Source: a virus. Taken from it: 64,000 bases of DNA. Of this stretch, positions 1 to 64,000 are shown in pieces; the first letter of the stretch is position 1; each line of letters starts with the position of its first letter. A program made the position numbers and the translations under genes. Location of the stretch: positions 1-64,000 of the IMG/VR virus record IMGVR_UViG_3300006919_000045; one strand, written 5' to 3'. A model generated the notes under the pieces. It worked only from the letters and a program-made list of their open reading frames with translations. It was not told the DNA's origin and ran no database searches.

Positions 1-1224
1 AGAGGCTGTTGGAGCTGCTGGAGTACCTGTAAATGTTGGACTTGCTAAAGGTGCTTTTGCAGCTAAACTATTTGTAACCGTTGTAGAAAAGCTTGCATCA
101 TCATTAAGAGCTGCTGCAAGTTCGTTTAATGTATTTAGTGTTGCAGGCGCGGAATCTACAAGAGCAGAAACTTGAGTATCTACATAACTTTTGTTTGCGA
201 GTTCTATCCAGTTTCCGCCGTGTGCAAAGTATGCCGCTCCAGTTGCGTGAACGTGTGCAAACATACCATGATAAGTTGTAGCGCTAGGTAAATCAGAAAG
301 CGCTGAATACATATTTGCGAATAAAACTTTACCTGTTGTAATAAAATCATTGCTACCAATATCAATATCTGCATTTTTATGTGCTATGGTAGTAGGTACC
401 CCAGTTAAAGAGCTATAAGCGCCATTAAATAAAGCAGTATTTCCTGCAAGTGCAGTTGTAGCCGAAGTTCCTAGTGTAAGTGCATCAGTAATACCATACC
501 CTGCTATAGTAGTAGGCTTACCTGTAAGAGCACTAAATGCTCCGCTAAATAAAGCGGTGTTGCCAGCAAGTGCAGTTGTAGCCGAAGTTCCTAATGTAAG
601 TGCATCAGTAATACCATACCCTGCTATAGTAGTAGGCTTACCTGTAAGACTTGCAAAGGAGAATGTAGTATTTCCTGCAAGTGCAGTTGTAGCTGAAGTT
701 CCTAATGTGAGAGCATCAGTAATACCATATCCAGCTATAGTTGTAGGTTTACCAGAAAGACTTGCAAAAGTAATTCCCGCCCCTCCTGCCTGTAGTGCAC
801 CTCCAGAACCGCTTAGAGTTACTTGGTTAGCGCCTGTACCAATTTTTAGTTGAGGAAGAACTATAGAAGTTGCATCTGATTCAATTGTTATACTGCCTAA
901 GTGCAAACTACTTCCACTTAGATAAAGATCCCTAAACTTTTTACTGCTCGTACCTAAATCTCGAGTCGAATCAGCATCAGGAATAATATTTTGGGCTACA
1001 GAAGATAAATCTATAGGGTCAGCTGAAGCATCAATAAGAGTACGTATTTCAGCAGCAGTAATTCCAGAAGCCAGACTAGGAGTAGTACCATTACTTAATA
1101 TGGCAGGACTTTGACCCCCTCCGGTCTTCCATGCATTATCTGTAGAGTCATAGGTATAGATAACACCTGCAACATTTACAGTATCTCCATTGCTTGGACT
1201 ATTTGGAAAATTATATGCTGACAT
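1..1224 (-). CDS. Tail fibre protein, C-terminal part missing (cut by window edge)
   Basis: The frame is open from the ATG at 1224 down to base 1, so 408 codons are visible and the C-terminus lies outside the window. An AGGAG ribosome site precedes the start. The chain carries repeated GKPTTIAGYGITDAL units, the phage tail-fibre repeat (PF03406-like), and a module reading FAHVHATGAAYFAHGG that recurs in the fibre at 2687-5572. It is the last visible gene of a run of fibre genes. Seen: the repeats and shared modules. Inferred: a trimeric receptor-binding or side fibre. Confidence 0.8.
   Translation of the reverse strand, partial: MSAYNFPNSPSNGDTVNVAGVIYTYDSTDNAWKTGGGQSPAILSNGTTPSLASGITAAEIRTLIDASADPIDLSSVAQNIIPDADSTRDLGTSSKKFRDLYLSGSSLHLGSITIESDATSIVLPQLKIGTGANQVTLSGSGGALQAGGAGITFASLSGKPTTIAGYGITDALTLGTSATTALAGNTTFSFASLTGKPTTIAGYGITDALTLGTSATTALAGNTALFSGAFSALTGKPTTIAGYGITDALTLGTSATTALAGNTALFNGAYSSLTGVPTTIAHKNADIDIGSNDFITTGKVLFANMYSALSDLPSATTYHGMFAHVHATGAAYFAHGGNWIELANKSYVDTQVSALVDSAPATLNTLNELAAALNDDASFSTTVTNSLAAKAPLASPTFTGTPAAPTAS
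400..760 (-). repeat. Tandem repeats inside the partial fibre gene
   Basis: Three DNA copies encode the GYGITDA fibre repeat. The first two are offset by exactly 120 bases (compare 451 with 571) and are nearly identical; the third follows after about 111 bases. The high identity suggests recent duplication or gene conversion. Confidence 0.75.
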
Positions 1225-1238
1225 TATTTACTCCTACT

Positions 1239-2687
1239 TTAAAACGTAATGCTGCCATTGCCTGTGAAAGTATATACATAATATCCAGACCTACTACTAG
1301 TACTTAGACTATATGTACCTGTAATTGTATTTGCGGCATCTTGGGCAGCAATAATTACAATTCCATTGTTTCCTGCGGTTGAAACCAAACTACTATTATT
1401 CCAGATTCCCCCCTTGCCTCCATTACCTACTACACTAGCGCCCCCTCCTGTTCCATAAGAGCCCATACTCACATCATAGCCTCCTCCAGGACCGCCTCCT
1501 GCATAGTATGTTGCAACTCCAGTAATTGAAGATTGTTTTGCAGCTCCTCCATTACCTCCGGTACCTCCAGAAGCTGCACCGTCCGCACCTACACCCCCGG
1601 CTCCACCACCGCCACCGGCCCCTTGGTTAGAGTTATCATTTCCGCCGTTATTACCAAAACCTTTTCCACTATATGAAGCCTGTAATCCTAACCCTGGGCC
1701 GTCTGAAGCTCGACCAGCGCCGCCGCCGGAGCCTCCATTTAAAGCAGTTGATAAATCACTGCCAGTAAAGTTACCTACACCACCGCCACCACCGCCTCCC
1801 GTAGCAACATAAATATCAGACCCTCCAGTAGCAAAAGTACTATTACCACCTCTTGACCCAAGTGTATCCTGTGCTGTTGCAACTGCTCCTCCTGTTCCTA
1901 CTGTAATATTATATGTAGTGCCCGAAGAAAATACATATGAAGCATCTTCAACATATCCACCACCACCACCAGCACCGCCAGCAGAATGATTACCTCCTCC
2001 TCCGCCTGCAACCAGTAAAATTCCTGCAGTAACATCAAAGGTTAAACCAAAATCTACAAATCGAGTTGTAGTATTTGCTCCATCAGATGCACTTAATCTA
2101 GCTTTAAAGCTTCCAGCATGTGCTTGGTTATTACTTGCTGTAAAAGTATAAACTCCAGTACTTTGATTAATAGTAGTATCCGCCGATAATTGAGTAGGCC
2201 GTACATTACTTGCAGTTTTATATGCAATTCCATATTGAATATCAAAACCTTCTGGATCTTGAGCTACCATTGTAACTGTGCTAGTACTGCCGCCGGTTAG
2301 TGTTTGCTGAGAAGTCGGAGGCTCTGTTAAAATTACTGGAGATTCATCTCCGCTATCAATTCTATCCCATGAAGAGCCCTTTCGCACATACAAAGCATCT
2401 GTATCGTTTGCGTATGCTAAGTCTCCTTCGCTAGGGCTACCAGAAAATGCAGCAAAGTTTGCGTATACAGTTACTCCTGCACCTGACCCGCTACCAGACC
2501 CGCTACCAGAAGGATTTGTTTGCACCCACTGATTTGAAGAACCATCTTGATAATATACAAAAGTTTTTAATACGCTAGGATCAAACCATAAATCACCCGC
2601 ACTAGGACTAGTAGGTGCTGTTTCTGATACAGTTACAGAAGCTCCACCACTACCTGAAACATATCTTATACTTGAATAAGTTGCCAT
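1239..2687 (-). CDS. Glycine-rich tail fibre / adhesin
   Basis: 482 residues. The N-terminal part shares a GDLWFD...SNQWVQTNP module with the neighbouring 961-residue fibre, followed by a Ser-Gly linker. A middle part (about residues 115-220) looks like an Ig-like or cadherin-like domain. From about residue 225 there are many Gly-rich runs (GGGGGG, GGAGGGGG). Poly-glycine runs of this type form the receptor-binding sandwich of T-even-like adhesins such as S16 gp38; that parallel is inference. The ATG overlaps the stop of the upstream fibre gene by one base, which suggests translational coupling. Confidence 0.65.
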   Translation of the reverse strand: MATYSSIRYVSGSGGASVTVSETAPTSPSAGDLWFDPSVLKTFVYYQDGSSNQWVQTNPSGSGSGSGSGAGVTVYANFAAFSGSPSEGDLAYANDTDALYVRKGSSWDRIDSGDESPVILTEPPTSQQTLTGGSTSTVTMVAQDPEGFDIQYGIAYKTASNVRPTQLSADTTINQSTGVYTFTASNNQAHAGSFKARLSASDGANTTTRFVDFGLTFDVTAGILLVAGGGGGNHSAGGAGGGGGYVEDASYVFSSGTTYNITVGTGGAVATAQDTLGSRGGNSTFATGGSDIYVATGGGGGGGVGNFTGSDLSTALNGGSGGGAGRASDGPGLGLQASYSGKGFGNNGGNDNSNQGAGGGGGAGGVGADGAASGGTGGNGGAAKQSSITGVATYYAGGGPGGGYDVSMGSYGTGGGASVVGNGGKGGIWNNSSLVSTAGNNGIVIIAAQDAANTITGTYSLSTSSRSGYYVYTFTGNGSITF

Positions 2688-5572
2688 TATCGCTCCGTTA
2701 ATAACCAGCCTTGGGCTGCGTTATAGTATACCAATCCAAATGCAGCTCTAGCAGTAGATACTGTTAAGTCCTGCGCCGCTCCTTGAATTTTATGTCCGTT
2801 TCTTGCTATTGTAATACTATTTGTTCCGGCATTTCCTGTGCCATCTATAATTCTTACTTCGTCGCCTAATGTTGCACTTGTAGGCAAGGTTATAGTAACT
2901 GCACTAGAAGTATCTACTATTAGATTATTTCCTGCCACTGCTGTATAAGAACTAGTTTTTTCTGTCCAGGTTGCAGCAGCTCCACTATTTGATACCCAAT
3001 CATAGTCACTACCATTCCAGCTTAGTACTTCTCCAGTTGCGGCAGTACTTTTATTTAAGTGAGTATCTACAGACGCATCATTGTAACCACCTGCTGAAGA
3101 TATTTCTTGTTGTACAAAAGCGGTTGTTGCTATCTGTCCAGTATTTGTTCCGCTTGATGCAGTCGGAGCACTTGGCGTACCTGTAAAACTCGGTGAATTT
3201 GTAGAAGCTGCATCTGTTATTCCATAGCCAGATATAGTAGTTGGCTTTCCTGTAAGACTACTAAATGCTCCATCAAAACCGGCTGGTTCTATAGAACTTG
3301 GATTTGTTTGCACCCACTGGTTGGAAGTTCCATCAGCATAGTATACATAAAGTATTAGCTCACTTGAATCAAACCATAAGTCTCCTGCCGCCGGACTACT
3401 TGGAGCAGAAGTAGATACGGATACATTTGCACCGGCACTAAATCCTGAAATAGCGGTTTGAACAAATGCTGTAGTAGCAAGCTGTGTTGTATTCGTACCA
3501 CTTGTAGCAGTTGGACCTGCAGGAGTTCCTGTAAGAGCCGGGGAGGCCAACGGAGCAGCATCCGTAATACCATAGCCAGCAATAGTAGTGGGTCTTCCTG
3601 TGAGACTACTAAACGCCCCGTCAAAGGCATCAGTGATACCATAACCAGCAATAGTAGTTGGTTTATTGCTAAGAGCCGTAAAAGATCCACTAAATAATTC
3701 GCTATGGTTTGCTAAGCGTACCCAGCTACCTCCATGGGCAAAATATCCTGCTCCAGTAGCGTGTACATGGGCAAACATACCATGATATGTTGTAGCATTT
3801 GGAAGGTTGCTTGTATTGGCAAACATATTTGCAAAATATGCTTTTCCAGTTGTAATAAAATCATTACTACCAATATCTGCATCTGCACCTGTTGTAAGTG
3901 CGTCTGTAATACCATATCCTGCTACAGTTGTAGGTTTACCACTAATATTGGCAAAAGTTACTGTAGAGGGAGGAGTATAGCTAAATACTCCGGTTGAATT
4001 ATTATAAGACAATGCTCCTGTTCCGGAAGCAGAGTTTTGTGTTACACTTAAATCTGTAAGTGCAATTTTACTTGCAATCGCACCTGTTACAAATGCTGCT
4101 GTTGCGATTTGAGTTGTATTTGATCCCGCTGAAGCGGTAGGAGCTGTTGGAGTTCCTGTAAGAACAGGAGAAGCTAAAGGTGCTTTTGTTGCTAAGGTAT
4201 TTGTTAATGTTGTAGAAAAGTTTGCATCGTCCCCAAGAGCAGCAGCTAATTCATTTAAAGTATCTAAAGCTCCTGGAGCTGAGTCTATTACTGCATCAAC
4301 TTTTGATTGAATATGACTTTCTTGTACTTGCCATTCAGGTTTCCCAGAAACTGTTATTGTCATATGGGAAACATTTGAATTACTTATACCGCCGGAGTAG
4401 TATGTAAAACTTTTTACTTTCTTATCTAAAGCATTTCCAGAAGCTCTAGTTATACTTGTAGTATTTGCAGTCGCAGTAGTATTATCGTGATATGTTAAAG
4501 TGCCTAAAGTAGGCTGATTACTGCCTGTAGAGGAAAAAGCTTCTAGAAATACAGGAATACTGAATGTTATACTTCCAAAAGGAGTACCCGCAGATAGTTC
4601 TAATCTTGTATCTGTTGCTCCTGCGGCAGGAATAGTTACACTTGCTGAAGAAGACGAAACTAAACTACTATCCAGAGGAACTATTGAAGAACCTGGTGTA
4701 GCTTTATAAAATGCTCCTGCATTAGTATCAAGCCATACTTCATCTAATGCCAGTATTGTAGGAGCAGTTTCTTGAAAGTACAATTTTGCAGTTGCATCTA
4801 TTTCTGCATACGGAGTAAGCGCCGTATTTACAAATGCGGTTGTAGCAATTTGAGTAGTGTTTGTACCATTTGTCGCAGTAGGAGCTGTTGGAGTTCCTGT
4901 AAGAGCCGGGGAGGCCAACGGAGCAGCATCTGTAATTGCATACCCAGCAAGAGTAGTTGGTTTACCTGTTAAAGAGCTAAATGCACCATCAAAAGCATCA
5001 GTAATTCCGTAGCCTGCTATAGTAGTTGGTTTACCTGTTAAAGAGCTAAATGCACCGTCAAAAGCATCAGTGATACCATAACCCGAAATAGTCGTTGGCT
5101 TACCTGTTAAAGAACTAAATGCTCCATCAAAAGCATCAGTAATACCATAACCAGCAAGAGTGGTTGGTCGATTTTGGATTATTCCAAAAGTAACAGAAGT
5201 TAGAGCATCAGTAATACCATATCCTGCTACAGTTGTTGGCTTGCCTGTTACTTGAGCAAAAGATACCCCAGTAAGTGCATCAGTAATACCATATCCTGCT
5301 ACAGTTGTGGGCTTACCAGATAAGCTGTTAAAAGCTCCATCAAATGCGTCAGTAATACCATATCCAGCTATAGTGGTTGGAGTAGACGTTAGGTCAGAAA
5401 AAGCTTTTTCATACACAATATAGTCTAGATTTTGCCAACTATTTGTGCCGTCTCCAACTTTTATCTTTTTAGTATCTGTTTCTAAGCCGAGCTCGCCCGC
5501 ATTAAGAACAGTATTTGCAGTAGTCCATGCAGAGGCAGTGTCTCGTCTTAATTGTATTCTTGCTATTGCCAC
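2687..5572 (-). CDS. Large modular tail fibre with Mtd-like N-terminus
   Basis: 961 residues. The first 50 residues (IQLRRDTASAWTTAN, then VGDGTNSWQNLDY) match the N-terminal domain shared by Bordetella phage Mtd and many fibres. At least ten GYGITDA tail-fibre repeats follow, then SPALTGTPTAPTA units, an AHVHATGAGYFAHGG module and a C-terminal beta-rich domain (TAVAGNNLIVDTSS, ITIARNGHKIQG). The gene sits between two other fibres with one-base overlaps on both sides. Role: host recognition at the tail or as a side fibre. No reverse transcriptase is seen nearby, so Mtd-style diversification is not supported. Confidence 0.8.
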   Translation of the reverse strand: MAIARIQLRRDTASAWTTANTVLNAGELGLETDTKKIKVGDGTNSWQNLDYIVYEKAFSDLTSTPTTIAGYGITDAFDGAFNSLSGKPTTVAGYGITDALTGVSFAQVTGKPTTVAGYGITDALTSVTFGIIQNRPTTLAGYGITDAFDGAFSSLTGKPTTISGYGITDAFDGAFSSLTGKPTTIAGYGITDAFDGAFSSLTGKPTTLAGYAITDAAPLASPALTGTPTAPTATNGTNTTQIATTAFVNTALTPYAEIDATAKLYFQETAPTILALDEVWLDTNAGAFYKATPGSSIVPLDSSLVSSSSASVTIPAAGATDTRLELSAGTPFGSITFSIPVFLEAFSSTGSNQPTLGTLTYHDNTTATANTTSITRASGNALDKKVKSFTYYSGGISNSNVSHMTITVSGKPEWQVQESHIQSKVDAVIDSAPGALDTLNELAAALGDDANFSTTLTNTLATKAPLASPVLTGTPTAPTASAGSNTTQIATAAFVTGAIASKIALTDLSVTQNSASGTGALSYNNSTGVFSYTPPSTVTFANISGKPTTVAGYGITDALTTGADADIGSNDFITTGKAYFANMFANTSNLPNATTYHGMFAHVHATGAGYFAHGGSWVRLANHSELFSGSFTALSNKPTTIAGYGITDAFDGAFSSLTGRPTTIAGYGITDAAPLASPALTGTPAGPTATSGTNTTQLATTAFVQTAISGFSAGANVSVSTSAPSSPAAGDLWFDSSELILYVYYADGTSNQWVQTNPSSIEPAGFDGAFSSLTGKPTTISGYGITDAASTNSPSFTGTPSAPTASSGTNTGQIATTAFVQQEISSAGGYNDASVDTHLNKSTAATGEVLSWNGSDYDWVSNSGAAATWTEKTSSYTAVAGNNLIVDTSSAVTITLPTSATLGDEVRIIDGTGNAGTNSITIARNGHKIQGAAQDLTVSTARAAFGLVYYNAAQGWLLTER
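4860..5380 (-). repeat. Tandem fibre-repeat DNA array
   Basis: Consecutive near-identical units of roughly 60-70 bases encode GKPTTIAGYGITDAFDGAF-type repeats. Variation among copies is mostly synonymous, which marks an expanding and recombining array. Confidence 0.7.
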
Positions 5573-7506
5573 TATGCACTGCCCCCGTCTAGTATTATCT
5601 GGATAGAAGTTGCCGCTGTTGTAGCTGTACCTCCATCCACTATAAAGTCTATTCCTGCACCCCCGCCTCCGCCTACTAGTCCATTTTCAAATCTTGATGT
5701 AGTAGAATTATATACGATCCCATGTCCATTTAAAGGATTATTTATAACAACATCTGATAATGTATTTAATGGGGTAGCTGCAATTTTATTTGCAACATAT
5801 GCGGTTGTTGCAATTTGTGTACTTTCTTCGCTTGTACCTGCCGTTGTAGCAGTGGGTGTTCCTGTAAGATTTGCGTTGTGCTGACTTGGAGCAGTTGCTG
5901 CAATTTTACTTGTTACATATGCTGTTGTAGCAATTTGTGTGGAAGGGTTATCGCCTACTCCTGCAGTAGGTGCTGTTGGAGTACCTGTTAACGCAGGACT
6001 TGCTTTTTCAGCAAAAATTCCTAAATTTGGAGGAGTAAAAGAAAACACTCCTGTTGCAGCATTATAGCTCAATCCACCATTAGAACTAGCTGCTAGTGTA
6101 GAAATAGAAAAATCTGACAAACTTACTTTATCTTGATTTAGTACATATGGATCAATTGGTGTACTAAATAAAAATAACTCTGTTGTACTTGTTGCTATTC
6201 CTACCTTTTTTGTTGTACTTGAGGCTGTTTCTGTTAAAACTCCGCCAGTAGTTATATGATAAACAGCATTTGCAGTTAAATTACTAAAACCTGTTACAGG
6301 GCCATGTACAATTACAAATCCACTACCATTCGATTCGATTCGGGCTTCTGTAAATCCTATAAAAGAGTTTAAATTTCCGCTTACTACATCTACTAGTTCG
6401 CCATTTGAATCTAAACATACTGGAGTTCTTGCAGATATTACTGTACCGGCTGAAGCAAAAGTACCTCTTAATTTATTATATCCTGTAGCTTTTGAGATTT
6501 TCTCATCTAGTACAGTCGAAAAAATTCCACTAGAGATAACATTTTCTGCATCTCCAATCGAAGTACCGTCTGGAAGATTTACGCCTCCATTTGTATTACC
6601 AGAAATAGAATCATCCCCAATAAACAGAGTATTGATTGCGAGCCTACCAGTATTTGCAAATATTGTTCCAAAAGGCTGTGTAGCGCTTCCTATATTTTGT
6701 TGATCTGTTTTTGGAAGAATGTCTCCCTTTATATAAATATCGTTAAATTCTTTTCCAGAGGCTCCTAAATCAAGAAGTACACTTCCACTTGTAGGAACAA
6801 TACTAACTGAAGTATTTTGTAATTCCGTTCTAATTTTTTGCGCCGTGTACAGCGTTGTTGCAATTTTTGTACTTTCATCCGTCAAAATTGGATTTGTTGT
6901 CATTGACGGAGACCCTGTAAAAATAGGGCTATTTGAAGGTGCTACAGTATTTCTACTAAGTATTGATTTCGAACTCTGTGCAGGTAGATCTGGAAAATGA
7001 TCAAAACTTGCAGGAATATTTCCGTTAGTTGTAAAAGAAGGCCCCGCTTTCGGGGCTAAAGTATTAATTGCAGCAATTAAGTTTGTTTTTGTCGAAGTTG
7101 TCAGTGCTGCAAGACTTGTACTTTCATTTGCGCCAGGAGCCGCTGTTCCTCCCAGTTGCTTTTCTAGTGTAAATACACGAGAAACAGCTGCATTTAAGTT
7201 AATTGATGTATTTTTATGTATTCTTTGAAACTCAAACTCAGAGTCTAATATTGCTTGCTTTAAGTTTACAATATTACTATCAACTTCTTCAATGCTTAAA
7301 AGCTGATGTGATAATTTAGAGGAAACATCAGTAAGGTTTGTTGCTCCAAAAGTGTATTGCTGAAGTTTATTTTTAGTAACTACAGTTGTATTTTCACCAA
7401 TAGCACTTTCCCACAGGCCGATACTAGAATTATAATTCCAAGTAATACCGAACTCAGTGTGAGCCTGTCCGTTGGACGGGCCTGCAGGAAAGGTAGGTGA
7501 ACTCAT
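5572..7506 (-). CDS. Tail fibre protein with fibre repeats
   Basis: 644 residues. The N-terminus (SSPTFPAGPSNGQAHTEFGI) resembles the start of the partial fibre at 1-1224 and probably anchors to the tail. A helical segment (about residues 60-120) precedes repeats of SPALTGTPTAPTA...TQIATTAYV. A middle segment (about residues 330-410: FIGFTEARIESNGSGFVIVHG) resembles a fibre-shaft domain. Its stop overlaps the ATG of the next fibre by one base. The fibre role is supported by repeats and context; the receptor is unknown. Confidence 0.7.
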   Translation of the reverse strand: MSSPTFPAGPSNGQAHTEFGITWNYNSSIGLWESAIGENTTVVTKNKLQQYTFGATNLTDVSSKLSHQLLSIEEVDSNIVNLKQAILDSEFEFQRIHKNTSINLNAAVSRVFTLEKQLGGTAAPGANESTSLAALTTSTKTNLIAAINTLAPKAGPSFTTNGNIPASFDHFPDLPAQSSKSILSRNTVAPSNSPIFTGSPSMTTNPILTDESTKIATTLYTAQKIRTELQNTSVSIVPTSGSVLLDLGASGKEFNDIYIKGDILPKTDQQNIGSATQPFGTIFANTGRLAINTLFIGDDSISGNTNGGVNLPDGTSIGDAENVISSGIFSTVLDEKISKATGYNKLRGTFASAGTVISARTPVCLDSNGELVDVVSGNLNSFIGFTEARIESNGSGFVIVHGPVTGFSNLTANAVYHITTGGVLTETASSTTKKVGIATSTTELFLFSTPIDPYVLNQDKVSLSDFSISTLAASSNGGLSYNAATGVFSFTPPNLGIFAEKASPALTGTPTAPTAGVGDNPSTQIATTAYVTSKIAATAPSQHNANLTGTPTATTAGTSEESTQIATTAYVANKIAATPLNTLSDVVINNPLNGHGIVYNSTTSRFENGLVGGGGGAGIDFIVDGGTATTAATSIQIILDGGSA

Positions 7507-7516
7507 TTACGGTCTC

Positions 7517-9610
7517 TTATGAAACGCTGTTATCCGTAAGCTGAACAGACCAAGTAATCTGAAGGGTATCCGATACAGCTTTATTGATAGGATCAAAAGT
7601 AGTACGGCAAAGCATTGTTTGTGTAATCGGACCTTGAGTAAAGCCTCGAGCATTTGCAATAACTTTTTCGTTACCTCCAGTTAATACGTCTTTGATTTCT
7701 TGATGCTCAACATTTTTTCCAATAGCTAAAGGAACTGTTTGATTAGCACCTGTAATCGCAGTATTTTGATTAGCATCTCTAGCATCTTGATTTGCTTTAT
7801 TTGCAGGAGAGCTTCCAACCGTACGATTGAAAATATCAAAAATACCTACATCTTTCTTGTGATTATTAAAGATACCGGCTTCTGTAATCGGATAAACTCC
7901 ATCTTGAGGGGAGTTTATATGCGTATACGCAGCACCTCCTGTAGAATTAGCCATGCCTTCCTCAGTAAGAGGCAGGTAGTCTGTTTCAAGACGAGGATTG
8001 TGCTCTTTAAAAGTTCCAATATAAACAATTCTTTTGCCTACTTTCTTAGTTCCTGCTTGAGCATTTGCAGTATAAACATCATTTGAACTATAGTTAAGTA
8101 GATTAGCAGTTGGAATAGTATAATTTACAGCACTACCAACTTTTTGCAATCCACCAACTACACCGTAGTTATTCTCATTTTTTGGGTAACCTTCGGCTTG
8201 AGTTCCTGCATCTTCTACAATACTGCCACCAAGTTCAGAACCTTGGAAAATACCATCTACAGAAGTACCGAATTGCTCAAATACAGTTCCTAAAAGGAAA
8301 TTATCTTCTCCCTCTGCACGACCAGAAGGCTTATTCTCTGCAGTTCCCAAAAAGGGAAAACCTGCCCGAGTTGTTCCTGTAATTGGAACAGAATATCCTG
8401 TTAGAGTTGGAGTCTCTTGTCCCGCAGTATCAGTATAAGACGCAGCATTTGGAAAACTTGCTGCACTACTATCTGTATTGAACAGTCGAGGCCTTTCAAT
8501 TTGACGCTCATAAAAAGCTCCGATTCGACCCCTTTGAATACCCAGAAGACTTATATCATTTTCAAACGGAGCAGAGCCGCCGTTTGCTACAAGGAATGGG
8601 CCTCTACTAGATGATGCTGTAGCTGAAAATATACCTGCGCTTCCTCCGGTGATTCCATCAGGTTTACCATTTGCAGTTTTATCTCCGCCAAAATCCATAT
8701 GAACTCGCGTAGAGTCAAAAGTAGGATGCATTAATGCAGCAGTATTTAATCCAAGATCTGTTCTTTCTTCTGACTTATTTTTTAGGCGTCCAACATACTC
8801 TACATCTAAGAATAGAGTACCAGATGCACCAGCAGCGATTTGAGCAGCAATTGCAGTATTATTTTTAACAAGAGTTGCAGGATTAGTGCCTTTTGCATTA
8901 CCAAGCACGGCATCCAGCTTAATTGTAACCGCACCTGATAAAGTATTTCCATTTGCATCTTTACCACTAATAATTTCTTTTATGGTAAGCATACTGTCCG
9001 TTGGCTCTACTAGAGTGCCTCCTGCTGAGGTTCTTAATCCAACTACTCGAAGAGCATCTCCACCACGAAGAGTTCTAAAAGTTTTAATTTGATTGCTATT
9101 TGCACTTGTGCTATTAATAACAAAATAGCCTATACCGCCTACTTCTTGATAAACGGCGCCTCCTCCTGTAATAGCTGTTAAGTTAAGATCTTGTTCAATA
9201 GCATAATCTGTAGCAAGACTAGAATCTTTCATAAGCTGAACTCGACGGCCTCGCTCATTTTGCAGCATTCTATCAAAAGTTGCTGCTTCAGATGCTTTTT
9301 TCAGATCAAGAGTGCCAAAAGTTCTATCTTCATATAGATTTTGAACACTGTTGCTATCTCGAGTAGATGTAGTGGTATGAGTACCATTCTGACCTGCAGC
9401 ACCCACTCCGATGCCCATATGACTCATCATGCGTGGCATAATATGAGCTCCCGCCTTATCTTGATTATCATCAATCATGCGGCCAATCATATGTGCAATA
9501 CCATAATCAGTTACTTTATTGCGAATTGTTTTATGTTGCTTCACCTTGCCGTCCTTATCTCGAAGAACGAGGTTTACAACCCCCTTTAATCGACAATCGT
9601 CTTTATACAT
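7517..9610 (-). CDS. Structural tail / fibre-associated protein, function unknown
   Basis: 697 residues, not assigned to a named family with certainty. The C-terminal stretch (ITQTMLCRTTFDP...SDTLQITWSVQL) resembles the C-terminus of phage tail proteins that end in a TITW-type beta strand. An EAGIF/LCRTTF pattern supports this. The N-terminus is basic (CRLKGVVNLVLRDKDGKVKQH). It lies between a fibre gene and an uncharacterised coiled protein inside the tail-tip block. Likely a virion component near the distal tail. Confidence 0.55.
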   Translation of the reverse strand: MYKDDCRLKGVVNLVLRDKDGKVKQHKTIRNKVTDYGIAHMIGRMIDDNQDKAGAHIMPRMMSHMGIGVGAAGQNGTHTTTSTRDSNSVQNLYEDRTFGTLDLKKASEAATFDRMLQNERGRRVQLMKDSSLATDYAIEQDLNLTAITGGGAVYQEVGGIGYFVINSTSANSNQIKTFRTLRGGDALRVVGLRTSAGGTLVEPTDSMLTIKEIISGKDANGNTLSGAVTIKLDAVLGNAKGTNPATLVKNNTAIAAQIAAGASGTLFLDVEYVGRLKNKSEERTDLGLNTAALMHPTFDSTRVHMDFGGDKTANGKPDGITGGSAGIFSATASSSRGPFLVANGGSAPFENDISLLGIQRGRIGAFYERQIERPRLFNTDSSAASFPNAASYTDTAGQETPTLTGYSVPITGTTRAGFPFLGTAENKPSGRAEGEDNFLLGTVFEQFGTSVDGIFQGSELGGSIVEDAGTQAEGYPKNENNYGVVGGLQKVGSAVNYTIPTANLLNYSSNDVYTANAQAGTKKVGKRIVYIGTFKEHNPRLETDYLPLTEEGMANSTGGAAYTHINSPQDGVYPITEAGIFNNHKKDVGIFDIFNRTVGSSPANKANQDARDANQNTAITGANQTVPLAIGKNVEHQEIKDVLTGGNEKVIANARGFTQGPITQTMLCRTTFDPINKAVSDTLQITWSVQLTDNSVS

Positions 9611-9621
9611 TTAATTTCTCC

Positions 9622-11871
9622 TTAGAATTGGCTTGCTAAGCCAGGCGCACCTGGCGCAGCAGGTGAATCAGAAACATATGCTTCTAAATAGTATGGGCCG
9701 CTCAGATACTCTTTGTCCCTGTTCCAAGCGGACCCTTTCATACTCGTAGATGCTGTATCCACGTGTAATTCTTTCATAAATTTGTTTAGATTCTGAACAT
9801 TTATATCTATATCAGTATCTAAACGGTTAACTAATCCTTTTCGCACTGTTAGTGCTGCTATAGTGCTGTTTTCTAATAAACCGTCTTTTATTCCTTTAGC
9901 AAGAATAATTGATTGACTTGCTTCAGCACTGTTTGTAATATCGTTTCTAGCAAAGAATTTTCGTATTCTTTCTATAAAACTAACATCTACAACTAAATTT
10001 TTGTTTGAGTGAGCAGTAGAACTTTCTTCTGTTTGTGCATTATCGAAAGTAATACCTTCACTTAAAACTCTATGCAATTCTTCATAATTTTTTGTGCTAA
10101 CAGAGTTTTTCAGGTCTGCAAAAGTTTTTTTCCGTACAGTAGATTTTGTGTCTATAAACTGAAATAATTTTCTTCCAAATTTATAGAAATGTATTTCACT
10201 AATTGCTTTTATTGTATCCCTTAAAAGCTCGTCCGGAACTCTACTTTTAGATACTATAAGCTCATTTAGTTGACTTTCAGATTCTAATACTTTACTAAAC
10301 AAATTTCGGTTAAATACTTCTGAAGCTATAAAGTCTTTTGGATCTGCAATTCTTCTTAAATCTATATCAAAAGAAGTTTCTACTATATTTTTAAAAATTT
10401 CTTGTGACTTACCTACATAAATTGCTTCATTAGATACATTTGCTTTAGTAGTAAGATTCCTTTTTGGACTAAAACTAAGTAAATTTTTAAGTAATACCTC
10501 ATCAATTTCGGGTAAAATTACTTTTAACTGGGTAAACATATTTGTTTTTAATGTTTGTTCAAATATATCTGCCTTTGCAGCTATAGTTTCATCTAAAATA
10601 CCTACTTTATTTGATTTTATTAAAGAAACTATAAAGTCTCTAAAACTTTCTAAAACAACGTCTTCTTTAAGATTTTTATCTAATTTTTTACGTTGCTCTA
10701 AATTAAGCTGTATTAGTTCTTCTGCTATTCTTGCTCGAGCTACTAAATCTGTATCTGTTATTAATACTTTATAAAAGTTAAAGCCTTTAAAAGTCTTAAA
10801 GAATCTATCCATCGAAGTTTCAGCTAGATTACTATTGTGGACTCCTTTAAATACATCTCGCCCATCAAAATCTTCTATGCCTATTGACTCTTCTGCTACC
10901 CTTGCTTTAGGAGTTAGTGCTGATTCTTTTGTAAATAATCTTTCATTAAAGCCTTTGCCAATTAAAAAAGCAGGATCAAACTCTTCTACGAATGCCTCAT
11001 CTAGCTTTCCTAATCCTCGAAAGAATCTAATATCTGTTGCATTTGCTTTAACTTTATCTCGTTCAATTCTAGCTCTTGCAGGAATTACTAATTGTCTTGT
11101 ATGTATTCTTTCTCTAAACGCTTTTGTTCTATTAAGTATTTCTACAAATATTTCTGTTTGTGCAGAACTTAATGTTCCGCCCTTCCCGGGCTTTTGAGTA
11201 TTACTATCCTGTAAAGTTAGTGTATCTCGTATTAAATTGTGCTTTCCGCTAAATAAATTAGTATTATTTACATGTACAAGCTGTTTAAACTCGCGTCTTA
11301 CTTGTAAAAAGGTTTCTATTTCTTCTATTACTTCTACATCAAAATCAAAAGATCGTCGAGTAAATAATTGTAATAAAGTTTTTATACTTGCAGCATTTAA
11401 AAACTCTTTATCTAAAGTTAAATCTTGGAGTACATCAGCTACAGATACATTCTGAAAATTTAGTACTTGTTTTGCGTAAAGAGTTTCTGCTTCTGCATTT
11501 ATAAGTATTCGGTCTCGCATTCCTTGGAAACCGCGTTTTAATTCTGTTACTACTTCATCAATAGTAGTTAATAATTCTACCGGATTTTCTTTTGAGATCC
11601 TAAGTATTTGTGAAAGGTCTATTACATCTAATTCTTCTGTAGGTATAATCTCTTGACGAGTCACAAACATATCCAAACGTAAATCTAAAAAATTTGGAGT
11701 ATCTGAATCAAACGAAAAAAGTACTGGCTGATCTGGACTTAAAACATCTTGTACCAAAGGCTCAGCATTTCTTTCTGCAGAATTTAGTCTAGGAGCATTA
11801 TCTATTGCTTCTGCTATTTCTGGGTCTGATAATAATTTTGCAATTGAAAATTTTAATTTAAAATCAGACAT
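9622..11871 (-). CDS. Repeat-containing structural protein, function unknown
   Basis: 749 residues, rich in Asp, Glu, Lys, Phe and Leu. Imperfect repeats of about 60-70 residues can be followed through most of the chain; each has a helix-like segment, an F.K.L pattern and an ARI/ANV/SRV...EEL motif (for example ARVAEESI, ARIAEELI, ANVSNEAI, SRVPDELL). No enzyme motif is visible. The regular spacing suggests an elongated rod or fibre shaft. It ends with an acidic, Pro/Ala-rich tail. It is within the tail operon and is probably a virion protein. Confidence 0.5.
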   Translation of the reverse strand: MSDFKLKFSIAKLLSDPEIAEAIDNAPRLNSAERNAEPLVQDVLSPDQPVLFSFDSDTPNFLDLRLDMFVTRQEIIPTEELDVIDLSQILRISKENPVELLTTIDEVVTELKRGFQGMRDRILINAEAETLYAKQVLNFQNVSVADVLQDLTLDKEFLNAASIKTLLQLFTRRSFDFDVEVIEEIETFLQVRREFKQLVHVNNTNLFSGKHNLIRDTLTLQDSNTQKPGKGGTLSSAQTEIFVEILNRTKAFRERIHTRQLVIPARARIERDKVKANATDIRFFRGLGKLDEAFVEEFDPAFLIGKGFNERLFTKESALTPKARVAEESIGIEDFDGRDVFKGVHNSNLAETSMDRFFKTFKGFNFYKVLITDTDLVARARIAEELIQLNLEQRKKLDKNLKEDVVLESFRDFIVSLIKSNKVGILDETIAAKADIFEQTLKTNMFTQLKVILPEIDEVLLKNLLSFSPKRNLTTKANVSNEAIYVGKSQEIFKNIVETSFDIDLRRIADPKDFIASEVFNRNLFSKVLESESQLNELIVSKSRVPDELLRDTIKAISEIHFYKFGRKLFQFIDTKSTVRKKTFADLKNSVSTKNYEELHRVLSEGITFDNAQTEESSTAHSNKNLVVDVSFIERIRKFFARNDITNSAEASQSIILAKGIKDGLLENSTIAALTVRKGLVNRLDTDIDINVQNLNKFMKELHVDTASTSMKGSAWNRDKEYLSGPYYLEAYVSDSPAAPGAPGLASQF

Positions 11872-11875
11872 TTAT

Positions 11876-12052
11876 TTAAGTTGTGCCTACCACCGTTACT
11901 GTTGCAAGTAGAGGAGTGTCTGAGGACTTTTTAAAAAATACTGGGACACTAATACTACTAGTATTAAGGATAGGGCCGTTTGTATAATATTTGCCACGTT
12001 CAGGAACATTAAATAGCTTAACAGGCTCTCTATATACTAAACTTTTTTTCAT
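11876..12052 (-). CDS. Small conserved-context protein (58 aa), unknown
   Basis: An open frame from the ATG at 12052 to the TAA at 11876 fills the gap between the 749-residue protein and the 110-residue protein, with one- to four-base gaps on both sides. The product begins MKKSLVYREPVKLF and ends in a beta-like stretch (LLATVTVVGTT). Exact packing between two genes makes it likely to be real. Function is unknown. Confidence 0.6.
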   Translation of the reverse strand: MKKSLVYREPVKLFNVPERGKYYTNGPILNTSSISVPVFFKKSSDTPLLATVTVVGTT

Positions 12053-12053
12053 T

Positions 12054-12386
12054 TTAGAAATCTTCTCGAACTTTAAAGTCTATTAGCTCAAATACACTCA
12101 TAGTAGTATTATCTGTCAGAGTAAATGTAATTTCTCCCTCATAAAATCCCTCCACTGTATTATTATCAGTCAAGAAAGAAGACAAAGGAAATACTAATGT
12201 TCCTGTAGCAAGATTAGATGCAGCTGCATTAAGGGAAATCGTTGAGATTACTACTGTAGTTCCTTTTTTACGTATCTTTAAGATACAGTTACTCGTCCCT
12301 ACAAAAGCTCCTCCAGTATCTGAGCGAGTCACAGTTGCTCTAAGGTTTGGGCCTGTATCGCCTTTTACTACTTGAATTATATCCAT
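12054..12386 (-). CDS. BppU-N-like small tail protein
   Basis: 110 residues, all-beta in character. The opening (VVKGDTGPNLRATVTRSDTGG) and overall pattern resemble the N-terminal domain of baseplate/upper tail proteins of the BppU type, which bind fibres to tail tips. That family match is by eye only. It is transcribed from a strong predicted promoter at 12435-12463. A clear Shine-Dalgarno sequence is not obvious. Confidence 0.5.
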   Translation of the reverse strand: MDIIQVVKGDTGPNLRATVTRSDTGGAFVGTSNCILKIRKKGTTVVISTISLNAAASNLATGTLVFPLSSFLTDNNTVEGFYEGEITFTLTDNTTMSVFELIDFKVREDF

Positions 12387-12434
12387 TGAGGTTTAACTTA
12401 CTCACGAGGAGGCTTTTATATTTAATTAAAAATG

Positions 12435-12463
12435 ATTATAACAATACAGACATAAAATGTCAA
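12435..12463 (-). promoter_or_regulatory. Sigma-70 promoter before the distal tail genes
   Basis: On the minus strand TTGACA (12463-12458) is followed after 17 bases by TATAAT (12440-12435). Both hexamers are perfect matches. It lies in a 99-base gap and would drive the 110-residue protein and the fibre genes beyond it separately from the tail-tip gene. Confidence 0.75.
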
Positions 12464-12485
12464 GATTTATTTTTGGGGGGTATGA

Positions 12486-12884
12486 TTACCAAGGTAAAAC
12501 TGCAGGTACAGTAGCAGTTCTTATTTCGGCTAACTCAGCTTCTACTATCATTTCTACATGGGCTTTAGGATCCGCATTTGGGAAATTGTCATATGCGTCT
12601 ATAGTAGGGTACCCCAAGTCGTCAAGTTCTATTGTCTGGTGTTCCTCGGCGTTAGAATCCGAATCCACGTTATGCGCCCATCCTAATACTATTTCTTCGG
12701 TTAAACTTTCATAAGGAATAAAATTTGCTGAAGTAGGATCGGGCTCAAAAGTTAGTACATAAGCAAAATCTGCTACCTGATCTACTCCATGTATAGTTTC
12801 TGCTTTAGAGCAGTAAATATGAGCACTATAAACTCCACCCTCAGAATCTTTTAGCATTCCTGTTACTTTCCAATTAAAAGACAT
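12486..12884 (-). CDS. Hypothetical tail-region protein (132 aa)
   Basis: Acidic 132-residue protein of mixed beta character (FNWKVTGML, AYVLTFEPDP), with a C-terminal AHVEMIVEAELAEIRTA stretch. It has a good AGGAGAG ribosome site. It follows the giant tail-tip gene after 11 bases. No recognised domain; probably a virion or assembly protein. Confidence 0.55.
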   Translation of the reverse strand: MSFNWKVTGMLKDSEGGVYSAHIYCSKAETIHGVDQVADFAYVLTFEPDPTSANFIPYESLTEEIVLGWAHNVDSDSNAEEHQTIELDDLGYPTIDAYDNFPNADPKAHVEMIVEAELAEIRTATVPAVLPW

Positions 12885-12895
12885 ATTTTCTCTCC

Positions 12896-15800
12896 TTATA
12901 CTGAATAGCCAAAAGTTCCCCCTACAAAACGCACGGCTAATGAAATACTACTGCCGCCAGCTGCATTAGTGCTAGTATGAACACTATTAGTTGTATGATG
13001 TACAATAGTCGTTTTTGCAGTTAATTCAACTGGAGACGTATGAACTCTTTTTGGCAGTCTAAAGTTTATGGGCATTACACAAACTCCAGGCCCAGAAGCT
13101 TTATAAATACCTCCTATTCTGGCTCGCATAGAGACCTGTGCTATGCTAGGAGTGCCAGATAAACTAGTGTTATAGATACTAGGCCAATTTTCCCAAATCA
13201 TGTAACTAGGACTAAAAGTACCTTTAAGATTGGCTCTATTGTTTGAACTAAGACTATTATTACTATAAAAGTAGACTCGAGTACGCTCCGAACTATTACT
13301 GCCTAGAGCCCCTGTAGGATAATACTCCAAACCAACTATAGGAGAGTAGCCTCCTGTACCTCCATGTTTATAAAGTAAGCCCCCAATATTTAGTTCATCC
13401 ATTTTATCTCCATTTATCTCTAAATACTTAAGCGCGGAACCAGCGAAAGGGGACACTGGAGTATTTGAAACGAAAGTATAACCATTAAAGTTTTGTCTGT
13501 ACATAGTACCTGATGCTGCTCCCGATACTGTTCCTGATTTTAAGAAAATTTCAGTATATGCACGAATAATATATTGACTACTGCTTTCTAAAACTACGTG
13601 CATATTTCCAAAAAGCGATCTCGCAACATTTGCAGAAACTCCATTCAGAGTTACACCATTATCTTTAGGGGCTGGTACGGTAAAGTGAAAAATACTAGTA
13701 CTAGCTTGAGTAAAATTACCTGCAATACCTGCTTGTTGATCTCCAAAAGAAAGCGTATAAGTTTCAGTAACATCACCCGAGAAGTTTCCAGCTCGAATTG
13801 AACCTGCGCTTATATTTCCTCCATCAATTATTGTTTGAGTGACTCCGGAGGTACCATTTACTTCATTTGCTGTAAGTGGGTCAATAGTAACACTACCATC
13901 AGTTAATTGAGTTCCTGAGCTAAAAGTAACTACTCCAGTGAAATTAGTATGTTTAACAACAGTTGAGTAACTTACGCCTATTGAAGTAGCTCCTGAGGAA
14001 CTTTCTGTTCCATAATATCGAACAGTCCATACTGTTTCTAGTGCGGCTGCATTTGTTGTTTGAGGTGAATTTTGCCATACATTATCTAGAGGTGTTGTTC
14101 CAGTATTAATATCTGGAGGACTTACAGGAAAAGTAGCACTTACAATTCCTGTTGAAAAAGTATATGTATTACCATTAGGAGCGGATGGAGCGATGGCATG
14201 ATTAGGTCCTGTTTTTCTATAGTACAGGTATCCTTGAATAGTTCTTGGGCCCGAAGCCCCTTGCTCTTGTTCCAAAATAGGTACTGTTTCGGTATCTATA
14301 ACAACACTGTTTTTGATTAGCTCAAATTTAATTGAACTAGCAGAACCATAATTAGCAGACGAGGTAAGAGTCATATTACCATTACTGCTAGTGGCATGGG
14401 CGCTGGTCGCTGAATTTAGATACGCCTTTATAATTACTTCGTTTGCAGGCAAAGGTGACTGTGTTACAGTAGTTCCTGCTGTTTTAATTGTTGAAACATT
14501 TAGAGTAGTAAAATCAAAAGTTGCAGAACCAGTAGCGGGTATTGTCTTTTTGATTACTGAAGGAACTATATTCAAACTATATACGACTGCATCGTCTCCA
14601 TCTGTTTTCACTGCATATCGTGCCGCAGCCCCAAAAGTAACGGTTGGGGTGCCTCTAGGGGTGCCTGTAGCTAATCCTACAGCCACGTATATTTGGTCGC
14701 CATCGTTTACTAGACTTGGAGGATCCTTGTTCCAGCTAGCGTCATTAATAGTAAGAGTACTGGTTCTAAAGTTATATGTTGATGACGTAGGAGGAGTTGG
14801 TATATTGTTTCCAGTAATAACATTAGAGTAAACATAAACTTCTGCTACTGAATCACCATCAACTCTATAGGGAGTACTCCAGACAAAATTAGTTGCTCCT
14901 GAAGCTTTTGTACCTCTCGAAGCATATAAAGGGTCTCCTTGGTCTGCAGGAGGATTATCATACCATCCAATACTATTATTAGGACTAGCAGAGTTTGCAG
15001 GTGTGCCCGGTGGAGGGTTTGCTGCAGAGAATCTACCAAATATAATGTTTACAGACTCTCCCTCGGCTCCCGACGCTCCCGCATTAATTTTAGTTATAGT
15101 AAATGTTTTAGTTAAAGTAGTGCCTAGATAGCTAGCACTAATAGTAACTGTTGCTTCTGTTAGTGCTGCGGACATGGAAGTGATCTGAAGAATTTTTGTA
15201 GTACCATTCCAGCTAAATCCTAGTCCTGAATTACTTGCCACAGGAGTAGCAAAAGTCCAATTATTTGTTACATTTGTTGCACCTTCATAAATAGCAACAG
15301 CAGTGTTTGCACCAGGAAAATTACTATTAACAACATTTCCAAATCTATCTGCTGTAACACTGTGATTTTCATTTGTTAAATCCATTCGCGGAGTACCAGG
15401 GCCATCTGGACCTACAGCGCCGTCCTCTCGCCTAGCTACAATTACTGGAGGTGACCAAGCTGCATCTTGAGGAGAAAGACCATCTGTTGTAAAGACTCTT
15501 TCTACCATAAAGATTACATCTAGATTTTGAGTAAGATCTTGCTGTGTTGTTGACCATCCCGAAATACCATTTGTAGGATTTGCAAATGTTTGCTGAGCAG
15601 GATTTGTAATACCTGTTATAACATTGACATTATTTAATTTTTTAAATAGTTTTACTGTTTTTTGAGTTTGTGGCTGTTGAACGGCCACCAATGTAAGTGT
15701 TTCTTCTATTTTTGTGCCACCAGCCGCACCTTCCTGAATTTCAACCTTTATGTCTTTTACACCGGTAAAGATAGTTGATGGCACAGTTATATTAAAAGTT

Positions 15801-18800
15801 TTTTGAGAACCACTTGCAGGGGCAGTAAACGAGGGTTCTGCTGCCCCGTCAAATGTAAACTTAAACCTTGGATCTAAAAAGTTAAAAGCTGTTGCAGTAT
15901 ATGTAAAAGTACTTCCAGACAACAGATCCCCTGCAGCATCATAGTTTGCTGTTTGAGGCCCAAAAAAGTCTACACTATAAGATCTATTATCTAGAGCGGT
16001 AGCACTAACTCCAGGTTCATTTCTTCCGGGATGAAAACCTGAAAATTGTTTTACTCCGGCTGCTCCCTTATTAGAAGGCAGCCTATATCGAATCCAGTAA
16101 TAATATGTAAGATCAGGATCAAGATTTGCATCATCCGTCGTAGTATTTACAGAAGATGTTTTATGTGCTTTTTCTACATCATTTTCTGTGCCAAAAGTAG
16201 GAAAAGAAGTACTAAAACTAGAATTACTACTTCTCCAAACTTCTACTATGTGAGTTTCTTGACTAAAGTTAACTACATTATTCCAATTGAGACGTATTCC
16301 ATCAGTAGTTCCTACTGCAGTAAGTCCAGTTGGGGTAATAGGGTTAACCACGGGGAATCCTGGACCTTCTGGATAAATAGATTCTACTAGATCAGAAGGA
16401 AGAGCTTCAAGTACATAGGCATCGTCATTATGTTCAATAACTGTAAAATCTACTAATAAGTCGTCTCTGGGGCTCATTGATTGTATGCGAAAGAGTTTAC
16501 TTGCCCAGTTGAATCTTTCGTAAGTAATAGCTATAATATTACCCGGAAGCAGCACATAAGTTTCGGGAGAGCCGGTAAAAGTAGCAGTAAGGCCAGAACG
16601 AGATTCATCAAGCATTTGCTTGATGTTCATTCGATTGTTAAAGTAATTTGTAATTCCTGGGGCTTTATACTGCCCTTGACGAGAAATTCCTTTATCTTGT
16701 TTTTTGTAGTCTGAATTATAGTATGTTATATTTTTAGAGTTAAATCCATTTTGTGGATCAATATAGCCAGTAGTAACAGAATTATATGTTTTACTGAGTC
16801 CCTTATCAGTTATTTTTATATCACCAATAATTCTATCCGTAGTTATTTGTTCAAGAGAACTAATAGTAGTGGGCGCTTTAGTTTTTAAATCTAGCTCGTA
16901 TTTTCCATTGGAATATCGAAGAATTCCATTAAATTGGGTAAGCATCTGATTTACATTATCAAAGAGAGGAGCACTCGTATCAAGAGTTTGATTCAGTTGA
17001 TGGCGCGTAGCGTGTCGCTGAGTTCTTTCTTCCCAGCCTAAATATTTCCAGTATCTTACGTCACAAGAATCATACAAATCATAGCCAGAAGCAATTCTAC
17101 CATCCCCAACCAATTTTTTGACAATAGGATTTCCCGTACCTCCTGAGTGCACCTCAGTATCTAGATGCAGTTCCGTATCGCTATTTGTATTTGATGCGCC
17201 ACTTACTTTTGTAAGATAAACCACCCCTCCTGTGGCACCTCCGCCCGTATATCCAGCACTTATGGTAGCTTGAGGTAGCGGAGTGGTTGGCTGTGATATG
17301 GTTTTAGGATAAGGATCGTTGATGGTTCCGGGATCTACAATAAGGGCTTTTCCCTCTACTGTCCATACAATCTCTCCCCGGTGATACTTAGTGTAACTAT
17401 ACCACTTTCTTCCAAGTTTTCCAATTACATCTTTAAAAGTATACTGTTTATAACTTCTAGTTACTGTAGTTGTCGTATTTGTAGTTGGATTGTACTCTGC
17501 AACATCATATTGTATTGTATCGGATATTTCTTCAAGAGTACCTCTAAAAAATACTTTACTACTTGTTTCAGGGAATCTATACTCGTATACATCTCCCACA
17601 CTTATATGTGTAGGAGGTCGTATATGAGAACCAAGAACTGTTACGCGAGACTGCTGATCGCATGCTCGTGCAGTTTCTCGAAAAGACTCAATATTTAAAA
17701 GATCATCGGAGAGTCCTTTACCATATGTAGTGCTTCTTAAGTAGTCTAATAACTGTAACGCAGGGTTAATTGAAACTCTACGATCAGACTTATTGGGAAC
17801 ACCACTGCCTTCATAACTTTTTCCTCCATAGGAATATTTTGAGGATCCTCCATGGTCTGTAGTATTTAAATGTTCCGTAAGTACTAATAAGTTAGCATTT
17901 CTAAGTGCAATATTAAGGTTTGTGCCACTTACTGCAGTTTCAGTATCACTGGGGTATGCAAGCCCTACTGTTTTATCTTCGACATTGTCTTTCTTAAAGG
18001 TAATAGTAGTTCCATCTAGTGTATCTGCATGGGTAGTATCTATATCTGGAGCTGTTGAGTCTTGAACCAGAACTTGAAAAAACTGTAAAGTTGCAGTAAC
18101 ATTGGATGAATGTATTTTTGTATCTACATTTTCTTGCTGAACGGGGTTTGCAGGGTCAGTATTATCGATTTGCCCCGCTCCTGGAGCATCTGTATTTACA
18201 GCATCAAATAGTTCGTCTAGTTGAGTATTAAACCCATTAAGTATTATTTTATCAGTGCTTACGTCATAAGCAGCGGCAAGTCCTGGCCAGCCACTCACAG
18301 TTGTAAAAGGACTTACTTTTACAGTTGTTCCGTCTTGCAAAACTCCATTTACAACGGTACCACCTTTATGCTCTCGCTTTATCTGTAAGTCAATTGCTTG
18401 TGCAGCAGATGGCGTACCTTTTATTGCTTTTATAAGATTTCTTGCTAATGCGGGGGCAGCAGCTATATTTAGTGAAGGATCTCCAGAAAAATCGATTTCA
18501 TATACGTATGAGTCACCTGTTGGAAGAGAGTTCCCCACTGCAGCAAAATCAGCTTGTGTAAGCGGATTGCCGCTCCCCAAAGAGGCGGTGATTGCCGCTG
18601 CTTGAGCCGCCGTTATCCCGTCTTTAAAAAGCGTAACTAAAGCTTCTGGAACATTTGTACCAAAAACATTTACCATGGCGCCCGTATCAATTCCAAATTC
18701 ATTTGAAAACAGAGTATGGTCTATCTGTTTTCCACGAGTAACTGTTCGTTTTATAGAAATAGGAAAAGGTGCAAGAGGGTTGGGATCTTGCTGATGAATA

Positions 18801-21484
18801 TATCCTTCACTAGTATATTCGACATTTGAAACATTAATGTCGCTTCCTCCGCCAAAAGTTTCCGAAGTACAGGTAAAGAAGTGTTGATTGGGATTATTTG
18901 CGTGTCTAACTTTAAATCTTTTTATTCCATCATTAATAAGTTGCTCATCTAAAAATGTTTGCTCTAATAAATGAGTTCCTGAAGTTATGGTTGTTGCAGC
19001 TATTGGTAAAATTACTGCAGGAGATGCTAGTGCTTTTTCTTTTGTTTCTGCGAGATGAATTTGATTTACACCAATGCCTAATCCTGGCGACTGACCCGCT
19101 GCTACAACAAAATATTCTTTACCATTTATTAACGGACTAATTGGACTGTTATCAGTATTTATGTATGTAACCTTATCTCCTGTTTCTAATCCTAAGGCAC
19201 CCATTCCTCCTGTCATAATTAAGGAGCTTGCGCCTCGAGCCTCGCTTATAGTTAGATTATCTACCTTAAATCGAAACCTATAATCATACTCTGCATCCAT
19301 GTCCACAAAGAACCACTTATCAATAATAGTGGATCTATACTGTAATCCCGGTCTATAATGGGGCTCAATATCTACCTTGTCAGCTAAATCAAAGTTATCA
19401 AAATGCTGGGCACTATTAGGATCGTCTACCAGATTATTTCTGTAAGTTCCATCATAATTAAAACAATTTACAAATTTTCCTTTTACAACATAACTTATAT
19501 CAGGAAGTTGTGCATCTGTGTCGCTAACTTTATCTTCAAGTACTACATAGGCAGTATCCAGCAATCTATGAGACTGTCCCCAGTATGTTCCCGGATCTAG
19601 CCCCAGTTTTATATATTGTTGTTGCCCTAAAAACAGAGGAGATCCGCTACCTTCTCCGGCAGCCTTATTCATTAAAATTTTATTTGCTTCTTGGTCATCT
19701 TTTCCGGAATGAAACGTTAATTTCAAATTTTTAGCTTGGGGCAAAGGTCCTAAGCTTTTTTCATGTAAAACTCCTCTTTGATCTTGTTTTTGTGAGAAAT
19801 ACCCCCCTATTTGATTTCCACTCGAATCAAACACAGCTGGGTCCGCTGGATTTATTGTACTTCCATCAGGTAAAACCATTGTGACCTGTATACCCAGACC
19901 TGAGGGATCTGCTCCACCACTTATTATAAAAGTACCGTACTGTGTATGCGATATTTGGCCTGCCGCTTGTGAAGAAATTATATTAAAAAAGTCCCCTCCT
20001 GCTACATCTCCTTTTTCCATCGAACCGAAACAAGCAACTCCTTTTACATTGTCATCGTTTGAAACCGTCCCAGGATCGTCCATTCTCCGTACACTTCTAT
20101 CTGCTTCATCTTTACAAACTAGGCTTTCATCATCTACAAATACATCAAATAATCCTGAAATAGGTCCTTCACATAGAACATTTGCAGAATACATAGTTGT
20201 AAATCCACCGTCAAATTGAGCTGTACTTGAACCCGTCTGGTTTGGAGTAACATCGGGAGTAATTATTATATCTGCGAATGCAGGAAAAGAGTCAATTTTT
20301 TGTACCCCATAGACAACGGGAATATGCTTCGCTTCTAGGTTAAGTCTTAAATCAAGTTGTCTTTCAACTTCAAAATATTCTGTTGAGTATTTTCTACCCC
20401 CCATCATACCTGCAAGGCCGCCTCTTCTACGAGATTTCAATCTAGAGTCAGTACCTGTGTATTTTGCTAAAACATTTAGTGATTTATCAGCATGCTCGAA
20501 TCCAAAATCACTAGCATATTGAGGTTTTAAAGCTGTATTTTCTAAAGAGTATCCTGCTGAGTCTAATCCTCTATGAAATTCATCCGAAGTTAATCGTCCT
20601 TGTACTCTTACAAAGTCCCCCCAATGGCTAGTTAAAGACCAAGTAATCGTAGGCTGTCCTGAAATTTTTTCATTGAGAGTACCTTGAGCAATAACCCCTT
20701 TAAAATAAAGAAAAGGACTCCCAATTATAACTCCAGTATCGGGATGTGCAAAAACTCTATAAATTTCTACGCTTCTATTCACATAGCTTTCATAGCTTAA
20801 AGAGCCTATGTTTTTTGCGGTAAGAGTAGTTACTTCCGGATTAACATAATCTATGTTACATTCCAGTGGAGTAGTAAATGCTACAATTCCTTCTTTTTCT
20901 AAACTTGTAACATGAATTGATTTTCCATCATTGCTAATTCTATCAATTTGGACTGTAAGTACAGTTGGTGCTGCTCCCGTAAAATTTGTATTTTTAGGGA
21001 ATGCAAGTGGATTTCCGATAAAATCTAGACTTGTTCGAGTTAGGCTTATAGTATCTCCTACATAAAAGCCTGCCGAAAAAAGATCAAAGTCTAAAGTAAG
21101 TAATCCTGCAGCGCCATTTCCATTTCCGTTAGCTGCGGGCAAAGTACTAGGAATATTTGTCGCTATTTCAGCTTGTGCAACAGCAGTTGCTCCTAGTTTA
21201 ACGGCAGAAAGAGTTAAGCTCATTTTAGTGGCTCTTGCTTCTATTGCCTCTTGCACTTTTCCTATTTTTACAATTCCGCCTGCCTTATAACCATTGGTAG
21301 AGCCATCTCCATCTTCATCAAAGTCTACATCATAAGGAGCATCCGTAAGATAAGTAAAATCAGTCCTTCGAGTAGCTTTTTGCAGACTTGAAGGTTTTTC
21401 AAATTTTACCAAATGATAGGTTAAAAGAGGCACTCGATTCTGTAGCGCCGTTATAATATCATCATGTATATTTCGTAATGCCAT
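12896..21484 (-). CDS. Giant tail-tip / central fibre protein (gpJ-like)
   Basis: 2,862 residues, the largest gene in the window. The N-terminal third is in the position and style of lambda-J-type tip attachment proteins: it follows a gpM/gpL-position protein and has a tail-hub-like opening (LLTYHLVKFEKP). A fibronectin type III domain is visible at about residues 1712-1820 (TPTGLTAVGTTDGIRLNWNN, then LTYYYWIRY). The C-terminal third carries repeated beta segments typical of central fibres (RTIQGYLYYRKTG; VYVYSNVITGNN). Role by analogy: it closes the tail tube, contacts the host receptor and triggers DNA release. The length is well above lambda J (about 1,130 residues). Confidence 0.8.
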   Translation of the reverse strand: MALRNIHDDIITALQNRVPLLTYHLVKFEKPSSLQKATRRTDFTYLTDAPYDVDFDEDGDGSTNGYKAGGIVKIGKVQEAIEARATKMSLTLSAVKLGATAVAQAEIATNIPSTLPAANGNGNGAAGLLTLDFDLFSAGFYVGDTISLTRTSLDFIGNPLAFPKNTNFTGAAPTVLTVQIDRISNDGKSIHVTSLEKEGIVAFTTPLECNIDYVNPEVTTLTAKNIGSLSYESYVNRSVEIYRVFAHPDTGVIIGSPFLYFKGVIAQGTLNEKISGQPTITWSLTSHWGDFVRVQGRLTSDEFHRGLDSAGYSLENTALKPQYASDFGFEHADKSLNVLAKYTGTDSRLKSRRRGGLAGMMGGRKYSTEYFEVERQLDLRLNLEAKHIPVVYGVQKIDSFPAFADIIITPDVTPNQTGSSTAQFDGGFTTMYSANVLCEGPISGLFDVFVDDESLVCKDEADRSVRRMDDPGTVSNDDNVKGVACFGSMEKGDVAGGDFFNIISSQAAGQISHTQYGTFIISGGADPSGLGIQVTMVLPDGSTINPADPAVFDSSGNQIGGYFSQKQDQRGVLHEKSLGPLPQAKNLKLTFHSGKDDQEANKILMNKAAGEGSGSPLFLGQQQYIKLGLDPGTYWGQSHRLLDTAYVVLEDKVSDTDAQLPDISYVVKGKFVNCFNYDGTYRNNLVDDPNSAQHFDNFDLADKVDIEPHYRPGLQYRSTIIDKWFFVDMDAEYDYRFRFKVDNLTISEARGASSLIMTGGMGALGLETGDKVTYINTDNSPISPLINGKEYFVVAAGQSPGLGIGVNQIHLAETKEKALASPAVILPIAATTITSGTHLLEQTFLDEQLINDGIKRFKVRHANNPNQHFFTCTSETFGGGSDINVSNVEYTSEGYIHQQDPNPLAPFPISIKRTVTRGKQIDHTLFSNEFGIDTGAMVNVFGTNVPEALVTLFKDGITAAQAAAITASLGSGNPLTQADFAAVGNSLPTGDSYVYEIDFSGDPSLNIAAAPALARNLIKAIKGTPSAAQAIDLQIKREHKGGTVVNGVLQDGTTVKVSPFTTVSGWPGLAAAYDVSTDKIILNGFNTQLDELFDAVNTDAPGAGQIDNTDPANPVQQENVDTKIHSSNVTATLQFFQVLVQDSTAPDIDTTHADTLDGTTITFKKDNVEDKTVGLAYPSDTETAVSGTNLNIALRNANLLVLTEHLNTTDHGGSSKYSYGGKSYEGSGVPNKSDRRVSINPALQLLDYLRSTTYGKGLSDDLLNIESFRETARACDQQSRVTVLGSHIRPPTHISVGDVYEYRFPETSSKVFFRGTLEEISDTIQYDVAEYNPTTNTTTTVTRSYKQYTFKDVIGKLGRKWYSYTKYHRGEIVWTVEGKALIVDPGTINDPYPKTISQPTTPLPQATISAGYTGGGATGGVVYLTKVSGASNTNSDTELHLDTEVHSGGTGNPIVKKLVGDGRIASGYDLYDSCDVRYWKYLGWEERTQRHATRHQLNQTLDTSAPLFDNVNQMLTQFNGILRYSNGKYELDLKTKAPTTISSLEQITTDRIIGDIKITDKGLSKTYNSVTTGYIDPQNGFNSKNITYYNSDYKKQDKGISRQGQYKAPGITNYFNNRMNIKQMLDESRSGLTATFTGSPETYVLLPGNIIAITYERFNWASKLFRIQSMSPRDDLLVDFTVIEHNDDAYVLEALPSDLVESIYPEGPGFPVVNPITPTGLTAVGTTDGIRLNWNNVVNFSQETHIVEVWRSSNSSFSTSFPTFGTENDVEKAHKTSSVNTTTDDANLDPDLTYYYWIRYRLPSNKGAAGVKQFSGFHPGRNEPGVSATALDNRSYSVDFFGPQTANYDAAGDLLSGSTFTYTATAFNFLDPRFKFTFDGAAEPSFTAPASGSQKTFNITVPSTIFTGVKDIKVEIQEGAAGGTKIEETLTLVAVQQPQTQKTVKLFKKLNNVNVITGITNPAQQTFANPTNGISGWSTTQQDLTQNLDVIFMVERVFTTDGLSPQDAAWSPPVIVARREDGAVGPDGPGTPRMDLTNENHSVTADRFGNVVNSNFPGANTAVAIYEGATNVTNNWTFATPVASNSGLGFSWNGTTKILQITSMSAALTEATVTISASYLGTTLTKTFTITKINAGASGAEGESVNIIFGRFSAANPPPGTPANSASPNNSIGWYDNPPADQGDPLYASRGTKASGATNFVWSTPYRVDGDSVAEVYVYSNVITGNNIPTPPTSSTYNFRTSTLTINDASWNKDPPSLVNDGDQIYVAVGLATGTPRGTPTVTFGAAARYAVKTDGDDAVVYSLNIVPSVIKKTIPATGSATFDFTTLNVSTIKTAGTTVTQSPLPANEVIIKAYLNSATSAHATSSNGNMTLTSSANYGSASSIKFELIKNSVVIDTETVPILEQEQGASGPRTIQGYLYYRKTGPNHAIAPSAPNGNTYTFSTGIVSATFPVSPPDINTGTTPLDNVWQNSPQTTNAAALETVWTVRYYGTESSSGATSIGVSYSTVVKHTNFTGVVTFSSGTQLTDGSVTIDPLTANEVNGTSGVTQTIIDGGNISAGSIRAGNFSGDVTETYTLSFGDQQAGIAGNFTQASTSIFHFTVPAPKDNGVTLNGVSANVARSLFGNMHVVLESSSQYIIRAYTEIFLKSGTVSGAASGTMYRQNFNGYTFVSNTPVSPFAGSALKYLEINGDKMDELNIGGLLYKHGGTGGYSPIVGLEYYPTGALGSNSSERTRVYFYSNNSLSSNNRANLKGTFSPSYMIWENWPSIYNTSLSGTPSIAQVSMRARIGGIYKASGPGVCVMPINFRLPKRVHTSPVELTAKTTIVHHTTNSVHTSTNAAGGSSISLAVRFVGGTFGYSV

Positions 21485-22141
21485 TTATGCCAAAGCCTCT
21501 TCTACATTGACTGAAAAAGTATACAGTCCATTTGCTTTTACTGAGTAAGTGAGCATAGCTCCTTTAACTCGTACACGAAGGCGCGGACGAGTCATAAGAA
21601 TTCTTGCAGTATCCCCCGCAGTAATTTTTCGCTGTAACCCCGGGGAAAAGAAAACTCTATTATTTACTGTATCAATTTTTGTAACTTTATATGCTTTTAA
21701 GTGTAAACTATCATCATTATTAATTAAATGAAACATATCGCCCATATTAATATCATCTACATCAGTACCCGTTAAATTTAAAAACTCTCTTCCCGGACTT
21801 GTACTAGCTGTAGTATTTATTATCTGGGTGGCTGCAACAGCATTTCCATACTGAGGAACCTCTACAAAAAAGGCTTCTTGACTTTGTTGTCTTTCTAGTA
21901 GAAAAGGATACACTACATTGAAATCAGATTTTGTAAGATCATTATACTTAATATCCAATTCCCACTGATGATACTTTACAATGGAACGAAAAGAAAGACC
22001 AGAGTTTGATTTATTTGAAACAACAGGCTGATTTGATTTTAAAGTTACAGATGAAAATCCAGGACCGTAAGAACCACTGTCATCATTGCCAGCAATACTA
22101 ATACGGTTATTTGGATCAGGTAAAGTAGTTTGAGCTGTCAT
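21485..22141 (-). CDS. Distal tail protein, likely minor tail protein
   Basis: 218 residues, between tape measure and tail-tip genes, with zero-base junctions on both sides. The sequence has a beta-barrel look and contains FRSIVKYHQWELDIKYNDL, similar to distal-tail or minor-tail proteins that join the tube to the tip. Position is the main evidence. No catalytic motif seen. Confidence 0.6.
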   Translation of the reverse strand: MTAQTTLPDPNNRISIAGNDDSGSYGPGFSSVTLKSNQPVVSNKSNSGLSFRSIVKYHQWELDIKYNDLTKSDFNVVYPFLLERQQSQEAFFVEVPQYGNAVAATQIINTTASTSPGREFLNLTGTDVDDINMGDMFHLINNDDSLHLKAYKVTKIDTVNNRVFFSPGLQRKITAGDTARILMTRPRLRVRVKGAMLTYSVKANGLYTFSVNVEEALA

Positions 22142-25100
22142 TTATAACTCCGAGGTTCTTATGTTTTCTAGGAACTCTTCTCCGTTTGCATTTGCTGCTT
22201 CACGAATCATATCAATAATATTACCGCGTTGATTTGTAAGTAGATCTTCCACGCCTGTTGCATCTACAGCTGAGATATTAAATGTTGCATTTACAGCAGT
22301 CGGAGCTACAATATCATCATTTGGAATAATTGTACCTGCCCTATCTGGGACAAACATTTCTGGTCCTTGTTCTCCAACCATAAATGCGGTATTTCCCCCT
22401 TCTGCACGATTTCTATATCCTGAGAATGCGGGAGTAAAGTCTTCTGGACCTCCTACCCCTCTTTCGCCTCGGAAGTATGAGAGTTCTCCTGTTCCTCCAG
22501 AGGACTTGGCTAAGTCTACGCTAGTTCTTCTTTGTCCTACAGATGCGGAAGATATGCCTCCTGAGTCAGCGGCGGAGCCTCCACCTGCATAGCTTGTCCC
22601 TGCTACGATTGCTAGTTGTGCCGCACCAAGTGCAGCATATACAGCTGCTAGTGCTAAACCTGCAGGGAATCCTGCACCTAGTGGGGGAGGAGCTACAGCT
22701 GAGGCAATTGCTGCTGCTGTATTTGCAACAATACTTGCCATTTGAATTTTCTTTTGCTGCTCGAAAGCTTTTCGCTGCATTTGCTCTTTTCGCTTTTCAA
22801 GCTGTTTAATTTTATTTACACTGTCTCGAGATTTTCCATCTCTCTTCTTCTCAGCTGCAATTTCTTTATCGATTCCGGCAATTTTTGCTGCAGAAGAGGC
22901 TGCTTGAATTTGTCCAATTGATTGAATTACTCCTGCAACTGCCTCTAGTTTTGCTGCAGTTGTTGCTCCGGACTCTCCCAACGCTTGGAAATTATCCATT
23001 AACATTACTGTACCATCAACCATTGCAGCCATAGCTTCGCCTTCCGGCCCGAGATTCTTTAAGTCTGCGGAGAAACCAGCAAGAATCATTTTGCCACCTT
23101 CAATTACTCCTCCAAGCTCTCCAAATTTTTCTTTTAATGCTTCTAATTTCTGAGGGTTATCTGGATTGAAAAGATCTGTAGCCATTGTGGCACCCGCAAG
23201 GAGTCCTCCTCCAAAGTTGCTTTCTCCGGCTCCCTCTCTTGCAGCTTGCATTATTGCCAAGGTTTCTTCATTGGCAACTTTTGCTTTCATTAACGCATAC
23301 TGTTGATTTATAACCTCAATCTCTAAATCAGCAACTTGTCGAGCAGTGTCTAGTTGAGCATCAAATTTATCAAGTGCAGCCTGTTCTTGCGCATCCAGTC
23401 CATCTTTTGCCATTTCTAATGCTAAAAGATCTCTTCTTGCTTGTAATACTGCGAATTCATTGTTAACTGTAGCAATTTTTAAATCTTTTTCTAATTCAGC
23501 AAATTTTAATCTTTCTTGTCTTTCTGTTTGGGCAGCGCGAACAGCCTCTGTAATACTTCGTACATTACCAAACATATCCGTGTTTTGTAAATCTGCGATT
23601 TCTTTATTTATCTTGGAAAGTTCTTTTCCTGAATCTATAGTAGCACTTAATAATCTATTAGCCTCTTCGAACTGGGCTTCCATTAAGTCTAACTCAATTT
23701 CTCGCTTTGCAATTATATTATTTTGTAAGTCTAGCCTTACTTTTGCAGCGTCAGCCGCACTTAAACCACCGTTTGCCAAACGCTGTGTTTGATCTGCAAT
23801 TTGAACTTCTAAGTCTAGTCTTTCCGCATTAAGAGAAACTAAATTAGTGCCAAGAGCCATTTGTAGCTGAAGATTCGCAGATATACTTGCTAGAGCTCGC
23901 TCTTGCTTTTGTCGAGCTTCTTGTGCTTTTTTCAATTCTGTGGTTCCAGCTCTAATCTCTGCATTATGCTCCTGCTCCCTATTTACACCGTCTATCTGAG
24001 CATCTACTATATTTTGTCGAATGCCTAAAATTTCGTTATTTAAAGCTATTTGTGTTTGTGCTGCAAGTGCTTCTTCGGTAAATTGAGGGGTGCTTGTGCC
24101 TAGTTTATCAGTTGCAGTATCAGGTACAAACTTTTGCCTGGCCGCTTCTGCTAGCCTTGCATTTGCTGCTTTTGTTTGTGCTTCTAGCAGTGCAAACTCT
24201 AACTCTATGATTCTGATTTTTTCAGCAGCAATTGCTTTTTCAGCTACAATTAACTCACCCTCTCTTTGTTCCAAAAGGGCGATTTCATCTGTAATGTCTA
24301 AACCACTTCCTGCACGTGCACGAGCTGTTTTCACTGCAAGAGATGCAAGAGCCCTTTCATTTTCTATTTCTTTTTTTGTTGCTTCTACTGCTGCTGTTTT
24401 TGCCTGTGCCAGCAGTCTTTCTTTTTTCATTCGTGCCTCTAAAACACGAACTCTTCTATCTTCTTCACTTATTATTTTAGTTTCTAGTTGAAGTATTTCT
24501 GTTTCTAGAGTTTGTATTCCTGCAAGTATTGCTGCTCGATCTTTAGAACTAGTGTTTGCGTTAAGCATTGCTTTATTAACTTCAATTTGTGTACGGAGCT
24601 GTTCTTGCTTTTGACGTGTAAGATTATTTTCTGCATCTACTGTTATAGCAATACCCTCTTGGGTTGTAAAATTAAGACTTTTTATAATAGCTAATTCGTC
24701 TTTTGCTGTTGTAATTCGGTCTTGTGCGCTTCTCAAAGACTCTTGCTGTTTTGAAATTAATCTATTTATTCCTTGAATTCTTTCCTCTAAACTAGAACCT
24801 TCTTGGCTATCTATAAGAGCTCGAAGAGTTGATCCTTGAGCAGCTTTTTCATCGAGAATTTTTTCTAAATCTCCTACTTCAGTAGCAGATGCTGCAGCTT
24901 TTGCTAAGTCACTTAAACTATCTGCCATTGCATCAACAGGAGTAGTTTTAATAAATGAGTTCACAAAATCCTGAGTAGCAGTAGAGGCTGCTTTTGCAGA
25001 TTCTGCAAGTGCTTGTGTTTGTTTTGATGCTCTTTCTGCCGCTTCTGCAATATCAATTACTCTTGCTATAGTGTCTTTATTAATTTTTTGTATTCCCGCC

Positions 25101-26908
25101 TCTTTTAAAGCGGCAGCAAAAAGATCACTCTCTTCAGCGGCTTCTCTAAATAACTCAATAGTTCCCTCTACAGAATCATCATATCCTGTGGCTTTGAGTT
25201 TATCAACTTCGTCTAGTATTCCTCCTAAAGCACTACCATATGCAATTGTTCTTGCAGTTACTGTAGTAATCTTTTTTGAGGTTCCTTCTACAGCAGCATC
25301 TACCTCGCGCAAAGATTTACCGAACTCGGCTGTTGTTTCGCGAGCTGACTCCAGTGTATCTTTATACTCTTTGTATGCTTTAGACTGAAAAAGTCCAATA
25401 ACAAATTTAAAGCCTTCAATTAAAAGACTTACTACTGCAATTATTGCTGAAATCGGGCCCAGAAGTGCAGTAACCGCTGCGCCTGCAATACGAAATGCCC
25501 CTGCAGCAAGTAGTGCAGAAGCTCTAGTAATATGCAGAGTTTTACTAAGTCTACTTGTTTGAAATGTAGCCATAGAAACATTGAGTCTATAGGCAGCTAC
25601 CATATCTTTGGTTTTTGATAAACCATCTTTGAAGTCGCCATTAGCTACTGCAGCAATTGCATCTGCAGTAGCTGCTTGTTGTTGAGCTTTTCCGTAGTCT
25701 ATTGCGCTCTTTCGTATTGCTTCTTGAGCAGCTCTAGCCGCTTTAATTCTTTGAGTGTACTCCTCTGTTTTGTCTTTGTTTCTATTTAACGCGGTTGTAA
25801 GTCCTCCAACAGCGCCTTGTTGCGCAAGAATTGCATCTTTGAATTGTTGTGCATTAGCGGTACCTTTTAGCATACCTGTGCCCAACTTGGTAATGTTGTC
25901 CTTAGCACTACCAATTTCTGATAGTCCGTCAACTGTTTCTTGGTTCATTTGTTTTGTATCTTCAGCCGCCTGTGCTGCGGCCGCACCATATTCTTTTATT
26001 CCTCCTAGTATCTGACCAGATATAGTAGCTCCAAGGCCTGTGAGTGCCGCTAATAATAGTCCTGAATTACTTGCGAGTGCAGATACAAAAGGAACAATGG
26101 CGATATTAAGTATGCCAAGAAGTTGTTTAGATAAATCATTAAAGGTAGCAGCAAGTTTATCAAAAGAGCTAACATCAAGATCTCCTAATGCTCCATACTT
26201 TTCATTTGCTTGATCAAGGGCTTCGTTTGCAAACGCTTGGCGTTTTTCGAAGTTTGTAAGTTCTCCTGCACTTTTTCCTATGGAACGTGCATACTTTTCT
26301 GCTGCATCATCGACGCGAACAAATAAACCTAATTCATCAAGAAGTTCAGGCTCAAGCTTTGTAACACCACGAGTAAATCGTTCTAATGATTCTGCAGTGT
26401 CTCTACCGAGTGCGAGAGAAGCATTTTTTGCAGCTTTACCAAACTCTTCAACACTGCTTGGATCTAGCCCGGCACTTGTTATCAATGCAGTAGATCTCAT
26501 AGCTTCTTCAAGACTTAGTGCAAATCCTGTTGATTCTTGTAAACCACGAGAAAGAGTGCCTAAAGCGAGTCCGCTGGCAGCACCCATCTCACTCAGACCT
26601 TTTGTAAGTTGCTCTACTCTTGCAGCTCCTCGTAAAGCATTAAAAAGTGCAGTAATTGCAAAGATATTTGCTGCCAATGCGGCATACGCAGGCACAAGGC
26701 CTCCACTGATGCCTTGTGACATTTTTGCAAAGTTTTTCGTACTATTGGAAGATGCTTGGGCGGCACCTTTTAGCGCTCGATCTTGACTTCTGGCAGATTT
26801 AGAAAGATTATCTGTAGAAGCGGCCGCTTTATCAGCATCAGCTGCGAGTGCTTTTAGATTACCGTCGGCATCTAATTTAAACTTTACGACTACTTCGTTG
26901 GCTGCCAC
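22142..26908 (-). CDS. Tail tape measure protein
   Basis: 1,588 residues. It begins VVVKFKLDADGNLKALAADADKAAAST, typical of tape measures. Hydrophobic segments occur near residues 67-90, 480-505 and 1385-1430, and between them lies a long Ala/Glu/Lys/Gln-rich coiled coil (about 690-1240). The C-terminus has GGNTAFMVGEQGPEMFVPDRAGTI-like sequence (positions about 1500-1530), a hallmark of phage tape measures. At roughly 1.5 angstroms per residue, a known rule for this family, the tail would be about 230-240 nm long. Its start overlaps the upstream chaperone gene by 32 bases. Confidence 0.92.
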   Translation of the reverse strand: MAANEVVVKFKLDADGNLKALAADADKAAASTDNLSKSARSQDRALKGAAQASSNSTKNFAKMSQGISGGLVPAYAALAANIFAITALFNALRGAARVEQLTKGLSEMGAASGLALGTLSRGLQESTGFALSLEEAMRSTALITSAGLDPSSVEEFGKAAKNASLALGRDTAESLERFTRGVTKLEPELLDELGLFVRVDDAAEKYARSIGKSAGELTNFEKRQAFANEALDQANEKYGALGDLDVSSFDKLAATFNDLSKQLLGILNIAIVPFVSALASNSGLLLAALTGLGATISGQILGGIKEYGAAAAQAAEDTKQMNQETVDGLSEIGSAKDNITKLGTGMLKGTANAQQFKDAILAQQGAVGGLTTALNRNKDKTEEYTQRIKAARAAQEAIRKSAIDYGKAQQQAATADAIAAVANGDFKDGLSKTKDMVAAYRLNVSMATFQTSRLSKTLHITRASALLAAGAFRIAGAAVTALLGPISAIIAVVSLLIEGFKFVIGLFQSKAYKEYKDTLESARETTAEFGKSLREVDAAVEGTSKKITTVTARTIAYGSALGGILDEVDKLKATGYDDSVEGTIELFREAAEESDLFAAALKEAGIQKINKDTIARVIDIAEAAERASKQTQALAESAKAASTATQDFVNSFIKTTPVDAMADSLSDLAKAAASATEVGDLEKILDEKAAQGSTLRALIDSQEGSSLEERIQGINRLISKQQESLRSAQDRITTAKDELAIIKSLNFTTQEGIAITVDAENNLTRQKQEQLRTQIEVNKAMLNANTSSKDRAAILAGIQTLETEILQLETKIISEEDRRVRVLEARMKKERLLAQAKTAAVEATKKEIENERALASLAVKTARARAGSGLDITDEIALLEQREGELIVAEKAIAAEKIRIIELEFALLEAQTKAANARLAEAARQKFVPDTATDKLGTSTPQFTEEALAAQTQIALNNEILGIRQNIVDAQIDGVNREQEHNAEIRAGTTELKKAQEARQKQERALASISANLQLQMALGTNLVSLNAERLDLEVQIADQTQRLANGGLSAADAAKVRLDLQNNIIAKREIELDLMEAQFEEANRLLSATIDSGKELSKINKEIADLQNTDMFGNVRSITEAVRAAQTERQERLKFAELEKDLKIATVNNEFAVLQARRDLLALEMAKDGLDAQEQAALDKFDAQLDTARQVADLEIEVINQQYALMKAKVANEETLAIMQAAREGAGESNFGGGLLAGATMATDLFNPDNPQKLEALKEKFGELGGVIEGGKMILAGFSADLKNLGPEGEAMAAMVDGTVMLMDNFQALGESGATTAAKLEAVAGVIQSIGQIQAASSAAKIAGIDKEIAAEKKRDGKSRDSVNKIKQLEKRKEQMQRKAFEQQKKIQMASIVANTAAAIASAVAPPPLGAGFPAGLALAAVYAALGAAQLAIVAGTSYAGGGSAADSGGISSASVGQRRTSVDLAKSSGGTGELSYFRGERGVGGPEDFTPAFSGYRNRAEGGNTAFMVGEQGPEMFVPDRAGTIIPNDDIVAPTAVNATFNISAVDATGVEDLLTNQRGNIIDMIREAANANGEEFLENIRTSEL

Positions 26909-27251
26909 TTGTTGATCTCTTTAACTTATCTCGCTCTCGCTTCAAAGTTTCTGCGGACTTTTCAATCGCTCGTCCATCTAAAAAGTGCAATACTTCTATT
27001 AAGTATTCTGTGTCATTAATTCCAAAAACGTCTATAAGAATAGGTAAATTTGTGTAATCTTTTCCTATGTATCCTATGTCGGGATATGCTCTATCTCCTA
27101 AAGAATTAAATACAGAAATTGCTTGCTGCATTTCGGGAGGAAAATCTTCAAAGTCTGGAGGTATTTCATCCGGATTTGGTTCTTTTTGTAACTGTTCGCA
27201 CATTTGTAAATAACGCTCTCGCGTCATTTTTGCGTCTAAGTTTTTATACAT
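26877..27251 (-). CDS. Tail assembly chaperone, second protein
   Basis: 124 residues directly before the tape measure, the conserved place of gpT-like tail chaperones. The acidic middle (PDEIPPDFEDFPPEMQQAI) and basic C-terminus fit chaperones that coat the tape measure. It overlaps the upstream partner by 8 bases and has its own GGAGAGG ribosome site just before the ATG, so independent initiation is more likely than ribosomal frameshifting. Confidence 0.65.
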   Translation of the reverse strand: MYKNLDAKMTRERYLQMCEQLQKEPNPDEIPPDFEDFPPEMQQAISVFNSLGDRAYPDIGYIGKDYTNLPILIDVFGINDTEYLIEVLHFLDGRAIEKSAETLKRERDKLKRSTSGSQRSSRKV

Positions 27252-27687
27252 CCTCTCCAGGCGCTTCAGACTCTCCTCTTTCTCGTTGGCTACGAAAATT
27301 ATCTAAATCAAAGACTACCTCGTTGAGCCAAGTATCAAATTCAGTTGAAGAAGAGACAAGTACTTCTGCGTTATCAATACTGTAAGGGAGCTCTTCACTC
27401 ATATCCTTATCCTCTGTATCAATTAAAAGAAGAGTTTCTAAATGTTCAAGAGTAAGACCTTCCCACCCTTTTACTACTGCTCCTGTGAACTCTACAATAA
27501 ACTTTTCATCATCAAGTTCTTCGTTTAACTGTCGAGTTTTACGATCAAATTTTTGTACAGTACAGCGCTTTCGAAGTCCAAGAAGCTCTTTTCGAGAAAG
27601 ATTTGCTACTTTTACTTTAAACCCAGATAAACCTGGAAAGTCTACCCAGACTTCTTTTACGTTGACTACTAGTTTTTTTAATTCCAT
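27244..27687 (-). CDS. Tail assembly chaperone, first protein
   Basis: 147 residues from the ATG at 27687, preferred because GGAGCATTG-like ribosome sequence lies before it and the upstream extension would overlap the preceding gene. It opens MELKKLVVNVKEVWVDFPG and contains LSRKELLGLRKRCTVQKFD, a pattern seen in marine-phage tail chaperones. It is the gpG-position member of the pair. The C-terminal half is strongly acidic. Confidence 0.65.
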   Translation of the reverse strand: MELKKLVVNVKEVWVDFPGLSGFKVKVANLSRKELLGLRKRCTVQKFDRKTRQLNEELDDEKFIVEFTGAVVKGWEGLTLEHLETLLLIDTEDKDMSEELPYSIDNAEVLVSSSTEFDTWLNEVVFDLDNFRSQRERGESEAPGEDV

Positions 27688-27701
27688 TACTACAATGCTC
27701 C

Positions 27702-30011
27702 TTATGTGAGAGTAAAATATTTTAAAATGCCGTTTAATTCGGCGTTGCTTGTGAGTCTCCAATCAAAGTTTTGTGTATAAATTTCTTTTGGGTTAACTCG
27801 ATTTGTGAAAGAACAAGACGCCATATTGAAGTCAAGTCCGTAAAATATATTGGATATTGTTTTGCCTACTTTTATTCTTAGCGGTGCTTCTTTATCAAAG
27901 TTTATTAATGTTGACTCATCTCCTGTTGCAACATACTTTGTAATTGATCCTGCAAAAATTCTTTTGTTTAAAACAAAATTAGAAGGATACATCGCGTTTC
28001 CTTTATCTACAACTTTTATTGCTTGATTCATTGTTTCATAAGGAACCCACTTTATATCATTCTGTATTTCTGCTTGAATATCTGCTATAAGTAAACTAAT
28101 ATCCCTACCATTGAGAATTATTTTAACTCCCGGAATAAACGGAGTTCTTACTGTGCTAGGAATGACGTCTATTCCAGGGATTGTGTAACTCTCGTCGCCT
28201 ACTCTCTGTAATAATGCGCCTTGTCCTGAGACACCTAACTTTAAAATAGAATTTCGTCCTATCTCAAAGTTTCCATTTGTAAATATCGCTCTGTCAATTT
28301 TAAAAGTCGCATGACTAGTTTGAAAATATAAATCACAAAATCTTGGGTTTATTAAGTTATCAAATAATATTTGAGCATCATTTTGTAATAATAAATTAGC
28401 TCTAAACTCAAAATCTGCCGGATTTGCTTTTACAATGGAGGACGACTCAAAATGTTGAGTATTATGTAGAGTATTTGAAGAAGTTGATTTTTCTGAAAAT
28501 GTTTGACTAAAATCAAAATCTCCATCTAACTTTATCTCATAGTTTGAGCCATCTTGATATAAAAATAGTTTTGTTTCCCGCATATAGTTAATGTCTGTTG
28601 CGGGTCCTTCACTAAGTGGAGGATTACTTCCTCCGCCGGTAGCGTTGAGTACAATATTTATAGGAAATCTAAGGTCAGTTGCGAAGGGTAAGGTAGGTGG
28701 CACAAAAATAGGAGTATTCAGTCCTTCTTTTGTTCCGAGACCAATTGCATGTTTTCCACTTAATCCATTTGGTACTGTGAATTTAAAAGATGCCTGCCAC
28801 CGTTCTCCTCTATCTGCATTTTGTACTGTAAGTACGCGATTAGTTGAATTATGATCTATATAATTTAAATCAAGTATGTCCTCAGGATCCCTATATTCTG
28901 TCTCAATTGCAACTGAAGGAAATGTTACAGAATTATTTGTTGTTGGATTCGGGGGCGTCAGAGTAGGAAACGGAACAGTTCCAGTTGTAGGATTTAGAAA
29001 TACTATAGTTGGATCATCAGGTTGTAGTAATCCTCCTACAGTTGCTGAATTAATTGTATTATTAAGAGAAGATATAAGATAAACTTCATCTTCTCCTCCA
29101 ATTAAAGTTAGACTATCATTTACTTGTACAGTAAGTACTAACTCATCTCCTACTTCTGCATCTAAAATTGAAAAAACATTTCGTCCTCCTTGAGCAACGT
29201 ATCCTAAAGCGGAAGATATTACTTGCCTTCCTTTTGTTGCATTTTTAAGTTTTGCCCATATTCGTCCAGGGAATATATCAGTAGTATTTATTAAACTCGT
29301 AGGAAAGGTAGGCTCTGTTGGGGGAACTGGATCTGTTGGGTTTGAAAGTACTGTTTCAACATTTATGGGTATTTTTACCGTCATAATTGTAGAAGCAGAA
29401 GCAGGCACGGTAATCGGGTTTGGGTGACCTCCTGATACTTTTACATGAAGCGCATTAAAATTTTCGCTATTTATAGTAAATTTTATTCCAAACTGAAAGC
29501 GATCTGCACTATCCGCATTTTGAAGTTCTAATGCTTGGTACTCCTCTGTATCCCACCCTGACAAGGAATTATCTCCTATAGGAATATACCCCGTGTGATT
29601 TTCTATAGGATCAGTGCCAAGCATATATAAAAGGGTTAAAAATTGATTTGAAAGAGGAGAAGAAGGCTGGGGGTTTTCAGAAGCGAACTTATTTAAATAT
29701 AAAATATTTGCATCATCTATAAGTCCTCCTATTGTTGCATATACTGGCTCATCTGACTCTGCTTTTAAAAAAAGCATATCATTGCCACCCGTAGTTTCGT
29801 CTCTACCTTCAAACGTAACTATTATCTCGTCTCCGACGGCTGCTTCAAGAACGGAATAGTTTCCTACCCATGGATTTGTAGTATCAGCTCCTGCCTGAAT
29901 ACCGTCTGCAATTACCTGAGTATTTTTAGTAAGATTTCTAACCAAAACTTGATATGTCCCTCCGCTGACTCCGGATTGACTTAGAAATGTGGTTTCAAAA
30001 TCTGTTGTCAT
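27702..30011 (-). CDS. Tail structural protein with duplicated N-terminal domain
   Basis: 769 residues. Two copies of a beta domain of about 100 residues (near residues 13-125 and 250-350) share the pattern NAT/NLTK...QVIA/S...V..G..N.F/YSVLEAAVGDE/DAEVGDE. A C-terminal part (about 440-769) has a tail-tube-like look and ends FDWRLTSNAELNGILKYFTLT. It sits between tail tube and chaperones and has its own promoter. It may be a second tube or tube-decorating protein; that is inference. Confidence 0.55.
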   Translation of the reverse strand: MTTDFETTFLSQSGVSGGTYQVLVRNLTKNTQVIADGIQAGADTTNPWVGNYSVLEAAVGDEIIVTFEGRDETTGGNDMLFLKAESDEPVYATIGGLIDDANILYLNKFASENPQPSSPLSNQFLTLLYMLGTDPIENHTGYIPIGDNSLSGWDTEEYQALELQNADSADRFQFGIKFTINSENFNALHVKVSGGHPNPITVPASASTIMTVKIPINVETVLSNPTDPVPPTEPTFPTSLINTTDIFPGRIWAKLKNATKGRQVISSALGYVAQGGRNVFSILDAEVGDELVLTVQVNDSLTLIGGEDEVYLISSLNNTINSATVGGLLQPDDPTIVFLNPTTGTVPFPTLTPPNPTTNNSVTFPSVAIETEYRDPEDILDLNYIDHNSTNRVLTVQNADRGERWQASFKFTVPNGLSGKHAIGLGTKEGLNTPIFVPPTLPFATDLRFPINIVLNATGGGSNPPLSEGPATDINYMRETKLFLYQDGSNYEIKLDGDFDFSQTFSEKSTSSNTLHNTQHFESSSIVKANPADFEFRANLLLQNDAQILFDNLINPRFCDLYFQTSHATFKIDRAIFTNGNFEIGRNSILKLGVSGQGALLQRVGDESYTIPGIDVIPSTVRTPFIPGVKIILNGRDISLLIADIQAEIQNDIKWVPYETMNQAIKVVDKGNAMYPSNFVLNKRIFAGSITKYVATGDESTLINFDKEAPLRIKVGKTISNIFYGLDFNMASCSFTNRVNPKEIYTQNFDWRLTSNAELNGILKYFTLT

Positions 30012-30035
30012 TTATTTTGCTCCTTGGTACAGCCT

Positions 30036-30064
30036 ATGATACTTCAGTTGAACTATTTTGTCAA
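30036..30064 (-). promoter_or_regulatory. Promoter for the 769-residue tail protein
   Basis: Minus strand TTGACA (30064-30059), 17-base spacer, TATCAT (30041-30036), with one mismatch in the -10. It is placed just beyond an intrinsic terminator and 24 bases before the ATG, which has an AAGGAG ribosome site. Confidence 0.7.
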
Positions 30065-30085
30065 GAAATTTTTTTCTGTCGGTGA

Positions 30086-30113
30086 TAAAGAAAAACCCGC
30101 CGAAGCGGGTTTG
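30086..30113 (-). terminator. Intrinsic terminator after the major tail protein
   Basis: On the minus strand AAACCCGC-TTCG-GCGGGTTT forms an 8-bp stem with a stable tetraloop followed by a T-rich run (TTTCTTT). It follows the stop of the tail tube gene by 17 bases. Confidence 0.85.
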
Positions 30114-30129
30114 TCGTCTAAAATAATTA

Positions 30130-32013
30130 TTAGAGTGCAATACCAAAGTACTCAAGTTGTACCTCATTAGCAACGTTAAAGTCATCTGTGTAAGAAGCAA
30201 ACGTAGTTTCAAGAGAAATTACATCTTCAATTGAGTGCGTAGGAACGTTGATGTGTACTTTCGGGAACTTAACATTTAGACGGGGAGTATTTGCTACCGT
30301 ACCGCCTACTGAGAATATTGTCTCGAAGTTGTTTACAACTTTTTCGAGACCTTTACCTGCTCCACTTGTAGTCATATCATTAAAGAGTTCTACAGAACTA
30401 CCGTTATTTCCAGTTGAATCATCCAGAGTCAAGTAACAAGTAAAGCTTCCAGAAGCTGATCGAGTTCCTGTTACGTGCTCAATTGGAACGTTTACAGCAC
30501 CAAGTTCTTCTGGTACCAAGTATGAAATATTATTTGTAATTGTAATATTTCCTCCAGTAAGAGTAAGCTGATACTTACCATTTCCACCGACACCTGGGAA
30601 TGCTCCACGATCTGCGGCAGCTGCAGTAATGTCAAGCTGAGTCAATCGATTTCGAATGAAGGTCTTAGTAGAGCCTACACCATCATCGATTGCAAAAGCT
30701 GCGGCGGAAGCTCCAGTACATACTCCGAGCTTCAAGCCGTCATTGCTATCAAGTATTACGTCGCCTGCCGTTTTACCGCTAACCACTTTGCCTGACTGCA
30801 CTGTAACTGTGCTACCTGCAATACTTGAGCTTTGCATGTCAGCAATTTCAGCTGCAAAACCAGACCAGTTAATTGTAGCGATACCATCTACTTCAAAGTC
30901 AATCGATGCTTCGTTAAAAGCTGCTCCTAAGAGTTTATATACCATTGGATTTGCTGAGCTTGTTTCCATTACAAAGTAAAGATCACAAGTTCCAAGAGTT
31001 GATCGGTTTGATTGACCAAAGTTAATGCTTGCTTTACCTGAAGCTCCAGTACCGACGGGGCCTGCTACTGTAGGGCCAAAGGGAGAAGCAGGATCAGGCT
31101 GTGAATCACGGTAGAAAGTTGCGCCTTGATCTGTAAGACCTGTTACTGTAACTTGAAAAGCAGTACCACTTCCACCTAAAACGGTATTTTGAACTGTAAT
31201 TGTATCCGACGCTGCAAAGCCTGTACCTGCAGATCGAATAGTAGTTACTGTAACAGTTCCATTTGCGGCCGCTGTAAGTTCTAGTTCATATCCTACACCA
31301 TTACCGCTGGTTGTAGAATTTGCACTAGTAATTGAATAAGTTTTGCTAGCTGTACGACTTGTATTATTTGCTACATTGGTTGTTGCGATTCCACCAGTTA
31401 GCGTGGTTATAGATGAAACAGTTAGTACTCCTGCGGTTGATCCACCAATAAGACTGGTTGGAAGAGTAATTGTATTAGTTGCGGCGAAGCCTTCGCCTGC
31501 ATCAATAACTGTTACTGCAGTGATTGCATTACTAGATACAGTTACTTCAATTTCCCAACCTACAGCACCCGCGCCGTGAGTGCCTCCAATACCTGTGGTA
31601 TTATCATTTACAATATACGTGCCATTAGTCGCATCACTACTTGCAGTAGTAATAGCAATTTGTCCTTGTATAAGACCGCCAGCACCACTTACGCTATCTT
31701 TATACTTATCAGCACCCGCCATAACTGCCCAAAGGACTTCTTCTACAGCTCGATGCTCTTCCCCGTCTGTTGTCGTTTGAAAAGGACGCACATAAGTACT
31801 AAACGACCATTCTGCCGGAGCAAGAGAGTCGGTAAATACACGTTGTCCTCTTCGACTCAAACCATCAGTTCCTTGCATCTCTGAAAGACCAATTTCACTC
31901 TGGTTTGTAGACTGAGAGAAACTAAAGCCGTCGAGAATCGGAACTTCCCAGACTTTGTTATCAAAGCCTACGTATAGTTTCGAATCTCTACTAAAATATA
32001 ATTGTTCTGCCAT
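30130..32013 (-). CDS. Major tail tube protein with inserted repeats
   Basis: 627 residues. The N-terminus (LYFSRDSKLYVGFDNKVWEVPILDGFSFSQ) and C-terminus resemble marine-phage tail tube proteins, but the protein is two to three times the usual length. The extra mass is a Gly/Thr/Val-rich insertion at about residues 110-280 with two related units (GWEIEVTVSSNAITAVTVIDAG and GYELELTAAANGTVTVTTI), likely surface decorations of the tube. A terminator directly downstream and its own place after the tail-terminator gene fit a highly expressed structural gene. Confidence 0.75.
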   Translation of the reverse strand: MAEQLYFSRDSKLYVGFDNKVWEVPILDGFSFSQSTNQSEIGLSEMQGTDGLSRRGQRVFTDSLAPAEWSFSTYVRPFQTTTDGEEHRAVEEVLWAVMAGADKYKDSVSGAGGLIQGQIAITTASSDATNGTYIVNDNTTGIGGTHGAGAVGWEIEVTVSSNAITAVTVIDAGEGFAATNTITLPTSLIGGSTAGVLTVSSITTLTGGIATTNVANNTSRTASKTYSITSANSTTSGNGVGYELELTAAANGTVTVTTIRSAGTGFAASDTITVQNTVLGGSGTAFQVTVTGLTDQGATFYRDSQPDPASPFGPTVAGPVGTGASGKASINFGQSNRSTLGTCDLYFVMETSSANPMVYKLLGAAFNEASIDFEVDGIATINWSGFAAEIADMQSSSIAGSTVTVQSGKVVSGKTAGDVILDSNDGLKLGVCTGASAAAFAIDDGVGSTKTFIRNRLTQLDITAAAADRGAFPGVGGNGKYQLTLTGGNITITNNISYLVPEELGAVNVPIEHVTGTRSASGSFTCYLTLDDSTGNNGSSVELFNDMTTSGAGKGLEKVVNNFETIFSVGGTVANTPRLNVKFPKVHINVPTHSIEDVISLETTFASYTDDFNVANEVQLEYFGIAL

Positions 32014-32073
32014 AAATTATCTCCTAGAGATTGAAAGGGCTAGGACGTGAACCTTTGTTCGTGCCTGCCGTTT

Positions 32074-32523
32074 CTAGTAATGAACCTGTACCAGCATTTC
32101 AGCAACGCCGAATGGTTCAAGAACACCTTCGTCAGTTTCAATACTGACTATTAAAATATCTAAGGTTTTTTGACTGTTTCCTTGCCTATCTGTATAGGCT
32201 AACTGCCCGTTTTCTTCGATAACAGTTTCTACATCTTCCAGTAATCTGTCAAGAGCTGCTGTAGCATCGGTTTCTTTTACATAGCAGCGAAGAGTGATAT
32301 TTAAGAATCTATCTTTGTAACCACCTCCTTGATACTCTCTTGTTTCAGACCCGGCATTCAAATGAATTGCAGGAAATGCATCGACTTCATCCCAGAACTT
32401 CAAGCGAGGATGTACATTATCAAATACATCAGTCAAAAAGTTCCCAGTTTGATTTATTTTCTTTAATTCAACAACTAGGGCTTCTACGATAGCGGACCTA
32501 CGTGTCGTATATAGTCTTGCCAC
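32074..32523 (-). CDS. Tail terminator / completion protein
   Basis: 149 residues. It opens with RSAIVEALVVELKKINQTG and continues with FPAIHLNAGSETREYQGGGYKDRFLNI-like sequence; this size and pattern match gpU-like tail completion proteins. It lies between the neck protein and the tail tube, the standard place. A TACCT-type ribosome site is weak. Confidence 0.7.
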   Translation of the reverse strand: MARLYTTRRSAIVEALVVELKKINQTGNFLTDVFDNVHPRLKFWDEVDAFPAIHLNAGSETREYQGGGYKDRFLNITLRCYVKETDATAALDRLLEDVETVIEENGQLAYTDRQGNSQKTLDILIVSIETDEGVLEPFGVAEMLVQVHY

Positions 32524-32525
32524 AG

Positions 32526-33887
32526 TTATACTCTCCTAGTAAAGAATCTTCCTATTGCGTACTCGGCTGCGATTTCTCGTATAGACAGATCGATTAATTT
32601 TCGAGGGTCTCGATCTGTACTGCCTTGACGATTGCCTACTTCGAATGTTTCGTATGGCCCTCTCATATAAGTATAGCCAATACTTGGAAACCCTTTACCC
32701 GTTGTTGCTATATCTGTAATTCTTGTTGATCTTGCAAATCGTCCTGTTCTAAATGCTAATCGAGGAGGCCCCATATTCTTTGCAACTACTTGAGGTAATT
32801 TACTATTTAGAGCTCCTATTAGCATTTCGAAAGGTTGAGACCCAACACCTTTTTTTGCAAATCTTGGAGCAGCTCCACTAGCTCTTTTATTTTTAAGACT
32901 TGGATTTTTAGTAGAAAAAGTATTGCTTCCTTTCTTTTTTCCTTTAGTATGAGTGCGAGACTCTTGAGGCTTTACATTTTCACGCTTTACTTTTGCTTTG
33001 GTTTTTTTAACAAAAGGATCAGTTGCTGCTTTTACTACTTTTTTTCGATGTTTTGTTTTAAAACTATCAGAGCCACCTAGTTCTACTAATACTGCACTTG
33101 GATCTGCTCTAAGTTTTTCTAATCCTTCGCGTACAAGATTTCTTAATTCTTTTTTTGCATCTTGAGCTTTTCTTCCCTCTTGAGCATTTAGTATTGAGGA
33201 ACCAACTCCTACTGACATGGTATCATTTTTAGAGTCTCGAATAACTTCTAAAACTCCTGCATCTTCTGTTTGTGTTTCTACCCACCGTTTAAAACTTGCA
33301 TGATCTATTTCAGTTTGTTCTTGTCGAGCGTTATCTATTATATCATATATGTAGTTTTCTATAACACCTTGGAATAAGGCATGAGATAAATTTACTATTT
33401 GTTTACCTTTTATTTCTTGTTTTTTGCCTCCAAGTACAATGGTGAGTTCTTCTGCAACTTCTGCCGCTAACTCTCCTATCTCTGTTTGGTATAAGCGATA
33501 GATTTTTCTATATACATCATTATCTTCAAAGTTGAAACCTACACTAAAAGATGTTACTTTATCCCAGTCTGGTTCTTTTACTACAGTTTCTGCGGGCAAA
33601 GCATTAATTTTATTTCTAATTTTTGTTACAAAACTTTGAACTTTTGTAGCAATTTCTTTATCAGTTATAAAACCTATCGGAGTTGTTGAAGGGTCGGCAT
33701 TTTTTAAGTCGTCAATATAATTTTTTACTAAAAAATCAGTTATTCCTTTAATAATCTTATCTACACTCATGCTAAAGTTATGAAACTTTCTATTTGCAAC
33801 TTGCCTTCTGTATAGTTTATTGCCCTTTTTCTTGGACATTTCAGCATCTAGCTTTGATAAAAAAACTATCTGATCAGCACGAGACAT
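32526..33887 (-). CDS. Neck / head-tail joining protein with basic middle
   Basis: 453 residues. The N-terminal half is helical and partly coiled. Residues about 270-340 are highly basic (KTKHRKKVVKAATDPFVKKTKAKVKR). The C-terminal 110 residues (PPRLAFRTGRFARSTRI, GPYETFEVG) resemble the HK97 gp10-like joining protein. It overlaps the connector gene by one base. Head-tail joining is inferred from the C-terminal domain and gene order. Confidence 0.6.
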   Translation of the reverse strand: MSRADQIVFLSKLDAEMSKKKGNKLYRRQVANRKFHNFSMSVDKIIKGITDFLVKNYIDDLKNADPSTTPIGFITDKEIATKVQSFVTKIRNKINALPAETVVKEPDWDKVTSFSVGFNFEDNDVYRKIYRLYQTEIGELAAEVAEELTIVLGGKKQEIKGKQIVNLSHALFQGVIENYIYDIIDNARQEQTEIDHASFKRWVETQTEDAGVLEVIRDSKNDTMSVGVGSSILNAQEGRKAQDAKKELRNLVREGLEKLRADPSAVLVELGGSDSFKTKHRKKVVKAATDPFVKKTKAKVKRENVKPQESRTHTKGKKKGSNTFSTKNPSLKNKRASGAAPRFAKKGVGSQPFEMLIGALNSKLPQVVAKNMGPPRLAFRTGRFARSTRITDIATTGKGFPSIGYTYMRGPYETFEVGNRQGSTDRDPRKLIDLSIREIAAEYAIGRFFTRRV

Positions 33888-34459
33888 TAAAAGTTTTTGT
33901 ACATATCTAAAACTCGTTTGATGTGATCGGGGAAACCTTTTGTTTCACCGCTAGGTGCATTTTCCATGCTTGCACCTTGCAAAGTTCGTCGAGTTTTATG
34001 CTCATCTTTGAAATAGTAGTTGACTAAATCAATTACTGCTATTTGAAGATCATGAGGAGTGGCTGCATATCCGGCTGTGTAAATTACTTTTACGGAACCT
34101 GCGCCTTGAGGCCAATTTTGATAAGAGGATCCGGCAACGTACAGTACACTATCCGTGTTTTTGTCTAGATAATAATCTGTAGTTGGTACAGTAGTGTAAC
34201 TGGACGCTGCCGTATCCCTTTTTTCAACTGAAACGATCGCATTAACTGGGCTCTCTGTTAGCTGAATTACATGAGTACCCCAATTAATAGTAAATTCTTC
34301 TGTAAAATTTGTAGAATAGTAGTCAATAATACTATTTCCACAGTAAGTTTTTACCATTTGGCTCACAGAATCAATTATGCGAGAAAGCTTATAGTCATCC
34401 CTTGGATTCGTAATCTGCTCCGCATCTTTAAATTGCTGTAAAGTAATCAATAATGCCAT
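33887..34459 (-). CDS. Head-tail connector (gp6-like)
   Basis: 190 residues. The start QFKDAEQITNPRDDYKLSRIIDSVSQMVKTYCG and the motif VIYTAGYAATPHDLQIAVIDLVNYYF are typical of HK97 gp6-like connectors that dock on the portal. No Shine-Dalgarno is seen before the ATG; the sequence just upstream is the T-tract of a terminator. How this gene is translated is therefore not obvious. Confidence 0.75.
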   Translation of the reverse strand: MALLITLQQFKDAEQITNPRDDYKLSRIIDSVSQMVKTYCGNSIIDYYSTNFTEEFTINWGTHVIQLTESPVNAIVSVEKRDTAASSYTTVPTTDYYLDKNTDSVLYVAGSSYQNWPQGAGSVKVIYTAGYAATPHDLQIAVIDLVNYYFKDEHKTRRTLQGASMENAPSGETKGFPDHIKRVLDMYKNF

Positions 34460-34473
34460 AAGTCAAATGATAA

Positions 34474-34502
34474 AAACTTGGGGAGGCGAACCTCCCCAGT
34501 TT
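34474..34502 (-). terminator. Intrinsic terminator after the capsid gene
   Basis: Minus strand CTGGGGAGG-TTCG-CCTCCCCAAG stem followed by TTTTTA. It is located 12 bases past the stop of the protease/capsid gene and immediately before the connector ATG. Confidence 0.85.
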
Positions 34503-34514
34503 GCAAGGCTAATA

Positions 34515-36524
34515 TTAAGCCTGGAATACTACTTTAACACAAGGCTGATCAGTACCAGAGGCAGCGAACATCTCGTGGAAACCAAGTGACTGAGTAGCAA
34601 CGATCAGCTGACGCTGTCGAGCAATCTCATAGTCCTGCTCTACGGTTACACCGCGGAGGCGAGGAATCACATAGTTAGCAACATTCACAGCATATGCAAC
34701 ACTGTTACCAGCAGATTCTGCTTCTACATGGTCTGTAAGAACTACGGGCGAGCCGTATACAGCACCAATGCTACCAGTGATCTTGGTTGCAATATTTGAA
34801 CCAACATCAGTGATGTCTGCAAAACCTGGATCTGCAATCAGATCGTAGTAACGGTTCATGCCTACGACGTAGACTACGTCTGCAGGGTCGAGACCATACT
34901 TACCCATTGAGCGACGAGCGCCAAGAAGCAGACCTGAAGACAGGGTAGCTGAGTCAATGTCGTTACCTGTGGCACCGAGAGTAGCGCCGTCAAGGTCAAG
35001 CTCACCATAGTTAGAAGCTTGAGCTGCACCTTCCAAGCCAGTAATGGCAGGAGAAGATTCTCCAAGTACGACCATCTTATCTACTGCTTTTGCGTGAGCA
35101 CGTGCAACACCTTCGGTCAACATAGGAAGAAGATTTACGAGAACTTCTTCGTCAATGTGGTTGTCCATGAAAGTGGTTGAAATTAATCGATGTGCTTGCA
35201 TTACTGCTTGTGTAACAGCATATGTACCTGCAGTACCACCGGCAGCAGAAAGACCTGTACCAGCACCTGAGTTAGCAGTACCACCTACACCCAGCTCACT
35301 CTCACCGCCCGTGTGGAAAACAGCAGTGCTAGTATCTTTTTGCAGGGGTAGAACCATAGATTGAGAGTTCATTTGAATCTCGCGGAAAAGTTGAGCTACT
35401 TTATACTGGAACTGTACTTCTTTCTCGATCTGCGTTGAAACAGTCAAGGAAAGCAAGTTATCCGTAGCGCCTGTAATAGCACCCGTGGGGTAGCTAATAC
35501 CTGCTTTTTGGAATACATTTCGAGCATAGTTAGTATCAAAACCTTTTTGCGTATAAACACCCAGCATGTGAGCATACATGAGGTCTTTTGCATAAGCGTC
35601 AACATTTCCTGAATCACGATCAGAGAATACACGCTTAGACTCACGCATTGCATCAAGCTCTTCTTGCTTCTCTTTAAGGACTTCGGCGTGCTCTGCTACA
35701 ATCTTATTCAGATCAGCATCCTTCTCTTGCATCTTGGCTTCCATATCAGACATGAGGCGATCAGCACCGGATTCAACACCGACTTTGATTGCTGCCTGTA
35801 CTTCTTCTTCCTGCTGAGCTTTAGCTTCAGCGGCTTTAGCCATTTTTTGTTGTTCTTGAGCTACAGCTTGCTCAGCTGCGGCTTTTTCTTCGGCCTGACG
35901 AATTGCAATCTTAGCAGCAGTCTCTTCCGCTACCTTCTTAGCAAAAGCATCTAGGTCGATTTCGGGAGTTTTAGTTTCTTCCGACATTTCTTTCTCCATT
36001 GAAGAGGAATCTTCCTCGCTTTTAAAAGTTTTCTTGAAGTCCTCATAATCCTGCTCAGAATCGAAAGACTTCGCCAGAGAGAATGTAGCTGCTTGATTAC
36101 AAGGTACCGATACCACTGATACCTCAAACAACTCAGCATCCTTTATTTTTAATCCGTCGGTTTCTTCAAGGTAATCAGCATCCTTGACTTTGAAACCGAC
36201 AGAAAACGCTCCAAGGATACCTTCTTTAACAAGTTGAGCAACAGAATCAGGAGCTGATTTTGAAATTTTTGCTTTCATTTCTAGTCCATTTTCTGTAACT
36301 TTTAACCCAGTGGCTCGGCCAATGGGTTTGTTATAATCATGATTGAACAAAATAATTGGATTTTTCTCAAAATTACTTAGTCCGCCTTTTGTCCAGGCTT
36401 CGGGTACAATTGTATCTCCTGCCCGATCAAAGTCTTTTGTACTAGCCATTCCAGTAATGGTGACGCATCCGTCATCATCCTCGAGAGCTTTGAACGTAGA
36501 AGTTAGGTTAAAAATCTTATTCAT
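34515..36524 (-). CDS. Fused prohead protease, scaffold and major capsid protein
   Basis: 669 residues. Residues 1-150 are an HK97-family (U35) prohead protease: H62 in ILFNHDYNKPIGR and S108 in GAFSVGF are the expected catalytic His and Ser. Residues about 170-300 are a Glu/Ala/Lys-rich coiled coil like the delta scaffold domain. Residues about 310-669 are an HK97-fold capsid protein (for example VVYVVGMNRYYDLIAD, and ARQRQLIVATQSLGFHE near the end). The usual arrangement is two genes; here one ORF encodes all parts, so processing must release mature capsid protein. Confidence 0.88.
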   Translation of the reverse strand: MNKIFNLTSTFKALEDDDGCVTITGMASTKDFDRAGDTIVPEAWTKGGLSNFEKNPIILFNHDYNKPIGRATGLKVTENGLEMKAKISKSAPDSVAQLVKEGILGAFSVGFKVKDADYLEETDGLKIKDAELFEVSVVSVPCNQAATFSLAKSFDSEQDYEDFKKTFKSEEDSSSMEKEMSEETKTPEIDLDAFAKKVAEETAAKIAIRQAEEKAAAEQAVAQEQQKMAKAAEAKAQQEEEVQAAIKVGVESGADRLMSDMEAKMQEKDADLNKIVAEHAEVLKEKQEELDAMRESKRVFSDRDSGNVDAYAKDLMYAHMLGVYTQKGFDTNYARNVFQKAGISYPTGAITGATDNLLSLTVSTQIEKEVQFQYKVAQLFREIQMNSQSMVLPLQKDTSTAVFHTGGESELGVGGTANSGAGTGLSAAGGTAGTYAVTQAVMQAHRLISTTFMDNHIDEEVLVNLLPMLTEGVARAHAKAVDKMVVLGESSPAITGLEGAAQASNYGELDLDGATLGATGNDIDSATLSSGLLLGARRSMGKYGLDPADVVYVVGMNRYYDLIADPGFADITDVGSNIATKITGSIGAVYGSPVVLTDHVEAESAGNSVAYAVNVANYVIPRLRGVTVEQDYEIARQRQLIVATQSLGFHEMFAASGTDQPCVKVVFQA

Positions 36525-36829
36525 TTATCTTTACTCTTTACTTCTGCTTTAGGTGCAGCTTGGCTCAGTTTCTCTAAAGGATCTGCTTTGGGAGCAGCTT
36601 TAGGTGCCGGAGCCGGCTTCTTCTTGAAAATTTCTGGAGCAGCCTGTACAACAGAGAGTACTGCTGTTTTCCAATTGTAGTAAGATTTTTGAATCTCTAT
36701 TGGAAGAACAGGCCTGTCAACAATACCACAGTAACTTTTGTAGTCAATGTCACGTGGTAGTTCCCAATCTCTAAATTGGGGGACTAATTTAGCAGTAACT
36801 TGACGTCGCATTCTATTTCTGGATGCCAT
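36521..36829 (-). CDS. Small head-region protein (102 aa), unknown
   Basis: Basic N-terminus (ASRNRMRRQVTAKLVPQFRDW), a middle with conserved-looking Tyr/Trp residues and a Lys/Ala/Pro-rich tail (APAPKAAPKADP). It overlaps both neighbours by one to four bases, between portal and protease/capsid. Possibly a head assembly factor; no family recognised. Confidence 0.55.
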   Translation of the reverse strand: MASRNRMRRQVTAKLVPQFRDWELPRDIDYKSYCGIVDRPVLPIEIQKSYYNWKTAVLSVVQAAPEIFKKKPAPAPKAAPKADPLEKLSQAAPKAEVKSKDK

Positions 36830-38031
36830 TAATCTTCCTCTTGCTCTACTGGTCGACCGCCTTGTGCGGGGTCAACCGCGCTGCCTGCAATATTAGCAGG
36901 GATTCTAATTTCATCTGCATCGGGCAGCTCATCAAAATTCATAGCTGTACGTGCTTCATTTGGCGTAATGATTCCTGCATTTACGAGAGAAGTATAAAAA
37001 GTTGCTTGATCTCGTAGCTCAGGCTGCAGTGCAGGAATGTTTGTAATATCTTCGTTAATTACAAATCCAAAGAATCTGGAGTATGCTGCATTTACTTTTC
37101 TTACAATCGGTAAAATAGTTTCTAAATAGTACATTCGCATATTTGGTCGAATGTTTGCATTGTTTCCAGAATCTAACATTATTGGGGGAACTCCAAGAGC
37201 TTTCAAAATAATTTTTTCGTTTTCTTCAATTGCTGCTTGAAAGTCAAGTTCCTTGAAATTTATATTTGAAATTTCGTCTACTTCTAGTCCACCATCTAGA
37301 ATAAGTGGTCTCCTACCTCCTGCGTCCGGTCTATATCGTAAAGACCAAGACTGAATCATTCTTTCTTTAATCTTTTCTGAGAGGGTATTCGGAGACTTTA
37401 GTACAAGTCCGGGAACTGCTCCATTCTTAAAGAAGTTATCTTGAAAATCTCTCATGCTTCTCATGAGATTCATTGTTCGAAGTGCCGGCTTTAGTCTAGA
37501 CACTCCTCTATAAATGGAGTAAAATGAATTGTCTTTTATGTGAATAATCTCATTAGGAGAAAAACGCTCTTCTGAAGCTTCGAATTTATAGTGATCCACA
37601 TAAGTTGTTTTGCTTGCATGAATTGACATTTTACTTGCAGGCATATGGTACACATGGGCACCATCAAAATATATAAAAATGTTTCCGTCTAGGATGTAGT
37701 CTGTGAATAAGTTTCGTCTAAAAGAAGAAATATCCTGAAAAGGATTTGGCTCTCTATTAAGTAAAATTGAAACTTTGCTAGCTTTAGTGCCTTTTACGAT
37801 TCCAGGATAGCTACCTAGAGGTTGAACGATTGTGTCTATCTCTGCACAATCATCCACAATTAAATTTACGCCTCTGTTTACAATTTCGAGCTCTTCGTAG
37901 GCTCTCTCATAATTAAAAGTAAACTCGCGTGAGCGTTCGGAAGTTTTATCATAGTATGGCTGAATCGGATTTAGTTTTTCTTCTAAATCTTCATCTTTCT
38001 TTTCGCCAAAAATGTTATTATACCATGCCAT
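36829..38031 (-). CDS. Portal protein (HK97 family)
   Basis: 400 residues. The ladder of motifs fits HK97 gp3-like portals: ERAYEELEIVNRGVNLIVDDCAEI, PNPFQDISSFRRNLFTDYILDGN, YRGVSRLKPALRTM and LGVPPIMLDSGNNANIR. It forms the dodecameric DNA channel at the capsid vertex. The order terminase, HNH, portal, protease/capsid is the standard head order. It overlaps the HNH gene by 14 bases. Confidence 0.92.
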   Translation of the reverse strand: MAWYNNIFGEKKDEDLEEKLNPIQPYYDKTSERSREFTFNYERAYEELEIVNRGVNLIVDDCAEIDTIVQPLGSYPGIVKGTKASKVSILLNREPNPFQDISSFRRNLFTDYILDGNIFIYFDGAHVYHMPASKMSIHASKTTYVDHYKFEASEERFSPNEIIHIKDNSFYSIYRGVSRLKPALRTMNLMRSMRDFQDNFFKNGAVPGLVLKSPNTLSEKIKERMIQSWSLRYRPDAGGRRPLILDGGLEVDEISNINFKELDFQAAIEENEKIILKALGVPPIMLDSGNNANIRPNMRMYYLETILPIVRKVNAAYSRFFGFVINEDITNIPALQPELRDQATFYTSLVNAGIITPNEARTAMNFDELPDADEIRIPANIAGSAVDPAQGGRPVEQEED

Positions 38032-38401
38032 GCTTTTCTCTTTGAATGTCTACCCAGCGCATTTGTTTTGTCGCTGTTCCTAGTCCAGGATTTCTTCCAT
38101 AAACTTTATGTAATTCCATGTGGTGTGCATGACAGATAGTAACGGTATGGTCATAGAGTTCTGCCCAGTTATCTTCTATAAATTCATCTCTCCAAATGAC
38201 AATATACTCATTAGTATAATGTTCTGGACGTTCTTTTGTTTTTACTTTTAGCCACTGTCTAAGTAGGGGAGCTAAAGAATAAAAATGATGAAAATCTAAC
38301 TGAGAGTCCGTTCCGCAGATGTAACATTCACTTTCTTTTTCGTATTTTGATTTCGCTCGATCCCTTATGTATTTCACTGGATCTCTTTTGAGCTTTTTCA
38401 T
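38018..38401 (-). CDS. HNH endonuclease beside the terminase
   Basis: About 127 residues from the ATG at 38401. A CYICG zinc-type knuckle, DFHHFY and TICHAHHMELHKVYG form a recognisable HNH fold. In HK97-like cos phages an HNH protein next to the terminase is needed for genome end cleavage (established for that group). The predicted -10 box ends 7 bases before this ATG and no ribosome site is seen, so the mRNA may be leaderless. In-frame upstream starts would lie within or upstream of the -10 element. Confidence 0.8.
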   Translation of the reverse strand: MKKLKRDPVKYIRDRAKSKYEKESECYICGTDSQLDFHHFYSLAPLLRQWLKVKTKERPEHYTNEYIVIWRDEFIEDNWAELYDHTVTICHAHHMELHKVYGRNPGLGTATKQMRWVDIQREKHGMV

Positions 38402-38408
38402 ACTTTGC

Positions 38409-38437
38409 ATTATAGCCTCTGTAAGATAAATTGTCAA
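38409..38437 (-). promoter_or_regulatory. Promoter with -10 abutting the HNH start
   Basis: Minus strand TTGACA (38437-38432), 17 bases, TATAAT (38414-38409), both perfect. Seven bases (GCAAAGT) separate the -10 from the ATG at 38401, so the expected transcription start falls on or next to the start codon. Confidence 0.75.
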
Positions 38438-38459
38438 ACATTATTTTTCTGAGGTATTA

Positions 38460-39764
38460 CTAAAAGCCGGTCTGCGATGTCTCAAATGAATACAGTGCGT
38501 ATCGCAAAGCGTCAGCCATGTGAGATGCCATATTATGCCTGGGTTTCTCCCTAGCTAAATTTGGATTTGAGTCCCATTGATACTGATCAAGGCAAGAAAG
38601 TACTTGATCGGATCGTTGATCGACTAGTAGCTTATCGTTATCAACTATAGCGGCTACGTGTGCGATTCCATCTAAAACTGACTTTTTTGCATTTATAGTA
38701 GAAATATCGTAATTCTGTGCGAAGTCAAATCGAGTTTGTTGTGCGGCGGAATCTATATAAATATAATCAATTTCCCACTTATCGATCATTTCTTGTATTT
38801 TAGCGGCATGTTGTTCCGTTGTTTTTTCAGCATCCATGTACTCATCAAGTACATGATACACTTGCTCATCCCAATCATATGCAATTACACAAAAAGCAGT
38901 AGGGTCTCGATAACCTACATCAAGCCCTGCAAATACATCCATACCGCTGGTATCCAACGCTTCGTTATTAGCTATACATATTTCGTGGTTGAAGTTCCAA
39001 ATCTGACCTTCGTAAGTATTAAAGTCTGCTTCATACTCTTGTCTGAATTCAGCATCTGACATACTTTTTCTTGCTTCGGCAATATCAGTCTCGGACATTC
39101 GTGGGTTGTCTATATAAGTTGCACGAATTGAGCACCACTCGGAAAATTCATCGTTAAATCCTCTATCAAAAAACTCTGCAAACCAGTTGTTCCTGCCGCG
39201 AGGCGTCGAGATAAAGATAGCTTTTGAGTTATCCTTATCAAGAGTAGGTCGAAGTGCTACGTTAAATGCGTCACGCCCGTCTGCCAACGCCGCTTCGTCA
39301 AAGATAATTAAATCGTAGCTTCTACCTACACAGGAATCAACTTGGTTTACTGAGCCCATTCTTACTGTCGATCCATTACTCAGTTCGATAACTTTATCCT
39401 TTGCGTTATCTTTTACAACTTCCAAGTCAAAATGTTTTATTAAGTTCCTTTGAAGATCAAAAGAAATCTGAGACAACGCATAGTTAGGAGACATTATAAG
39501 AATGTTTGAATTCGGAACTAGGGAGACTAGTTGGCCGATAATGTTTGCGATATAGGTTTTACCCTGTCGGCGTGATACTGCCGCGCAAACAAAGCGATAT
39601 TTATTATTATTTATCGCATTGATAATTGCTACCTGGGACGGTAGTGGAGTTATGCCGAGCAGCTCTAAATAAGGCTCTACTGGCAGCTTGAGGAAGCGTG
39701 TCTCAGATTGTAAATCGAGCAGAGATTCCCATACTATATCGGCTCTGCTTATTTGTACTGTCAT
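38460..39764 (-). CDS. terL: Terminase large subunit
   Basis: 434 residues. The ATPase part has a Walker-A-like AAVSRRQGKT (about residues 61-70), a Walker B at DLIIFDEAAL (151-160) and the coupling motif FISTPRGRNNWF. The nuclease part has acidic positions in DVFAGLDVGYRDP and YIYIDSAAQQ, as in RNase-H-fold terminase nucleases. It packages DNA into proheads together with the small subunit and portal. Length is usual for the family. Confidence 0.93.
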   Translation of the reverse strand: MTVQISRADIVWESLLDLQSETRFLKLPVEPYLELLGITPLPSQVAIINAINNNKYRFVCAAVSRRQGKTYIANIIGQLVSLVPNSNILIMSPNYALSQISFDLQRNLIKHFDLEVVKDNAKDKVIELSNGSTVRMGSVNQVDSCVGRSYDLIIFDEAALADGRDAFNVALRPTLDKDNSKAIFISTPRGRNNWFAEFFDRGFNDEFSEWCSIRATYIDNPRMSETDIAEARKSMSDAEFRQEYEADFNTYEGQIWNFNHEICIANNEALDTSGMDVFAGLDVGYRDPTAFCVIAYDWDEQVYHVLDEYMDAEKTTEQHAAKIQEMIDKWEIDYIYIDSAAQQTRFDFAQNYDISTINAKKSVLDGIAHVAAIVDNDKLLVDQRSDQVLSCLDQYQWDSNPNLAREKPRHNMASHMADALRYALYSFETSQTGF

Positions 39765-39767
39765 AAT

Positions 39768-40139
39768 TTACTGCTCTACTTTTGTTGCATCTCGATAGTA
39801 GATAATTATTTCTTTCTGCTGGCGTATATACCTACGAAGTTCTTGCAAGTTAAACGCCATATTTTCATAGTCTTGGGGAGTCATTCCAAATATAACAAAT
39901 GTTCCGCCTTGCATTTTACCGATACGAGCAATCTGCTCTTCAAGATTTTTTTCCGTGACTACAAAAAATTCTACATCCTGCAAATCTATTTTTCTAGGGA
40001 GTTGAGGCTGATAGATCTCCAGTGTTTTATATTCAGTTACAGTTTTTATGACCGGCTCGGGGGTTGGTAGAGGGTCACTTTTCATAAAAGAACAACCAGA
40101 TAAAAATAGTATAATTAAAAAACTAGTTGCTGTCCGCAT
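39768..40139 (-). CDS. Outer-membrane spanin lipoprotein (Rz1-like)
   Basis: About 123 residues from the ATG at 40139, preferred over an upstream GTG because GAGGTGG precedes it. A signal peptide ends in the lipobox LSGC, so the chain should be a lipoprotein; a Pro-rich linker (PLPTPEPV) follows. It overlaps the end of the gene for a membrane-anchored coiled protein, the usual Rz/Rz1 arrangement. Role by analogy: fusion of inner and outer membranes at lysis. It is longer than classic Rz1, and the C-terminal half may have another role. Confidence 0.6.
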   Translation of the reverse strand: MRTATSFLIILFLSGCSFMKSDPLPTPEPVIKTVTEYKTLEIYQPQLPRKIDLQDVEFFVVTEKNLEEQIARIGKMQGGTFVIFGMTPQDYENMAFNLQELRRYIRQQKEIIIYYRDATKVEQ

Positions 40140-40545
40140 TTTCCACCTCTTCACTATCTTTTTCTATCTGTTCAAAAACTTTTTTTGTGCCGTTATTGAT
40201 TCGAGGCTCAATAAGCCCGGGCTTTACTCGGGCCAACTTAGTAAGATCATGCCTTTTGAAGATAGACAAGTAGTCATCCATCTCTGCCTGCATTTCGTTG
40301 TTTGCTTCAGTAAGTTTTCCAACGGCTTCTAATTGTACTCTTAAATTATTTTCTGCTTGTTCTCTTGAAGCGGTTTCTGTTTCCAAAGCTGTTTCTAGCT
40401 TTGTTGTATTTTCTTTTAAGATTACATTATTTGCTTCAAGCTGTGCGATTGTTGCTTCTGCTTTACTTACGGTTGTAGTATGATATGCGTATGCACCTCC
40501 AGCTACAACTAACATAAGTGGCATAGCTTTTATTAGTCCTAACAT
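40123..40545 (-). CDS. Inner-membrane spanin-like coiled protein (Rz-like)
   Basis: 140 residues. An N-terminal membrane anchor (LIKAMPLMLVVAGGAYAY) is followed by a long coiled coil (about residues 28-90) and a FKRHDLTKLARVKPGLIEPRIN motif that also occurs in marine myovirus proteins of this type. It overlaps the Rz1-like lipoprotein gene by 17 bases. Together they look like a two-component spanin. Confidence 0.6.
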   Translation of the reverse strand: MLGLIKAMPLMLVVAGGAYAYHTTTVSKAEATIAQLEANNVILKENTTKLETALETETASREQAENNLRVQLEAVGKLTEANNEMQAEMDDYLSIFKRHDLTKLARVKPGLIEPRINNGTKKVFEQIEKDSEEVENADSN

Positions 40546-40844
40546 TAGTATATTTTCCTTAAATCATAGCCAACAGGATTTACAACTTTTATTTCATGCT
40601 TTACTCCGAGCAGATCTACAAAAATGATATGAGTAGTAGAAATCTTTTTTATTTCTTTTGCTCGATAAGTTTTAGGATCGCCACTTTCTATTCGTGATCC
40701 ATCCTCTAAAAATTTTACATCTCCGGGAAAGAAAACAGTAAGCTCCCACTCTTCCCGTATAAGTGTACGCCACCAGTGTTTAATTTTTGGCCAGATGCCA
40801 ACAGTTACTAATTCTTCTTCTTGTTTTTGTTCAATCTTAGTCAT
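40545..40844 (-). CDS. Hypothetical protein (99 aa)
   Basis: The ATG at 40844 has an AGGAAAA ribosome site. The product starts TKIEQKQEEELVTVG and has WPKIKHWWRTL followed by a beta-rich part (YRAKEIKKISTTHIIFVDLLGVKHEIKV, split over positions 55-85). It overlaps its neighbours by one and eight bases. No domain recognised. Confidence 0.55.
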   Translation of the reverse strand: MTKIEQKQEEELVTVGIWPKIKHWWRTLIREEWELTVFFPGDVKFLEDGSRIESGDPKTYRAKEIKKISTTHIIFVDLLGVKHEIKVVNPVGYDLRKIY

Positions 40845-41394
40845 TTTTCCTATGCCTATTCCAAGCAACGAATCCAAATAATCGTAAAGACCAGAAAGCT
40901 AAGTAATTTAAAACTTTAAATCCATTCTGTTCTATACAAATATCTCGAAAAATTATATCCATCTCTTTCTGTGTTTTAGGCACTTCGCCTTTTTCACATT
41001 TTACCAACTCAGCGTACTTATACCCATAATCGTGAACAAGCCCGCCCATAAGCAAGACTCCAACGGGCGAAAGCCACATTGCAAGAAACTTAGGTACTGA
41101 TGCACCATCAAATTCAAAACCTTTTTCAATAACATACTCTTCTCCATCTAGAAAATAATACCAATTTTCTATTAGCTCCCAGCGTCGAGTTCCTGTTAGC
41201 CATAACCAAATTGCTTTCCAGAAACCTTTATCTGCTGTGCAAATTTTTATAGGTTTTAACATGGGCATTTCTACATACTCGAAACCAATACGATCTTCTC
41301 CTTGCCCATCAAATATGCTAATAACAAAAGCTACTAAAATAATGGCAGCCACAACTACTGGCTGCCAGAACGTTACCATCAGATCAAGAATCAC
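40837..41394 (-). CDS. DUF1353 family protein with N-terminal membrane segment
   Basis: 185 residues. An N-terminal hydrophobic helix (VVVAAIILVAFVISIF) is followed by the DUF1353 signature: GFEFDGASVPKFLAMWLSP and GGLVHDYGYKY, with conserved Asp, Ser and His. The family is widespread in phages but has no established biochemical role. A GTG start overlaps the upstream stop by four bases (GTGA). An alternative ATG start lies five codons downstream. Confidence 0.75.
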   Translation of the reverse strand: MILDLMVTFWQPVVVAAIILVAFVISIFDGQGEDRIGFEYVEMPMLKPIKICTADKGFWKAIWLWLTGTRRWELIENWYYFLDGEEYVIEKGFEFDGASVPKFLAMWLSPVGVLLMGGLVHDYGYKYAELVKCEKGEVPKTQKEMDIIFRDICIEQNGFKVLNYLAFWSLRLFGFVAWNRHRKND

Positions 41395-41726
41395 TTTTTA
41401 CTCCAAGCAGTAGCTCCGAAGAATGCTGCAACAAGACCCGCTACAGCCACAAAATAGGTCGGGGCCATGTCTCCAAGGACATCAGCGGCATGCTCATATC
41501 CGGCAACTTGAGCACCAACAACAGCGAAAGGATATACCAACATGCCAAGCAAAGCAAACCAAGCCATGTTTCTTTGGGCATCTCGCATTGCGTCGGCATC
41601 TTCTAACTCCCTTCGTCGAAACTCTAGTTCCATTTCGTATTCTTCTTTTGACAAATGACCATCGCCATTTAGGTCCATTCTTTTAACAACTTCTTTATCC
41701 GCTGTTACTACTTCTTCATCTGCCAT
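41391..41726 (-). CDS. Holin candidate with EF-hand-like loop
   Basis: 111 residues. Residues 15-30 (KRMDLNGDGHLSKEEYEME) form a single EF-hand calcium-loop pattern DxNxDGxLxxxE. Two membrane segments follow (AWFALLGMLVYPFAVVGAQVA and TYFVAVAGLVAAFFGATAW). Similar proteins in marine phages are treated as holins; that is family recall plus topology. Its place beside the spanin pair supports a lysis role. Calcium gating would be speculation. Confidence 0.55.
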   Translation of the reverse strand: MADEEVVTADKEVVKRMDLNGDGHLSKEEYEMELEFRRRELEDADAMRDAQRNMAWFALLGMLVYPFAVVGAQVAGYEHAADVLGDMAPTYFVAVAGLVAAFFGATAWSKK

Positions 41727-41735
41727 GGTATATCT

Positions 41736-42137
41736 CTATGGAGAGCAGACACTCCCCTCTTCGGATGAGTCGAAATTAGTATCTCCACATCCATATTTTC
41801 CATCATTATCAGTATCACAATGCCGATTCCATGCAATCATGTCAAATGTAAGTCCTTCGCTCCAAGGAACATAGGCTTTACACCATTCATGAGACCCAAC
41901 CTGAAAAGGGTCTTGTGGTTCGGGTACGTAGTCTCTAGATGTCCAAGGTTTTTGAGCAGTAAAGAAAGTATCTTTATTACTCATAACCCTTCTTTTAAAA
42001 AGAGTACTAGACTTAGGACTGATATAGATTTCTTGCCCTTCCTTAAGCGTGTATGTTGATCCATCATCGTAGTTGATAACGGTTTCTGCTGCTACAGTTG
42101 TTGATACAATAGCTAGCAGTGCCAACAAATATTTCAT
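41736..42137 (-). CDS. Secreted protein with calcium-type Asp repeat
   Basis: About 133 residues from the ATG at 42137. A signal peptide (KYLLALLAIVSTTVAAE) leads into a mature domain with four or more Cys and a DTDNDGKYGCGDTNFDSSEEG stretch, similar to thrombospondin-3/EF-type calcium loops. The Cys residues suggest disulfides in the periplasm. Function unknown. Confidence 0.55.
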   Translation of the reverse strand: MKYLLALLAIVSTTVAAETVINYDDGSTYTLKEGQEIYISPKSSTLFKRRVMSNKDTFFTAQKPWTSRDYVPEPQDPFQVGSHEWCKAYVPWSEGLTFDMIAWNRHCDTDNDGKYGCGDTNFDSSEEGSVCSP

Positions 42138-42145
42138 AATACCTC

Positions 42146-42451
42146 CTACCATTTTACTTTATCGGCCCAGTAGGCAGCGCTCATTTTACCTCGAGCAATA
42201 TTCCTACGGTGCCGGGCTTTAAAAGAAGCGCGTTTTTTCTTCATGCGCTCACTTTCCCCTTTTTTCGGCTTCCCTGCAGTTTTTGCTCCTTGCTGACCAA
42301 AACGAATAGTCTTGGTCTTGTTTCCTACTTTGGCCACAACAATATGTGACTTTTTCGGATGGCTTGGAGTACGTTTAGGTTTATTATACCCTGATACTCC
42401 CGCCCTCTTTAATCTTGAATCTTTCTTTTTACTTTTTCTTTTTGCGGCCAC
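42146..42451 (-). CDS. Small basic protein (101 aa), DUF6321-like
   Basis: GTG start; strongly basic product with the block GVSGYNKPKRTPSHPKKSH and KTIRFGQQG, a pattern recalled from DUF6321 proteins in phages and prophages. The C-terminus (GKMSAAYWADKVKW) is aromatic. It overlaps the previous gene by 23 bases. One of five adjacent Lys/Arg-rich products; nucleic-acid binding in the capsid is inference. Confidence 0.55.
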   Translation of the reverse strand: MAAKRKSKKKDSRLKRAGVSGYNKPKRTPSHPKKSHIVVAKVGNKTKTIRFGQQGAKTAGKPKKGESERMKKKRASFKARHRRNIARGKMSAAYWADKVKW

Positions 42452-42650
42452 TTGTTTTCTTCTTGCCTAATTCTACTCTTCGTTTAATTAGGGATCGAGG
42501 TACAGTTTTACCTTCTTTATAAAGTTTTGAAATCTTTTTTATAAGACCGGCAAGCTCTGATCGTCGAGATCCTTTTGTGCCGCTAAGATACTTTTTAGGT
42601 ATACGAGTCTTTTTATCTTTTGCGGGACCTCTCTTCTTTCGCTTCCTCAT
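42429..42650 (-). CDS. Small highly basic protein (73 aa)
   Basis: Product begins RKRKKRGPAKDKKTRIPKKY and ends GRKKKK. The middle (LAGLIKKISKLYKEGKTVPRSLI) looks like one or two helices. It overlaps both neighbours. Likely DNA- or RNA-binding by charge only. Confidence 0.55.
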   Translation of the reverse strand: MRKRKKRGPAKDKKTRIPKKYLSGTKGSRRSELAGLIKKISKLYKEGKTVPRSLIKRRVELGKKKTSGRKKKK

Positions 42651-42841
42651 ACAATATAATCTAAGTAACGGACATTAGTGCTTACAGCTACTTTCCCGTT
42701 CCTGTCATAAGTAATGACATTATAAATAGTATCTGTAACTTTGTACCTAGTCTCTGACATTTTTGTCACAGATTGCGTAAGATATTCTTTTTGAGTAGTG
42801 CGAGGAACTGAACTTGGGGCTGCTACAGAGTCTCCGGCCAT
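42647..42841 (-). CDS. Small protein (64 aa), unknown
   Basis: The start is set to the ATG at 42841 because the upstream extension would run into the preceding gene. The product (AGDSVAAPSSVPRTTQKEYL, later DTIYNVITYDRNGKVAV) is not basic, unlike its neighbours, and has a beta-hairpin look. It overlaps the next gene by four bases. Confidence 0.5.
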   Translation of the reverse strand: MAGDSVAAPSSVPRTTQKEYLTQSVTKMSETRYKVTDTIYNVITYDRNGKVAVSTNVRYLDYIV

Positions 42842-42842
42842 T

Positions 42843-43148
42843 CTACTTCTTCTTACGCTTCTTGGCTCCACGCTTAATATCATTATCTTGCGAGTGTCCT
42901 CCTCGAATAAATGAGTTTACACGACCCATTGCCCATCCGGCCATTCCTACTCCTGCCCTAGAGCCAGAAGAAAGGAAAGCTCCTTGACCTCTACGATATA
43001 CTTTTGCAAGTTGTCCATAGGTAAATCGAGTCTTTTTTGCCTTTGTCCTCAAAGTTTTTTGGGTTGTGGCACTAAGAGGTTTTGCTGCTCTTTTTCGCTT
43101 AGGGGCAGCTTTCCTTTTTTTAGTAGCCTTTTTTCGCTTTGCTGCCAC
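42843..43148 (-). CDS. Basic protein with conserved phage core (101 aa)
   Basis: GTG start. A Lys/Arg-rich N-terminus (AAKRKKATKKRKAAPKRKRA) is followed by a core LSATTQKTLRTKAKKTRFTYGQ and VYRRGQGAFLSSGSR, then GMAGWAMGRVNSFI, which I recall from several marine phage proteins. It overlaps the next gene by 29 bases. Function unknown. Confidence 0.55.
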   Translation of the reverse strand: MAAKRKKATKKRKAAPKRKRAAKPLSATTQKTLRTKAKKTRFTYGQLAKVYRRGQGAFLSSGSRAGVGMAGWAMGRVNSFIRGGHSQDNDIKRGAKKRKKK

Positions 43149-43308
43149 GTCGCTTTCTCCTCAGCGCTCTTTCGTACGCTGCATGGGATCTTCCCGGCAT
43201 ATAAATTTTTTTCTTTCCCTTTCCGTGCGAATGTACACCGCGCAACCCAAGTTTCCTTGCTCGACGTCGCGCAGCTATTTTTGTTGAGTATCTATTTCGC
43301 CGTCTCAT
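43120..43308 (-). CDS. Very basic small protein (62 aa)
   Basis: About 40% Lys plus Arg by eye (RRRNRYSTKIAARRRARKL, ERALRRKRRGSKAKKGY). ATG start overlaps the upstream stop by four bases. Charge and context suggest a virion DNA-condensing or packaging-related peptide. Confidence 0.5.
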   Translation of the reverse strand: MRRRNRYSTKIAARRRARKLGLRGVHSHGKGKKKIYMPGRSHAAYERALRRKRRGSKAKKGY

Positions 43309-43400
43309 TTGTCATTTAAGTCTACTAAGAGCGACCCCCACTTAGTCCATGCAATATGAGCAACCCAACCTATAACACAGCCAATTAGTACGTCAATCAT
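43305..43400 (-). CDS. 31-residue membrane peptide
   Basis: ATG at 43400, TGA at 43305. The product has one hydrophobic helix (IDVLIGCVIGWVAHIAW). It overlaps both neighbours by four bases (ATGA junctions), so it is part of a coupled run. Function unknown. Confidence 0.5.
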   Translation of the reverse strand: MIDVLIGCVIGWVAHIAWTKWGSLLVDLNDK

Positions 43401-43549
43401 TTTTTGCCTCGCTTCTTCTTTTTAAGAATTACTGCTCTTAAAGCAGGCGGCAATTTTTTCTGCTTGGCTGTCAATCCACCCATTGACTTTTTCTTCTTAC
43501 CATTCTTTTTCTTCTTTTTCTTCTTGCCGTTACCATACCCGTAAGCCAT
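43397..43549 (-). CDS. 50-residue Lys-rich peptide
   Basis: ATG at 43549. The product (AYGYGNGKKKKKKKNGKKKK, then SMGGLTAKQKKLPPALRAV) is nearly half lysine. The second half resembles the conserved C-terminus of small phage peptides with an LPPALRAVI block. It overlaps the next ATG by four bases. Confidence 0.5.
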   Translation of the reverse strand: MAYGYGNGKKKKKKKNGKKKKSMGGLTAKQKKLPPALRAVILKKKKRGKK

Positions 43550-43572
43550 CTTATTTCTCTGCGCTTTCGCGT

Positions 43573-43782
43573 CTAAGGAAGATATGAATAATTATCCTTC
43601 CAGTGTTGTACTTCATCAAAATAACAATTGTGTTGCTGACTCTTTACCCAGCACAGCTCTTGAATGATGCGGTTGTACCACTGCTTATCATATTCATCGT
43701 GAGCTTTTTCCATATCTTGTTTAAGTTGGGCAATTCTCACATTGACATACTTTTCTAAGTCTTTTTCTCGGCCTCGTCTCAT
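43573..43782 (-). CDS. Small helical protein (69 aa)
   Basis: Basic start (RRGREKDLEKYVNVRIAQLK) followed by an amphipathic helix and an aromatic C-terminus (HWKDNYSYLP). Its ATG overlaps the preceding stop by one base. No family recognised. Confidence 0.5.
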   Translation of the reverse strand: MRRGREKDLEKYVNVRIAQLKQDMEKAHDEYDKQWYNRIIQELCWVKSQQHNCYFDEVQHWKDNYSYLP

Positions 43783-43985
43783 TACATTACCTGCGCTACT
43801 ATTAATCCTAGTAAAAACATTATGATTATACCAGAGGCTCCAATAATTCTACTTTCCATTCGCTGTAGCGTACTCTCTACGTCTTCGATGCGAGCAAAGA
43901 TAGTTTTCCATCTTTCTTCACATTGAATTGCGTGTACTTGGAGCTCATTCTCAATATGGTTAACTTGCTTTTCTAATTCATTCAT
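43782..43985 (-). CDS. Coiled-coil protein with C-terminal membrane anchor (67 aa)
   Basis: The ATG at 43985 overlaps the upstream stop by four bases; longer upstream frames would overlap more. A coiled coil (residues 1-45) is followed by ASGIIIMFLLGLIVAQV, a membrane helix. This layout resembles XhlA-like lysis accessory proteins but the similarity is only topological. Confidence 0.5.
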   Translation of the reverse strand: MNELEKQVNHIENELQVHAIQCEERWKTIFARIEDVESTLQRMESRIIGASGIIIMFLLGLIVAQVM

Positions 43986-44407
43986 TTTAGTATAGTCAGT
44001 ACAAGAAATAAAGTAGGCACAAAAATAACTAAACCACAAATAGCATAAAAGCAATATAGCAGCGTTTGCATTAACTCTGCTCTTGCTTGTCTAGCTTCTC
44101 TTTCCGCTTTCTCTCGTTCTTCCTTGGCTTGTTTTTGAAAAGCTAGCCAATCATCCCACATACCTGGGCGGCCTGCCCAGATCATTTGTTGTTTTAAGTG
44201 CTCCTCCATTTCCTTGATTTTCTCAAGTTCCATGAAGGCTTCCATATCGCTTTTGTATCCGTTCTTATTTGACTTTTTCTGTAAAGAAGTTTTGCTGTCA
44301 AAAAATTGTGCGGCAACAGAAGCCACATCGTACAACTCTTTTCCATTGCCGATAGCTTCTTTAAGCACACCAAAAGCTGCGTTTGCAATCGCAATTTCTG
44401 CGAGCAT
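43982..44407 (-). CDS. Membrane-anchored coiled protein (141 aa)
   Basis: N-terminal Ala-rich helix (LAEIAIANAAFGVLKEAIGN), a long charged coiled coil including MIWAGRPGMWDDW, and a C-terminal membrane helix (YCFYAICGLVIFVPTLFLVL). Proteins with the QQMIWAGRPG motif occur in marine myoviruses and siphoviruses without a known function. It may be a virion or lysis component. Confidence 0.55.
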   Translation of the reverse strand: MLAEIAIANAAFGVLKEAIGNGKELYDVASVAAQFFDSKTSLQKKSNKNGYKSDMEAFMELEKIKEMEEHLKQQMIWAGRPGMWDDWLAFQKQAKEEREKAEREARQARAELMQTLLYCFYAICGLVIFVPTLFLVLTILK

Positions 44408-44417
44408 TACTCTATCT

Positions 44418-44882
44418 CTAGGATTTATCCTCCTTGAGAAGCTTTTCCATCAGCTTTCCATAGTTACCTTGGCCGAAGGGTAGACTCTCATTTATTTGTA
44501 CGTTATTTTGAGTTTTTATGTTTGTAGTTTCAGCTTTTACTAGGTCTGCTTGTGCTTTAATTTCATCCATTCGCATCTTGTGAGCCATCTGAAGTAAGTC
44601 GGCCAAGTCCTTATTTGAGTACACTCCACTTTCCTGAGCTTCTTCTAGTTTGCTGGCGATCATTTCGTCGAGGACGGAAGCGATATTGTTTTTATTACGA
44701 TATCCCATGTCTAAATACACAGTGTCGATATACTTTTTAACTTCTCGTTTATTTAAAAGTTCGACTACTTTGTTTTCAGGCACTTGTAAATAATCACACA
44801 CTGCTCGTATGTTCCCATACTGCAGATAGCAATTCGCTACTTCCAATCCTTCTGGAGATATTGGAGTTATTTCTTTACCCAT
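44418..44882 (-). CDS. Terminase small subunit candidate
   Basis: 154 residues. The ATG at 44882 is preferred over a TTG three codons upstream because of spacing to GGAGG. An N-terminal helix-turn-helix-like part (NIRAVCDYLQVPENKVVELLN) is followed by helices (IASVLDEMIASKLEEAQESG) and KTQNNVQINESLPFG, all typical of TerS proteins. It would recognise the packaging site. It lies at the head of the late operon behind a strong promoter but about 4.6 kb upstream of terL. Confidence 0.6.
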   Translation of the reverse strand: MGKEITPISPEGLEVANCYLQYGNIRAVCDYLQVPENKVVELLNKREVKKYIDTVYLDMGYRNKNNIASVLDEMIASKLEEAQESGVYSNKDLADLLQMAHKMRMDEIKAQADLVKAETTNIKTQNNVQINESLPFGQGNYGKLMEKLLKEDKS

Positions 44883-44910
44883 ATCTCTCAATTCCTCCTA
44901 TTTCTGTGAA

Positions 44911-44939
44911 ATTATAATATGTAAGTTGTGGAAAGTCAA
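44911..44939 (-). promoter_or_regulatory. Late-arm promoter before the small-terminase gene
   Basis: Minus strand TTGACT (44939-44934), 17 bases, TATAAT (44916-44911). It has a 28-base leader with GGAGG before the ATG at 44882. It could start the long packaging and head transcript. Confidence 0.75.
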
Positions 44940-44951
44940 GGTTTATTTTTC

Positions 44952-45548
44952 TCACCCCCACTGCAAAGCCATAGCTGCAGCGATTCCAAAAAATGTTACT
45001 GATCGTTCTTTGCCCTGGCCACCACCAAATTTATCATACCCCGTATCGCCTTGGTTACTCCAACGGGGCTTATCATTTACATATCTAGGTTCAATATATT
45101 CTGTGGGCTTTAAGTGAGGCAGCCCTTTTAACCATAGTCCTGTTTTCTTTGATGCATCCTCTCCAAAGTCGTAGGGTTGTACATACTGAGGTTTTGGCAT
45201 AAAATCTAATCGAGTGTTAATACACCCTACGGGGTTTTCTATGCACATCTTTTCTACTGGGGCTTCCCAGAGTTGTGTGATAAATCTAAGTGCTTCTTCT
45301 GTCTTTTCAGCTCTGCCTTCAATTTTGTTATTCCAATGTAGTCCAGAAGCAGCCAGATAAGTGCAAGGAGGGTGCAGAATAACAAGGTCCCATACGCCAC
45401 CATTATATAGTGCGTCAAGTACATCTCCTTGTATATGCGGACCCCGCGCCTCTGTTGGAAGTAAGTCGCAGGAAATCGCATCATGTCCCATTGCTAGGAA
45501 ACAATCTCGTACAGTACCACTAAATTCGCATCCAACTAATATTCTCAT
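44952..45548 (-). CDS. Small cytosine-methyltransferase-like protein
   Basis: 198 residues. Motif-I-like CEFSGTVRDCFLAMGHDAISCDL binds S-adenosylmethionine in this family; DLVILHPPCTYLAAS carries the PPC catalytic motif IV; MCIENPVG resembles the ENV motif VI. The target-recognition region of full-length C5 enzymes is absent, as in a compact family common in phages. It could methylate phage DNA or act on another substrate. The -10 box lies 7 bases before the ATG, suggesting leaderless translation. It has no restriction partner nearby. Confidence 0.7.
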   Translation of the reverse strand: MRILVGCEFSGTVRDCFLAMGHDAISCDLLPTEARGPHIQGDVLDALYNGGVWDLVILHPPCTYLAASGLHWNNKIEGRAEKTEEALRFITQLWEAPVEKMCIENPVGCINTRLDFMPKPQYVQPYDFGEDASKKTGLWLKGLPHLKPTEYIEPRYVNDKPRWSNQGDTGYDKFGGGQGKERSVTFFGIAAAMALQWG

Positions 45549-45555
45549 GCCAAGA

Positions 45556-45585
45556 ATTATATCGCGAAAGGAGCTTCCTTGTCAA
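45556..45585 (-). promoter_or_regulatory. Promoter abutting the methyltransferase-like gene
   Basis: Minus strand TTGACA (45585-45580), 18 bases, TATAAT (45561-45556). Seven bases (TCTTGGC) then lead directly into the ATG at 45548. No ribosome site is present. Confidence 0.75.
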
Positions 45586-45609
45586 GCGTTATTTTTCTTA
45601 GGTTTGAAA

Positions 45610-45630
45610 AAAGGGGCCGTAGCCCCTTAA
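45610..45630 (-). terminator. Intrinsic terminator after the permease gene
   Basis: Minus strand TTAAGGGGC-TACG-GCCCCTT followed by TTTT. It ends the leftward barrel-protein/permease unit about 20 bases past the stop. Confidence 0.85.
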
Positions 45631-45649
45631 AAATATACTATACTAGAGT

Positions 45650-46570
45650 TTAACTTCCCAGTGTATGTATCCCTATTATAATTCCCATTGAGGCGGCTAC
45701 ACCTACCATGAGTTTTCCAAAGTCTTTTGCAATTATTGGCATTGACTTTTCCATTGCTCCGATTGCAAGCTCTCTACCACTAAGAAGTCCAATAAATACC
45801 CAAGTTGTTGACATTGGAATACTATTATACTCCTTAAAGTACCAAAGAATAATTAAATAGATAAGATCAATTAGAGTTGCAGATTTTACATAGCTTGTTC
45901 CGGTTTTGGATACAACAACATCTTGTATCTTTCCTCCTCTTTCGTAAAACATCCAACCCATTCCCGCCACAAATAAGGCACTAATACCTACGAGAATAAG
46001 TGCGGGGATTTCTCTAGGAAGAAATACTGCCATGTTTGCCATATCATGACTTAACCATGTCCACCACAACCAACCTGTTACAGTCCATTGCGCAATTCTC
46101 CAGTTTTTCTCTGAGCCTCTTATTTCTATATTTGAAAGAGCTTTTGTAACAAATGTCCAAATTACAAAGGCACTAGCAAAAGCAACTCCGTATCCTGCAA
46201 AAGATTTTATAAGCATCTTTTCCAAAATAAAAGTTGAAGCAAAGGCACTGAGAACAAGAAAAGAAGTACTTACAGGCACTCCAAATCTTGTTAAAGCAAG
46301 AAGAACTGCGGGAGCGGCAGCGTGATACCACTGCGGTTCTATGTAAGGTATTTTATCTAGTCTACCATAGGAAATATCCCCATGCACTCCAAATCCATAC
46401 CAGATGGCAAAAAGAAGTACACTACTTGCAGCGCCCCAAAGAATTTTCCAATCTATTTCTTTATTGGAAGCCATCCAAGTGCCGAGAGTTTGAATACTAT
46501 CATTTGCGATTACTGTGTAACTTGCTAAGCTGAAACCTAGCACAGTCCACAAAAGTGTCATCATATCCAT
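45650..46570 (-). CDS. Pho4/Pit-like inner-membrane permease, putative phosphate transporter
   Basis: 306 residues, about eight hydrophobic segments. Two internal repeats match the signature of Pit/Pho4 phosphate permeases: IANDSIQTLGT and SHDMANMAVF in place of GANDVANA, and VPVSTSFLVLSAF and IPMSTTWVFIGLLSG in place of PVSTTHAIVGA. The family moves inorganic phosphate with H+ or Na+. The match is by eye and the loop residues deviate, so the substrate is uncertain. It follows an outer-membrane barrel gene with a one-base overlap, forming a two-gene operon closed by a terminator. Confidence 0.6.
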   Translation of the reverse strand: MDMMTLLWTVLGFSLASYTVIANDSIQTLGTWMASNKEIDWKILWGAASSVLLFAIWYGFGVHGDISYGRLDKIPYIEPQWYHAAAPAVLLALTRFGVPVSTSFLVLSAFASTFILEKMLIKSFAGYGVAFASAFVIWTFVTKALSNIEIRGSEKNWRIAQWTVTGWLWWTWLSHDMANMAVFLPREIPALILVGISALFVAGMGWMFYERGGKIQDVVVSKTGTSYVKSATLIDLIYLIILWYFKEYNSIPMSTTWVFIGLLSGRELAIGAMEKSMPIIAKDFGKLMVGVAASMGIIIGIHTLGS

Positions 46571-47115
46571 TATAATTTAGCCTCCCAGTGTATTCCTGTC
46601 ACTGTAATTTTTCTAGCGTATCCCTCTGTAGATTTACGCTCTATAAAAGGAGTGACTTTCCAATTCTTTTCTTTATAAGTTATCCCGAGCTGGTCGCGAG
46701 CATCAAACTTTGTACCAGAATCCTTAAAGCTCCAGCGGGGTTGCCACTTTGCGTAAAGATAAAAAGGTCCGTAAAGGTGAGGAGTGTATTCTGCAATAAA
46801 GCGATATCTCCAGTGCGACTCCTTGTTGTTAAAGTGGCGATACTCCATACGGCCTTCAAAAACTAAGTCTTTATATGAAAAAAATTCTCCCGTGAATTTT
46901 ATGCGATTCTCCTGCGTAAGTCTTAAATCTGCGTAACGATACATGATTTCGATAGGCCCTATTTTATTTCCGATTTCGATATGTTTTCCCCCTTCACGGT
47001 GACGAAAAGTATACTCCCAGTCGTTTTTCTTTAATTTATAATTATATTCTTGTTGATCGGACGCTATCACAGCGGTCGGCATTGCTAAAACTAACGCTAA
47101 AAATAAATAACGCAT
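46570..47115 (-). CDS. Outer-membrane beta-barrel-like protein
   Basis: 181 residues. A signal peptide (RYLFLALVLAMPTAVIAS) is followed by alternating aromatic/polar strands typical of an outer-membrane barrel (WEYTFRHREGGKHIEIG; EYTPHLYGPFYLYAKWQPRW) and a terminal strand ITVTGIHWEAKL. AGAAAGGAGAG is a good ribosome site. It is cotranscribed with the permease. A channel or surface role is inferred. No porin family name can be given safely. Confidence 0.6.
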   Translation of the reverse strand: MRYLFLALVLAMPTAVIASDQQEYNYKLKKNDWEYTFRHREGGKHIEIGNKIGPIEIMYRYADLRLTQENRIKFTGEFFSYKDLVFEGRMEYRHFNNKESHWRYRFIAEYTPHLYGPFYLYAKWQPRWSFKDSGTKFDARDQLGITYKEKNWKVTPFIERKSTEGYARKITVTGIHWEAKL

Positions 47116-47135
47116 AATGCTCTCCTTTCTAACCT

Positions 47136-47170
47136 TGTGGAATTCTTACCACAGAATATATTATACCACA
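47136..47170 (-). promoter_or_regulatory. Leftward -10 embedded in TGTGG/CCACA repeats
   Basis: TATAAT lies on the minus strand at 47165-47160. CCACA occurs at 47166-47170 and 47149-47153, and its inverse TGTGG at 47136-47140, giving the near-palindrome TGTGG-N8-CCACA and a wider CTTGTGG...CCACAAG pair. No good -35 is seen. The layout suggests an operator for the barrel/permease operon. Confidence 0.5.
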
Positions 47171-47257
47171 AGATTGTTACAATTTTATGAAAACACCAAA
47201 ACAACTTTTCTCAATTTTTCCAAAGTTGTACGTGTGGGGGTGCGTGGCGCGGCTAGA

Positions 47258-47272
47258 TGAGAATGAGTCTCA
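47258..47272. promoter_or_regulatory. Fur-box-like 7-1-7 inverted repeat
   Basis: TGAGAAT-G-AGTCTCA differs from a perfect 7-1-7 Fur-type repeat (TGAGAAT-N-ATTCTCA) at one position. It could bind a host Fur protein. The same bases could form an RNA hairpin (ATGAGA-ATGAG-TCTCAT) nested in GTGGGG/CCCCAC, so a structural role is the alternative. Confidence 0.4.
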
Positions 47273-47335
47273 TTACCGCCCCACTCCTGGCGGATCGCAA
47301 GCACAATCCCGGCCCGGGGTCAAGCATTTTTTCAA

Positions 47336-47398
47336 ATTTTTTTTGTGACATATTCACACAAAAAAAGCTGTACGGTGGGGCGCGAATGGTGTTATACT
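47336..47398 (+). promoter_or_regulatory. Palindrome and weak rightward promoter
   Basis: A run TTTTTTTGTG is mirrored by CACAAAAAAA around 47338-47365; its core TGTGA-CATAT-TCACA (47344-47358) resembles a CRP-type site but with a 5-base rather than 6-base spacer. A TATACT -10 (47393-47398) without a clear -35 lies downstream and would drive the GC-rich island. An activator-dependent promoter is plausible. Confidence 0.4.
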
Positions 47399-47449
47399 CT
47401 CAGCATGAGATGGGGGATTGGCTTCCATCACTTACTACCAAGGTGACTT

Positions 47450-47749
47450 ATGTCTAACTACACCAAGGCAATGGAGCAACGCATACGCGAAGCCGCTCCT
47501 CTCAACCTCGCTAAAGCCAAAGCATTGGCAGAGGAATTTGCGAGCGTAACACATCGCTCGGTCATTAGCAAGGCGCAGAGCATGGGCGTTGAATACGTCA
47601 AGGCCGCACCTGCGGCTCGCTCTCCGCGTCAAGCGGAACCGACCAAGGCCGACATTCTCGCGGAGATTCGCCGCGCTGTCGCCCTTGCAGATCGTGACGG
47701 CGATCTGACAAAGGCAGAGCTTTCCACAATCTTAATGGCGATCGCATGA
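47450..47749 (+). CDS. HTH-like small regulator, paralogue 1
   Basis: 99 residues. The N-terminal half (LAKAKALAEEFASVTHRSVIS followed by KAQSMGV) aligns by eye with helix-turn-helix-like segments of proteins at 51255, 53987 and 62855. The C-terminal half (TKADILAEIRRAVALADRDGD) matches their TKVEIV...-type second domain. It is the first gene of the GC-rich island and has an AAGGTGAC ribosome site. Likely a phage DNA-binding regulator; target unknown. Confidence 0.6.
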   Translation: MSNYTKAMEQRIREAAPLNLAKAKALAEEFASVTHRSVISKAQSMGVEYVKAAPAARSPRQAEPTKADILAEIRRAVALADRDGDLTKAELSTILMAIA

Positions 47750-47943
47750 TCGCCGTTATCGGATGGCTCGGTGCGCTCTGCATGGCGGGCGCTCCTTTCA
47801 TCATCGACACCGACGCGGGTAAGATCCTCGCAATTGCTGGCCTGTTGATGTTGACTCAACAGGCGGCAGATGGTAAACTCTGGAATCTGGTTTGCTTAAA
47901 CATTGCGGGAATTATTGGATACTCTTATGCACTTTATTTTTGA
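47746..47943 (+). CDS. Small membrane protein (65 aa)
   Basis: Three hydrophobic segments (IAVIGWLGALCMAGAPFII; GKILAIAGLLMLT; LVCLNIAGIIGYSYALYF). It overlaps the upstream stop by four bases (ATGA) and runs into the next gene by 17 bases. The last helix resembles small sugar or nicotinamide-type transporter halves, but this is too short to assign. Confidence 0.55.
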   Translation: MIAVIGWLGALCMAGAPFIIDTDAGKILAIAGLLMLTQQAADGKLWNLVCLNIAGIIGYSYALYF

Positions 47944-48406
47944 TCTTGACCATACCGTCATCGATTCCTCACACCGACAGATCACGCGGGCGGATGGCTC
48001 GCTTGACCTAGCGGCTTGGATTGAGAACAACACCCGCGAGAATATCATGGGTGACTCACTGCTACCGCTCGCCAGACAATGGCGACTAGCAGATAAGAAA
48101 GGCGCGACTATTGTTATCTGCACTGCCCGCGTTATGGGCGCGCATGATTTCGATTTTCTCGCATCGCATGGCCTACGGTGGGACGCTTGCCTCTCTCGCC
48201 CGATGGGAAACACACTAGCGGACGCGGAACTTAAGGAAACTCTGCTACGCAAATATGCCACGGCTCGGCCTATGTCATGGGCGCGATTCTGCTCTACATC
48301 AATCTTTTTTGATGATAACGAATCGGTGCTCTCAATGCTTGACGGGCTCGGCATCAGGGCTTATAATTCTATTTCTTTCAATCAATCGCTAAGGAAAACA
48401 GCATGA
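47927..48406 (+). CDS. HAD-like phosphatase
   Basis: 159 residues from the ATG at 47927. HAD motif I is FDLDHTVIDS (nucleophile Asp6 and Asp8), motif II is VICTARV and the late acidic motif is IFFDDNES. The length and motifs fit small phage HAD hydrolases that act on nucleotides or polynucleotide ends; the substrate is not shown by the sequence. It is in a four-base-overlap operon with the following gene and upstream of the PPK2 gene. Confidence 0.65.
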   Translation: MHFIFDLDHTVIDSSHRQITRADGSLDLAAWIENNTRENIMGDSLLPLARQWRLADKKGATIVICTARVMGAHDFDFLASHGLRWDACLSRPMGNTLADAELKETLLRKYATARPMSWARFCSTSIFFDDNESVLSMLDGLGIRAYNSISFNQSLRKTA

Positions 48407-48990
48407 TTCGTTTACGCAAAATCGCCACCATTGACACTCAGGTAATGAAGCCTAGAGACTATCAGGAAAACGGCGACCCACAATCAGGCATGGGCTATAA
48501 CTATCTTTATGAGATTGTCGGCCTTGACAAATACAACGCGGCATTCGCTGGCGTTCGCATGACTAAGGATGGCTATGCCAAGGAATTTTATTCCACTGGT
48601 CACAATGGCCTTTTCTCTCGCGTTCGCACTACACTGCGAGAATTTGAGCGCGTTTTTTGCGACGGTGAATTTGGCGCTCTGGAGGCTATCGTCTACGGCA
48701 ACATCTGCAAGGGTGCAAATCGCTCACTCGCTCAGGAGCAATACATTCACAAACGCAATCAACACGGCGAAGAATGGATGCTTCCGACCATCGAAGCGGC
48801 TACGCCTCGCGGTCAGAAGCGACCTTCCGGCTCGACTGAATTTTACAACTGGTCACCGAAACGCGCTTATGGCAAATACCTTCAGAGCATGACGCGCAAA
48901 GCGATTGGCGAAGGGTGGCAGGATATTATCGACCACAATTTTCGCGGCCAATCTGGGTGGGCGCTTCCGACTGTCGGGCGGGAACTGTGA
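48403..48990 (+). CDS. Hypothetical protein (195 aa) in GC-rich island
   Basis: Not recognised. Soluble, mixed alpha/beta, with several Tyr- and Trp-containing stretches (GMGYNYLYEIVGLDKYN; STEFYNWSPKRAYGKYL). It is coupled to the HAD gene by an ATGA overlap and to a small membrane peptide by GTGA. GC content is clearly higher than in the neighbouring arms. Confidence 0.5.
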   Translation: MIRLRKIATIDTQVMKPRDYQENGDPQSGMGYNYLYEIVGLDKYNAAFAGVRMTKDGYAKEFYSTGHNGLFSRVRTTLREFERVFCDGEFGALEAIVYGNICKGANRSLAQEQYIHKRNQHGEEWMLPTIEAATPRGQKRPSGSTEFYNWSPKRAYGKYLQSMTRKAIGEGWQDIIDHNFRGQSGWALPTVGREL

Positions 48991-49094
48991 GAGCGGGGGC
49001 GCTGATAGCTGGCGCATACCTTGTTTATTCCGTCGTCACTGATCTGGCGATCTGGGGCGGCGCGGTTTACTATTATTTCAATGGGGGCTTTTGA
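48987..49094 (+). CDS. 35-residue membrane peptide
   Basis: GTG start overlapping the upstream stop (GTGA) and TGA overlapping the next ATG (TGATG). The product has a helix ALIAGAYLVYSVVTDLAIW and an aromatic tail. The perfect coupling on both sides supports a real gene. Function unknown. Confidence 0.5.
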   Translation: MRAGALIAGAYLVYSVVTDLAIWGGAVYYYFNGGF

Positions 49095-49693
49095 TGAAAG
49101 CACTACAAGCGAAACTCAACCGGCTCGCGGAGAATCTCTCCGCTCCGGTGGCGGTAATTTTAGAGGGGCGTGATACTGCTGGCAAATCCTCGACTATTCG
49201 GGAATTGACTCACTACCTACCGCCCGACCTTTACAGCGTTTGCCTATCGCACAAACCTAGCAAACGCGCAATGGCGGCATGGCTACCCTACTGGGAAACC
49301 AAACTACCAACGCAACCGCGCATCGTGTTTTTTGATCGAAGCTGGTACAGCCGCGCGATGGTTCAACATCTCAACGGATGGTGTACGCCGCGACAATACA
49401 ACAATTTTATGCGGCGTCATAAAAACTGGGAAGCTAATCAGCCGGTGCGCTTGATTAAATTTTGGCTTTCGATTTCGGAACAGGAACAGCAACGCCGAAT
49501 AATTCAACGCAAGCATTCACCGCTCACCTACTGGAAATTTTCGGAGAATGATGAAAACGCACTTTCGCATTATGACCGCATGAGCATTTTAAAAGAGCGC
49601 GTTATTGATTCGGAATGGCACACAATTAATTTCGAAAATAAATCAAAAGGAATTAAAAAATTGCTTGACAAATTATGCGGCGAGCTGGCATAA
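49094..49693 (+). CDS. Polyphosphate kinase 2 family protein
   Basis: 199 residues. PPK2 landmarks are all present: Walker A EGRDTAGKSSTI (24-35), Walker B region VFFDRSWYSRAMV (78-90), the lid Arg pair in ISEQEQQRRI (127-136) and the YWKFSENDENAL segment (146-157). The family transfers phosphate between polyphosphate and nucleotides (class-dependent ADP/GDP or AMP). The chain is short for PPK2 (usually 230-300 residues), mainly at the N-terminus. It sits in the GC-rich island after a HAD-like gene. The direction of the reaction and substrate class cannot be told from sequence. Confidence 0.85.
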   Translation: MKALQAKLNRLAENLSAPVAVILEGRDTAGKSSTIRELTHYLPPDLYSVCLSHKPSKRAMAAWLPYWETKLPTQPRIVFFDRSWYSRAMVQHLNGWCTPRQYNNFMRRHKNWEANQPVRLIKFWLSISEQEQQRRIIQRKHSPLTYWKFSENDENALSHYDRMSILKERVIDSEWHTINFENKSKGIKKLLDKLCGELA

Positions 49694-49694
49694 T
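49665..49694 (+). promoter_or_regulatory. Promoter inside the end of the PPK2 gene
   Basis: TTGACA (49665-49670), 18 bases, CATAAT (49689-49694). It would drive the 55-residue acidic protein, whose ATG at 49741 has an AAGGAGA ribosome site. Confidence 0.6.
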
Positions 49695-49740
49695 GTTTTT
49701 ATTGACTAGGGGATTGGCCCCAGGAAAAGGAGAAAGAAAA

Positions 49741-49908
49741 ATGTCACACTACGTAAACGAAGCCAACGCCGAAGCCTGCTACGAAGAAGCCTGCGAAGCG
49801 GGTTACGCTTTTTTCCCCGAAGCCGACTGGGACGGTCAAGCGTTCGAGGCTTGGGTAAACTGGAAAACGGACGAGCTTCTTTCTGAGCTTCCCGACGGGT
49901 ACCGTTAA
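49741..49908 (+). CDS. Small acidic protein (55 aa)
   Basis: ATG with AAAAGGAGA before it. Acidic and aromatic (NEANAEACYEEACEAGYAFF; DWDGQAFEAWVNWKTDELL). Followed by an intrinsic terminator, so it forms a single-gene unit. Acidic small proteins of this kind can be DNA mimics or inhibitors, which is only a possibility. Confidence 0.6.
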   Translation: MSHYVNEANAEACYEEACEAGYAFFPEADWDGQAFEAWVNWKTDELLSELPDGYR

Positions 49909-49935
49909 TGTTCCATGTGGAACACCTCGCCCAAC

Positions 49936-49957
49936 TCCTTGATTTATCAAGGATTTT
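49936..49957 (+). terminator. Intrinsic terminator after the 55-residue protein
   Basis: TCCTTGA-TTTA-TCAAGGA stem followed by TTTT. Confidence 0.7.
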
Positions 49958-50132
49958 GGCGCGCTCGCGCCAGTAGTAGTGCGACAGCGAAGTTGCTTAA
50001 AGGTGCAAATTAAGTTGAACAAAAACAGGTACTTAACAGTTAGTCTTTGAAAATTGGCGCGGGGGCGCCAGTAGTAGTGCAACGGTAGTTCAAATGTGGT
50101 GTTGCTTGCGCCATTATAAGTAGTAGTGCAAC
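49956..50132. repeat. Hairpin plus GTAGTAGTGCRAC repeats
   Basis: Two copies of TTGGCGC...GCGCCAGTAGTAGTGCRAC occur at 49956-49985 and 50054-50083, each with a G/C-rich inverted repeat. A third GTAGTAGTGCAAC at 50120-50132 follows GCGCC. Bases between copies 2 and 3 can also pair (GCAAC/GTTGC). The repeats lie in non-coding DNA. Confidence 0.7.
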
Positions 50133-50357
50133 AAAAGTCAAGTCTTTTTTGCGGGTGTGGTGCAAATTATTTACAATTGTACCAGTCTTCGTGCCAGACC
50201 CCGTGCCCACCCTGGTAGTATACGCGCAAAACGTGGCAATGTCAAGGATTATTTGCAGCAAGTCCCGGGATAATCTTTTAAAAGCGCGGCGCCGATTATA
50301 CAGTAGTAGACCGGCAGTTGTCAAGTACTTTTTGCACAATTGGTGCAAATAAATCGC

Positions 50358-50387
50358 TTGACAAGTCTCTGCGGGGTAGCATATAAT
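50358..50387 (+). promoter_or_regulatory. Promoter firing into the iteron cluster
   Basis: TTGACA (50358-50363), 18 bases, TATAAT (50382-50387). The expected start is inside the TGGCAAA repeats, so binding there could repress it, or the transcript could act as a primer or small RNA. Confidence 0.6.
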
Positions 50388-50528
50388 GGCAAATTGTGGC
50401 AAACCTGGGGCAAACAGTGGCAAATTTACGAAAATTTTGGCAGATTAGGTGCAAAAAACACTTGACAGCCGAAATTTCGTACGCCGCCCCCCGGAATTCG
50501 CTTGCGTTGGGGTTACGACAAAAAAGAT

Positions 50529-50557
50529 TTGACATTGGGAACCGGAGGTAGTATAAT
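50529..50557 (+). promoter_or_regulatory. Early promoter 1
   Basis: TTGACA (50529-50534), 17 bases, TATAAT (50552-50557). A GGAGG ribosome site follows, 7 bases before the ATG at 50582. Confidence 0.8.
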
Positions 50558-50581
50558 ATTTATCAAATCGGAGGAAACTGC

Positions 50582-50770
50582 ATGAACGATATTCAATTTG
50601 AAGCCTTTAGCTTGTACGCAGGTATGCGTATGGACGGTATGTCTAAGCTGGATGCATTTATGTGGACAATAAAGTGTCTGCTTCCAGAGGAAGACTACCC
50701 CAACGGATACGATGATGGTGCAGTAGAGCTGTACTCTTGGTTGCGGCAGAAGGTAAAGCTGGATGACTAA
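50582..50770 (+). CDS. Small acidic early protein (62 aa)
   Basis: First gene behind a strong promoter, with GGAGG before the ATG. The product (NDIQFEAFSLYAGMRMDGMS, then EDYPNGYDDGAVELYSWLRQ) is acidic and helical. It overlaps the next gene by eight bases. Unknown function, probably expressed very early. Confidence 0.6.
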   Translation: MNDIQFEAFSLYAGMRMDGMSKLDAFMWTIKCLLPEEDYPNGYDDGAVELYSWLRQKVKLDD

Positions 50771-51188
50771 GATTAGAGTAAAAGCAAAAAAGCAATGGTC
50801 TGAGGCTGAGCGACGTTTGGCCCGGGCTGCTGCAGCCTTTGCAACTAACGAACTAGCATTAGATGTAAGTCCGATACCTATTCACATTGTACTAAAGGGC
50901 AGAAACGAACAAGATTTTGGTGACTCTATAGACCTGGGGCATAAAGTTATTGTACGTATTAACAAAAGCCCAAACTGGCTGGGTACTTTATTTCACGAAC
51001 TAGAGCACGCTCGTCAATATGTTTACTGCGAACTTGAGCTAGAAACTGACCATGTTATATGGCGTGGAACACTATCTGCTAGAGATGCGGGCAACTATGA
51101 GGAGTACTGGAAATCTCCTTGGGAAGTGGAAGCAAGGCAAAAAGAAAGAGAATTATTTGCAGCTTTCCAAAAAAATCTCTTGACATAA
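50763..51188 (+). CDS. Putative zinc metallopeptidase (HExxH)
   Basis: 141 residues. TLFHELEHARQYVY (75-88) contains HELEH with the two zinc His at 78 and 82 and the catalytic Glu79. A later PWEVEARQKE (119-128) supplies a Glu that can be the third ligand, as in minigluzincin-like peptidases. Its small size fits that class. No signal peptide, so it should act in the cytoplasm. Substrate unknown; early expression suggests host takeover or counter-defence, which is inference. Confidence 0.65.
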   Translation: MTKIRVKAKKQWSEAERRLARAAAAFATNELALDVSPIPIHIVLKGRNEQDFGDSIDLGHKVIVRINKSPNWLGTLFHELEHARQYVYCELELETDHVIWRGTLSARDAGNYEEYWKSPWEVEARQKERELFAAFQKNLLT

Positions 51189-51208
51189 TCCTCAGAACCT
51201 TGTATAAT
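51180..51208 (+). promoter_or_regulatory. Early promoter 2
   Basis: TTGACA (51180-51185), 17 bases, TATAAT (51203-51208). It overlaps the stop of the peptidase gene and precedes the second HTH-like paralogue. Confidence 0.8.
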
Positions 51209-51254
51209 ATATTTTCAAAAGTGGTAAAACAAACTAATTTTTCGGGAGAAAAAA

Positions 51255-51578
51255 ATGACTGATATGACTGCAAAGGCTTCGGCCAACTACTCACAAGAGA
51301 TGGTTGAGTTCATCTCTAACTCTTACTCTGCTGCTCCGACTCGTGCTACAGTCGACCAGCTCGCTGAGAAGTTCAGCAAGACTCCACGTAGCATCATTGC
51401 TAAGCTCTCTGCTTTGGGTATCTACCAAAAAGTTGAGCGTGTAACCAAGCGCGGTGAGCCTGTCATTAAGAAGGAAGTCATCGTTGCTCAAGTAGCCGAG
51501 CGACTAGGTCGTGATCTGCCTTCTGTAGGTAAGATGACCAAGGTTGATCTTGAAGCTCTGCTCGAGATCTTGGGATAA
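51255..51578 (+). CDS. HTH-like small regulator, paralogue 2
   Basis: 107 residues. Helix-turn-helix-like stretch ATVDQLAEKFSKTPRSIIAK (30-50), then LSALGIY. A Lys/Arg linker (KVERVTKRGEPVIKK) precedes a second domain EVIVAQVAERLGRDLPSVGK. It is a single-gene unit between a perfect promoter and a hairpin terminator, with GGGAGAAA before the ATG, so it should be strongly expressed. The family is known from marine phages without an established function. Confidence 0.65.
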   Translation: MTDMTAKASANYSQEMVEFISNSYSAAPTRATVDQLAEKFSKTPRSIIAKLSALGIYQKVERVTKRGEPVIKKEVIVAQVAERLGRDLPSVGKMTKVDLEALLEILG

Positions 51579-51580
51579 AT

Positions 51581-51606
51581 CCCGGGGCCTAGTGCCCCGT
51601 TTACTT
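51581..51606 (+). terminator. Hairpin terminator after paralogue 2
   Basis: CGGGGC-CTAGT-GCCCCG stem followed by TTTACTT. The T-run is imperfect, so read-through is possible. Confidence 0.6.
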
Positions 51607-51616
51607 AAATACTTCT

Positions 51617-51784
51617 ATGTATATAATATACTGTCGAATTGGAGCTTTAACTCTCGTGCTAAATGCATGGGAAGACTATTGGCTAGCATTTCGAGAAGCG
51701 GAGTCTTTAAATAAACGGGATTACAAGGCGTACTACTTTGTACGTTATAAGGAGAATTTTAATGGCAAAAACAATGATTTTTGA
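51617..51784 (+). CDS. Possible 55-residue ORF, doubtful
   Basis: ATG at 51617 and TGA at 51784. The product (YIIYCRIGALTLVLNAWEDYW, shown partly) has a protein-like mix of aromatic and charged residues, but there is no ribosome site and a TATAAT at 51623-51628 lies inside its first codons. It overlaps the next gene by 23 bases. Confidence 0.25.
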   Translation: MYIIYCRIGALTLVLNAWEDYWLAFREAESLNKRDYKAYYFVRYKENFNGKNNDF

Positions 51785-51974
51785 TGCCGCTACTACGCGT
51801 GCATACCGTAAAGGACGTTTTCAGGGCAAAAAAGTAATGTCACACGGTGCTTTTCGTGCAAAGCGAAAGCCTAACTCGCCTATCGTTAAGAGAGCGGAGG
51901 CCGTAAAAGCTGCTGCAACCTTTGGAAAAAGTCCTGAGTTCAAGTTCGCTATCTACGGCATTGAGGTAGAGTAA
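51762..51974 (+). CDS. Small basic protein (70 aa)
   Basis: ATG at 51762 with AAGGAGAATTTTA before it. Basic product (FDAATTRAYRKGRFQGKKVM; FRAKRKPNSPIVKRAEAVK). It overlaps the next ATG by one base. Possibly nucleic-acid binding by charge. Confidence 0.6.
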   Translation: MAKTMIFDAATTRAYRKGRFQGKKVMSHGAFRAKRKPNSPIVKRAEAVKAAATFGKSPEFKFAIYGIEVE

Positions 51975-52159
51975 TGCATCTTGTTCAAGAGCAAGAAGAG
52001 CCAGGAAAAACTAAGTATAGAGTCTATACTAAAAACGGAGCACTAATTTATGTGGGCCATCACGCCGGTGCTGCCCAAGAAATGTACGAAAACGGAGAGC
52101 GGGAGGAGTTAGATGTTAGAAAAACAAGAGAGGCTCGCAGTAGTGGATCGAGCGACTGA
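51974..52159 (+). CDS. Small protein (61 aa)
   Basis: Starts HLVQEQEEPGKTKYRVYTKN and has a beta-strand pair and a helix (GAAQEMYENGEREEL). It is coupled by a one-base overlap to the upstream gene and overlaps the next by 47 bases. Unknown. Confidence 0.5.
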   Translation: MHLVQEQEEPGKTKYRVYTKNGALIYVGHHAGAAQEMYENGEREELDVRKTREARSSGSSD

Positions 52160-52352
52160 TACAATAGAAGTAGAAGGTCAACGTATGTCTTTCACAAGCC
52201 TGCAAAGAGTAAAAGATGAGCTGTGGCACAACTGGGCGCTTTCAGAAGCCGAGGTTGACCACGTAATTCGTACAATGTATCAAGAAGGGGAAATTCGTGA
52301 AACCTTTTCTCTTTCTTCCTTTTATCCTTCTACATGGGGAACGAAAATATGA
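52113..52352 (+). CDS. Winged-helix-like small protein (79 aa)
   Basis: GGGAGGAG precedes the ATG. The product has a beta start (TDTIEVEGQRMSFTSLQRVK) and a helical core (LSEAEVDHVIRTMYQEGEI) that could form a small DNA-binding fold. No family named. Confidence 0.5.
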   Translation: MLEKQERLAVVDRATDTIEVEGQRMSFTSLQRVKDELWHNWALSEAEVDHVIRTMYQEGEIRETFSLSSFYPSTWGTKI

Positions 52353-52534
52353 GCTGTAACATTACAGAAGTGGATCAAGTGACAATTCAATTTGCTACAA
52401 ATGGGACTGTGCTTGAGTTTAGTGGGCGTATTGACGGAGACTGGTCTACTCGAAAAGAGTTGTTTTTAGTAGGAGATGAAGCTGATTTGTTTGCACGTAT
52501 CGCTGACCTTCAGGTGTGTCACCGTGGAACTTAA
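52349..52534 (+). CDS. Small beta-rich protein (61 aa)
   Basis: Start chosen at the ATG that overlaps the upstream TGA (ATGA). Product SCNITEVDQVTIQFATNGTV continues as beta strands and ends LFARIADLQVCHRGT. Unknown. Confidence 0.45.
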   Translation: MSCNITEVDQVTIQFATNGTVLEFSGRIDGDWSTRKELFLVGDEADLFARIADLQVCHRGT

Positions 52535-52715
52535 AGAAAGTGCAGAAGCAATAGTATTTTGTATAAGTAGCTTTTGTACTCATGAAGCTGACCTTAAAAA
52601 ATTCGAACCTAAACTTCACATGAACAGTGATGGGTTAGTCTTGGAATATAATGATAAGAGTACAGGACACAAAATGTTTGAAAAAATTTCTGGGCTGAAG
52701 AAAAATAATTCTTGA
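52524..52715 (+). CDS. Small protein (63 aa), GTG start
   Basis: GTG at 52524 gives ELKESAEAIVFCISSFCTHE; other in-frame starts would lengthen the overlap with the previous gene. Ends GLKKNNS just before the strong promoter of the structured RNA. Unknown. Confidence 0.45.
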   Translation: MELKESAEAIVFCISSFCTHEADLKKFEPKLHMNSDGLVLEYNDKSTGHKMFEKISGLKKNNS

Positions 52716-52741
52716 CTTTTAGTTCAAAAACGGAGTATAAT
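52712..52741 (+). promoter_or_regulatory. Promoter of the large structured RNA
   Basis: TTGACT (52712-52717), 18 bases, TATAAT (52736-52741). No gene with a ribosome site follows; the next feature is the structured non-coding stretch. Confidence 0.75.
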
Positions 52742-52747
52742 ATCTTC

Positions 52748-53429
52748 TTAAATGGGGGAAGTCAGGGACGCACAGTACGCCACCGCACTTGCGATAAGAC
52801 AGTAAAGATCCCGGTAAAAGTTAAGCCTATCCGGAGCCCCGACCTAATTTGTTCCGCCTTCGTTGACCCTGCCGTGTACAGGTTGAAAGGCATCGTCCGT
52901 GGGACAAAAGTGCTAATGCGGGATGGCAAAGCACTATAAAAAGTACCATCTTAGTTTAGTGCCACTTAGCGCACTTTTCCCTGTTCGAGGTACTATATCG
53001 AGCCCCCATGTGTACGGGCGGAGGTGCACGACCAGTTATGGCTTTGACACGTTTTCGGATTCTGGTTTAGCAAAAACGAAAAAGAGGTAGGTTGCATCTG
53101 CAGTGCTAACCTAGATACGTGATAGGAGGTAGGTGCGTATCACTACAACTATAGGAGGAAGTCCTTTTTATTATTGGTCTATTATTGCAAAGAGGCGTCG
53201 AAACCCTCGATCATAACGAAAGGCACTATATAGCCTAGTGGCAGTTCGCGGCTTTAAACCTAACTGCGGGTTTATCTACTCAGACCCGCTAACGCTAAGG
53301 GAGTAGGCAACTGACGAGTTGGACAATACGTAGATTTACTCAGTAGCTGCTTGGGAGTCATGCCCCAATGTAGACCTAACAAACGGTAATCGAAGGAATC
53401 CCTGCATAGAAATATGTGGGGATTTTTTT
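52748..53429 (+). ncRNA. Large structured phage RNA candidate, about 680 nt
   Basis: Bounded by a strong promoter and an intrinsic terminator, with no credible ORF in any frame. Stems found by eye: 52895-52898/52902-52905, 52909-52913/52931-52935, 52942-52947/52989-52994 enclosing 52958-52962/52971-52975, 53010-53015/53024-53029, 53088-53096/53104-53113, 53119-53124/53138-53143, 53224-53228/53236-53240, 53308-53312/53317-53321, 53351-53355/53364-53368. Two crossing pairs give pseudoknots: 53031-53035/53062-53066 with 53050-53055/53073-53078, and loop CTACTC 53276-53281 with GAGTAG 53301-53306. Size and setting recall giant phage RNAs such as GOLLD or ROOL, but I cannot assign it to either. 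Confidence 0.7.
53397..53429 (+). terminator. Terminator of the structured RNA
   Basis: AATCCCTGCAT pairs with ATGTGGGGATT (two G-U pairs) around the loop AGAAAT, followed by TTTTT. Confidence 0.85.
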
Positions 53430-53449
53430 ATGTGTACAAAAAATTTTCC

Positions 53450-53478
53450 TTGACATTTTTCTTCAGAACCTGTATAAT
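53450..53478 (+). promoter_or_regulatory. Early promoter 4
   Basis: TTGACA (53450-53455), 17 bases, TATAAT (53473-53478), then GGGAGAAA before the ATG at 53502. The spacer is nearly the same as at 51186-51202. Confidence 0.8.
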
Positions 53479-53501
53479 ATGGATTCTATGGGAGAAACTA
53501 C

Positions 53502-53819
53502 ATGGCAAAAATACTAGAATTTCCAGACAATCGTTCGTTGGAAAGGCAGTTAAAGATACTTACTGATGAACTTGTTGAACTACACGAGACGATGGGTAAG
53601 TTGTACGATAGTCAAGCGGCCTTAGACGGGTTGATCCTGGAAAAAGAAGAAGCGTACTCTAATGTACTAAACAAATACTCGCACGCTATTGGAGCTGAGA
53701 ACATTGCTATCTCGCTACTACAGTTTGCGACCGACCATATTCAAGTGGACTTAGAAACAGGAGATATAAGATATGTCCCGCCAAAAGAGGAAGAGGAGCC
53801 TGATCCGGAAGTGCCGTAA
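53502..53819 (+). CDS. Coiled-coil early protein (105 aa)
   Basis: Starts AKILEFPDNRSLERQLKILT and continues as a coiled coil to about residue 60, then a domain ending in an acidic Pro-rich tail (PPKEEEEPDPEVP). Similar small proteins follow strong promoters in marine phages. It overlaps the next gene by 47 bases. Unknown. Confidence 0.55.
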   Translation: MAKILEFPDNRSLERQLKILTDELVELHETMGKLYDSQAALDGLILEKEEAYSNVLNKYSHAIGAENIAISLLQFATDHIQVDLETGDIRYVPPKEEEEPDPEVP

Positions 53820-53994
53820 GTGCGGTAAGGCTTTTAAAGCTGAAATCGACTCCGTGCACTATTGCTCCGTAAATTGTATATCGGCTTCTCACAACCCCGT
53901 TGCTGCTTTTAATCACAATCGCAGCGGGGTCCACAAGCCGAAGAAGGGCAAGGGAAGCTATACAAGAAAAACAAGAAGGAAGAGTTATGAGTAA
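53773..53994 (+). CDS. Basic zinc-knuckle protein (73 aa)
   Basis: CRKCGKAF and YCSVNC provide two CxxC pairs of a zinc ribbon. The C-terminus is Lys/Arg-rich (HKPKKGKGSYTRKTRRKS). Likely nucleic-acid binding. It overlaps both neighbours. Confidence 0.55.
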   Translation: MSRQKRKRSLIRKCRKCGKAFKAEIDSVHYCSVNCISASHNPVAAFNHNRSGVHKPKKGKGSYTRKTRRKSYE

Positions 53995-54310
53995 TTATTC
54001 GGAGAACGAAACGACTTATATGGTGCAACTGTACCAGGAAACCCCGTGCATGGCTACGGTGGATTTGCTCGTGGAACAATTAAAAAGAAGTAAGAAATCG
54101 ATTATAGGAAAGCTATCACGAGAAGGTGTATACCGAAGGGAGGTGTATGTATCGAAAACTGGAGAGAAACCTATTACAAAAGTGGAAATCGTTTCTCATA
54201 TTGCTGAAGGTTTGGGAGTTGAGGTTTCAGATCTGGCTGGTCTTGAGAAAGCTCCCAAAAACGTCCTTCGAATCCTATCAAAAGCTGCAGCGGGGTCAGC
54301 AATCTCCTAA
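53987..54310 (+). CDS. HTH-like small regulator, paralogue 3
   Basis: 107 residues from the ATG at 53987. It shares the layout of paralogue 2: YMVQLYQETPCMATVDLLVE, then KRSKKSIIGKLSREGVYRR, the linker TGEKPITKVEIV and a C-terminal helical domain (HIAEGLGVEVSDL). It ends just before the second structured RNA segment. Confidence 0.65.
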   Translation: MSNYSENETTYMVQLYQETPCMATVDLLVEQLKRSKKSIIGKLSREGVYRREVYVSKTGEKPITKVEIVSHIAEGLGVEVSDLAGLEKAPKNVLRILSKAAAGSAIS

Positions 54311-54805
54311 TGACTAGGGGACAATTCTCGTATATTAGTAGGCTAGCGGAATAAATAAGGGAAAATTTACGAACGAATTGGCGCAAATTTTGAACAGTTG
54401 TTCGCAAATTTAAAAAAGATTTTTACTTAAAGTATTCGTTTGGGTCGTATGACCCGTATTATTCTTATTTAATTATCAGGGTCATAGAGATTGGTACAAT
54501 TCACACTTTGCTTTTACGAATGTAGTAGCGGGTTAGTTGCTGACTTAGCATATCTTGTAGACACCCCGTGTATATACCCTGCTCCCGCTAAGGCTCTGCA
54601 GGGTATTTATGCACGAAATAGCTACATTATGCTTACGTCAGCATGTAGTTAGTGAGAATCAGTAGACAGACCTTATTGTCTATCAATTTATGATATATTT
54701 TACCACACTTTTTGGCATATAGCAAATACTATTTTTGCCCTGGTCCTGGATTACAGTATCTGAGCAGTGTGAAGTTAACAAAAAAATATTATTTTGGAGG
54801 GTTAG
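54311..54805 (+). ncRNA. Second structured non-coding segment
   Basis: 495 bases with no credible gene. Pairings by eye: GGGTC 54442-54446/GACCC 54451-54455; ATACCCTGC 54574-54582/GCAGGGTAT 54598-54606; ACAC 54561-54564/GTGT 54568-54571; CTAC...ATGCT 54622-54633/AGCATGTAG 54640-54648; TAGACA 54663-54668/TGTCTA 54677-54682. The loop CCCGCTA (54584-54590) is a perfect 7-base match to TAGCGGG (54526-54532), crossing the 9-bp stem: a pseudoknot. No clear own promoter, so it may be the 3' part of the transcript starting at 53480. Core about 54440-54685. Confidence 0.5.
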
Positions 54806-54889
54806 GTGGAAGACTATTTGTGGGTAGTAATTGGTTGTATGATTTTAGCAACAGTAAGTAAAGGATGTATTCCTGAAGGTATTATGTAA
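54806..54889 (+). CDS. 27-residue membrane peptide
   Basis: GTG start five bases after GGAGG. The product (EDYLWVVIGCMILATVSKGC) has a single hydrophobic helix. Strong ribosome site but very short. Confidence 0.4.
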   Translation: MEDYLWVVIGCMILATVSKGCIPEGIM

Positions 54890-54920
54890 CATCACAGCAG
54901 TAAGAGCATTCGCATAAAAC

Positions 54921-54946
54921 TAAAGGGGCTTCAAGGCCCCTTTTTT
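54921..54946. terminator. Bidirectional terminator between convergent units
   Basis: AAGGGGC-TTCAA-GGCCCCTT stem followed by TTTTTT on the plus strand and TTTAG on the minus strand. It separates the plus-strand unit from the minus-strand bS21/MazG cassette. Confidence 0.8.
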
Positions 54947-55136
54947 ATATGACGTACAAATGGAGGGCATTTCGCAAGTATAGGAATATAGAAAGTGTAG
55001 GTAGTGCTATCCCGAGTATCATGATAATTTTTATACACGCAAACTCCAGTGGAGACAACTGAATTTCGATGGTTGTAGATTCCCGTTGCTCCTTCGAGAA
55101 CGAGGTAAAGCCAAAGAACTTCCAAAGGTCTCTCAC
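54945..55136 (-). CDS. Small membrane protein (63 aa)
   Basis: GTG start overlapping the upstream TGA (GTGA). One helix (ACIKIIMILGIALPTLSIFLY). It is the last gene of the minus-strand cassette, ending in the terminator hairpin. Unknown. Confidence 0.5.
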   Translation of the reverse strand: MRDLWKFFGFTSFSKEQRESTTIEIQLSPLEFACIKIIMILGIALPTLSIFLYLRNALHLYVI

Positions 55137-55516
55137 TGGTTTAGAATACTCTCTAAATCTGGGGCGAAAAAGCCCGGGCCTTTCATTACTTTACCGTTGT
55201 CTGCTTTGATTGGTGTTCCATCATCTCCTAACTTACTCATATTAGAAGCATGTACCTCAGTAAAACACTCATCAAGGTCAATACCAAATGTATGACCAGC
55301 ACCGTATACAACATAGAGTATGTCGGTGAGAGCATCGGCGATTTCGACCATATCTTTATTTGCAATCGCTTCAACCAATTCATCTACTTCTTCTTGAATT
55401 AAATCTACTCGTAGTTCACGAGTACTAAAGTCGGGCCAGGTTGGTTGAGTCTCGACCGATTGACCGAAAGCCTGCATGAAATCTCCCACAAGTTCAAAAT
55501 TTGTTCCTTCTATCAT
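55133..55516 (-). CDS. MazG-like nucleotide pyrophosphohydrolase
   Basis: 127 residues. The all-alpha NTP-pyrophosphatase signature is visible: LIQEEVDELVEAI (39-51) and VEIADALTDILYVVYGAG (57-74) supply the Mg-binding Glu/Asp residues, and the C-terminal VMKGPGFFAPDL is typical of the phage subfamily. Such enzymes hydrolyse nucleotides to NMP and PPi; dCTP/dUTP, aberrant nucleotides or ppGpp have been proposed for phage members. It overlaps the bS21 gene by 23 bases. Confidence 0.8.
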   Translation of the reverse strand: MIEGTNFELVGDFMQAFGQSVETQPTWPDFSTRELRVDLIQEEVDELVEAIANKDMVEIADALTDILYVVYGAGHTFGIDLDECFTEVHASNMSKLGDDGTPIKADNGKVMKGPGFFAPDLESILNQ

Positions 55517-55694
55517 TATCTTTTCTCTTTCGTTTAAATCTTGCGACTGCAGCCTGTTTAGCCAGTCGTCGTTTTTCGCTTCTTGGTACATGATACTCCT
55601 TTTGTTTATAATCCCATAGTGTTTCTGAACATTTTTTCTTGAAAACTCGTAGAGCAGCGTCTACATTGTTGTTACGTACTTTAACTTTTGGCAT
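55494..55694 (-). CDS. rpsU: Ribosomal protein bS21
   Basis: 66 residues from the ATG at 55694. KVRNNNVDAALRVFKKKCSE, then VPRSEKRRLAKQAAVARFKR, follow the bS21 pattern (KVRENE..DVALRRFKR.C, a central RREF-type stretch and a Lys/Arg-rich C-terminus). bS21 sits near the 16S anti-Shine-Dalgarno region and helps mRNA choice. Phage-encoded bS21 is known in marine phages. Here it could steer host ribosomes to phage mRNAs. Confidence 0.85.
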   Translation of the reverse strand: MPKVKVRNNNVDAALRVFKKKCSETLWDYKQKEYHVPRSEKRRLAKQAAVARFKRKRKDNDRRNKF

Positions 55695-55708
55695 GTATCT
55701 CCTTTTGC

Positions 55709-55879
55709 CTAAAAACTCCAACCTCTTTTACGTAGGTACGCTACTTGTTTGCGTATTGAGTTTTCTGTGCGATGAGGCAATACTTTTTCCTGTAGTTCAC
55801 CTACAGTCATTCCAGAGTAGTGCTCTTTCAACAGTACTCTCTCGCGTATCGACCATGGTCGCTTTGAATATTCTCTCAT
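55709..55879 (-). CDS. SANT/Myb-like DNA-binding protein (56 aa)
   Basis: ATG at 55879. RPWSIRERVLLKEHYSGMTV, then ENSIRKQVAYLRKRGW, show the spaced Trp and helix pattern of SANT/Myb-like small regulators. The same RSI/NSI...GW/GVY pattern occurs at the end of the HTH-like paralogues. The -10 is 7 bases before the ATG, so translation is probably leaderless. Confidence 0.6.
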   Translation of the reverse strand: MREYSKRPWSIRERVLLKEHYSGMTVGELQEKVLPHRTENSIRKQVAYLRKRGWSF

Positions 55880-55886
55880 GACATAT

Positions 55887-55915
55887 ATTATATTCGAACT
55901 GAGCTTCAAAGTCAA
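55887..55915 (-). promoter_or_regulatory. Promoter abutting the SANT-like gene
   Basis: Minus strand TTGACT (55915-55910), 17 bases, TATAAT (55892-55887), then ATATGTC and the ATG. Confidence 0.75.
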
Positions 55916-55953
55916 GTGATATTTTTAAGAAGAGGTCCATAGAAAAATATTTC

Positions 55954-55982
55954 TTGACAACATTTTCAAAATCGAGTATAAT
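55954..55982 (+). promoter_or_regulatory. Early promoter 5
   Basis: TTGACA (55954-55959), 17 bases, TATAAT (55977-55982). It is arranged back to back with the minus-strand promoter at 55887-55915 and drives the Hsp20-oxidase block. Confidence 0.8.
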
Positions 55983-56020
55983 ATATCCAATAGAAAAATA
56001 AGCTGAAAAAGGAGAATCTC

Positions 56021-56170
56021 TTGGTCGCTACTTATCTTATATTTGGACTTTGTATGTGTGGATGTGCTGGACAAGCATACTTCCTAGGCAGACGTTTGGG
56101 AATTGAATCCACCGTAAATTATTTAGTAGAGGAAGGAATCTTACAGCTTGAAGAAGAAGGCAACGGGTGA
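56021..56170 (+). CDS. 49-residue membrane peptide, TTG start
   Basis: AAAGGAGAA lies before a TTG start. The product (VATYLIFGLCMCGCAGQAYF, then an acidic tail EEGILQLEEEGNG) has one Cys-rich hydrophobic helix. Strong promoter and ribosome site support it. Unknown. Confidence 0.5.
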   Translation: MVATYLIFGLCMCGCAGQAYFLGRRLGIESTVNYLVEEGILQLEEEGNG

Positions 56171-56259
56171 AGCCTTATAAAAGATCCCATTTTTAAAACC
56201 GGCGGCATCGAAAGAGCCCCAGCGTACCGAAAGGACGCAATTCATAAAAGGAGAACTTT

Positions 56260-56676
56260 ATGACTAAGCAATTAGCTATGGCTGACCTACATAAAATTTT
56301 ATTAGGTTTTGACCGTTTCATGGAACCAAATACATTCGCTCCAACCTTAGATGGCGGATACCCTCGATACAATGTGCTAAAAGTCGGAGACAACGGTTTC
56401 CGAGTAGAGTTAGCAGTTCCGGGCTGGAACAAAAATGACATTGAAATTGCTTTACACAAAGGCGTACTTACTGTTATTGGTAATGTAAAGCAAACCGAGG
56501 CGGAAAATGAATCCTATGTCTATAAGGGCCTAAGCGGTAAGTGTTTCACACGGACGTTCGGAGTAAGTGAGCACGTTAAAATTGATCGTGCTTATATGGA
56601 ACGTGGCCTGCTATGCATTGACTTGCATGAAGAAATTCCTAAGGAATTGCAACCAATTAAGGTTACTATTTCATAA
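56260..56676 (+). CDS. Small heat-shock protein (Hsp20/IbpA type)
   Basis: 138 residues. The alpha-crystallin domain runs from about residue 35 to 125: FRVELAVPGWNKNDIEIALH, GVLTVIG and the conserved G-x-L turn in MERGLLCIDL. The C-terminal I-x-V/I motif is present (IKVTIS). It is an ATP-independent holdase. Hsp20 genes are frequent in marine T4-like phages. AAAGGAGAAC is a strong ribosome site. Confidence 0.88.
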   Translation: MTKQLAMADLHKILLGFDRFMEPNTFAPTLDGGYPRYNVLKVGDNGFRVELAVPGWNKNDIEIALHKGVLTVIGNVKQTEAENESYVYKGLSGKCFTRTFGVSEHVKIDRAYMERGLLCIDLHEEIPKELQPIKVTIS

Positions 56677-56684
56677 GGAAAATT

Positions 56685-56777
56685 ATGTTTATATCACGAA
56701 CTGATTGTTGCGGCGAGTGTCTACTTTGTATGTGGACACTATCAATTATAACACTAGCGCTAGCACCACTCTTCTAA
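56685..56777 (+). CDS. 30-residue Cys-rich membrane peptide
   Basis: ATG nine bases after the Hsp20 stop, with AAGGAAAATT before it. FISRTDCCGECLLCMW carries CC and CxxC pairs before a hydrophobic tail (TLSIITLALAPLF). Followed by a GCGGGG/CCCCGC hairpin without a T-run. Possible metal-binding or redox peptide; uncertain. Confidence 0.4.
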   Translation: MFISRTDCCGECLLCMWTLSIITLALAPLF

Positions 56778-56819
56778 TCTTCGCGGGGTTTCGGCCCCGC
56801 ACTTACTTCAGGAAACACT

Positions 56820-57329
56820 ATGACACTTACAGGAACATATTACAATCCAGATACTCATCCGGATCAAAAGTATTTCTTAACTGAAAAATCAGAAGAAGAA
56901 CTAACCCAAATTCAGCCAGAGCTTGCAGAAGTAGTAAGACGAGCTGTGGCTATCTCAGACATTGAAATGCAAGTACTGCACGGTAGACGAAGTTTAAAAC
57001 AGCAAGATGAGTTTTTCAAAAAGGGTGCTACTGAAGGAATCACTTCTCCTCATCTATATGGATATGCTGTTGACCTAGTTGCAATAGTAGAGGGCCGTAT
57101 GTGTTTTGAAACAGAGGTATATGATGAAGTAGCAAACTGCATGAAGTATGCAGGACAAGATTTAAATACTCCCATACGGTGGGGAGGAGCTTGGCATTGC
57201 CCAAATCTATGTAACTTTACTGGACTTTTAGATGAACTACAAATGAGCTACATCGACATTTGTCGAGAGAGGGACGTTCGTCCCCGGTTAGATGTTAATC
57301 ACTTTGAGCTTACAATATCAACAGAATGA
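56820..57329 (+). CDS. M15-family peptidase, likely endolysin
   Basis: 169 residues. The M15 zinc-site pattern is visible: SPHLYGYAVDLVA (76-88) gives His78 and Asp85, and DVNHFEL (158-164) gives His161 with the following Glu. RWGGAW (120-125) is typical of VanY/L-alanyl-D-glutamate peptidases. It would cut the peptide stems of peptidoglycan. No signal peptide, so release needs a holin. A second muralytic enzyme is encoded at 59860. Confidence 0.75.
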   Translation: MTLTGTYYNPDTHPDQKYFLTEKSEEELTQIQPELAEVVRRAVAISDIEMQVLHGRRSLKQQDEFFKKGATEGITSPHLYGYAVDLVAIVEGRMCFETEVYDEVANCMKYAGQDLNTPIRWGGAWHCPNLCNFTGLLDELQMSYIDICRERDVRPRLDVNHFELTISTE

Positions 57330-57469
57330 ACTTTCCCACAGAACAAGTAATAGTTTCTTTAGTACTAGTGCTAGTTTTAGTATCTATGGTTACTTGTAGC
57401 CCTCAAGAAAGAAAGTGTGACGTTATTCATGAGAGTGCGTCTCCTCTTCAAAAATGCGAGGTATGGTAA
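57326..57469 (+). CDS. Small membrane/lipoprotein-like peptide (47 aa)
   Basis: ATGA overlap with the M15 gene. A hydrophobic N-terminus (VIVSLVLVLVLVSMVTC) ends at a Cys that could be lipidated, followed by a short Cys-containing tail. It could be an Rz1-like partner of the adjacent peptidase. Confidence 0.45.
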   Translation: MNFPTEQVIVSLVLVLVLVSMVTCSPQERKCDVIHESASPLQKCEVW

Positions 57470-57567
57470 TGGAATTAATAGGAATATTGTGTATAATGAT
57501 GCTTCCAATGATAGCAGGAGGTTTTACTTTCGTAGTATCACAAAAAGCTGTAGAGGGTAAGTTTTGA
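57469..57567 (+). CDS. 32-residue membrane peptide
   Basis: Starts on the last base of the preceding stop (TAATG). One helix (IGILCIMMLPMIAGGFTFVV). Unknown. Confidence 0.4.
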   Translation: MELIGILCIMMLPMIAGGFTFVVSQKAVEGKF

Positions 57568-57592
57568 CACAGCAGGACACAGTATTTATATT
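57564..57592 (+). promoter_or_regulatory. Possible internal promoter before the oxidase gene
   Basis: TTGACA (57564-57569), 17 bases, TATATT (57587-57592). It lies inside coding sequence, so the match may be incidental, but it would serve the oxidase-IscU-porin-IscA-lysozyme set. Confidence 0.45.
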
Positions 57593-57677
57593 ATTTTTTA
57601 TGCTGGCAACTTTAAGTATAGTAGTAGGAATGTGGTACGGAGATAAAACGGATGAATCATCTAAAAGAAACAGGTAA
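57564..57677 (+). CDS. 37-residue membrane peptide, TTG start
   Basis: TTGA overlap with the upstream stop. One helix (DTVFILFFMLATLSIVVGMW) and a charged tail. Overlaps the next gene by 26 bases. Unknown. Confidence 0.35.
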   Translation: MTQQDTVFILFFMLATLSIVVGMWYGDKTDESSKRNR

Positions 57678-57825
57678 AGGATACTTTGAACATTTGTCAG
57701 GCGCCTGGAAATTAGCATTTGTATTGCTAGTACACGGGCTTCTACCAAATGTATGGAGAAACAAAGTCAGCGACGAACTGCACAAAGATCAAAAGAAGCT
57801 GCATGGAGTACGAGTCGTTGACTAA
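57652..57825 (+). CDS. DUF6356-like small protein (57 aa)
   Basis: The product NHLKETGKGYFEHLSGAWKL, then AFVLLVHGLLPNVW, matches a small conserved protein I recall as DUF6356 in marine phages and bacteria. One membrane-associated helix. It overlaps the alternative oxidase gene by 23 bases. Function unknown. Confidence 0.55.
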   Translation: MNHLKETGKGYFEHLSGAWKLAFVLLVHGLLPNVWRNKVSDELHKDQKKLHGVRVVD

Positions 57826-58390
57826 TTATTTTGCAAAGTCGATGACAAAGTTTTTTCGTTTCTTTGCAGATACATTCTTTGCAAAGAGATACGGACACCG
57901 AGCAGTCGTACTTGAAACAGTTGCAGGAGTCCCAGGTATGGTCGCAGGAATGCTTGTACACCTCAAGAGCTTGAGAACACACAAGCGAGGCTATGGCCCC
58001 ATCATACGAAAATTACTTGCAGAAGCAGAAAATGAACGTATGCATCTTATGTTTTTTATCGAAATTGCACAGCCAAATAAGCTGGAGCGGGGTCTCATAA
58101 TTACCGCACAATTTATATTCTGGCACTTTTATTTAGTACTGTACCTAATCTCTCCTCGTACTGCCCATATGATGACGCATTATTTTGAAGAGGAAGCAGT
58201 CAAAAGTTATACAGAATACTTAGATTTAATTTATAGAGAGGAGATAGAAGATGTTCCTGCTCCTCAGTTAGCAATCGAATACTATGGTATGGACGCAGAT
58301 GCACGACTTTCTACGATGGTAAAACACATTCGTGCTGATGAACAAAATCACAGCAAAGTAAACTTGGAGTATGCAAATGTACTCAGATAA
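57803..58390 (+). CDS. Alternative oxidase (ubiquinol terminal oxidase)
   Basis: 195 residues. All four di-iron motifs are present: LETVAGVPGM (E38), NERMHL (E78, H81), the EEEA box (E129-E131) and RADEQNH (E180, H183). Two membrane-associated helices (39-55 and 97-117) lie between them. The family takes electrons from quinol straight to oxygen without pumping protons. It is compact compared with plant enzymes. An alternative start at Met14 is possible. It is followed by IscU with a 14-base overlap. In cyanophages a related PTOX is known. Confidence 0.88.
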   Translation: MEYESLTNYFAKSMTKFFRFFADTFFAKRYGHRAVVLETVAGVPGMVAGMLVHLKSLRTHKRGYGPIIRKLLAEAENERMHLMFFIEIAQPNKLERGLIITAQFIFWHFYLVLYLISPRTAHMMTHYFEEEAVKSYTEYLDLIYREEIEDVPAPQLAIEYYGMDADARLSTMVKHIRADEQNHSKVNLEYANVLR

Positions 58391-58778
58391 GGTATTGGAT
58401 CACTATGAAAATCCCAGAAATGTCGGAAAACTTAACGAGAATGATAAAGATGTCGGAACAGGCATGGTCGGGGCTCCAGCGTGTGGAGACGTCATGCGGC
58501 TTCAAATCCGAGTATCGCCCGACGGAATTATTGAAGATGCTAAATTCAAAACTTACGGATGCGGCAGTGCTATTGCTTCTTCATCATTACTCACAGAATG
58601 GGTTCGAGGAAAGTCCCTTGACGAAGCGGGAAAAATCAGCAATGTCCAAATTGCTCAAGACTTATCGCTCCCGCCTGTAAAGATACACTGTAGTGTACTT
58701 GCGGAAGATGCTATCAAAGCAGCCATCACGGATTATAGGACTAAACATGAAAGGAACTACCATGAAAAACAGAACTAA
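58377..58778 (+). CDS. iscU: IscU iron-sulfur scaffold
   Basis: 133 residues. It opens MYSDKVLDHYENPRNVG, the family signature. The three cluster Cys are C36 (APACGD, with Asp38), C62 (YGCGSA) and C105 (IHCSVLAEDA), and LPPVKIHC is the HscA-recognition motif. The start at 58377 is chosen to match the family; an ATG two codons earlier is possible. It overlaps both the oxidase and the porin gene. No iscS is present, so it would depend on the host sulfur donor. Confidence 0.9.
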   Translation: MYSDKVLDHYENPRNVGKLNENDKDVGTGMVGAPACGDVMRLQIRVSPDGIIEDAKFKTYGCGSAIASSSLLTEWVRGKSLDEAGKISNVQIAQDLSLPPVKIHCSVLAEDAIKAAITDYRTKHERNYHEKQN

Positions 58779-59487
58779 ACTCAGCGCTCTTGCACTGTCC
58801 ACCGCTCTCGCCTGTGCGTTCGTACCGACCGCTCATGCAGGGGAATGGTCCGCAAATGCTTCGATGACCAGTAATTACATCTGGCGAGGGCTTACCCAGA
58901 CAGAGAATGAGGCGGCTGTGCAGGGCGGAATTGATTATGCCTCGGACAGCGGCTTTTATATTGGCACCTGGGCTTCCAATGTGAACTATGGCCCCTCCGA
59001 TGTTTACTCTTACGAGCACGACGTATACGCAGGGTTTGCTTTTGATACCGGCGCGGTTAACTGGGACGTTGGTTACCTCTATTACAACTACGACAAAGAA
59101 GCTAACTTTGACTTTGGCGAGGTTTATGTGGGCGCGGGTATTGGTGATTTCAGTGCAAAGCTTAACGTGCTGGCCAATACTGAAGCAGACGAGGCTGAGG
59201 GACAGGATTTTGGGTTCGGCGAGGCGTATTACCTCTCACTGGACTATGGTTTTGAAGTCGGCGACGGTGTGGGTATTGGCCTGCACGTAGGACATCACGA
59301 TGGTGATTTTGCTGAAGCTTTTAACGGTAACGCCGAAGGTTATTACGATTATAACGTAACGGTCTCAAAGGGCGGCTTTACTTTTATGATTTCGGATACT
59401 GATGTAAAAGGTGGAGCTGCAGAGGGTGGATACGATAACGATCAGATCAAATTTGTCGTCTCATACGCTGTTGATATCGCGCTCTAA
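58762..59487 (+). CDS. TorF-family porin-like outer-membrane protein
   Basis: 241 residues from the ATG at 58762, with AAGGAAC before it. A signal peptide (LSALALSTALACAFVPTAHA) leads into a barrel of the TorF/TIGR02001 type: ANASMTSNYIWRGLTQTENE is the hallmark start, and the chain ends in a terminal strand KFVVSYAVDIAL. The family is bacterial and of unknown transport substrate. The gene is more GC-rich than its neighbours (32 of 60 bases on one counted line, against 18 of 60 in the next gene), which suggests recent host origin. Confidence 0.8.
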   Translation: MKNRTKLSALALSTALACAFVPTAHAGEWSANASMTSNYIWRGLTQTENEAAVQGGIDYASDSGFYIGTWASNVNYGPSDVYSYEHDVYAGFAFDTGAVNWDVGYLYYNYDKEANFDFGEVYVGAGIGDFSAKLNVLANTEADEAEGQDFGFGEAYYLSLDYGFEVGDGVGIGLHVGHHDGDFAEAFNGNAEGYYDYNVTVSKGGFTFMISDTDVKGGAAEGGYDNDQIKFVVSYAVDIAL

Positions 59488-59490
59488 GTC

Positions 59491-59844
59491 ATGAATGAGT
59501 ATTATATCGAGCCTTATGATTCAATGCTACAAGTAACTCATAATGCCGCAAATTGGATGCACGAACAACTTTCTAAAAGAGGAAAGGGTAGAGGTATACG
59601 ATTAGGAGTTGCACCTGCGGGATGTACGGGATATAAATATATAGTCGAATTTGTAGATCAAGAGAACGAAGAAGATTATATAGTACAAAAGAAAGGATTA
59701 CTTTTCTTTATAGATCCTAAAAGCAGGCCCGTACTACAAGGTTCTGTAGTAGAGTTTAAAACTGAAGGTATGAACTCTGGAATAGAGATTATAAATCCCA
59801 ATACACAAGATAAGTGTGGATGTGGTGAGAGCTTTAATATATAA
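59491..59844 (+). CDS. iscA: A-type iron-sulfur carrier (IscA/HesB)
   Basis: 117 residues. The three conserved Cys are C45 (PAGCTGYKY), C109 and C111 (KCGCGESF). GIRLGVAPAGCTGYKY and FFIDPKSRPVLQGS follow the family closely. It carries Fe-S clusters or iron to client proteins. It is split from iscU by the porin gene, supporting insertion of the porin into an iscU-iscA unit. Confidence 0.9.
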   Translation: MNEYYIEPYDSMLQVTHNAANWMHEQLSKRGKGRGIRLGVAPAGCTGYKYIVEFVDQENEEDYIVQKKGLLFFIDPKSRPVLQGSVVEFKTEGMNSGIEIINPNTQDKCGCGESFNI

Positions 59845-59859
59845 GGCTAGGAAGATAGA

Positions 59860-60303
59860 ATGAACCGTGAAAGATTATATGAGGAAATTAAAGCAGATGA
59901 AGGCGAAGTTCTCGAGGTCTATCTTGACCACTTGGGGTATCCTACTATCGGTATTGGACACTTGGTCACAGAAGAAGATGAAGAGTCTGGAAAACCTGCC
60001 GGGACAGCCATTACGGCTGAGAGAAGCAGAGAGCTCTTCGATCGAGACATTCAGTGTGCCATTGAGGACTGCGAAAGACTTTACGGGCAGTGGCACAATT
60101 GGCCGGAAGAGGTTCAATTAGTTTTAGTAAATATGGCGTTCAATTTGGGCGCTACTCGTCTGTCGAAGTTTAAAAATATGCAGAATATGCTATCTCAAGG
60201 AAAGTGGAAAGAGGCTGCGGCAGAGGGCCGCGACTCTTTATGGTACCGACAAGTTACAAATCGAGCAGAAAGATTAATGACACGACTTGAAAATATCTCT
60301 TGA
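59860..60303 (+). CDS. T4-type lysozyme (GH24 endolysin)
   Basis: 147 residues. The T4 lysozyme catalytic triad is conserved with correct spacing: E14 (ADEG), D23 (YLDHLG) and T29 (YPTIGIGH). NMAFNLGATRLSKFKNM and the C-terminal QVTNRAERLM are family blocks. It cuts the glycan backbone of peptidoglycan. No signal sequence; it would need the holin candidate of the late arm. The last codons overlap the next promoter. Confidence 0.92.
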   Translation: MNRERLYEEIKADEGEVLEVYLDHLGYPTIGIGHLVTEEDEESGKPAGTAITAERSRELFDRDIQCAIEDCERLYGQWHNWPEEVQLVLVNMAFNLGATRLSKFKNMQNMLSQGKWKEAAAEGRDSLWYRQVTNRAERLMTRLENIS

Positions 60304-60328
60304 CTTTTATTACTAGTTAGTGTATAAT
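60300..60328 (+). promoter_or_regulatory. Early promoter 6
   Basis: TTGACT (60300-60305), 17 bases, TATAAT (60323-60328), then GGAGG before the ATG at 60349. Confidence 0.8.
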
Positions 60329-60348
60329 ATATGCTAACTGGAGGTAGT

Positions 60349-60945
60349 ATGAATCTTTTTTATCTTGATGAAGATTTAGATGCGTGTGCAGAAGCTCACG
60401 TCGACAAACATATTGTAAAAATGCCGTTGGAAGTAGCCCAGATATGCTGTACTGCTGTCTGGATCGACGTGCACTTGGGTTTTGTACCCCGGGCTTTGAA
60501 TAAATCAGAGTCCGACCATCTCAACTCCTTGAAGAAGGAGATTAAACACTTACCGCCTGAAAGCAGACCCCTCACTCCCTACTTGCCTATGATGTACAAT
60601 CATCCTTGTACTATATGGGCACGTAGTTCTTTGGATAATTATGAGTGGACGCACTGCTATGGCAATGCGTTAGGAGAGGAGTATCGTTATAGGTATGGGA
60701 AGCAGCACAAATCAGTCACAGTCATCAACGAACTACCCGATATTGTCAAAATGGAAAGAGTTGGATTTACCACTTTCGGATTGGCAATGCCAGACGTGCT
60801 CAAAGACTATGACAATCCTATACAGTCTTATCGTGACTACTATCATCTCGACAAGGCTACTTTTGCCAGCTGGACTGGGAGACCTGCCCCCTCATGGTGG
60901 GATGATTCTCTCGCAGATTACGAAACGAGGATTACAGCGAAATGA
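60349..60945 (+). CDS. Conserved phage protein of unknown function (198 aa)
   Basis: It opens NLFYLDEDLDACAEAHVDKH, then IVKMPLEVAQICC, a pattern found in many phage proteins of about 200 residues (LD.D...CA..H.DKH..KM..E..Q). Later blocks are PLTPYLPMMYNHPCTIWAR and a PDV...YDNPIQSYRDYY stretch. The conserved His/Asp/Lys set near the N-terminus suggests an enzyme, but no activity is established to my knowledge. Confidence 0.7.
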   Translation: MNLFYLDEDLDACAEAHVDKHIVKMPLEVAQICCTAVWIDVHLGFVPRALNKSESDHLNSLKKEIKHLPPESRPLTPYLPMMYNHPCTIWARSSLDNYEWTHCYGNALGEEYRYRYGKQHKSVTVINELPDIVKMERVGFTTFGLAMPDVLKDYDNPIQSYRDYYHLDKATFASWTGRPAPSWWDDSLADYETRITAK

Positions 60946-61229
60946 AAATATTTGATTTAGAACAAGAGATGCTGCAGTTTGCAAATGTCACCGAAGAAAT
61001 TGAGTTAGTAACCAAATACTTTTTAGAAGATTCTAAATGGGAAGATATGGCTCCTGAGTTAGCTGATGCTCTTATGAATAAGTATCTAGCTATTAAAGAC
61101 TTGTACGAAATCAAGTTTGAAAATATGTGGCATACCTTTGAAGACGTTTGTAAAGAGTATCATATTGCTCATAAATTGGCAGGGCTTGAGCGAGAAGAAG
61201 AGCTACAGGGATTGTTTGATGAAAAATAA
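60942..61229 (+). CDS. Small helical acidic protein (95 aa)
   Basis: ATGA overlap with the preceding gene. All-helical and acidic (KIFDLEQEMLQFANVTEEIE). Similar proteins with a LEQ.I..C....DDI opening occur in T4-like marine phages. Function unknown. Confidence 0.6.
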   Translation: MKIFDLEQEMLQFANVTEEIELVTKYFLEDSKWEDMAPELADALMNKYLAIKDLYEIKFENMWHTFEDVCKEYHIAHKLAGLEREEELQGLFDEK

Positions 61230-61380
61230 AAAAAGTTATAACCATCTTAAACTCGTAGCTTCTCGCTCTGGCCTATCAAAAGTAGATGAGCAGTACTTAG
61301 AGTTAGAGAAGCAACAAGACGAGCTTGAAGAGCAAGCAAGGTTAATTGCTGAAATGTATGGAGAACCTGACGAAGAATGA
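61219..61380 (+). CDS. Small protein with acidic coiled tail (53 aa)
   Basis: ATG at 61219. KNKKSYNHLKLVASRSGLSK is followed by a Glu/Gln-rich helix (EQYLELEKQQDELEEQARL). Overlaps its neighbours by 11 and four bases. Unknown. Confidence 0.5.
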   Translation: MKNKKSYNHLKLVASRSGLSKVDEQYLELEKQQDELEEQARLIAEMYGEPDEE

Positions 61381-61712
61381 AAAAACTAGGCTTTTGGGTG
61401 TATGACACCTATAATTTCTTTTTTAGTCTTAAAATGAACCCTTTAAGATTTATACCAAATGCGTTTACACAGTACATACTGATGTTTTATCTGTCAGTGA
61501 TGTGGACAGTTGTATTTACGCTTTGGACCGGATATAGTATTTATTTTGGTCTTGGAAGTGTCGGTGGACACTTGTTAGTAATTAGTGCATTTTTTATTAC
61601 TGCTCTTACATTTCAAGATGCAGAAAAGAATGGCCATTTATGGGTACAGAGAGCTAAGCCTGCCCCAGTAGAGAACAGGAGAGGTGTGTGGGACCTGGAA
61701 AAAGAGGGGTGA
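61377..61712 (+). CDS. Membrane protein with two or three helices (111 aa)
   Basis: Hydrophobic helices at about residues 30-55 (ILMFYLSVMWTVVFTLWTGY) and 57-82 (GSVGGHLLVISAFFITALTF), with an amphipathic N-terminus. Coupled on both sides by four-base overlaps. Unknown. Confidence 0.55.
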   Translation: MKKLGFWVYDTYNFFFSLKMNPLRFIPNAFTQYILMFYLSVMWTVVFTLWTGYSIYFGLGSVGGHLLVISAFFITALTFQDAEKNGHLWVQRAKPAPVENRRGVWDLEKEG

Positions 61713-61888
61713 GTACGTATGAGATTGTAGAAGTATTCTATGCTCAAAATGAAAGAGTATATAGAGTAATAGAAAAGAAAGCCGACGGACAAATACAAGA
61801 CGTAGCACGACTTACTAGTAGAGAAAAAGCTCAATACTACATAGATGTACGTCAACAACAAACAGCACCGGAGCATAATCAATGGTAG
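61709..61888 (+). CDS. Small protein (59 aa), GTG start
   Basis: The GTG overlaps the upstream TGA (GTGA). STYEIVEVFYAQNERVYRVI suggests a small beta fold, then a helix (SREKAQYYIDVRQQQ). Unknown. Confidence 0.5.
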   Translation: MSTYEIVEVFYAQNERVYRVIEKKADGQIQDVARLTSREKAQYYIDVRQQQTAPEHNQW

Positions 61889-62256
61889 GCAAGTTTAAAA
61901 GTAAACTATTTAATGTATATCATCCTCCTCACTATAAAGCACACCCTAGTGGGGTGGAGTGTATTGAAATTACAGAACACATGAGTTTCTGTCTTGGAAA
62001 TGCGGTAAAGTATATCTGGAGAGCTGGAATAAAAACTCACGATCCTGTACATGATTTAAGCAAAGCAGTATGGTATCTAAATAGGGAGATAGCAAAAATT
62101 GAGAAGAATCAAGAAGAAAGAGTCAGAGAACTTGTCCGATACGAATATACGGAAAGTAATCGATCTTCTGAGTGGCAACAGTCCTATAACAAAAAAGGAA
62201 GCCTGTGGTATCCTGAATATAGCATACAATACAACCAGGCTTCAGAGAATAATTGA
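61882..62256 (+). CDS. DUF3310 family protein
   Basis: 124 residues. HYKAHPSGVECIEITEHMSF, GNAVKYIWRAG and DLSKAVWYLNREI are the DUF3310 signature (residues about 15-70), present in T7-like and many marine phages; some are annotated as nucleotide-kinase-like, without proof. The last 50 residues are encoded by DNA that also encodes the next protein in another frame. Confidence 0.8.
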   Translation: MVGKFKSKLFNVYHPPHYKAHPSGVECIEITEHMSFCLGNAVKYIWRAGIKTHDPVHDLSKAVWYLNREIAKIEKNQEERVRELVRYEYTESNRSSEWQQSYNKKGSLWYPEYSIQYNQASENN

Positions 62257-62791
62257 TGAATTTGAAGAGACGCAGGCGTATCGTTCAAAAAGAAAAAGTC
62301 AAAACAAAGGAAAAGCAGCCACAAAAGATGAAGTGGCAGATGCGGTTACTCGATTTTTATCCGGCGACGCCATCTCAGAAATCGCAGTGGGGTTGTACAG
62401 ATCCTCAGGATTTGTCAAAGCCATCATCGAACGTACAGGAGTTCCCCAAAAAGGAGAAGGAAAGTACGACTACTTGCCAGACGAGTGCGTTGCAGAAGAT
62501 TTTGCTGATGGAGAGATAGTGTGGTCGGCCAAGTATCACGGCCCTGCTATAATTAAACAAGAATTGTCAATAGATTATCAGGCAGAGAAACCTGGAATCA
62601 AAGATGTAAACTACGAAAAGAAGTACGGCAGTAAATGCTATAACATCTGGGTAATTGAAAAAATTGACGATGATTACAGTGATCGCTGGACTACTACACA
62701 AGGCGGGGGGTTTACCGCAACACAGCTTGCATACGATTTGGGAAAGCTGACACACCTTCAAGAATACGGTGTAGATTTATCACGTATCTAA
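62099..62791 (+). CDS. HTH-containing phage protein (230 aa)
   Basis: TTG start at 62099 with AGGGAGA before it. The N-terminal part LSDTNIRKVIDLLSGNSPIT, then KKEACGILNIAYNTTRLQRI, looks like a helix-turn-helix. A second helical repeat ATKDEVADAVTRFLSGDAIS follows, then a beta-rich C-terminal domain (WSAKYHGPAIIKQEL). Similar proteins occur in cyanophages. It overlaps the DUF3310 gene by 158 bases. A start further downstream is possible. Likely DNA-binding. Confidence 0.6.
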   Translation: MRRIKKKESENLSDTNIRKVIDLLSGNSPITKKEACGILNIAYNTTRLQRIIDEFEETQAYRSKRKSQNKGKAATKDEVADAVTRFLSGDAISEIAVGLYRSSGFVKAIIERTGVPQKGEGKYDYLPDECVAEDFADGEIVWSAKYHGPAIIKQELSIDYQAEKPGIKDVNYEKKYGSKCYNIWVIEKIDDDYSDRWTTTQGGGFTATQLAYDLGKLTHLQEYGVDLSRI

Positions 62792-62800
62792 AAAAACTTC

Positions 62801-62829
62801 TTGACTTTCACTTCATATACAAGTATAAT
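62801..62829 (+). promoter_or_regulatory. Early promoter 7
   Basis: TTGACT (62801-62806), 17 bases, TATAAT (62824-62829). It precedes HTH-like paralogue 4. Confidence 0.8.
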
Positions 62830-62854
62830 ATGTATATTGAAGATGAGGGAACCA

Positions 62855-63307
62855 ATGGGCGACCGATTTTATAAGCAACAACTAACGGCCACGGGAAACT
62901 GTCCCGGGGCTACCATTTCACAACGTAGAAGGAAACGAAGAATGGCATGGGATGACGAAAAGAAAGCAGCAGTAATTGAGCAATACGAAGCTGCAAATCC
63001 AACTCCAGAGAACAGCATGGAGATCGTCGCGGAGCTTGCGGAAGAATTTGAAGAGTCACCAAACGGTGTTCGTATGATTCTTACTAAAGCAGGCGTGTAT
63101 GTAAAGAAAGCCCCCGCTTCTGGTGGAGCAAAAAGCACAGCCTCGAATGGTGGTAGTGGCGGGCGTGTATCAAAAGCTGCCGCCATTGAAAGTTTGTCTG
63201 CTGCAATCTCTGATGCAGGTCAAGAAGTTGACCAAGAGATTCTTGACAAGCTGACAGGCAAGGCCGCTGTATACTTTACAGGTGTTATTTCCGCAATCAA
63301 TAACTAA
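62855..63307 (+). CDS. HTH-like small regulator, paralogue 4
   Basis: 150 residues from the ATG at 62855 (GAGGGAAC before it); an internal ATG at 62942 also has a good site (AGAAGGAAAC). The first 28 residues (GDRFYKQQLTATGNCPG, then a run of Arg and Lys) resemble openings of other marine-phage proteins. The core EIVAELAEEFEESPNGVRMI is followed by LTKAGVYVKKAPASGG and matches the other paralogues; a Gly/Ser linker and a C-terminal helix follow. Confidence 0.65.
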   Translation: MGDRFYKQQLTATGNCPGATISQRRRKRRMAWDDEKKAAVIEQYEAANPTPENSMEIVAELAEEFEESPNGVRMILTKAGVYVKKAPASGGAKSTASNGGSGGRVSKAAAIESLSAAISDAGQEVDQEILDKLTGKAAVYFTGVISAINN

Positions 63308-63311
63308 TACC

Positions 63312-63372
63312 AATGCTCCTAAGTAGTACGGGACAGCAGAAGAGTCTGCCAACTCGCTTCACTAGGAGCATT
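63312..63372 (+). promoter_or_regulatory. Stem hiding the ribosome site of the next gene
   Basis: AATGCTCCTA (63312-63321) pairs perfectly with TAGGAGCATT (63363-63372), covering the AGGAG that serves the GTG at 63374. Inside, GCAGA-AGAG-TCTGC forms a second hairpin. The layout fits a cis-acting translational switch or attenuator. Confidence 0.55.
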
Positions 63373-63373
63373 T

Positions 63374-63640
63374 GTGAAAAAGGAAGAACTAGCACAGCTT
63401 GTCAACGAGTATGGCGATGCTGTAATTAGTTATCGTAGTGAAAACAGTGGTAAGTTGAAGTACAATGTTTGTACTCTTGACTTCACTACTCCTTACATTC
63501 AGAACAAGAAAAATCGGGCAAAAGAGTCTGACAGTACTCTTTTGCTTTTTTGTTGGGATACTGATTCTTACAGATTATTAAAACCTGCTAATGTAACGAG
63601 CGTAGTTCCATTGGCCTCCGTACTAAAAAACGGAGACTGA
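63374..63640 (+). CDS. Small protein (88 aa) behind an RNA stem
   Basis: GTG start; the ribosome site AGGAG is inside a 10-bp stem. The product KKEELAQLVNEYGDAVISYR, later STLLLFCWDTDSYRLL, has a helix and a beta sheet with an SH3-like look. Unknown. The next gene follows after one base. Confidence 0.55.
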   Translation: MKKEELAQLVNEYGDAVISYRSENSGKLKYNVCTLDFTTPYIQNKKNRAKESDSTLLLFCWDTDSYRLLKPANVTSVVPLASVLKNGD

Positions 63641-63641
63641 T

Positions 63642-63944
63642 ATGGAACTACATAATGCTCCAGAGGTTTTTGAAAGAGTCGTACACTACGATGAAGATAA
63701 ACAAATACAAATACGACTAACAGTAAATTGTTTTCGTGGTATCGAATACTTGCATCTACGCAAGTACTATATGGACTTTGAAGAAGAATGGAAACCTAGT
63801 AATGAAGGTATTGCCATGCCCCTCGACCTTACTAATAGTAGAGAACTATTTTGCGGGTTGGTAGAAATTTTAAGTCTTGCAGAAAGCAAAGAGATCATAG
63901 AAGAGCATTTTTCCGATCTTATCCAGGACATTTATACAAAATAG
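63642..63944 (+). CDS. PC4/p15-like single-stranded-DNA-binding protein
   Basis: 100 residues. IQIRLTVNCFRGIEYLHLRK, then YYMDFEEEWKPSNEGIAMPL, match the PC4 coactivator core (a beta strand with VDIRE-type sequence, W-KP, then G-I-x-L). PC4-like proteins in phages bind single-stranded DNA and are linked to replication or transcription. The ribosome-site spacing after the upstream stop suggests coupling. Confidence 0.65.
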   Translation: MELHNAPEVFERVVHYDEDKQIQIRLTVNCFRGIEYLHLRKYYMDFEEEWKPSNEGIAMPLDLTNSRELFCGLVEILSLAESKEIIEEHFSDLIQDIYTK

Positions 63945-63949
63945 TTCTT

Positions 63950-63978
63950 GACTTTTCTTTCTTCTTTCTGTATAATAT
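63950..63978 (+). promoter_or_regulatory. Early promoter 8 at the window end
   Basis: TTGACT (63950-63955), 17 bases, TATAAT (63973-63978), then GGGAGAAAGT. The gene it serves begins outside the window. Confidence 0.8.
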
Positions 63979-64000
63979 ATGGTCTGAGTGGGAGAAAGTA

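Follow-up and report, generated by a model that had tools for sequence, protein, structure and literature searches.

To our knowledge, few large ornate RNAs have been described, and the function of OLE is still poorly understood. ROOL (Rumen-Originating, Ornate, Large) is encoded by phages and prophages, with phage genes often lying near tRNA islands; a 659-nt example has been solved and contains pseudoknots, and the RNA forms an RNA-only octameric nanocage (PMC12286853). GOLLD, another phage and prophage RNA, joins a conserved to a less conserved region, has a linker able to hold tRNAs, forms a 14-mer nanocage and rises in expression at lysis (PMC12286853). The functions of both are described in the same account as poorly understood, and both as building RNA-only cages (PMC12286853).

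We analysed positions 1 to 64,000 of IMG/VR virus record IMGVR_UViG_3300006919_000045 (hereafter the window), in which an earlier note had proposed a structured non-coding RNA of large size, flanked by a promoter and a terminator of its own. Fold, homologues and the absence of codon conservation bear the proposal out at the level of sequence, and the locus very probably encodes a real, conserved, structured phage RNA of a family without an Rfam entry. As judged from sequence, it has the attributes of the large ornate phage ncRNAs: a length above 400 nt, a conserved complex fold, carriage by phages and a predicted transcription unit of its own. By analogy, the known RNAs that it most resembles are ROOL and GOLLD, both large, structured and phage-encoded, and it matched neither. 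Like ROOL, it is phage-encoded, of similar size (659 nt in ROOL) and highly structured, with pseudoknot(s) that are here predicted from sequence (PMC12286853), whereas it has no Rfam ROOL match and no tRNA island beside it, and its 3' cassettes are not mentioned in the parts of the ROOL description in PMC12286853 drawn on here. Like GOLLD, it is a large phage RNA that mixes conserved and less conserved regions (PMC12286853), but its predicted length is ~430–680 nt against often >800 nt for GOLLD, it has no Rfam match, and both its 5' and 3' domains are conserved, with the variation in the middle and the tail.

The Rfam search that the earlier note had recommended (GOLLD, ROOL, tmRNA, introns) gave no match at gathering scores over the whole window (Rfam 15). 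The ROOL and GOLLD covariance models had none in the window or in the divergent homologues L103 and L110, in agreement with the note's own failure to place the RNA in either class, and permissive E-values in these three sequences returned sub-threshold matches only, none of them credible; those to ncr1575 and NsiR1 reached about half their gathering scores, at the terminator end, and were rejected. The group I and group II intron models likewise found no match, an ordinary intron being a result that the note had held to be fatal to its reading; the RNA lies between a promoter and a terminator of its own, and no gene was seen to be interrupted by it. No tRNA was detected in the window or the homologous loci, and in the window ARAGORN and Rfam found no tRNA-like domain or tag frame of a one- or two-piece tmRNA.

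Table 1. Features of the RNA locus and of related loci (window positions unless a locus is named).
Feature	Position	Strand	Basis or remark
Promoter, −35 TTGACT, 18-nt spacer, −10 TATAAT	52712–52741	+	11/12 consensus
TTCTTGAC-N18..24-TATAAT copies	52709, 55951, 62798, 63945	+	pattern scan of window
Predicted whole transcript, ~680 nt	52748–53430	+	sequence, homologues, no Rfam match
Conserved 5' domain (P1, P2 GUC/GAC, further stems)	52753–52840	+	81–97% identical to homologues
P1	52755–52758/52837–52840	+	5' domain
Variable middle, P6–P9	52841–53029	+	re-pairing of helix arms
Possible pseudoknot GUGC/GCAC	52910–52913/52931–52934	+	variable middle
P6	52921–52926/52946–52952	+	variable middle
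P7	52958–52962/52971–52975	+	variable middle
P8	52985–52988/52998–53001	+	UCGA/UCGA becomes AGCCGA/UCGGCU in homologue
P9	53010–53015/53024–53029	+	variable middle
Conserved 3' domain (P11, P12, P13, tail AACUAUAGGAGG)	53030–53158	+	alifold, pairing counts
Conserved pseudoknot, UUUUCG (P11 loop)/CGAAAA	53052–53057/53077–53082	+	pair-keeping changes
P12	53088–53113	+	3' domain
P13	53114–53141	+	3' domain
Cassette 1: P16 UGGUC/GAUCA on P17 GAGG/CCUC, invariant loop CGUCGAAA	53159–53224	+	10/13 sequences
Cassette 2: two possible hairpins, CACUA/UAGUG and CAGUU/AACUG	53225–53266	+	also in L002/L003, L099, L100, L103, L110
Cassette 3: 130-nt insert	53267–53396	+	this phage only
CTACTC/GAGTAG	53276–53281/53301–53306	+	within cassette 3
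Intrinsic terminator, hairpin AATCCCTGCATAGAAATATGTGGGGATTTTTTTATG and T-run	53397–53430 (AATCCCTGCATAGAAATATGTGGGGATTTTTTTATG, 53397–53432)	+	sequence; same in most homologues
Permuted tmRNA of relatives	L103:13310–13736, L104:4516–4934, L110:5273–5694, L113:5561–5993, L115:8490–8911		ARAGORN/Rfam

The predicted RNA consists of a conserved core of ~400 nt and zero to three 3' cassettes, followed by a terminator (Table 1). The strong promoter and the clear intrinsic terminator that the earlier note had described both hold up: a promoter of the same kind also stands 5' of the RNA in homologues, and the terminator hairpin is real and identical across 36–39 nt in most of them. The terminator is missing from the list of a simple scan, probably as a result of that scan's stem and loop limits. 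From these signals we infer a transcript that would begin 7 nt past the −10 box and end in the T-run. The promoter-like motif TTCTTGAC-N18..24-TATAAT occurs four times in the window against 0.02 expected; all copies lie in the early region and read along the + strand. Between promoter and terminator (~680 nt) no credible ORF is present, as had been claimed; the longest stop-free stretches switch frame from homologue to homologue, and single-base indels already appear in L003, which is 94% identical to the window RNA. Conserved codons, named beforehand as evidence that would overturn the proposal, are not seen in the homologues, where substitutions preserve structure instead. Across homologues the predicted length ranges from ~430 to 680 nt because of the 3' cassettes and the variable middle.

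The same RNA, flanked by a promoter and terminator of like kind, was found in 14 IMG/VR contigs, through neighbouring proteins and through short exact patterns taken from the RNA. Two contig pairs look identical over the RNA, and the distinct sequences (n = 13, window included) fall in two main clades. Three loci were reached via neighbouring proteins rather than via the RNA, and all three carry it. Covariance models searched against 755 kb of phage DNA gave matches at RNA loci only. There was no match in annotated phage records (window and L103 versions as queries), in plasmid records (window core as query) or, for a 3'-domain covariance model under stricter filters, in 399 Pseudomonadota genomes. 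Further pattern scans found no distant relatives; such scans require exact matches to conserved stretches and may have missed more distant ones. Twenty-two pattern matches in genome contigs were rejected, being the number expected by chance and lying in surroundings without credible similarity to the RNA, and a Vibrio phage match to cassette 1 (E 3–9, 36 bases between two annotated genes) was also taken as chance. The record G002, with an identical terminase, stops before the RNA locus and is uninformative.

Folded singly, the RNA is no better than its shuffles (z −0.18; core, z +1.6), and for that reason the eleven or more stems that had been drawn from the one sequence are not evidence by themselves; the alignment, by contrast, supports conserved helices. 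RNAalifold consensus energies were compared with those of alignments carrying the same substitutions at random columns on the same tree. Under this phylogenetic null the core reached z −7.7 (0/60), the 3' domain z −6.9 (0/200), the 5' domain z −3.7 (0/200) and cassette 1 z −3.4 (1/200), while the variable middle, where the alignment is poor, reached only z −1.7 (10/200). In the 3' domain, pseudoknot included, 95.8% of cells are paired (at most 52% with partners slid) and 10 of 28 pairs show double changes, and in the 5' domain 96.5% of cells are paired with double changes in 6 of 21; both structures owe something to the very alignments on which they are scored, a circumstance in their favour. 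Within the variable middle, helix arms are re-paired by other letters in 3–7 variants per helix, the arms having been picked by eye, a choice that leans towards structure. On the covariation check of homologues that the earlier note had advised, an all-pairs test after R-scape's idea found no base pair at E 0.05, the 13 sequences in two main clades leaving it without power and limiting what can be claimed for single pairs. Over the alignment as a whole, pair-keeping changes support several predicted helices and one pseudoknot.

This pseudoknot, in the 3' domain, reads GUUUCG/CGAAAC in L101 and L108, UUUCU/AGAAA in L106 and UUUGU/ACAAA in L103, L110, L113 and L115; 89.6% of its cells pair in a MAFFT alignment, which shifts one gap. 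The earlier claim of pseudoknots stands for one that covaries, but not for the one it had named. The pairing CTACTC/GAGTAG, put forward as the clearest, is present as described but has no comparative support, because the 130-nt insert that holds it is absent from every homologue. For a possible palindromic kissing loop (UGUACA, with UGGCCA as the L098 form) the support is a single change, and we make no claim for it.

Comparison of the loci shows that the 3' end of the predicted RNA is built from exchangeable cassettes, the homologues differing by whole modules past AACUAUAGGAGG. L115 and L112 have no cassette, the core being followed directly by the terminator, and L104 and L108 carry a GAACU/AGUUC element at this position. 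Cassette 1 is found in L101, L098 and L106, and with a short rest in L113; cassettes 1 and 2 occur together in the homologues listed for cassette 2 in Table 1, and the window has both plus the third, of 130 nt. With arms again picked by eye, P16 of cassette 1 is replaced by ACAGUC/GACUGU in L106 and by AAGUAGC/GCUACUU in L103. Cassette 3 had no other match in homologous loci or phage records, and its fold gave z −1.3. Between the window and L103, a 48-nt block (53219–53266) is 98% identical, against 51% in the core middle and 54% in cassette 1; either recombinational exchange or strong constraint would explain such a block across divergent cores.

Several neighbouring features were also recorded. 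Permuted two-piece tmRNAs, absent from the window, lie 2–5 kb downstream of the RNA in five homologous loci, with the tags ANDDIYALAA, ANDDIYQLAA and ANDDVYTLAA. This marine-phage RNA gene shares the early region of relatives with the RNA described here but is a separate gene, and the latter has neither a tag frame nor a tRNA-like match. In several relatives the tmRNA is of the alphaproteobacterial type, which is also present in permuted form in some marine phages (PMC9004378), and because of this type an alphaproteobacterial host is plausible. The terminase large subunit (window 38460–39764, − strand) is ~51% identical to those of T5-like Vibrio phages; despite this similarity, the largest records seen of this phage group are 72–101 kb. 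Metabolic genes possibly derived from a host, recognised by eye, resemble a PiT phosphate permease (45650–46570), PPK2 (49091–49693), alternative oxidase (57749–58390; a single 59%-identical relative among phage records), IscU (58371–58778) and ErpA (59491–59844). A second long gap (54310–54950) contains a conserved non-coding segment (54646–54744, ~80–87% identical in relatives) and what may be a membrane peptide of 28 aa, starting at a GTG (54806–54889), similar in L003 and L104 and followed by the terminator hairpin GGGGCTTCAAGGCCCC.

As a working model, the likeliest of those weighed here but held tentatively and by analogy with ROOL and GOLLD, the RNA would act in trans as a folded scaffold, RNA-only or with protein. 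Host sigma-70 RNA polymerase would make it early in infection, and the core would fold up as a compact scaffold, adapted by accessory hairpins in the form of the cassettes. Possible, if doubtful, is a trans-acting regulator or decoy that binds a host protein (RNA polymerase, a CsrA-like protein or an RNase) or pairs with host RNA, with the cassettes as targeting hairpins. Conserved motifs outside helices and the exchangeability of the hairpins would suit such a role, as would two copies of AGGAGG against 0.28 expected, the remaining GGA-type counts being near expectation; however, L106, L113 and L115 have lost the AGGAGG that follows the core, antisense complementarity to the window scores 26.8 bits where shuffles reach 32.6 and so is at chance level, and the same holds for the occurrences in 200 Pseudomonadota genomes of a cassette-2 14-mer (2 genomes) and a core 15-mer (none). 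Rather unlikely is a small-RNA carrier, in which processing would free the 3' cassettes and terminator as sRNAs from a stabilising leader, the core. The cassettes do vary independently of the core and adjoin the terminator, and cassette 2 hardly differs between divergent phages, but L115 keeps the core without any cassette, and more of the phages share the core than share the cassettes. We regard a distant, unrecognised member of ROOL, GOLLD or OLE as improbable: size, phage setting, pseudoknot and the division into conserved and variable regions are alike in the account of PMC12286853, yet three divergent representatives gave no Rfam 15 match to these classes at permissive E-values. A DNA element, such as a replication origin or recombination site with incidental transcription, is very improbable, since modules exchanged at one position of a non-coding gap in a compact genome would fit it, but pair-keeping changes that allow G-U and a strand-specific promoter and terminator would not. 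An encoded short protein is scarcely credible, given that stop-free stretches of up to 115 codons in single homologues change frame between homologues, meet indels that are not multiples of three and are missing in alternative cassettes.

We advance a further view of the family with similar reserve: it may form a novel class among the large phage RNAs, with a fixed folded core and exchangeable 3' cassettes, which phages would reprogram by swapping modules before the terminator. The TTCTTGAC-N18..24-TATAAT promoter family offers a handle for mapping early transcription. The shorter versions (~430–480 nt) fit cryo-EM and probing, and since natural versions of this phage RNA family range from cassette-free to three cassettes, the essential part could be compared directly with the role of the add-ons.
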